Part shown: positions 1-64,000 of the stretch, piece after piece
Position numbering within the stretch: position 1 is the first letter of the stretch
How the letters are laid out: each line of letters opens with the position of its first letter
Assembly: GCF_040436345.1 (NCBI RefSeq)
Contig: NC_133223.1
Span: forward strand, 19,531,613-19,595,612
From: Pagrus major
Taxonomy: Eukaryota; Chordata; Actinopteri; Spariformes; Sparidae
Length of the DNA: 64,000 nucleotides
Reading direction: 5' to 3'
Notes under the pieces: model-generated
The model's input: the letters and a program-made list of their open reading frames with translations, nothing else
Databases searched by the model: none
Told to the model about the DNA's origin: nothing
Made by a program: the position numbers and the translations under genes

Positions 1-144
1 CACAAGTCGGACCACTGTGTTTAACTACATATATCTAAATGATACAGTTATGGCTGAAAATGTCCACAGAAATAAACAAGTTTGGTTCCAATATCTTGTA
101 GCTAAATGTAATGTGGTTGTATTTATCTTTCTCTCATGAAACAG

Positions 145-25580
<25,436 letters not shown>

Positions 25581-26570
25581 CCAGACGCTTGTTTGGCATC
25601 ACAAAAACCCTTGTTCTGGTATATAACATTGAATTAAATGTAAATAAGATATTTCACTTTGTGTAAAAATGCTACACAATAGCAACAGTATTGACCATCA
25701 AGTTACACAGTAAAATGCTATTATAAACTTTTATTGTCTACAGCACCTCATGAGAAAAACACAGTATCGTACAGGATCTCTGGTGGTAATATACATGTAT
25801 CTCCACATTCATCAATATTTATTGACTGCTTATGTAACATTCAGAAAGTTTGTATTTGCATAAACAAGATTGTATGGCAGAAGCTACTAAATGTTATCAT
25901 TTGATAACACAATCACCACTGAAATACATGTAAAATATGGACAGTACATTTTCTTCACAATCTTCTTGTATCATAAGAGAAATTACTTAAGGACATACAA
26001 GAGAAAAAACCTTTAAAACAAAAGGCCACCAACAGATTGCAAACCTTGACTAGAAGTGAATAATTTCCTGACGTGTTACAGATTTACGTGGGTGTGAAAC
26101 CAAGAGTTTTGTTCCAGTCATTTAAAATGTGAAGTGGGTTTCTTGATCCTGCAAACACCCCCTTTGGATTTTGGAAATGTCTTGTTATATCTAAAATGAT
26201 TATTGTCTAAGTCAAAGACTTGTAGCACCACCAAAAGTTAATCAGTTGTACATTTTTCAAACGTCAGTCTGAACAAATAAACTACTAGATGTTGAAACTT
26301 TGGACTTTCTTGGCAGAGTCAAATATTAAAATCAACATACAGAACACGTCTTTTTGGAAAATTAACATCACTTTACAGAAGTACCAGAGTATTAAATATT
26401 AAAATTTACAACACATACTTACATATTTATATCAGAAATCAGACAAATCTAAACAACTTTTTAAATAAGAGTCTAATGCACATATTAACATGTTAAGTAC
26501 AGTACATACACTATACATATACACATATCAGTCAAAGCTATTTACACTCTATTTGGGAGATGTGGGGGTC
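25581..26570. other. convergent 3' regions of ccdc148 and upp2
   Basis: The ccdc148 stop ends at 25580 and the upp2 stop begins (minus strand) at 26573, leaving 990 bp between them. On the plus strand an AATAAA occurs at 26276-26281, about 700 nt after the ccdc148 stop. On the minus strand an AATAAA (plus-strand TTTATT) occurs at 25730-25735, about 840 nt after the upp2 stop. If both are used, the two 3' UTRs overlap by about 550 nt. The sites are candidates only. Confidence 0.5.
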
Positions 26571-28254
<1,684 letters not shown>

Positions 28255-29880
28255 GGCTGCAGGAGTTGCTTTAAAATTCTGTTTAAAATGTCTTCCAAAG
28301 TTTCTCTGCTGTAAAAACGTCCAAATACGCTTCCCAGCTGTTTTTGAATAAGAGTTATAGCCCGACTGCACAGCTAATATAGCGTTGACATCTGAACTTG
28401 CCACTGATTGGTTCCAGAGAGAGGAGTAGCACCTGTACTGACTCTGACAAAAACATCCACCCGCCCCAGACAAACAGAGCGAGATCAATCACATGAAAAC
28501 AATGATTGGCAGCTTCCAAATCTCATTGCACCTTCAAAAACAAAACCCCACCAGCGGCTATGAAAACAACTTACGTGACTGTTGTGAGTGACTGAACCTT
28601 GCAACACCAGAGGTGGGGTCAAGGTGGAGTGTCTTAACCGTAGCCAATCTGAAGCCAATGAAGTTGCAATGCTGTAACTTACAGCTTTCCCAAAGAACAC
28701 TGAGATAACATTTGACTTTGACATGCAATACACTGGAATGTCTAAGCAATGACAAACTGAGCTTAATGTAAAACCAACAGACATGATTGAGTCATCCCTG
28801 CAAAAGGAACCCTGAAGGGTTGTAACACTTTTTTTTATGTATTCACATGTTTATGAGATGATATAACGACCCCTAAAATGTGATTAAAATATGTTCTTTA
28901 AAATAAAAAAAATAATGTAAATAACTAAGACTAGGCTAGGATTATGCCTGACAAGCTGTATGGAGCCAATTGGGTTTTATTTTTGTTTTTATTATTATTA
29001 CTTTTATGTTTTAAAAAAAGTCACCATCTACTTCATTGTTTAGGAGATTGCTGCAACACTTTTTATGCTGTGAAGCTCCAGAAATGTTTTGTGGACATTT
29101 TTGGGTGAATGCAGCCTTTAAAGGTGCAATATATAAGAATTGGTGACCACTAGAATTCATGGAATATGGTGTCATAAAACCAGAATAAGCGCCAACTGCT
29201 TCTAATCTACCCTTAGCTAGTTAGCTCAGTTAGCTGTGCAGCTAGCAATCCAGACTGAGTGGTGTGGTATTATGAAAAGGACAGGCCATGGCTAGCTGGT
29301 TAGCATGCTAACTTCCGTAAATATCTCTGCAACACATTACATAGGCGAGTTCGACATAACTTTTCTCATTTCTTCACATTCTGTTGACAGTTTTAGTTCA
29401 TTTTTGAAATAAAATTCTTACATACTGCACCTTTAAGAGCAATAATACATTTTTGATGTGTGCCAGAAAATGCTGCTCTAATGTGACAATATTATGGTAT
29501 ATCAGATAATATTCAAATTTCAGCCTATACATGTTTTAGTATATGGGAAAAAAATTAAAACATCTGAATAACTTTGATTTTATTTAAATAATCAAACTTT
29601 TATTCATTAAAGCCGCCTTTAGAGTTACAGACACTGCAGAAAACATAACACGAGTTACTGGTGCCTAAGGAAGACAGTTAATGAGGCACCGCTGACAGGC
29701 ACAATAAATAACAGGCCCTAGCTTTAATTCAATGAAGCACTTTCACACTTGAGTAATACATCTGACATGACAAAACAATTGAAACAAAGGAAAACGTTTG
29801 ATGTGGCTCAGCATGAAGGTGTCGAGAAACGATTTGTTGTTAGAGGAGAGGATGGCAACTATTCCTGTTGGAAGCATTTG
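28255..29880. other. region between upp2 start and c7orf57-like 3' end
   Basis: Holds the upp2 5' UTR/promoter (not resolved; no clear TATA box or CpG cluster recognised) and one MITE copy at 29118-29436. No other gene is seen. Confidence 0.55.
29118..29436. repeat. MITE with TTAAAGGTGCAATATATAAGAATT terminal inverted repeats
   Basis: The left end TTAAAGGTGCAATATATAAG and the right end CTTACATACTGCACCTTTAA are 24-bp imperfect inverted repeats. The interior contains GTTAGCTCAGTTAGCTGTGCAGCTAGC and TTCTTCACATTCTGTTGACAG. The copy at 46881-47225 has the interior in the opposite orientation. Confidence 0.9.
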
Positions 29881-29883
29881 AGT

Positions 29884-32800
29884 TTAGACATCCTTTTTCC
29901 CGATGCACTGGCAGTCTTCTAATCTGTTGACATGGAAATATATACTAGCGTGAGTCATTCAACAAATCGTTATCACATCATTGACTTATAATCACTACAT
30001 TATACCACAGAGTGGCGTCATAAATTCTTAATGGCTGAAATATTAAAATTTCACACATCAAATTTTGTGGCCATCATTCCATTATATACTGCAGTATATT
30101 CACTTATTGGGTCATACAAAACTAATGTGCTGGTGAACTTTCCTTTTATTATAATGGAGGTGAATTTCGATGGCATGATTTAAAAAAAGCAAGAAAGGAA
30201 ATCATTTATATCAGGAATACGCTGTGCTACTTACTTGACAAATCAGCGTTGGCTATTGGTTTGTTGTCTTCTGCATAACCAAAGCTCATCAGCTTCGACA
30301 TGTCGACAGGAGCTGGTCTCTTGTCAAAAACTCTTAGAACAACAGAGACATTAAGTCTAGATGTGATGGAAAGACAATTTTTTGAAAGCTTTTTTAGGAA
30401 ATCAAACTAGATGACACGGGTGGTGCAGGGCGATATGGGAATGTACATTACTGACACCATTTTTGCTTAAAGTTGTGGAGGTTCTAAGTAGCTGGTCTGG
30501 CTTAGTAATATGCTCAAATGCCAAGTATGTCAAAAGGTACATTTTGTGGTACTATGGTTGGTTTGATTGGAAAATAGCTAAATCTCTAGACTGGAAAGAT
30601 TGGGTAAATGCAGTGGGTGAGACTGCATCCTATGAATCTATGCTTAACAGGTTAAAAGGTGAGATGGAAGAAAGGGCAAGCCTTTGGGATCTTTTTTGGA
30701 CTCAGATAGAGACTGACGGAGATGTTTAGATTTCAACAACAACAAAGAATCTGCAGAGACTGCAGCACATTTCCTTCTTTCTCATCGTAGACTAAATTTC
30801 ATACTTCTGTACTCTTAACTTATTTTTGTTTTACTTGTCTTTTTTCATTTTTCCTTGGTTTTATTTGTCTTCTCTTTGTTTCTTGAGGTCTAAACCAGGA
30901 CCCTCAAAGGACGAGGAAGTGTGTTAATGCAGCGTACCATGAGCCTTTTCCTAATATTGTTCTTTTTGAAGATTTATTAAAATTTAAATGACAAACAAAT
31001 CTAATGTTCTGTTTTGTCATTGCCCCAAAGTGCCTATTAGATAAACAGAGAGAATAGCGCAGACACAGTTTAAACAATAATAATGTACTTTACCCTTCTG
31101 AGATTTTAGATTCAGACAAACTCTGGCTACTCATTACAAAATCCTCTTCCATCCTACCACATAGAGTCAACAACAGGTATTTACAATCGTCAGTTTTCTC
31201 TTCATCTTGCCAAAGTTAACAACCAACTCTGGAAAACAGTCCATCAAAACATGTAATTTATGGGCACCCCATGAACAGAGTTCACCCCATGAACAGAGGC
31301 TGTCCCCGTCCCCCCCCCCCCGCCTCACATCCCATTTCCCATCACTCTTACAGCTTTGCTGTCAAGTAAAGCCATGGAAGGCCAATAATAATAATGATAA
31401 TAATAATAATAATAAAAACATTTAGGGGCACCCCTTAGCTCAGTAAGTAGAGCATAGGTTCGAATTAGACCTGTGGCCCTTTGCTGCAGTCATTCCTCCT
31501 CTCTCATCTGTCTAAGCTGTCCTATCTAATAAAACCATAAAAAGGCATTTAATCTCAGGTTTTGATTTCTCATCGTCAAATAAAGCAAAGGAAGTGTGTG
31601 AAATTATAATTTTCACTCACTCAGTCACACTTGTTTCAGGACTCTCTGTTCTGTTGACTCCCAAAGTCAATATACAAAGGAGAGCTCATCACGGCACAGC
31701 AATGACGCAAGTTATTGATTCTGTTTTTGCCTATTATAATAAATATGACTGGAGGACTTAGATAACTTATTTTGGAGTGGATCCTTTGAGGACTTGTTGA
31801 CGTGCAGTATCAAAACAATTCATACACCCTAACCACAGTCTTTATTGTCTTTTCTCTGGTAGCATTTTATGTGAGGTTATTTCAGGTTTGGACAAGTCAT
31901 TGACATTTCCGTAAAGGAACACTGCTGTGACCAGATGTGAGCCAAAGCAAACAGGTGAACGTTCACATTCCCCTAAAAGCCATCGCTCTGTATGCTTTTT
32001 GAATTAAGCATGCAGTCTGCCCATGAGTGTTTCTGCTTAGTCACTGACATTGGGACATAGGGTCCAGAATTTATTGACAAAACCCTTTTAAACACAGAGA
32101 TTTTGAGATGTGTATCAGTCATATACTGTATCTTATGTGTTGTAATGCTAACGGACAAGTTGTAGCAAACAACACTTAAAGGTTAGGTTCACAGTTTTTC
32201 AAGGCTGTCAAGAGTGGTCAGGTGCCCATGTGTAAATTAAAACAGGTTTTGCTTTTAGTAATCTTTCTATGATACATTTTTAATGTGCTTTCAATGTACT
32301 TTAAATGATGAGGGGCAAAATCCCCAGTTACATGAAAGTCACATGAGGCTTCAGTCACTCCAGTTAGACAATTCAAGTGGATATCACTTGCATCTTACAT
32401 TAGGGGTGCAACTGATCACAAAACATGTAGCCCTCTCTCTCTGTCTGTAGTCACCACCATAGGTGTATTAAGTAATGTCATTGAATTTTTTAATTAATAT
32501 TTATTTCATTACCTCCGCCAAGGAGGTCATGTTTTAACCTTGGTTGGTTTGTCAGCAGGATTACACAAAAACTATTGTACGGATTTCCACAAAACTTCGA
32601 CGGGGGGTAAGTCTCAGCCCAGATTAGACTCAATTAAGTTTTAGTGCAGATCCAGATAAAAAGACACGGATCCAGGAATTTTTCATTAATTTCTCAGATA
32701 TTAATGCATGGCTCTAGATGAAAAAAATTGGGCGTATCTATGTGGCTTGTATCTGTAAGTGAGTACAAAAGGAGACTGTTGGGCCTTGGCAGAGGTATAC

Positions 32801-35800
32801 GCTCTACTGCCATTCTAGTTTTGGTGATTTTATTATGTAACTGTTCTCAGTCTTGCTAAATACCCCGCCCACAGCACTATCTGATGGGTTACAGGACACT
32901 AGTAATGGCCTATCAACTTTGAAGGCTACTGTGCTTGACAGGCAAACAGTGACTGGTGTTGTGAGCTGACAGGAAGGCAGCAGATATTGTCAAAGTTGTA
33001 ATAAACATCACAATCTTATAATCAGGGACTATGATGACAAGCATGCCCAGTCTAAAGAGGTCAAAACTGCAGCAAAACTAAGTAATATATAGAAAAACTT
33101 CATTGTAAAACCAGTGCATTTTGCTTACAGTCAACAACAAACAACATTTAAGTAAAGCTACCCTATTTAAATCTTGTTTGGTAATGTGTGTCATGATGAC
33201 CCTGATGCTCTGTTCTAACAATAAAGTTTTTCTATATACTACAAGCATTGATGGAGTTTCGACCTCTTTAGACTTTTTCTCTGTACCTTGGAAGTAGGTG
33301 AAGTTGTACCAGAAACCCCCACTCTGCTTCTATGCATGCCAAGTTTCAACAAACTGAAAATGACTGGCTTTCAAATCAGTCAGTCAATTCTCTTCAGAGT
33401 AAAACACAGCACGCATATGTCTTGTCTGTCTTTCTGCTGCAATATTAGCAATAAAACTCTATTTAACCATATGATGATTACATTTTGCAATTAATCTGCA
33501 GTTCACATGCGTACTAAACAGTGGGGGGCGATCCATACGGTTCATGAATCAACCGCGTTCCTTAACAGCACTTATCACTCACATTAAAAGCACATTAGGA
33601 AAGGGTCTTTTAATGGCGAGTATGAGCAGTTACAATTACACAAAGCTGTTTCAGTGTAATGAAAAACTGTGAACCTATCCATTAATAATGATATCCATCA
33701 TACTGATTATAGATTAGGTAGATTAGGTTAAATCTGTATTAGGGTAATGTAACTGCTTTCTACTGATGACACAAGTAACCATTTACTCCTTTTACACAGC
33801 TCCTTCCACTCAAAATGACCGCTATACTCTGACATATTAAGATCACTGGTGTATAATAAATCTATTTGCACCTAAGATGCATTCTGTGGTACCAGCAGCA
33901 TACATAATATTATACAGAACAACAGCACCATCTTGTGACCATATGAACTTACATTCTCTTGAATTTGCTGGTCTGATGATATTGATTGGGTGACTGCAAT
34001 TTCTCCATCTGGTTGGAAAGAATGTCATCGTTCTGCAGAACAAAAAACAAAGCCACAGTCTGTGATGGTTATTTTGTGAACATAAATACAGCCAAGAAGA
34101 TATATGTCTATCATTTTCTTGCTTCAATTCAGCAGTATGCTCTCGATTTTGTATTTAATCACTCAGAGAAGTGCCTGAACCACAGGGAAGGTCTGCCTTA
34201 TCAAGTAACAACTGAATTAATTCTGTAACATGACAGCATCACTCACACTCCTTCTAGTTCGTCTTAAAAGCATAGGATCATGACAGAATAAGCCAAGAGA
34301 TAAAATTAAGTGTTATTGCAATGACTTGTGTGGCTGAATTACTCCTAAATTGGCTTGGCATTTGTTTGTTTACCTTCTCTTTGCCATTGCTGCTGCTATC
34401 ATCCCTCTCCCAGGCTGACATATTGTCAGTTCCAAAGGGAGGCTCTAGCTGTTGGAAAGCTCCAGGGTGTTTCTTCTCTTCACTGTTAATTAGACTGTTG
34501 GAAAAAAAACAATATAGGGATATGAAATGTATCTTCCACTTAATGATAGCTGGAAAATATATTGAAGATTAAACAGTAAAACTCTGATGTTACGCTGGCT
34601 GATATGTTCCTTATATTTTACAGTACTTACTTTCAAAGCTTGTTACAAGTTTGTAGCAGTATCAGGTGCAGGTACTAGCGATGGCAGCAAATGTGTAATA
34701 GTGTGGTAACATTATTAGCACTAGCAGGATCAGTACAGTGGCAGTACTCGCAGGAGTTGTACACTAGCTGCAAGCAGTAGTGTTAGTAATGGAGGTGGAA
34801 TTGTTTTTCTGATATCATAAACTGACAACAATTCAGAGTGCATGATAATAATAAGACAAATGTTACAAGTACCTTGGTTCGCTATCGTCTGCTGATGCAT
34901 TGCAGAACCAGTCTGGAGGTTTGTATGGACAAGCTTTAGAAGTGATTGTTTCCTCGTGCCACAAAAGTCCTGTTGAACAAGGATGAAAAAAAAAGGACAA
35001 AAATACATTTTAGGCTAAATGTGTTAACCAGCAGAGGTGGGAATTAAGTACAAATACTTCATTACTGTTCTTAAGTAGATTTTTCAGGTATCTGTACTTA
35101 GAGTATTTATTTTTCTGACAACTTTCTACTTTTACTCCCTACATTTTAAGACATATTGTTACTTGTTACTTTAGTTTTAATGCATTTGAGGAGAATTATC
35201 GACTATTTATGACATTTTACCAACCCACAACGTTGGTATTTGATATCCTGGGAATAAGATTCAACAATCAATTATCTTTCCGTTGCATTGACAAACAGCT
35301 CGGACAAATCCTACTAATTCTACCTTTTATAGTCTTTGAATAATTTTAAAATGATGTGAGGTTTGGTAAGTTTTGCATATGACCGGTAGAAATGTCTTTC
35401 AGAGGGATAGTTTTTTTACTTTTATACTTTGAGTACATTTCAGAGCCTGAACTCTCTTACTTTTAACCGAATAAAGAAGTTGAATCAGTGCTTCTACTTT
35501 TACCAGAGTTCTTTTTTTTTTTTTACACAAATATCTGTTTGAGTAAAGAATGTGTGTACTTTTGCCACTTCCGTGCGAGCGAGAGGGATGTGTGCTGATA
35601 TTAAAGGCAACAGGGTGGCTTTACCCTTATGTCCTCCTTGTTTTGCAAGTTTGACATAGTCAGTATCACTCTCCAGGACTCCAACCCTTCGCCCCCGGGC
35701 CTTCTCCTCAGGAAGAGTGATGATGGCTGGGGACAGTCCTGGGATCTGGGAGATATGACCATTTATCCCATGGTACCCAGTTTTCACACCTGCAATGTTA

Positions 35801-36209
35801 AAAACCGCACACGTACAATTTATATTTGATGCTTCATATCAACAACTTCTTCCCACCATGGCCAGGGACCACGCAGGTATTCTTCCCGCTGACGATACAC
35901 AGACACCAACATGGAGGAACTAAACTAAGTCAGTATGAACAGTTTTACTTGCCAGATTTGGTCGACTGAAGATCGTCACTCATGAGAACTGATGAATTTC
36001 TGGTGAAAACGGGGGAGAAAAACGGCAAACTGTAAACGATAGCATGCACGAGCGATTAACATCAACACACTACGTGAACCTTAGCTTTGATTAGCAAAGA
36101 TAGCTGTTCGTTTATTCTAGCCTGAAACTAAACACAAGTGGTGGTAATTAGTCTTGAGAAGAAGTAAAAAAGAAAGCAAGTTGTGTCGTTGTACTTACTC
36201 TGAATACAT
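29884..36209 (-). CDS. c7orf57: C7orf57 homologue (uncharacterised protein)
   Basis: Eight coding exons on the minus strand fit by splice site and phase: 36209-36199, 35999-35953, 35789-35625, 34969-34873, 34494-34374, 34032-33953, 30332-30235 and a tiny last exon at 29923. The ATG in the first exon is joined in frame (phase 2) to the second exon, whose own ATG at 35983 would be residue 10. The product is about 207-215 residues. It shares with human C7orf57, as I recall it, the block SQIPGLS (33-39), SDTDYVKLAKQGG (60-72), YKPPDWF, an NMSAWERDD stretch and a C-terminal MSKLMSFGYAED. Function is unknown to me; low-complexity, charged, probably intracellular, no signal peptide or membrane segment. 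The human protein is longer at the C-terminus. Here the frame ends at once: acceptor 29923 gives a TAG (29919-29921); acceptor 29915 gives eight to nine more residues and a TAA ending at 29884. The last exon is uncertain. Confidence 0.82.
31425..31547 (+). repeat. tRNA-derived SINE-like element
   Basis: Begins GGGGCACCCCTTAGCTCAGTAAGTAGAGCA, which resembles a tRNA D-arm/A-box, followed by GGTTCGAATTAGA (B-box-like). A tail CCTTTGCTGCAGTCATTCCTCC ... CCTATCTAATAAAA follows, of a type I recall in many fish SINEs. The tRNA part is too degenerate to be a functional tRNA gene. Confidence 0.65.
32505..32818. repeat. interspersed repeat (CCTCCGCCAAGGAGG type)
   Basis: Starts ATTACCTCCGCCAAGGAGGTCATGTTTT and ends GGGCCTTGGCAGAGGTATACGCTCTACTG, with GGATTTCCACAAAACTTCG and GATCCAGGAATTTTTCA between. 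This block structure is a common vertebrate and fish repeat known to me by its sequence. The class is uncertain. Confidence 0.65.
33050..33273. repeat. short MITE with ~50-bp terminal inverted repeats
   Basis: GTCTAAAGAGGTCAAAACTGCAGC ... AATATATAGAAAAACTT on the left matches in inverted form AAGTTTTTCTATATACTACAAGC ... GTTTCGACCTCTTTAGAC on the right. Total length is 224 bp, with no coding capacity. Confidence 0.8.
34033..34373 (-). other. c7orf57-like intron
   Basis: A 341-bp AT-rich intron between the 34374-34494 and 33953-34032 exons. Nothing else is visible. Confidence 0.7.
35032..35573. repeat. second copy of the CAGAGGTGG hAT-like MITE
   Basis: Shares ordered blocks with 24374-25058 (TTAAGTAGATTTTTCAGGTAT, TTTTACCAACCCACAACGTTGG, ATCCTGGGAATAAGATTCAACAATCA, and GTACTTTTGCCACTTCCG at the end). 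It fills most of the c7orf57-like intron between exons 34873-34969 and 35625-35789. Confidence 0.85.
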
Positions 36210-36638
36210 TTTGGGAGCAGAGCGTCAAACTGTCGTGTACGGAGCTGTTTGGAACTTGTGACCGCGTTGCCATGGAAACGGCTTGCAGGTACAGCCTGCG
36301 GTACAGCAGCTGCTCCGTGACGTGTGGGCCCGACAGAGGAGCACTGAGGGGTACTGTTACTTCTACTCAGTTTCTTCATTTGTTGGTTTTCTTAGGATAT
36401 GGCCAAGGACGGTGGTATTTGATGAACTTAGCAGCCCGTCCCGTAGTGTCCGTCACAACCGTGTAAAGGCTCCTCTCAAAAGATACGTCTGGTCAATTGA
36501 GTGGTATAGTTTGTAGTCCTAAAACCCGGAAGTCAGTTAGCATTTTTTGCACTTCCGGTTCCCTCGTCTCAAAGTCAATGGGTTTTTTTTAATTGGTTTT
36601 CGGTTAAAAATGCCTGAAATAAGGTCTGTGGTTACTAC

Positions 36639-37364
36639 CAGTGTTGGGGGTAACGCGTTACTAAAGCAACGCGTTACAGTAATACATTACTTTTAGCAGT
36701 AAGGGAGTAATATAACGTGTTACTAAAAATATGTCAGTAATATATTACTCTTTATGTTCACTGACCGAAGTGAAGCAGTTATTGTTTTTTTAAGAACCTA
36801 TCCACACCAACATGACCGTATTAATATAGGCGCTGCGTGTGTTGATTATAGCCAAGCCTTTAAATTATTTGTTCAGTCTCTGTGTGACTGAAATGAGTTG
36901 TATTTTGTTGGCCTAATGATGAAGCCTAATCCTCCGAGCGCACTTTAACTGACATTTTTGAATCACATATGTCCATGCATTCCCTGTTCTGTGGACTGAA
37001 ATAAAAAGGCATGTCTTGTCATGTCATTATTGGCTACATTATAGAAGGTATAGGTCTATTGTGTTTCATATGACTAAGCCTACAATTAAAAATATTTATT
37101 CCTATCTTATTATATATCAGACTTTGATCCTTTGTCTGCCTGCTCATCAATGTGTCCAAGGCATTTCGTTTATTTAAAAAGATCTCGGTTATTTAATTGT
37201 TCTGTATAGATTATTTGGGCTTTTTTTAAAACTAAAAAGTAGTGTAATAAGTAATTTACTACTCTACACAGACAGTAATATTGTAAAATAATATATTACT
37301 TTAAAATTAATATAACTAGTTATATGTAATATATTGCATTTTGAAAGTAACTTACCACATGCTG
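36639..37364. repeat. hAT-like MITE (CAGTGTTGGGGGTAACGCGTTAC type)
   Basis: Left end CAGTGTTGGGGGTAACGCGTTACTAAAG; right end AAAGTAACTTACCACATGCTGG is a decayed inverted copy. The interior has repeated GTAATATATTAC palindromes. This end sequence is typical of a fish hAT family, from memory. Confidence 0.75.
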
Positions 37365-38339
37365 GATATAGTTTTGTTCTATGACATAAAGTACATCATT
37401 AAATGTCCCACAATTGAATTATAAAGTGCTTAGGTGTCTTAAAACAGTGGTTGCTAACAAGTGGCTAAATAATAATAATAATAATTATAATACATTGGTC
37501 TAATGTAGCGCTTTTCTGAATACTCAAAGACGCTTAACAAAGAACAACAACAAAAGAACAACAAAACAAAGAAAACACTACGAAACAAAGAAAACAATAC
37601 GAAAACAATGAGACTACAGAGGTTGTCAGGGACTCATCTACTCACTAGTCCATCTTTACAGGCCAACTTTAGTTACAAACTATTCTAACTCTAACTTTAC
37701 AACTTGTAGACTGATTAGTTTACAGACAAGAGAAATCTGCCCTGTGGAACAGAAAAGGGCATATGAGAAAGTGGAAAAGGAAATAATAAATGTAGTACAA
37801 TTATATATAAAATAAACATTTGCAGCAGCACACTTCTGTTTTGAGTTCCTCCTGAACTGCTCGCAAATGGAGCACTTCCCAAAAGACAACTGAAGGATAT
37901 GTCTGAGGACCGAGCTTCTGTGGCAGCCATCCAGAGAAAAGGCGCAGCACAAGTGCTTCAAGTTGAAAATTACTTTTCTTAACTTTTCTGAAAGGCGCTG
38001 GTGATGTCAAAATTGCTCTTTTGCTTTTTCCTGGCCTAGGCGATAATATTCACCGATTTTTTGTCTCGTATGGATCATGTCATGCACCCACCTCCTTGTT
38101 TATGTCCCGATGTCAAATAAAAAACAAACGGATAGTAAACTGCAAAGTGACAGTGTTGATCATACAGTGGCTGTTTTCAAGATGTTGATGTCATAGAGAA
38201 AATATGCATGTGCAGCATTTTTTCTCTCAGCGAACAAACACTTCATCTCAGCACTCCTAAAAGCAAATTCAGCACTTTTCTGCCTGAAAAAAAACGCTAT
38301 GTGGACACGGGCCCTTATTGCACACATTCTCCTCCTTTC

Positions 38340-38533
38340 CAAAACCTGGTGCCTACATTACCCACAATGCATCTTAACTGCTGAGTGACATCACTGGAGA
38401 CAATGTATCAGATTACATGGAGCTTCCTCTGGAGCCACAAGAGACTTTATAGTACTTTTTCACATATACAGTAGTACCACCAAAGACCTGAAAACCGACT
38501 ATATTGTGTAAAATTGGGGGTTACCCTTTAAGC
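38340..38533. repeat. 3' fragment of the 19236-19973 MITE family
   Basis: CATCACTGGAGACA ... CAGCTTCCTCTGGAG-like ... GTAGTACCACCAAAGACCTGAAAAC ... TGTAAAATTGGGGGTTACCCTTTA matches the right half of 19236-19973. Confidence 0.7.
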
Positions 38534-40074
38534 ACAAAGTTTACGTAGCCTACTTGCACTTGCTAGTTGCAGTATATATTGATGCTAATACTTTTGTACT
38601 TTGTTCTGAAGTACATTCTTGAATGCAGAACTCTTACTTACAAGCACTGGTTCCCCCATGTTTAAAAAAAAAAAAAGCTGTGAAAGTGCCCTCTTGGATG
38701 CCCCTTGATAAAATGTGATAATGTGCCCTCTAGGGTGTCCTTCCAGTTGGCAGAATGTGGTGAAATGCCCTCTCTTCACAATAAATTTATCACGACTTTC
38801 TGTGCACTGCTGCCCCACCACATACAGCTGGTGGCTTTTTTTATTTTTTTCACCCTTGCCATATGTCTCCATATGTGCTGTATTGTATAGTGATGTTTGA
38901 AGACTTGAAAATGCTGAAAAATGTCTGCAAGTGTTAAGTAATGGTTAAAAAAAACCCATTAATGCATTGCACGCTCCGAAGAGATGGATCTCTTTGTAGA
39001 AGCAGTGAAAGAGTTATTACTGTGAAATTAGTCTCTTTTAATGCAAATATGCCTGTCTTTTGGAGGAGATATACAGTGGTTTTATTACAGATAAATCACA
39101 ATGTGTTCTCTCTGGTACTAAATTGATTGCTTTTTTAGTAGCCCAATCTCCATAAGTGTTTTAACTATGTCGCACTACTTAATGTTTTGGCTGTTATTAT
39201 GAATTATCTGAGCACAGGACTATCTTTTATCCCGACCCATACCAAATCATCTGTCCATGCACAGTAGTCTGATTATTATAATCAATAAAGTAATGCTTCA
39301 AATTTTATAGAAATAACTAATGATTAAGTAGGCTGTGTGAGTAGAATGATCTCTTTTGGGGGTTTAGGGTTAGGGGTTAGTATTCTACATATAAATACCT
39401 TATTCTATGTTTGGACATTCTTTCTGCTTATTGACCAGGTTTTTTTTTTTTTTTAAACATATAGCCTATATCATTTGTAATGGCTGAAATACACCCAAAA
39501 GCTTGAACCCTTGACTCCCTGAATGCGGAGCAGGAAACATGGGCAGAGCTAACATAACAGTAATGGTCCTTTAATTATCGAGCACGTCAAGCTACCCAGA
39601 GAGAATACGTCAGTGACAGGAACTGTACGCTTGAGCTTCAGCATAAAAGCACAGTGTAGGCTTATCACTGAAAAATAATTGGGAGATCAGACAATGAAAA
39701 AATGTTGGTTGTAGCACTTTGGGTGTACAATAGGATGTTTCATTAGGAGTTTCATTTTGAGATATTACACTTAACTTGTGTATTTTTTTCGAAGTTAACT
39801 TAATACTCCTACTCGACTTCCTTTCAGACAGAAATATTGCTGGCTGTCTTTTATTCCATTATATTTATTTGTGTTTTACTTTAGTATTACTCTAGATTCT
39901 GAATTTTTAAACAAAAAATTGCAATTAGCCTCTATGTAGACTTAACTATACAGCAAGGCTGGATTACCAACCAAAGTATTTCAAATGGGATTGCTGTACA
40001 AAATACATAAAGTATACCTGGCCATTTTGCACAATCAGTATTTTGACTATTGATACTTCAGTTCATTTAACTGA

Positions 40075-40573
40075 AGTGGTGGAGGAAGTATTAAGATCCT
40101 AGGGTACTTCAGTAAAAGTAGCAACATCAATACACCATTAAAAGTCAACATCCTGCATAAAATGTAAAAGTTGTCCAGAAAAATAGCCACTGAGTTTTAT
40201 ACTATTGAATATTATTTTATTGGATTATTATAGCTGATGTATTCATGTGTATGTAGATATTAGCCACTGTAGCTGATCGAGGTATATATATGAGTAGTAT
40301 AATCTAAAACAATGTATTATATCTTATAAGGTTATGATACATTTTGTATGCAAAACCTTATGTATATTTTTACACTAGCTAGTAATTACAACTGTCAATA
40401 GATGGGCAGCTGAGTAAAAAGTCCAATATTTCCCCCTGAAATGTAAAGCAACGTATTATACATATTATTATATTTTGCTTTTGGTTCCTTTATTGATACT
40501 CATCCTTTTGTACTTTTACCTAATTAAAATTTTGAATGCAGGACTTTTAATTGTAACATTTCCACACTGTGGC
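40075..40573. repeat. hAT-like MITE
   Basis: AGTGGTGGAGGAAGTATTAAGATCC at the left, GTACTTCAGTAAAAGTAGCAACA next, and AATGCAGGACTTTTAATTGTAACATTTCCACACTGTGG at the right end. This is an inverted CAGTGGTGGA-type end pair. Confidence 0.7.
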
Positions 40574-40795
40574 ATTGCAACTTTCACTTAAGTCAGGCCA
40601 AGTCGGCCCTTCTCATACGCACCTTTCCATCCACAGGTGTGCAAAAATTTTACTCTGTGAACTTAAGTAAAACATCCAAGTACTTCCTCTTCCACAGGCG
40701 GCCTGAATTCATCTTCAACCCCTGGTAATAACTTGAAAGATAAATTCACCCAAAAATGAAAATTCAGTCATTTTCTACTCCCATGCTAATGGAAA

Positions 40796-41309
40796 GTCAC
40801 AATTCATAAAGTACAAAAGTAAAGATATCATGCTAAAATATTAATGTACTTAAGTATAACTGATTGCAGATAAAAATAAAGTAATTCACAAATACAATAC
40901 TGTGGCTCTGATGCAGCATACAATATGCAAATTAACCAGTAACTAAAGTTAAGTAAGTCACCCACAATAATAGTACTTGAGTAAAAATCTTAAAGTATCT
41001 GATATTGCATGTACTTAAGTATCAAAAATACACGTAAAGGTACATTATACTTATATTTACATGTATGCATATATACCGATATTCATTGTCTCTTTTTATG
41101 ATTGTCGATGAAATGAATTAATTTTAAAATGTGCTTCTTTGGCTCTGATGCAGCATGCACTCTGCTAAGTAACTAGTAACTAAAGTTATCAAATAAATGT
41201 AGTGGAGTAATTATTACACTATTTCCCTCCAAAATGTAGTATAGTGTAAGTATAAAGTAGCAGAAAATGGAAATACTCACTAAATGTAATTAGTTACTTT
41301 CCGTCACTG
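40796..41309. repeat. hAT-like MITE, second in tandem
   Basis: AAAGTACAAAAGTAAAGATATCATGC ... CTCTGATGCAGCATAC (twice) ... GTAATTAGTTACTTTCCGTCACTGG. Shares internal blocks with 8250-8982. It ends about 100 bp before the acvr1 promoter region. Confidence 0.7.
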
Positions 41310-41389
41310 GTGAGCAGGTAATGACTGAATCTTCTTTTTTGGGTGAATTTATTCTTTCAAGTTAAAAGTTTTATTTTGAAACATGTGAC

Positions 41390-41820
41390 CGGAAGGGCGC
41401 GCAGTTGCCCCCTGGCTTGACGCGGGATAATTACAGTGAGTTGTTGCAAGGTAACTTCCTCCTCCAATCCTGTGTTTTCTTGCCTTCGTGGATCGGGGTG
41501 CGAGTTGTGCGAACCCTCGGCAGCGCTAACGTGTGAAGAAGAAGACGGAGAAGAGAAGAAGGGGCGAAGAAGAGCGTTACAAAATGTCTCTTCATTTCCC
41601 CTCTCCGCTAAACATCGAGTGAATTCGTCACTTTTTTTTCTTCTTTTTTTTTGTCAGGCAGCGACCGACGGACGATAATGTTGGCGTCACGTAGGTTCCT
41701 CTTCTCAGACTTTGGAAAACAAATCGGGTATTGTCGGTGAATCCTCGGGAGATGGCAGAATAGTTCGACCTGCGCCTGTTTCCGAGCCCTCGTAAAGCAC
41801 TTTGAAGAGATAGACCCGAG
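41390..41820 (+). promoter_or_regulatory. acvr1: acvr1 promoter and 5' non-coding exon (donor at 41820)
   Basis: Locally GC- and CpG-rich sequence (ACCGGAAGGGCGCGCAG, TTGACGCGGGA) in an otherwise AT-rich intergenic area. It is followed by an exon-like stretch ending GACCCGAG|GTAAGT at 41820/41821. The distance to the first coding exon (55646) is 13.8 kb, consistent with a long first intron. The ETS-like CCGGAAG near 41390 is a plausible promoter motif. The transcription start is not determinable from the sequence. Two upstream ATGs lie in the exon (see 41678 and 41752). Confidence 0.6.
41678..41763 (+). promoter_or_regulatory. two short upstream ORFs in acvr1 5' exon
   Basis: An ATG at 41678 opens a 20-codon frame ending TGA at 41738-41740. 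A second ATG at 41752, with G at -3 and G at +4 (good initiation context), opens the three-codon frame M-A-E-stop ending at 41763. They matter only if transcription starts upstream of them, which is likely but unproven. Such uORFs can lower translation of the main frame. Confidence 0.45.
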
Positions 41821-44800
41821 GTAAGTTTGATCATGGCGTATTAAAATGTATGTTGTAACCGCGCTGTTTTGCTTATCAGCTGTATTGTGTTGGACGTTTC
41901 GGGAGACGCGGCGGAGAAGAAGTTTGCTCAAAAAAAAAAAAAAAAAAAAGGTGTCGTGACGTGCTCTCAGAAGAAATCTCCCTCTGAGATTTTTTCTTCT
42001 TCAGATCTTGGCCTGTTTTGTTACTGCAGCCACACATATTCTCATCACATTTATCAACTTAGCTTATGTGAACACATCTTAAATATGAACATAGTGAATA
42101 ACAGCATGTTATTTAGTTATTTTTAATATAAGAGATGTTTTTTGGTGGAGTTGTTGATAAATGGTGGGGGCGAGACTGAAATTAAACGTCTCTTGGTCTA
42201 CCACTGCGACTTTTCGTGGTGGTAATTTCACAATCAAATCAAGCTCCCAGCCTGGCAAGTAGTTGTGACTTCGTGAGGAGTTATTTTTTGTTATGTAAAA
42301 ACAGTCTTTGGGAGGGTCGTTGGAGCTTGATCGTGTGTCTCATCATCCCATGCTGGGCACTTTTAACATCACAATCGCAGCCCTTGAGGGTGGGGAGAAG
42401 AGCCCAAAAAACACTGGTGAACACACAGAGCGCTTTACATGATCTGTAGTTTAATTTTGAACTAGAGACAATTAAATATCAGCAGTCTTAATATAAGATG
42501 AAACTTTTCCCATTAGCCCAAACAGGAAATGATTAGATTCCAGGGCAATTAATGTAAAACAAAGCAGTAGAGCTGCTGCTGCTGATGATGAGAAGGTGCA
42601 AACTTCATTACGAAGGTGTTAACTCTAGCTGAAAACATTCAGAGATAATTGTGCAGATTAAAGAAAGTGTGAATGGGAATGTCTCACGCCGAAGTGTTTC
42701 TTCCTCAGAATCAACTCATTGTGCTGCAAAGTTGCTCCCACAAATTTACAGTCCCACATACTAATCAGGGTTTCCTCCAGATCTCCTACTTGAGAGTGCA
42801 TTTGTTGTCAGCCAAGCTCCTTTTTTCATTTTGTGACATACTCAAAGTGTTACTGCCTAAACCATTCAGCTTGAACTGACCACACTTCAGTTTACATGCG
42901 CGACAGACTGACATGCAGTAATAGTGTCTGGCATGGGAGACTGTTTAATCAATATGGATTAGCCACTCAAAGTGAATCTGAACCACCAGTTGAAGCTGTG
43001 AAACATGACTTGTGTTGGTGAATTTTCCATTATAGTTGTTAAAATCAATGATTTCTTTCCTTAAGTGTTGGATGGAGAAGTGCTGTAGTTGTTCATATGT
43101 GGTTGGTTGATGATCTGGAGAATGTAACCCCACTCACTGAGGTCTGGCCCCTTTGTTGGGCGCCTGCTGTTCTCAGTGGACTGATAGTGGTCAGATAAAA
43201 AGGGACGTCAGACAGTCTGGGCTCAGATATGGTTCAACTCCAGGGGATCTTGGCGATCCCGTTCTGTTCCAGCCGAGGTAACGGGCACCAGGCTGATTGT
43301 GACCCGCTCGCCCTCCTCCTTCTCCCCCGCGTCTCGTTCTACAACAATGTTATTGCTTGGCTCCGGGCCTGTGTCATTGTTTGAAACAGCCTATCTGTGG
43401 TAACTTATTCCTCAACCAGGCAGGAGGTTATCTGTCTCTCAATGCAATCCCAACAATAGGACTGGTTTGCGATGTCCTGGCCAATGTTTAAAAGGAGAGC
43501 AGACGCCTTGCGTTTGTTTCAAAGAGGCCTTATATGCGTCTTATTTATGATGCTCGACGGTATTTGTGTTTTTAGACATGTTTATCATCCTGTCAACAAG
43601 TAGTTTAGAGGTCAATTAATCAGTTGGCTGATCAACAGAAAAGTAATCAGTTACAATTTTGATAAGTGATGAATCCTTTAAGCCATTATGGCTGCAACTA
43701 ATGAATTCTTTTAAGTAGAAAAAAACCCATAAATTGTAGTTTCCAAGTGGTATTATTGTTGTCGCTGCTGTGGCAAAAACAACCAAATCGCTTTCTGTTT
43801 TCCTCAGAGTAGCTTCTACCAACAACACAGGACAAAAAGTGAGTTAATTCATTCAGTCAGTCTAAAATGGAGATGTGAAAGCAGACAGAAATGGTGCCAG
43901 GCTGCCAGCCTGTCATCAGTCAGCCTTTATCTTCTCTGGAAATTTCATGTCTGGTGGAAGACACAATAGTGAAAATGAGTTTTATAGAAATCATTATTCA
44001 ACAGCCATTACTTTGTGCAAACAGCATTTACTGTGATTCGTTTCAAAAGACATGTCTATTGCCCGTTTTATTATTGACGAATCTGCCAGTTATTTTCTTG
44101 GTTGATTATGTGTTATTGATTGTCAAAAATTGGTGCGAAATCACAATTTTTCACAAATGTTATTTCCCAGGGTGGCATCTCTGTGTCCAAATAACAGTCA
44201 AGAGTTCCAAGATGTTTGTTTTACTATCACATAAGACAAAGAAAAGCAGCAAGTATTCACAAAGGAGAGGTTGTAAGCAAAAATAGTGTGATATTTTTGT
44301 TTGAAAATCAACTTAAATGAATAATCAGTTGTCAGAATAGTATATCATATACAATGTCTTCTTACAAATGGCAATGACTTACTTATTGAATATTTAAAAC
44401 TAAAATATAAAAGACTGATATAAGAAATTGTATTTAATTGAAATAAGAGTAATTTGGAAAACACAAAAAGATGTTCTGTACAAATGTTTATAGTTTGGCC
44501 ATTTAGTAGCCTCAGTATGAATAGGATTTTGTCGGCCCAGTTGTTGAATAGCAACAGACAGGAGTTTCGCAGTTAAAATAAAGTCGTTATTTAGTTTAGA
44601 ATTAGAGTAGCTTGTTGTTAATGTATCTATTGTTTTAACTCCTAATGTAGCCTACGCTGATTTCATATCAAACACGGATCATGTCAGGCGTCAAAACGTT
44701 TTTGTTTTTTTTTTATGAAAAAAAGTCTAACATTTATTATTAATGATTCAGCTGTAATTAATTGTTAAGGAAGAAGACTATCAAGAAATCAAGAAATTAC

Positions 44801-45478
44801 TTAAATTTTTCATTCCCAGTTGGTGATTAAGTTTCTTTCGATCAAGCGGTCGATCATTTACTGTATGTTTCTTCCAGTTTCTCCCATGTTGATGATTTGC
44901 TGCTTTTTCTGTTCAGTTCTTTGTTTTTGGAATCTCGTTAGAGAAATACAAGCTAAGGTGTCTGAAGATTTCAATGTGGACTCTGGGAAGTTGTTATCAG
45001 CATTTTTAACTTTAACTAACATCTTATAGACTAATTGATAAATCTAAAAAAAAGTACTTGTCAGATTATTTGGTAGTGAAAATAATCAGTAGTTGCGGCC
45101 CTACAATGAATACAAATGTGGGTCCCGATCGCAGTCCTGCACATGCCTCATTCAAGTTTTCATTCCTACATTATGATTCCCGAATTCCTTGGCTGCAATT
45201 TCCTTGGCCACAAGTGCACTGCTGTAGCTGTTCTTTATGATGGACAGAAAGTGTATAATTTGGTCTGATCATTTCAGTGAGCACAAGTATTACATGTAGA
45301 AGTATTGATGGGGGCTATCAGGGGGGTAGGCTTCTGATAGTATCATTTCTGTGTGCACGGTAATTTGGCTGTCAGAAGCAGCTGGCAGTTTGGGCTAGAA
45401 CAATATGCAAGTGGAGGGAGAGGGAAGTGTGAGCTCCAAAAAACCCTGAGAGAGTGTGTTGGGGGGTTGGGGGGTGTG

Positions 45479-45481
45479 TAC

Positions 45482-45513
<32 letters not shown>

Positions 45514-45740
45514 ATGCATATGTGTGTGTGGAATCAGGTTACACAGTCTGTCATTAACAAGAGAACTGCAGTTATGAGACCAAGATAGACTGCTTCAAGT
45601 CTGAGCAAGAGTCTGAGGCTCATCGCTCCTCCATGTAGGTGGCTCTCAAGGAGGGGAGGGGATACTGTGTGTGTGTGTGTGTGTGTGTGACGGGATATCA
45701 ATGTGTGTGTGTGTGTGTGCGTGTGTGTGTGTGTGTGTAT
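45479..45740. repeat. clustered (GT)n tracts
   Basis: Three GT runs at about 45479-45510, 45666-45690 and 45701-45738, with short interruptions, in acvr1 intron 1. Confidence 0.9.
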
Positions 45741-46880
45741 GTGTGTGAATGCAGGTGGGAGGCAGTGGCTGAAGGGTAGAAAGGGGGCAGGATTTGGCTT
45801 CCAGCTCAGAGTGGCAACCTTCAGCTATCTTGCTTCAGCTTGTGGCCATGTGTACGTCCTTTCTATCTGTGTGTGCACACATGCATCCATGTGTGTCTAT
45901 ATGCTGACTTACCAGAAAGTTTGACTAGCAACAACCCTGGCATCAGATGAGGCAGCAGGCTGCAGAGGAACACAGCATGTGGGTTGCATTTTGCTTCTGC
46001 TCTATGCTCGTGTCCAGCTTTTTAGAAAGGGGCCCTCTGTCTGCGGTGTTATTTTTAGTCAAAAAATCCTTGAGCCTTTTTAATAATCATCAGCCTTATG
46101 TAGCCCAAACATATCACGATGAGAACGGCTGTCTGGGACTCGCGGGCACTGCAGTCTCAGCATGACACTGGAAGTTAGAGGGAGAAAGAGAGTGAGATAA
46201 AGGACTGTGTATCAGCCAGATTTTTGTCTTGTTTCTCTGGCTGCAGTTTGGGAGCTCATTCCCTTCTTCCTCTTCTGGTGGCTCTGCGCAGACTTATTGA
46301 TTTCTATTATTCTGTGTTCAAATGTGGGTGAAGGCCAGTGGAGACAGTGAGAGGGGGAGACAAGACACTACCGTCTGCACAGATGCACACACGCATGGAT
46401 CTGCAGGGCTCGTGGCTCCTCTCCTGTCTCCAGACTAACCCCAGACTGCACTGGAGACAGTCTGCAATACACATTTTATGAGCCCTTCACTCGCTTCAGT
46501 GCTCTTGTCTTATCGCTCAGCTGTTAGGGGGGAAAGTTATGGCTTTGTTTCAGTTGCTGTCTCTCTCTGATCTCATTCCCAGTCGGAGGCATGGGCTGTT
46601 ACTTGGTGTGGGCACTTTGTCTACGAATTGTGAATAATTTGTGCTGCATCTCTTTGGGTCATGGGGTCGTAAACTGAAGTAGCTCCGACTTGATGGCAGC
46701 ACTACAGCATCACATTGTTGAATTAATCCAGTCAGTTCCGGATGCTTGAACCAAATGGGGCAGTTATAATTACATCTGAGCAATATGGTTTAAATCAATA
46801 TCACAATTTTGTATTCATTTTTTTGTGATATCTGCAAACAATTTGTCCGACAATAATTAATTAGACGATTATTTTCCCAC

Positions 46881-47225
46881 TTCAAGGTGCAATATGTAAC
46901 AACTTTTGTTTTAGCAACCAAAAAATTAACTCAAATTATCATCAGACTGTGAAGAAAAACAGTTTTGAGGTTATGTTCCTGTCAGCATTCCCTGCTGGGT
47001 GTAAACCTCCTCCCAGTGGTCCGAGGCTCTCCTGTGCTACAACAACACTTCCCCAGTGCTCCAAGCTCCCAGTCCAGCCTGCTAGCTGCACAGCTAACCG
47101 AGCTAACTAGCTAAAGGCAGCTACAGTCAGCAGCAATTAGCGGTTATCCTGCTGATATGCTGCTCTCTATTTGTTTGGAGTATGAACTCAACAGGTGGCT
47201 AATTCTTACACATTGCATCTTTTAA
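46881..47225. repeat. AAGGTGCAATATGTAA MITE, inverted-interior copy
   Basis: Left end TTCAAGGTGCAATATGTAACAA; right end AATTCTTACACATTGCATCTTTTAA. The interior block GCTAGCTGCACAGCTAACCGAGCTAACTAGCTAAAGG is the reverse complement of the interior of 29118-29436. Confidence 0.85.
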
Positions 47226-49699
47226 TCAATTCATATTTATTTTTTAAAAATGCATCACCTTTTCTTACATTGGCAATTTACACATTTACATGGCTTGTTT
47301 TGACAAAAAACAAATGGCAGTTTAGTCCAAAAAACAAGTACAAATTCACACTGAGAACTATAACTAATGAATTTTCGCTAAAAAATGACACAGCGGTAGG
47401 GCTGAGTGATACAGCCTTAAAATATGGAGATTTTTGATAAATAACCACCAGTAATGTGAATATAATGACTGAGTGGGTAAAGGCAAGTATTAGAACAAGT
47501 AGAGAAGACTGTTAAGTTCAGCAAATAACATCACTTTACCATAATGGAGCCTCTAAAGCCAGGAAGAGACACCATTTATGCCATATCATGATATAAAGAT
47601 ATCCAATGTCTAGAATGATATATAGTTTCATGTCATGATAAAGTTATAAATCGATGTATTGCCAGCCGTAGTGCAAATTTCTGTCAGTTGACTTAATCGA
47701 TGAATCTACTAATCTCTTTATTTCTAGCAAAATCACTTGAGAAATGGTTAAATTATATTTAATGCAAGGAACCATGCTTCACTATTTCAGACAAATAAAT
47801 TCCACCAAACATTTATAAACAATGATATTCAGTTATCAGCCAACCCTGCATGCAAAGCCGTAATTTCCAATTCTGGACCTGATGATTAAAGTTCGTTTGA
47901 AACTTTTTCCTGCTGGTCTTTTTCATTAAAATTGTCTCCTTCCTGAAAGGCCAGGAAGTTCCCGGCCATAAAGACTTCATTGGCAGTTGGATGTAATGGC
48001 CTAGGCCGGTCACAGTACTGAGCATCGTGCTGTAAAAACATTGTGTTGTAGCAAGCTGTTGGCTGAGTGATTATCATCACGGTGGTGAATTGTTTTGTTG
48101 GTGTCTGTGGGTCACACACCGAAGGTTATCATGCTAGCCATCTGACTCCTGTAGCTCTGCCAAGCAGGATGCCTAATCAATCAAGACTAAATATTCCCTG
48201 AGCTGTGAGTATCTAAATGCAGAGCTCTTTGAGCTGTTTGCCTGATTTACTTGTTTCACAAGAAGAAAAATATGTTTAAAGGGTGTACCGTGATACAAAT
48301 CAAGGTGTCCTTTTGAGAATAGAATTGGCCCAGAGCGGTGAACTTTGTGAGATGGTCGTTTGGAGGGAGAGTGTTTGTGCATTCCTCTGTTGGCAAACAT
48401 AGCTGAGGGCCATAAAGACAGTGTTTGAATTGGCTGTTTTTGATGGCTGTGTGAAAATGAATGTCTAATTGCTATGGCGACCATTGCATGGAAGACTTGT
48501 TAACAGTGTCTTCTGAATGCTGTAAAACATTCAAAGTTGTGTCCCACAAGACTTAATCCAACAAAGAGCCATAACAAATACTCTTTGAACCACAAAAACT
48601 ACCATGACTTTGAAGAAATGTAAGTGTGTTTGCTTACGTTTTGGATGTCTGTGCAGGTGAGGTTTCTCACTGTCATTGTCTGAATGCTAGACTCTTCCAG
48701 ACTTCCGTATCCGTCTTTAGTTGTCCTCTGTCTCTCTCTCACAAGTATATTTTGTCCGAGTATGAATCAAACTCTATCTCACGTCTTCAGTGGAAACAAA
48801 AGTGTAATCAAAATCCTCGTCTGTGTTGTGATGGGGTGCCTGCCAGAGTGTGTCATTGGTGTTGTTGATACCGAGGTTGAAGGTAGGGTGGGACTCCAGC
48901 AGGAAGAAAAGGCAACCGTTGTCTCTGATTACATTTGATCTAGACAGAGTACACTGTGTGTGCGTGCCTCGGTTGTACTGTATCCAAGGAACAAAAACCT
49001 GTCACACTCTTGCCTACTACAGTGATTGTGTGCGCGAGAATCGAACATAAGCAGGGGGCATTTGCATTTGATTACATTCCTCACATTGTGAAAGGAGGCA
49101 GCTGCTGAGATACTGTAGTGCCCTGAGAGATGGAGCCTGGCTCAACCTGATGGGGCACTGCAGATTCCACAAGCTTTTCCAAGGGGCCACAAAAGTCCCC
49201 CTTTCATCTCCCATTTGATGAGGCCCTTGGCCAGTGAGGTGTGTTTTCAAAGGTTAATGAGCTTTGCTTTCTGCTCAGTAGAACGATCCGTCATTCACAC
49301 ACAACCCCAGTGTGTGAGGCTGGATATCGAGATGGGCGTTTCGCTGTTATGCCAGACAAGGTCACAGCACAGTTCAAAATATTTCAATACAATACAAAAC
49401 AATACCTCAGTTTGGTTTACCAGAGTAAGTTTTCTAACGTACTCTGCTGGATTTATAATGACAACACCTCCTAAATATGCAGATCATTATAAGGACTTAC
49501 AGGTAAAGGAAATTACATTGGTTCCAAGCTTCTGCTGGGGGACCTTAGGTCCTGGTATTCATGTGGATGCTCTTTGACATATACCACAAAAGTTGCTCAG
49601 GAATGGCTTGAGGACCATGAGAAAGCGCTCACTGCGTTGGCCTGGTCTCCAATCGTGTTGCTGCAAGAACAAGTCTGATCCGAGATATCGCCTCCATAG

Positions 49700-50150
49700 A
49701 TCAGACTAGCCTTTGACCCGTCAAGTGATGGACACAGACCTCTGGGGCTGTCTTGTTGTGTCCTGCACCAAGGTCTTGGCAACTCTTGCCACTTGCTAGC
49801 CATCTTGGGAAAGCTCCCAGGCAGCCCCCAGACTGTTTACCAGTTTGGCTGTGATAAAGCAGATGCTTGGCTTTTGGGGCAATAGGGGTGGGATAAGTGT
49901 AGTACAAGCGTCATCACTTGTGTTACAGATTTATTTGAAAAAAAAAAAAAAGCTTATGTGGTTTGTCTCCTCTCTTATAACATCTCTGGCGTTGCCGGGA
50001 GATCTTTTGAGTCCTGTAGGTTGCAAGGTGGGGCCTCCATGGATCGGACTTGTTCCGGCATGTCCCACTGATGCTTGATCGGATTGGGATCTGAGGAATT
50101 TGGAGGCCAGGTCGACACATTGAGCTCTTTGTGACATTCCTCCGTTCATT
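49700..50150 (-). pseudogene. Tc1/mariner-like transposase remnant, C-terminal part
   Basis: On the minus strand, about 50110 down to 49980 reads as a decayed end of a Tc1-type DDE transposase: STWPPNSSDPNPIKHQWDM (compare the family motif WPPNSPDLNPIEHLW), then RSMEAPPCNLQDSKDL. After an interruption that includes an A-rich run at 49938-49951, a further matching stretch on the same strand lies near 49700-49790. The frame is broken by shifts and substitutions. No terminal inverted repeats could be delimited. Confidence 0.6.
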
Positions 50151-52117
50151 GCATTGTCACGAGATGATGAATGTTACTCACTCTATCTGTCAATGTTGTG
50201 GCTGATTGATATCAGTATTTAAAGGTGAGAGTTTTAGCCACTTTTGGTTCTGTGGAGAAGGGTTTTGATGAGGTTGTGCCTGTCTTGTTTGTATTTTGTA
50301 CTCTACTAGCATGCAGATTAAAGCCCAGTTGAACCAGAAGAAGGCTGTGAAGTATTATCTAGTGGTCTCATGGCTGGATTCTTCATGACTCAAACCAGCT
50401 GCTCACTTTATACCTCCTGATAAAACATATCAGAGGAACCAAGCAACCAAAATATCTTTTTCTATTATTTGCTGCCCTTTCTGCTACGATGACCTGCGAA
50501 TTTTGTTGCCAATGGCTGGTTGGCCTAAAGTTACCTAAGATATTAGTCCTAGAATCACAGTGAGAATGACACATCTGACAAGTCTACAGACCAACTGCTC
50601 AAAATACTGCATGGAATTTAAAATAAGGTACAGCCAAACCTTGTTCATTGTTTTGCTGCATTTTTGAGCACAGTAAAAGCAGCACAGACGGATGATTTGT
50701 CATTTTTAGAAAACTGACAAAACAGTTTTTTGCCATTTTGCCGTTGTCCGGCCTGATGCTTGCATATAGGTAAGATATAGAGCAGGACATATTTGATAAA
50801 AACACAAAAACATCTTTGACATTTTGATTCATGTGAACTTTAAATCCAACATATTTGAATCACATGTTCTTCTGTTCTTCTGATTCATTGTAATCTCATA
50901 TTCGACTAGTTTGTAAGCACAGTTGTATCAAGTTTGAATGCGTATTCCCTCAAAACCTACTAAAAAGTTAAGTTTGTGTATTTTTTTTACTTAGTTTTAG
51001 TCATCCCAAGTGTTGTATTTTACTGTAGGCAGGGAGTGTTTTTTCAACTGTGGTGAACGTGTTGATTTGCTGAGCTGTAGTGTGAATATGAATGTGGGCT
51101 GCTGCAAAGAGGAGGACTTTCGCCCTCAGGTCTGTATTACACCCACATCCACCTAGGAGCAAACCATCTGTGTGTCCCTGATGGCATGCTGGCACTTTGG
51201 CTGTCTGGGTCTGGAGCCGGGGACGGGGGACAGGGACACGAGCAGCAGGCTCCGCATTGCCCCAGTCTCTGCCTGTTTCTTCCCTCGCCACCCCGCAGTT
51301 TGCTGCAGTTTCCTTCGGTGCCTGGGCTATTTGTGCCGCGGTAACTGTGCCAGCCTGCCAGCTCAGACACAGATTCCACCTCTCGTCTCCCCCTTTGCCA
51401 GCATGATGACTCAGCAGCTCCTGCAGGGCTTCCAGCCTCCTCCCTCCGCAACCTCAGTGATACACCATGCTCATCAGACAAAGTAGTGTTTTGTCATTCT
51501 CTCCTTCGTCCTGACCTGAATACAAAAACAGACCAAAATAAGAAAGCATCCAGCTAGACTAAAAGGTTTTGTTTGTTGTTGAAAGCCATTTCAGCAATCA
51601 GTTTGAAAATGTCACATGGAAACAACAAATGGTTATAAAATAATAGGTTTAATATGACACTTGAAGACGTAGAGGTGGGATGCGTACAGACTCTTCAAAT
51701 TAAATCATCCTAACTGTCTACGTCCTTCTGTTTTTGGGTTCGGTTGTCTCAGCATTTGAGTGGCATGTTTAATCATCTCCATCTAATCACTTTAAGCTCT
51801 GCTCAACTTCTTAGACAAGTGCTTATCTAGATAGCCCTCTGGAGTGGGATGACTGGAAAGAGTCTGGGGAGGAAACGTAGTGTCATAAAATGGGAGCCTT
51901 GATATGCAGGATCACTTTCAAGTCCCTCTAGCAGTGCTCAGCGGGAGTCAACCCTAACATACTTTTCACTGGGCCAAGTCTATTTCAGCTATTCCTCTCC
52001 GGGTTGTACACACTTTGACTACCTTGTGTTGAGCTCAATGTGGCCTCTATGTTTCCATGTGCAAGGTCGGTGCTTACGCATCTCAGAGGCATTGATATCC
52101 TCATACAAAATACCTGT

Positions 52118-52300
52118 GGTGGGAAATGTATTCAGATTATTTACTTAAGTAAAAGCAGAAATCATACAAAATAGTCCATTTAAAGTAATAATGCTGCATT
52201 CAGAATTTTTCTCAAGTAAAGGAACATAATTATTATCACCTAAACTACTTAAAATCAAAGTTAAAGTACTGATTATTAGGATAAAATATCGATACAGAAA
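52118..52300. repeat. decayed hAT-type MITE fragment
   Basis: CTGTGGTGGGAAATGTATTCAGATTATTTACTTAAGTAAAAGCAG with TAATGCTGCATTCAGAATTTT. Resembles the left half of the 40075-40573 type; the right end is not seen. Confidence 0.5.
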
Positions 52301-55090
52301 TATATCACTCTCCTTTGCAACACGTTATCAATACACTGGCGCCCAAATTAAAATTAAAACATGGAGGCTTTCTAAACGCATTCCCATGTTAATTTGACTT
52401 ACAAGTGGTGGCTTCCCAATACATTATACTATACACACGTTACTATAAATCGATCAGTGTACAAGTTTGAAAGTTATAATGTGTTTGGCTTAGTGACGTT
52501 TAATGTCCTTGACAGCATCTGTCTCAATTAGCCACTTGCTAGCGACACCTTTTTAAAGACAAGTAAATGCTTAAAAATTCACAAGTGAGATAATTACTAG
52601 CGCTGCACAATATTGGAAAATACTGATATTGCAATATTTTTTTTTACTGAAATTTTCTCCAGATGACTTGAACAGCTATACATTGCCTCAAGTGTGTATT
52701 CTTATAATCAGCAGCTCCTAGTGCCAATGCTGGTAAAAATGTAAAAGATTATATATAGTAAAGTAAACATTGAAGATTTAGTGATCGATCAAAACCTTTG
52801 TGACTCACTTGAATGTCACAAGATTACCTCCCATGCTCCTGCCAGACAAAAACTAGGGTATGGAGTAAATCTGCACTGTTCACTTAAAGATGAGACCATA
52901 TTTTTCTATGGATGGATGTCAGTTTTTGAGCCATGTCATGGACTGCAACAGACGCAACGACCCAACGCATGTTATAAAATAGCCACGACTGCCTTACTTG
53001 ACATTGCACTTCCTGCAACGTCACTGTTGCACATGCGCACATTGCGATGTCGATGTTGAAACAATATATTGTGCAGCACTAGTATTTCCCTATGTATGTG
53101 ATGTCGTAGAACGAAACGCTAAATTTTCTTCATGTTCACAGACCTTATTCCAAACCCAAAACCTATTCAAAAAACCCAATGACCTCAAGACAAGGGAGCC
53201 AGACGAACTTATTTTCCGGGTTTAGGATTCATTCTTGTGGTACCCTATAGTAAGACCAATTCAATTATTAGTTTCAACAGTAGTAAACATAGAAACATAT
53301 ATCTGAAGTTATAATTACCACGTGGTCTCCTATTACAACGCCACATCGGAGGATATAGGAAGAGGGAATAAAAGTAAAAGACAGGGGTTGAGACAGATAG
53401 AGAGGGGGGGAAATGAGAGCACACCCTTGGCAGGATGTCAGCTCTGTGAACACACACTGCAGAACACTGCCAGAGAATTCAATACGCAGGGATAGAGGAC
53501 TTCAACACACACACACACATTCACACACAGCGCCATAAAGTTGTCTGTTCAGATCGCAATCGGTTCTGCAGATGCTGCTAGCCCTGCCTCTCTCCTTTCC
53601 AAGAATCCCTTCTGAGGTTTCCAATATCAGGACTCATCCTCCGCGCTGTGTATTCAAGCAAAGCTGTTCGCTGGCTTGGTGATATGTTACCAGCTAGATG
53701 TGGAGTAGTTTCTGTTTGCCTTTGTGTAAATAGAATACATATACAAATGCATACATAAGCACCTGCAGGAGACCACACAACTCAAAAAGGCCCTCAGGTT
53801 TTGCAATGCATAGACAGACATATTTGCTCTGTACATAAAGAGCAAACACATACCAGGACTACTGAGCTGCTTGGCTGTCAGTGTGCGGCTCACTGCTTAT
53901 GATGGCTTATTTAAGACAAAGTGTCTGCGTGGGAGAGATGAATGGAGACGGAGATAATTTCAGTGCCCCATCGAGGGTCTTTCAGCAGTAAATGTAAACA
54001 AAAACACAGCAAATCATTTACCTGCACTAATTGAAGCCATTAAATGGAGTTTCATGTCATGCTCTACTTAGTTAATTGTGGTGAGTTATTGATCCGTCAG
54101 CCAGCGTGTGAGTCTGAATGTTTTTGCTCTTTCTACATGAGTGATATATGAGTCAGTATCGAGATAACCAGTCAGACAGAATCACTGTTTTCTCTGTGCT
54201 CCAGACTATTGTCTTTTACTCCTCTGCTTATCTCTTTATCCTGCTTCCTCTGGCCCCCTGGCTTCCACCGCAGCCCAGCCGACCGTCCCCCACCAGCATG
54301 GTGCCCTTCTTCCCGCTGTCCCCTTGGGCGCTGACACCAGACACCTCCTTGTCCCACTTCCCTTCCTTTTAGCCTACCTCGCTGTCGCAGCCCACACGCC
54401 TCTCCCACATTGGCCCCGTTCTCTGCCCTTCTCTGACCCACTGTCCCCCAGTTGCCCCTTGGCTATACCTCACTCGCCTCCTCGTGCCCTCCTGCCTGTT
54501 CCCTGCCCCCATTTGCCGCTCCCCTCTATCCCCCCCCCACCCCCCCACCCCAGTCCAAAGGGAGCAGACAGAGCTCCTGATTATCTCCGTGTGGCAGCCT
54601 CTGTTTTGTGCTCTGATTAAAGGAGCAGCATGTGGTCTGTGTGTGAGCGGGCCCGTACAGACGCCGCCGTTGGGCTAATGCTAACATTACGTGCTTAATC
54701 ATTTATGTCTGGGAGACGGGCACAAAGGCCTGGAGGGGGTGGAGGTAAGGGGGGGGGGGTATTTATCATTGGCACAGATGCACTCAGGCGCACACGCACA
54801 TACTTCCAAGATAACGGCCCCGGTATAAGCGGGGCACGCTGCAGGCTATGATGTCTCCCCAAAACTCGCATATCATCTTTGTAAATTTGGTGGTTTCTTC
54901 CCTTGAGTTTTCAGTGTGGGTTAAACTGGTGGTCTGTTTAAAATCTGGCACGGCGTAAAGCAAACAAATAAACATAACTGCACGGCGTATGTGGACGCCT
55001 TCGCAGACGCATTAAATATTGAAGGATTAGACTGTCTCCAGGTCTCTAAACGATAGTATTTGGGCACCCACACTCATTCTCCCCGCTGTG

Positions 55091-55119
55091 CTCCTCTCCT
55101 CCTCCTCCTCCTCGTCCTC

Positions 55120-55158
<39 letters not shown>

Positions 55159-55189
55159 CTCCTCCTCCTCCTCCTCCTCCTCCTCCTCT
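55091..55189. repeat. compound triplet array (TCC)n(TCG)n(TCC)n
   Basis: About 100 bp of TCC repeats enclosing a core of about 13 TCG repeats, in acvr1 intron 1, about 460 bp upstream of the first coding exon. The TCG core brings a run of regularly spaced CpGs. The open frames across it are only consequences of the repeat. Confidence 0.95.
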
Positions 55190-55645
55190 CTCGTCTGTCT
55201 GCTCCTCTCCCCTCACTGCCAAGCAGCCTGTCCCTCCAACACACACAGACACACATACACGTAGAGGCAGCCAATAGGAGAGCACCAGTCTCCCCATTGC
55301 TTGCCACTCAATGCCTTGTTGCCAGGACAACAGGAAGGCATGAGACCCACTTTACTTGAGCGTTTTAAACTTGGTGTTGACTCTTTTTCTGAAAATAAGA
55401 AAAGGTCTCCCCGTGTAAAATTGCTCTCTCTAATACTCTTAGGTCGTGAGCAAATCCCGTCGTCATCGGTCCGTCTCTTTTCTATCTCACTGAACAGTGT
55501 CCCGAAAAACAAATTCTAAAACTCATTCTAATGCTTCAGTATAAAAAGTCACCTCTTAATCTTGTACTTTTCATACAATTTCAGCCTATTTATTAGAGTG
55601 CAGCCCTCATTTTCGTGTTTTTCTTCTTCTTTTCTCCCCCCCTAG

Positions 55646-55719
55646 GTCAACAATGACGTCCGGGGACGTGTGTCTTCTGGTTTTGATCGTCATGGTCCTT
55701 CCCTGTTCCAGCTTGGAAG
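55646..55719 (+). CDS. acvr1: acvr1 first coding exon (signal peptide)
   Basis: The acceptor CCCCCCTAG precedes 55646 and the ATG is at 55653. The 22 codons plus one base encode a polar start, a hydrophobic core CLLVLIVMVL and a small-residue end PCSSLE, a standard signal peptide. The donor is GGAAG|GTAAGT at 55719, phase 1, compatible with every ectodomain exon downstream. Confidence 0.9.
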
Positions 55720-58700
55720 GTAAGTGTCACAAAACACAGCTTGTCACATCAGTCCTAAAAGGGAAGGCTTTTGCTGCAGGGAGGAGAGGTTCCTGTTCCT
55801 GCATAGACAGACAGATCCGGTTGATTTTAGCTGCCTTGCTAGCCTTGCTGTTGCAAAAGATTACAGTAGGTCATACACTGTCACTAGAGGGTCCTGAGCA
55901 CAGACGTTAGTTGTAAAGATGTGTAATGGATGTCTGTGTTCTCCCAGTCTCTGCGACTCTTGTTAACATACAATCTTTCAGCCTCTCTGTCTTTTTCTGT
56001 CCCCCCTCAAGTCTCTTACGTGCACAGACCAAAAATTCACACAATTTTTTTTTCCTTTCCCCGCCCCTCCTCAGTCTGTCTCCCTCTCATCTGCTGTCTC
56101 TCACTGTTATTTTAAACAACTGCAGTGGCGGTGGATTGCAGTGGAAAGTGGAGTTTTTTTAGGGTGGGAAGCCACACTTGTCCTTGTGCTTACATTGGAT
56201 ATATGTACATGAATCCTTACAAGAGGGTTGTCACAATGCATTTGGAAGCATATTAGAGATTAAAGTCCTCCTAAAAAGCTCTTCATACTATATTCAATGA
56301 TGAATGCTGGCTCACTCCATAATTGTTTTGTTCTTTTGTAGGTGATGTCAGCGTGAGAAACTCTGAATGTCTGTGTGACGGAGAGTCCTGCAGCAGTGGG
56401 GACAGGTGTTTCGGCCAGCAGTGCTTCACCTCTCTCTCTATACAAAATGGGACGTCGATTCTTCAGAAGGGCTGCGTTGAGGCTTACAACGAAGGGTCCT
56501 CACGGTGTGGAAACCCACCAACACCTGAGCTGGTGGTAGAGTGTTGCTACGGGGATTTGTGTAACATGAACATCTCCTTGCAGTCACCGGTGAAAGGTGA
56601 GGCATCTTTACACTGTGTGAAAAATATCCTGCCTCCCAACAGGACAAGTCCCTTATCAGAAGTTCTTCATGGGGCTTTTTCATACGCATGTGCTGGATTG
56701 CCTTGACTCAATTTGACTCGGCAATACAGCCCTGCACGGCAGGGATTTGCCTTTCCACTACAACATGGCTACCAGCTTGAAGGTGTGACTTAAACCGAAG
56801 ATGTGCTTGTCGTGAGTAGTTGTCAAAGGAGCGGCTGTGAATACTCCCTGCAGTATCACCGGAGAATTGTCGCTAACAAGTCATCCATTATTTGTATATT
56901 TAAAAGCTTTTATTACGACGCCGCAAAATCAATAAAAAGTTGGGTTTTAATCAGCAAATTTGACTCAGCATGACTCCCGGAAAGGCTGAAAGCGACCATG
57001 ATGTAACGCTAAATTAAAGCAGATGTCTGAACAGGGACTCGGGAGAGAAACTTAACTTTAAACCACAGAGATTCAGTTAAAAGCTTTCAAGATATAAGGT
57101 GTTTATTGTCACTCTGGTTGTACAAGTACACTCGTGTGAAATTCTTTTGCGTAGATACTCAACTACAGAGATGGCAAATAGTAATTAGTAAATTAGTAGT
57201 AAAGTAACCGCAGCCCGCTCGAAGGCTGGTTGGGTGTGGCTCGGCACGACCTGGGGTGCTTAAACTGGTCATGAAAACGCAAATCAGTGCAGCATTGATT
57301 GACTCGCCGCAGCCAAAAGTGCCAATGGAAAAGCCTGAATTGAGTCTCTTCAATAATGCATACAAATGAAGGAAGACTGTCTCAGTGTTTTCCACAGTTT
57401 TCAGGATTTATTTGTGATAGCTGACCCCTTGCAGAGAGCTGTGCTGGTGGGAAGCACAGATATATCTTACATTTCAGAGTTGGCTGCAAAACTGCTTTAT
57501 TAACAGCCTACCACCAACTTGTGAAATAACTTTACAAATTCTTATAGCTGGCCAAGGAACATTCCTGTAGACTTGTTAATCAGTCAACAGTATCAGCTGC
57601 GTTTTCGTTGCGGCTGGGCGATGTGGTTAAAATCAGTAACAGAGTGTTACAGCAGTCTAACTTAACATTACTTAATATGGTGATTGTATGCTGTAAAAAT
57701 TACACTTCAGATAATCTTAACTGTGTTCAACTGTTCTGCATTACATCAGAAACAACTCTATGGACGTGTAAAATAAAAAATTTCTATACTTTTCATTCAT
57801 TCAACATTTCATTTTCATTCAACAGAGTTTACTTGGCATTACTGCAATATGATACAGCTGGGAGTAATAAATTATGACTAAGGCCTAATATCAATGGAAA
57901 GTTTTGAAAGAATATGTACAAACCATACAAGGTTTGTGCTCTTAATCCTTGAAAATGCTTGAATTTTAATTAGGTGTTTTTAAGGTTTAAAAAGTGCTCG
58001 AATTTTAGATGAAGTGCTTGAAATTGTAGTTGCACTTCAACTTCCTCATAATAAATTGCTTATTTCAATGATTAAATTGGCCCGGACAGGTTATATAAGG
58101 TGCCAAGTGTACAGACAAGTGACACATTTTGAAATATGAACCTTTTTTGTGATTTCCTTCAATGTGTCACCCAGAATTTTGGTTGTTTATAGCATAGTAC
58201 ATCTGATTTAATGTGATGAAGTGAAGTGAGTGTGTATGAACATAAATATATAATTTAACACACCTGTAAGGGGCTAGAAAAATGTGAAAATGTAGTCAAG
58301 TTGGGATGAAGTCTGTCTTTAAAGACATTCTGTATGTGGAAAACACTGGTGTCAATCTGTTTAAATTAGCAGGTTTTAAATATCCAGTTTTCTGTCAAAG
58401 CTCATGTATTTAAGCTCACTGGATTGGTCTTTTCAGTGAGCCATTTCAACTTTCATGTTTTCTGACCTGAGTGAATGCCATTTAATTTAATGGGGTACTA
58501 ATGCTATTGCTCTAATGGGTTTCCCCATATCTCTGTTCCTCTTATCAGATATAGAAGTGTCTGCTGGCAGACCAGTCCTCAGGGAGCAGTTCTGTGTGTG
58601 CAAGGGCGGCGTGTGTGAGCATGACCATCGCCTGCACAGGCCAGCAGTGTTTCTCCTCTCTGAAGATGATTGATGGGGTGGCCGTCCAACAGAAGGGCTG

Positions 58701-61700
58701 CCTGAGGGACGACGAGGAGGGCAGAGCCACCTGTGCCACGCCACCCTCATCGGCCCATGTTGTCAAGTGCTGCCAGGGCCATCTGTGTAACATGAACGTC
58801 ACTGTGCAAGCTCCAGGGAAAGGTGACTTTGTACACACTGCACACATTTCTCTTGGCTGCCGTTCACCGTGGACCTTATGTCACTAAAGATTGTGCAAAA
58901 GTTCCGCTTTGGAGCTGATGTTCAGTTTAATTCATGGCAAGACTAGAAAGCTGTGCGTTTTGTTTTTTTCATAGTTTTATAGTATCTCCCAAGAATAACT
59001 TTAATTATTTCTTGTCGAACGCTTACTTATTTACCAGCTGCGTCTCCTTCATTCCTTCTTCATCTTCATTTGCAGAGGAGGAAGTGAAGCCCCTGATCAA
59101 AGAGGAGCATGAGTGTGTGTGTGAGGGCAGCACGTGTGCAACAGGGAATCGCTGCATGGGCCAGCAGTGCTTCTCTTCTCTGACAGTCAGCGCCGGCTTG
59201 CTGTTGTACCAGAAAGGCTGCTTTAAGATCTACGAGCAGAGCACAATGACCTGCAAGACCCCACCTTCCAGAGACCAGATTGTGGAGTGCTGCCACGGGC
59301 ACCTGTGTAACATGAACAGCACTGTGCAGCTTCCTGTCAAAGGTACAGTAATATACGACCCAGAATGCATCACAAGTACAGTCTGAGAACCACCAGAAAG
59401 ACGTTCAAGAGCTCCATCTGTTGATTGAACTCTTTCTGCATTCAGAATAGGGATGATCATGTGGGCTAGTTCTTGCTGTTATAGACAAAGTAACACACAT
59501 TCATTCCCTCCATCATTCGCCGCTGCAGAGGGCGACGCCATCGCCTGTGAAATTGTCTGCCACGGCTGTTCTGGATGGTTTCTGTTGGCCTGAGTTACAC
59601 CTCTGTGTGGTCACACTCCTGGCACCTTATGAAACAGAAATGGGGGAGACAGTGGGCAAACCAAAGAGAGGTTTTGAATATGATTTAGTCATGGTCCACT
59701 TCCCGACTCTGTCCTCTCTGTCAGAGCTGGCTGACAGGAGCCCAGAGGGTGAAGCCACCTGGGAGTGAAGGAGAGACAGTTAAACACAGAGCCATTGTTG
59801 CCCTTTTTGTTTATTGTTTCACCTTTACTTTTGTCTGTACGGCAGCGTTTTATATTATATTTAGGTGAAAAGTGGTGTGAGGAATTTACTCTTTTACTCT
59901 TACTTTACAAAAAAAAGGCAAGTGGTGTGCATGTTGCTTTTGTCTCATCCTCACAGTATTCCCATATGTTGTAAACCTCCCGTCTTTAGGCGTGTCGCAA
60001 TCACTACTTTTGTTGGATGATATATTGTCCCAGAAAAAACTTTATTAAACAATTTTTTGGGTCATGTCAAGACCATTTAATGTCTCCGATGTAGAGATAA
60101 TATGATACAACAATACTGCAAGAACACCCTTTCAAAGAACAATCAACTTTAAATTCTTAATAATATTCAGACACTGGAATTTGAATGTCAAACAGATATT
60201 AAAATATCCAAAACAATCACACAACACAACAGTCAATATCGATAAGTTGATAAGGTAATTATTGTGACAGGCCTAAGTCTGTCTTGTTACGTTGCCACAA
60301 ATACAACAATCAAGTGAAAACTATATTTTTTAAGCTGTCTAAATACATCCCTTCCCACATGTTTGGTTCGAGTCTAGTGAGTTTCTAAAGTGTGTCGCTA
60401 GTGGTGTGTATGTGGGAGAAACAGTTCATGATTGGAGTGGTTGAGAAAAGGGGATCATTGTCTGTGCTGTAGGCAGAGCTGAGCCGTCTTTCCCTTCGGA
60501 ATGTTTGGAAAGTGTGAATGGTGGTCAGTTCCTTAGGCTGGCCTCCGCTGACTTGATGAGATTCACTCTGTGTGTGTGTGCGTGTGCGGTGTGCGTGTGC
60601 GTGTGCGTGTGTGTGTGTGGTGTGTGTGTGTGTGTGTGTGTTCATGCGCATGTGTGCTCTGTGTGCACCCCCGCCCTCAACTGGATTCTTAAGATGGTCT
60701 GTCGAGTGCTGCAAACCTGTGATTTGGTCGAGCCTCAGTGTGTGTGGTCCTGTCAGAGGAAAAGCTACGGGAGTAACAAGAGTTTTTCCGTCAAACTACA
60801 TAATTATGGTCACCTCTTCTTCTTGTATCCCTGCAGAGTTCTAGTGGACTCTCCCAACTGTTACTTAAGCAGCTTTACTTTGGTCCCGGCCTATTCATTT
60901 GGCAGCCTGGAGGCCACATCCGGCCCGGAAGCAACCTCAGAGTGGCTCAGCATACATAAATCTGATAGATGACAAACTATGTAATCTACATATATATTGT
61001 GTATGTCCATGTAGGTCTCATATGCACATTCTTATAGATGTGATTTACATTTAAGAGACCATATACTCATATCACGTACCTCATCAGATTGCAGCAAGAA
61101 CACGTTGATGCAATGCAATGCAATACGAAATACTAAATCCCCCAGGGGGGGAAACTGAGTGCCATCTTACATATACTGTAGGACAGGCAACAGGTGGGAC
61201 AATAGAAAAAGGAATACACATCTCAAGGCAGTACAAAATAAGGGGAGATCACAGCACCATGAATAAGTTAGTAAGTTAGTTATTTTGTGTGTCAACATTA
61301 TTCATGGCTGGATGTTGTTGTGGTATAGAATATGATATTTTGAACCCCCTATTGTGAAACACCAAACTTTCCAGATAAACTTAGAATAAACCTTGGTATT
61401 TTTACTACATTAATTTGTGTTGGTTTAATATTTGTCATCGCGAAAAGCTAAAAAATTGGCCAAAATTGAATTTGTAACTGAATAGCCCTTCTTTGATCTT
61501 AATCAACCTTTGTGTTCTAAAATGTCTGAAATGATGACCTGATAGTCTAAAGAGAAGTCACACGTTGTAAATGTTTCTCCCCCCACACAGCTGATGAGGT
61601 GTCCAACTACAGCGTGACCACACTGGCTATCGTCATCGTGGCACCCATCATCGTCCTCATCGTCCTCTCTGCCATCGCCATCCTGGTGTTCAGACGCATC

Positions 61701-61796
61701 CACAACAACCAGATGGAGAGACTAACATCACGAGATGCCGAGTATGGAACTATCGACGGCCTCATAGCATCCAACGTGGGGGAAAGCACTCTGGCG
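55653..61796 (+). CDS. acvr1: activin A receptor type 1 (ALK2 class), 5' part, with three tandem ligand-binding-domain exons
   Basis: Type I serine/threonine kinase receptor for BMP/activin ligands at the plasma membrane. Exons: 55646-55719 (ATG 55653, signal peptide), three alternative-looking ectodomain exons 56342-56596, 58549-58822 and 59076-59342, then 61591-61796 (transmembrane and juxtamembrane). The ectodomains carry the ten-cysteine three-finger pattern with GQQCF, a C-x4-C spacing and the CC-x4-CN end typical of the family. The membrane exon ends in EYGTIDGLIASNVGESTLA, closely matching the pre-GS segment of human ACVR1. ACVRL1 and other type I receptors match much less well. The GS box and kinase domain must lie beyond 64000. 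The third ectodomain exon is most like the single human one (CVCEG, IYEQ-x3-TCKTPPS). Linkage to upp2 and ccdc148 agrees with mammals. Which ectodomain exons enter the mRNA cannot be told from sequence. Confidence 0.9.
56342..56596 (+). CDS. acvr1: acvr1 ectodomain exon copy A (divergent)
   Basis: Length 255 nt, phase 1-1, acceptor TTCTTTTGTAG, donor AAAG|GTGAGG. Encodes a complete ten-cysteine three-finger domain (CLCDGESC ... CFGQQCF ... QKGC ... VVECCYGDLCNMN) with sequons NGT and NIS. My manual gapless alignment to copy C over the core gives roughly half identical residues, with identical cysteine spacing. The reading frame is intact and the cysteines are conserved, which argues for selection rather than decay. 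It differs from copy C mostly in the loop between the fifth and seventh cysteines, where type I receptors have ligand-facing residues. Confidence 0.88.
56597..58548 (+). other. acvr1 intron between ectodomain exons A and B
   Basis: 1.95 kb, AT-rich. I see no further ectodomain copy and no clear repeat. Confidence 0.7.
58549..58822 (+). pseudogene. acvr1: acvr1 ectodomain exon copy B, +1 frameshift
   Basis: Acceptor CTTATCAG before 58549 and donor AAAG|GTGACT after 58822 are both intact. The length is 274 nt, one more than a multiple of three, unlike its siblings. Phase-1 reading gives FCVCKGGVCEHDHR, then leaves the domain frame at about 58630-58636 (CGCCTGC, apparently one extra C) and hits TGA near 58674. 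In the +1 frame the rest of the domain is fully open and family-like (TGQQCFSSL, QQKGC, ATCATPP, VVKCCQGHLCNMNV), and all ten cysteine positions are present across the two frames. It is therefore either a recently broken exon or a single-base assembly error. If spliced in as written, it would truncate the receptor. Confidence 0.85.
58823..59075 (+). other. short intron between ectodomain exons B and C
   Basis: 253 bp with normal GT-AG ends. It is long enough to be spliced normally, so a simple size limit would not force exclusive use of B or C. Confidence 0.8.
59076..59342 (+). CDS. acvr1: acvr1 ectodomain exon copy C (canonical-like)
   Basis: Length 267 nt, phase 1-1, acceptor CATTTGCAG, donor AAAG|GTACAG. 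Encodes a full ten-cysteine domain (ECVCEGSTC ... CMGQQCFSSL ... YQKGC ... MTCKTPPS ... VECCHGHLCNMN) with an NST sequon and an acidic N-terminal lead EEEVKPLIKEE. Closest of the three to human ACVR1, including the YEQ-x3-TCKTPPS stretch and the PVKG exit. Most likely the ancestral ligand-binding exon. Confidence 0.93.
59343..61590 (+). other. acvr1 intron between ectodomain exon C and transmembrane exon
   Basis: 2.2 kb. A GT-rich microsatellite lies at 60568-60640 and nothing else is recognised. No fourth ectodomain copy was found. Confidence 0.7.
60568..60640. repeat. (GT)n/(GTGTGC)n microsatellite
   Basis: Alternating GT and GTGTGC units in an acvr1 intron; any reading frame through it is fortuitous. 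Confidence 0.9.
61591..61796 (+). CDS. acvr1: acvr1 transmembrane/juxtamembrane exon
   Basis: Acceptor CCCCACACAG; phase 1 in, phase 0 out at CTGGCG|GTGAGT. Encodes a short linker, a hydrophobic span of about 23 residues (VTTLAIVIVAPIIVLIVLSA onward), a basic stop-transfer FRR, then MERLTSRDAEYGTIDGL and SNVGESTLA. This is the segment just before the GS box of ACVR1. The sequence after the donor is intronic. Confidence 0.92.

Positions 61797-64000
<2,204 letters not shown>

Follow-up and report, generated by a model that had tools for sequence, protein, structure and literature searches.

The extracellular part of acvr1 (ALK2) in the red sea bream, Pagrus major, is very probably built on the clupeocephalan triplication of the ligand-binding domain (LBD), with three LBDs in series. 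A three-LBD acvr1 in fishes, old and selected, is real and already known; it has been in print since 2023 and was traced across fishes in 2026. The remaining interest of this locus lies in a species whose middle LBD is possibly lost, and in residue evidence from 65 listed proteins suggesting that contact with activin is kept mainly by the inner LBD.

Identity of the locus

The window is the whole stretch of Pagrus major DNA that was analysed (64,000 nucleotides of contig NC_133223.1), and all coordinates are positions within it. The gene at this locus is red sea bream acvr1. Searches against solved structures gave the human ACVR1 ectodomain (7yru, 9n4k) as the best match of exons A and C described below (E = 4.5e-24 for A and 2e-30 for C), while other type I receptors reached E values of about 1e-3 or weaker, so that the ALK2 type ranked above the ALK1 and ALK3 types. 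The neighbourhood is conserved as well. Upstream of acvr1 (+ strand) lie ccdc148 (146..25577, + strand), found as 11 matched blocks covering residues 95-601 of 601 that agree with the Pagrus major protein apart from block ends, and upp2 (uridine phosphorylase 2; 26574..28254, - strand), whose matched exons show no frame break. Human ACVR1 presumably adjoins UPP2, CCDC148 and ACVR1C. Downstream of acvr1 there is an activin-receptor-like LBD exon matching Activin receptor type-1B (E = 1.2e-11). Kinase C-lobe exons (Chelmon residues 526-684) lie downstream of the acvr1 transmembrane exon; GS-box and N-lobe exons were not found, their expected place being N in the sequence analysed. A probable paralogue with one LBD, acvr1l, lies on another chromosome. 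As judged from sequence, it is orthology and synteny that place this acvr1 in the three-LBD group.

Three LBD exons between signal peptide and transmembrane segment

The coding part of the signal-peptide exon, from ATG to donor (55653..55719, + strand), ends in phase 1 and matches residues 1-23 of Symphorus ACVR1 at 87% identity. The transmembrane exon (61591..61796, + strand) shares 93% identity with ACVR1 from Chelmon, Symphorus and Trematomus. Between them, on the same strand, stand exon A (56342..56596, 255 nt), which corresponds to LBD1, the outer, membrane-distal domain; exon B (58549..58822, 274 nt), which corresponds to LBD2, the middle domain; and exon C (59076..59342, 267 nt), which corresponds to LBD3, the inner, membrane-proximal domain. 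A and C are open and symmetric (phase 1-1), and B has both splice sites, a frame break and a stop. The introns start with GT and end with AG, and all three exons are entered in phase 1, which confirms the intact splice sites, the coordinates and the common entry phase given in a preliminary description of this DNA. That description had also counted three complete ectodomain exons; this holds for A and C, and fails for B as assembled, whose frame is broken with an early stop. Its statement that A and C are about half identical with conserved cysteine spacing proved accurate, as their cores (68 residues each) align without gaps at 48.5% identity, with ten cysteines in register.

All three copies score above the cutoff of the Pfam Activin_recp family (34 bits for A, 31.4 for the open part of B and 38.3 for C; cutoff 20.9). 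When A, B and C were combined into a profile, they scored 109-134 bits against it, a comparison that is circular for these own scores; in 100 simulated windows (first-order Markov chain) the profile's best hit reached 16.9 bits. We considered and rejected the presence of a fourth LBD exon because, within the window, tblastn with three orthologues matched A, B and C only. At gathering scores, no Rfam family matched the window. From the phase 1 entry and the symmetric A and C, the normal transcript would be expected to run signal peptide-A-B-C-transmembrane.

Correspondence of the copies with the LBDs of other fishes

The homology search found 196 homologues, 120 of them among the matches listed, and three-LBD counts refer to the proteins with three profile domains (65/120 among the matches listed, a list that includes non-teleost single-LBD proteins). 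Six of the 65 are nameless (P0023, P0025, P0030, P0033, P0034 and P0052). A set of 35 percomorphs was drawn up without these six, without P0077 and without the rows taken as non-percomorph. The LBD1 of P0077 is 31% identical to A and looks misannotated.

The cores of A, B and C correspond one-to-one with LBD1, LBD2 and LBD3 of other clupeocephalans (85, 93 and 91% identity to Symphorus; 82, 94 and 88% to Chelmon). Identity between A and LBD2 or LBD3 of the same two species is 47-49%, and the window copies are 48.5-54.4% identical among themselves. Among the matches listed, all ten cysteines are complete in 63/65 LBD1, 65/65 LBD2 and 64/65 LBD3 domains of the three-LBD proteins. These counterparts and cysteine counts bear out the earlier proposal of an old duplication followed by selection. 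In the percomorph set, each LBD retains ten cysteines in 35/35 among the matches listed.

In a tree of 68 columns, with 58 of 94 forks open, C grouped with the inner LBDs and B with the middle LBDs in starred sets, and A was unstarred. Exon C is nearest to single-LBD ACVR1. The possibility that the middle LBD arose separately in Otomorpha and in Euteleostei was also considered, since this quick tree split them, and was not supported: in an AU test under a simpler model, one clade of 21 middle-LBD rows (Denticeps middle LBD out; Pholidichthys 1of2 and window B in) was not rejected (p-AU = 0.501).

That the copies arose through duplication in the assembly or are relics without function, a reading to which the frame break in B lends some colour, is extremely improbable. 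Duplication of one exon by the assembly was rejected because the copies are about half identical and each matches its own LBD elsewhere; copies 48.5-54.4% alike are nevertheless 82-94% identical to their own counterparts in Chelmon and Symphorus, and the complete cysteines of the listed percomorphs argue in the same direction. For A and C, the one-to-one identities count decisively against such an origin.

The frame break in exon B

Exon B loses its reading frame near 58630, and translation in the entry frame meets a stop at 58671-58673. Because B is not open in the assembly, the literal sequence contains no three-LBD protein, and the three LBDs are not open in one frame here. Read in two frames, the core of B retains all ten cysteines, and its identity to the Symphorus and Chelmon LBD2 is 93-94%. 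The exon shows no sign of decay: it keeps 28/28 columns that are invariant in the 35 percomorphs (among the matches listed) and, measured against A and C, ranks 6th lowest of 36 in divergence.

If the break is real, mRNA containing B would be cut short, and skipping of B would leave the frame intact and give a receptor containing A and C. A true loss of the middle domain in Pagrus major, in which B is skipped and the working receptor has A and C, is a sub-question of the triplication reading and not exclusive with it. The length of B (274 nt) and its early stop are what a lost exon would show, and the frame is kept on skipping because A and C are both phase 1-1. Two LBDs are found in 23/120 proteins among the matches listed, some of which look like incomplete models, and LBD losses in Clupeoidei are reported in the available part of PMC13187141. 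The matched exons of ccdc148 and upp2 have no frame break, and none further came to light in any coding block matched within the window, which is mildly against a generally error-rich assembly. However, few middle LBDs are less diverged than B, which retains the invariant columns, the cysteines and both splice sites; a long-standing loss is disfavoured because more damage would be expected. We regard true loss as somewhat unlikely, and the break as probably a local assembly error or a rare allele and not an established loss.

Ligand-contact residues

Tyr74, which human ALK2 requires for activin A, and Met79 have been mutated (PMC12415261), and Y74E abolishes activin signalling and spares BMP6 signalling (PMC12415261). 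At the Tyr74 position of the three-LBD proteins among the matches listed, tyrosine is present in 60/65 LBD3 domains and in 0/65 LBD1 and 0/65 LBD2 domains. LBD2 has Asp there in 50/65 (among the matches listed), which resembles Y74E. In the window, C keeps both residues, B has Asp and Ala, and A has Tyr and Ser at the Tyr74 and Met79 positions. The window A, which is outside the 65, is thus unlike their LBD1 in having tyrosine at the Tyr74 position.

Because only the inner LBD regularly keeps Tyr74, activin is predicted to dock mainly by this domain. A wider and rather doubtful extension is that ligand recognition may be divided, with activin-blind, BMP-capturing extra LBDs arranged in series with an inner LBD of dual specificity, and with the red sea bream perhaps losing the middle LBD. 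The Tyr74 pattern offers a direct test of the role of the extra ACVR1 LBDs.

LBDs in series or alternative exons

By analogy with medaka, Pagrus major acvr1 most likely encodes a receptor with LBDs in series, because this layout is published, because 65/120 listed homologues have three LBDs and because A, B and C equal LBD1, LBD2 and LBD3. Several ectodomains in series had been one option of the preliminary description, and it agrees with medaka, for which the available text of PMC10501582 reports a cloned cDNA and a larger protein on the blot. Splicing could instead pick one LBD per receptor and yield ALK2-class receptors with differing ligand preference, as babo of the fly reportedly operates (PMC12124520, in its available part). 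The phase 1 entry of all LBD exons would permit this, and there are weak hints in Pholidichthys isoform 2-T2 (P0072), annotated without A, in the C-only models P0083 and P0085, and in medaka acvr1, with at least two transcripts and splice variants with altered LBDs according to the same medaka text. However, P0083 and P0085 begin in intron-like sequence before C, as gene-model artefacts often do, 65/120 listed homologues each carry three LBDs together, and both the medaka cDNA and the 130 kDa protein are reported to hold all three (PMC10501582). Single-LBD forms are described as marginal for chicken and horse TGFBR2 in what is available of PMC13187141. One LBD per receptor is thus very unlikely for Pagrus major.

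Under the serial reading, a single receptor would carry three LBDs in a row, as shown in medaka and inferred for Pagrus major. C would be the ancestral, membrane-proximal LBD, through which BMP and activin ligands most likely make their signalling contact. A and B would be old added domains, maintained by selection, and may modulate ligand capture or output, as suggested by other family members.

Comparison with known systems

The closest system is Acvr1 of medaka (Oryzias latipes), for which a full-length cDNA with three LBDs in one protein was cloned (Trumpp et al., 2023; PMC10501582). As far as its available text goes, that report gives the larger protein as 130 kDa on the blot and mentions at least two transcripts as well as alternatively spliced variants with altered LBDs. 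Medaka shares with Pagrus major the gene, the serial arrangement of three LBDs ahead of the transmembrane segment and an acvr1l paralogue without the triplication. It differs in that its three LBDs are in one cDNA, whereas in Pagrus major, known from DNA alone, B is frame-broken in the assembly.

The ACVR1 triplication has been assigned to all Clupeocephala, to which Pagrus belongs (Jatzlau et al., 2026; PMC13187141). The available part of this report lists ACVR1, ACVR1L, BMPR2 and TGFBR2 as receptors with multimerised LBDs, and its tests of single-LBD binding and signalling concern BMPR2 and TGFBR2, not the three ACVR1 LBDs; for the duplicated TGFBR2 of chicken and horse it describes the single-LBD splice forms as marginal.

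In the available text of PMC12124520, Drosophila babo (baboon) has three alternative fourth exons, 4A, 4B and 4C, each with its own LBD. Like acvr1, it encodes a type I receptor and has three LBD exons, but the fly exons are alternative, one per receptor, whereas those of medaka acvr1 are joined in series. With babo (PMC12124520) and the multiplied ACVR1 of fishes (PMC13187141) reported, the preliminary view that type I receptors have one LBD from one exon is not supported. The human ACVR1/ALK2 ectodomain (7yru, 9n4k), in contrast to the three LBDs of the fish gene, has one.

Exon structure of the acvr1 ectodomain

The window, from the red sea bream Pagrus major, corresponds to G000:C9:19531613-19595612; the genome comprises 25 contigs totalling 785.9 Mb. 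The sequence bears out the exon anatomy given in the preliminary description: the coding exon for the signal peptide of acvr1 (55653-55719) is followed by three exons for ligand-binding domains (LBDs), namely A (56342-56596), B (58549-58822, 274 nt) and C (59076-59342), and by the transmembrane exon (61591-61796). All five have AG and GT at their boundaries, and the last four share entry phase 1. Exons A and C are open and their lengths are multiples of three, so that skipping or including them keeps the frame. A profile of the window copies scored 109-134 bits on A, B and C (best match in 100 simulated windows from a first-order Markov chain, 16.9 bits), and the Pfam Activin_recp cutoff was passed by A, C and the second-frame part of B. 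The top solved-structure match for A and C was human ACVR1, with an E-value more than 20 orders of magnitude ahead of ALK1 and ALK3.

Upstream of acvr1, matched blocks of ccdc148 (+ strand) and upp2 (- strand) were identified. The 11 ccdc148 blocks cover residues 95-601 of 601, and they show 12 residue differences from the Pagrus major protein P0241, all of which lie within 4 residues of a block end, where the alignment overruns the exon edge. Downstream lie exons for the kinase C-lobe of acvr1, together with an LBD exon resembling that of activin receptor type-1B, and the expected position of the GS and N-lobe exons is a stretch of N. Whole-genome search with C obtained at least four matches, which are A, B, C and a probable acvr1l paralogue on contig C16, where a GS box accompanies a single LBD exon.

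LBD correspondence among homologues

LBDs were counted with a profile built in this analysis in 120 listed homologues out of 196 found, which revealed three LBDs in 65 proteins, two in 23 and one in 32. The LBDs of the three-LBD proteins (LBD1, outer; LBD2, middle; LBD3, inner) match A, B and C in order: core identities are 85%, 93% and 91% for Symphorus and 82%, 94% and 88% for Chelmon, and identity among the window copies is 48.5-54.4%. The ten-cysteine set is complete in 63/65 LBD1, 65/65 LBD2 and 64/65 LBD3 of these listed proteins. When 98 LBDs were placed in a tree, C grouped with inner LBDs in a well-supported set and B with euteleost middle LBDs in another, and A adjoins the outer LBDs outside any well-supported set. 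With 68 columns, six well-supported sets and 58 of 94 forks open, the deep branching order of this tree is unsure; one clade holding 21 middle-LBD rows was not rejected. Mean pairwise differences among 35 percomorphs were 0.337 for LBD1, 0.210 for LBD2 and 0.178 for LBD3, which indicates that the distal LBD is the fastest-changing in these species.

Several homologues show other layouts. The ACVR1-like protein of the sevengill shark Heptranchias perlo (P0088) has two near-identical tandem LBDs that are well-supported sisters in the tree, reflecting either an independent recent duplication or an assembly artefact; by term search, the main text of PMC13187141 mentions neither Heptranchias nor cartilaginous fishes, and sharks once, for another gene. 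An outer and an inner LBD are present in ACVR1 of the minnow Phoxinus phoxinus (P0076), which groups without strong support with P0059 and P0065 (sucker and loach), whereas the text of PMC13187141 describes ACVR1 as lost in all Cyprinoidei. In two teleost single-LBD models (P0083 and P0085) the start lies directly upstream of the C exon, which may be an artefact of the gene models or may reflect an alternative first exon. An annotated isoform of Pholidichthys leucotaenia (P0072) is without LBD1, its signal peptide being joined directly to the middle LBD.

Frame break in exon B

All three copies had been described as complete. This holds for A and C only, because the entry frame of B reaches a stop at 58671-58673 and the remainder of the domain continues in a different frame. 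Read in two frames, B retains 28/28 columns that are invariant among 35 percomorphs; measured against A and C, it ranks 6th lowest of 36 in divergence, and it is otherwise without signs of decay. The matched exons of ccdc148 (11 blocks) and upp2 (5 blocks, one running through an intron) showed no internal frame break, nor did the other acvr1 exons within the window. Together these observations make the break either an error confined to this site or a recent event. An error or a rare allele is moderately favored over real loss, and the break is probably trivial. No report of it was found in the open-access literature searched; among the 8 papers listed of the 76 matched by one search, no title concerned acvr1 of Pagrus major.

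If the break is real, transcripts that include B would meet a stop codon far ahead of the following junction and would probably be degraded by nonsense-mediated decay. Joining of A to C would give a receptor with two LBDs.

Contact residues of the three LBDs

According to PMC12415261, human ALK2 requires Tyr74 to signal in response to activin A, though not in response to BMP6, and altering Met79 abolished neither response. The Tyr74 equivalent is present in 60/65 inner, 0/65 outer and 0/65 middle LBDs of the listed three-LBD homologues, and in 32/32 listed single-LBD proteins; at this activin contact, 50/65 middle LBDs carry Asp. Position 79, the knob-in-hole methionine in human ALK2, is Met or Leu in 65/65 inner LBDs and Ala in 55/65 middle ones. 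A reasonable reading of these residue patterns is that the inner LBD would handle both BMP and activin, and that the added LBDs would mostly not dock activin in the human manner. However, the window, which is outside the 65, has Tyr in A, Asp in B and Tyr in C, so that A of Pagrus major departs from a simple inner-only Tyr rule, and the alignment in PMC12415261, where position 74 is proline in the zebrafish sequence and serine in that of salmon, also counts against it. The same source names three loop residues for BMP6 contact, the third of which, printed there as Asp60, was taken as position 61. In LBD3, Ser41 is found in 58/65, Asn60 in 22/65 and Asp at 61 in 19/65; the loop residues are thus not kept as a set even there, which counts against the inner-LBD reading.

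Arrangement of the domains and known systems

The LBD triplication is real, correctly located and old, and it is already published for acvr1 and for the clade. PMC13187141 dates the first ACVR1 LBD duplication to early Osteoglossocephalai and assigns the triplication to all Clupeocephala; it counts 12 independent LBD multiplications in vertebrates. Since Pagrus lies within Clupeocephala, its acvr1 is an ordinary member of the three-LBD group.

The best supported arrangement is a single receptor whose three LBDs stand in series; it is shown in medaka, and we infer it for Pagrus major. PMC10501582 describes a cloned medaka Acvr1 with three predicted LBDs and a protein of ~130 kDa; in a reporter assay its baseline was the highest and its response to BMP6 the strongest. 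The paper further speaks of two or more medaka acvr1 transcripts, which would suit alternative receptors made from one gene by different LBD choices; apart from this mention, that idea finds no support beyond scattered gene models. The BMPR2 and TGFBR2 tests described in PMC13187141 place signalling in the inner LBD, except in chicken, where both LBDs signal, and outer LBDs were neutral, inhibitory or, in chicken, binding-enhancing. Unlike this series arrangement, LBD exons of fly babo serve as alternatives, as described in PMC12124520.
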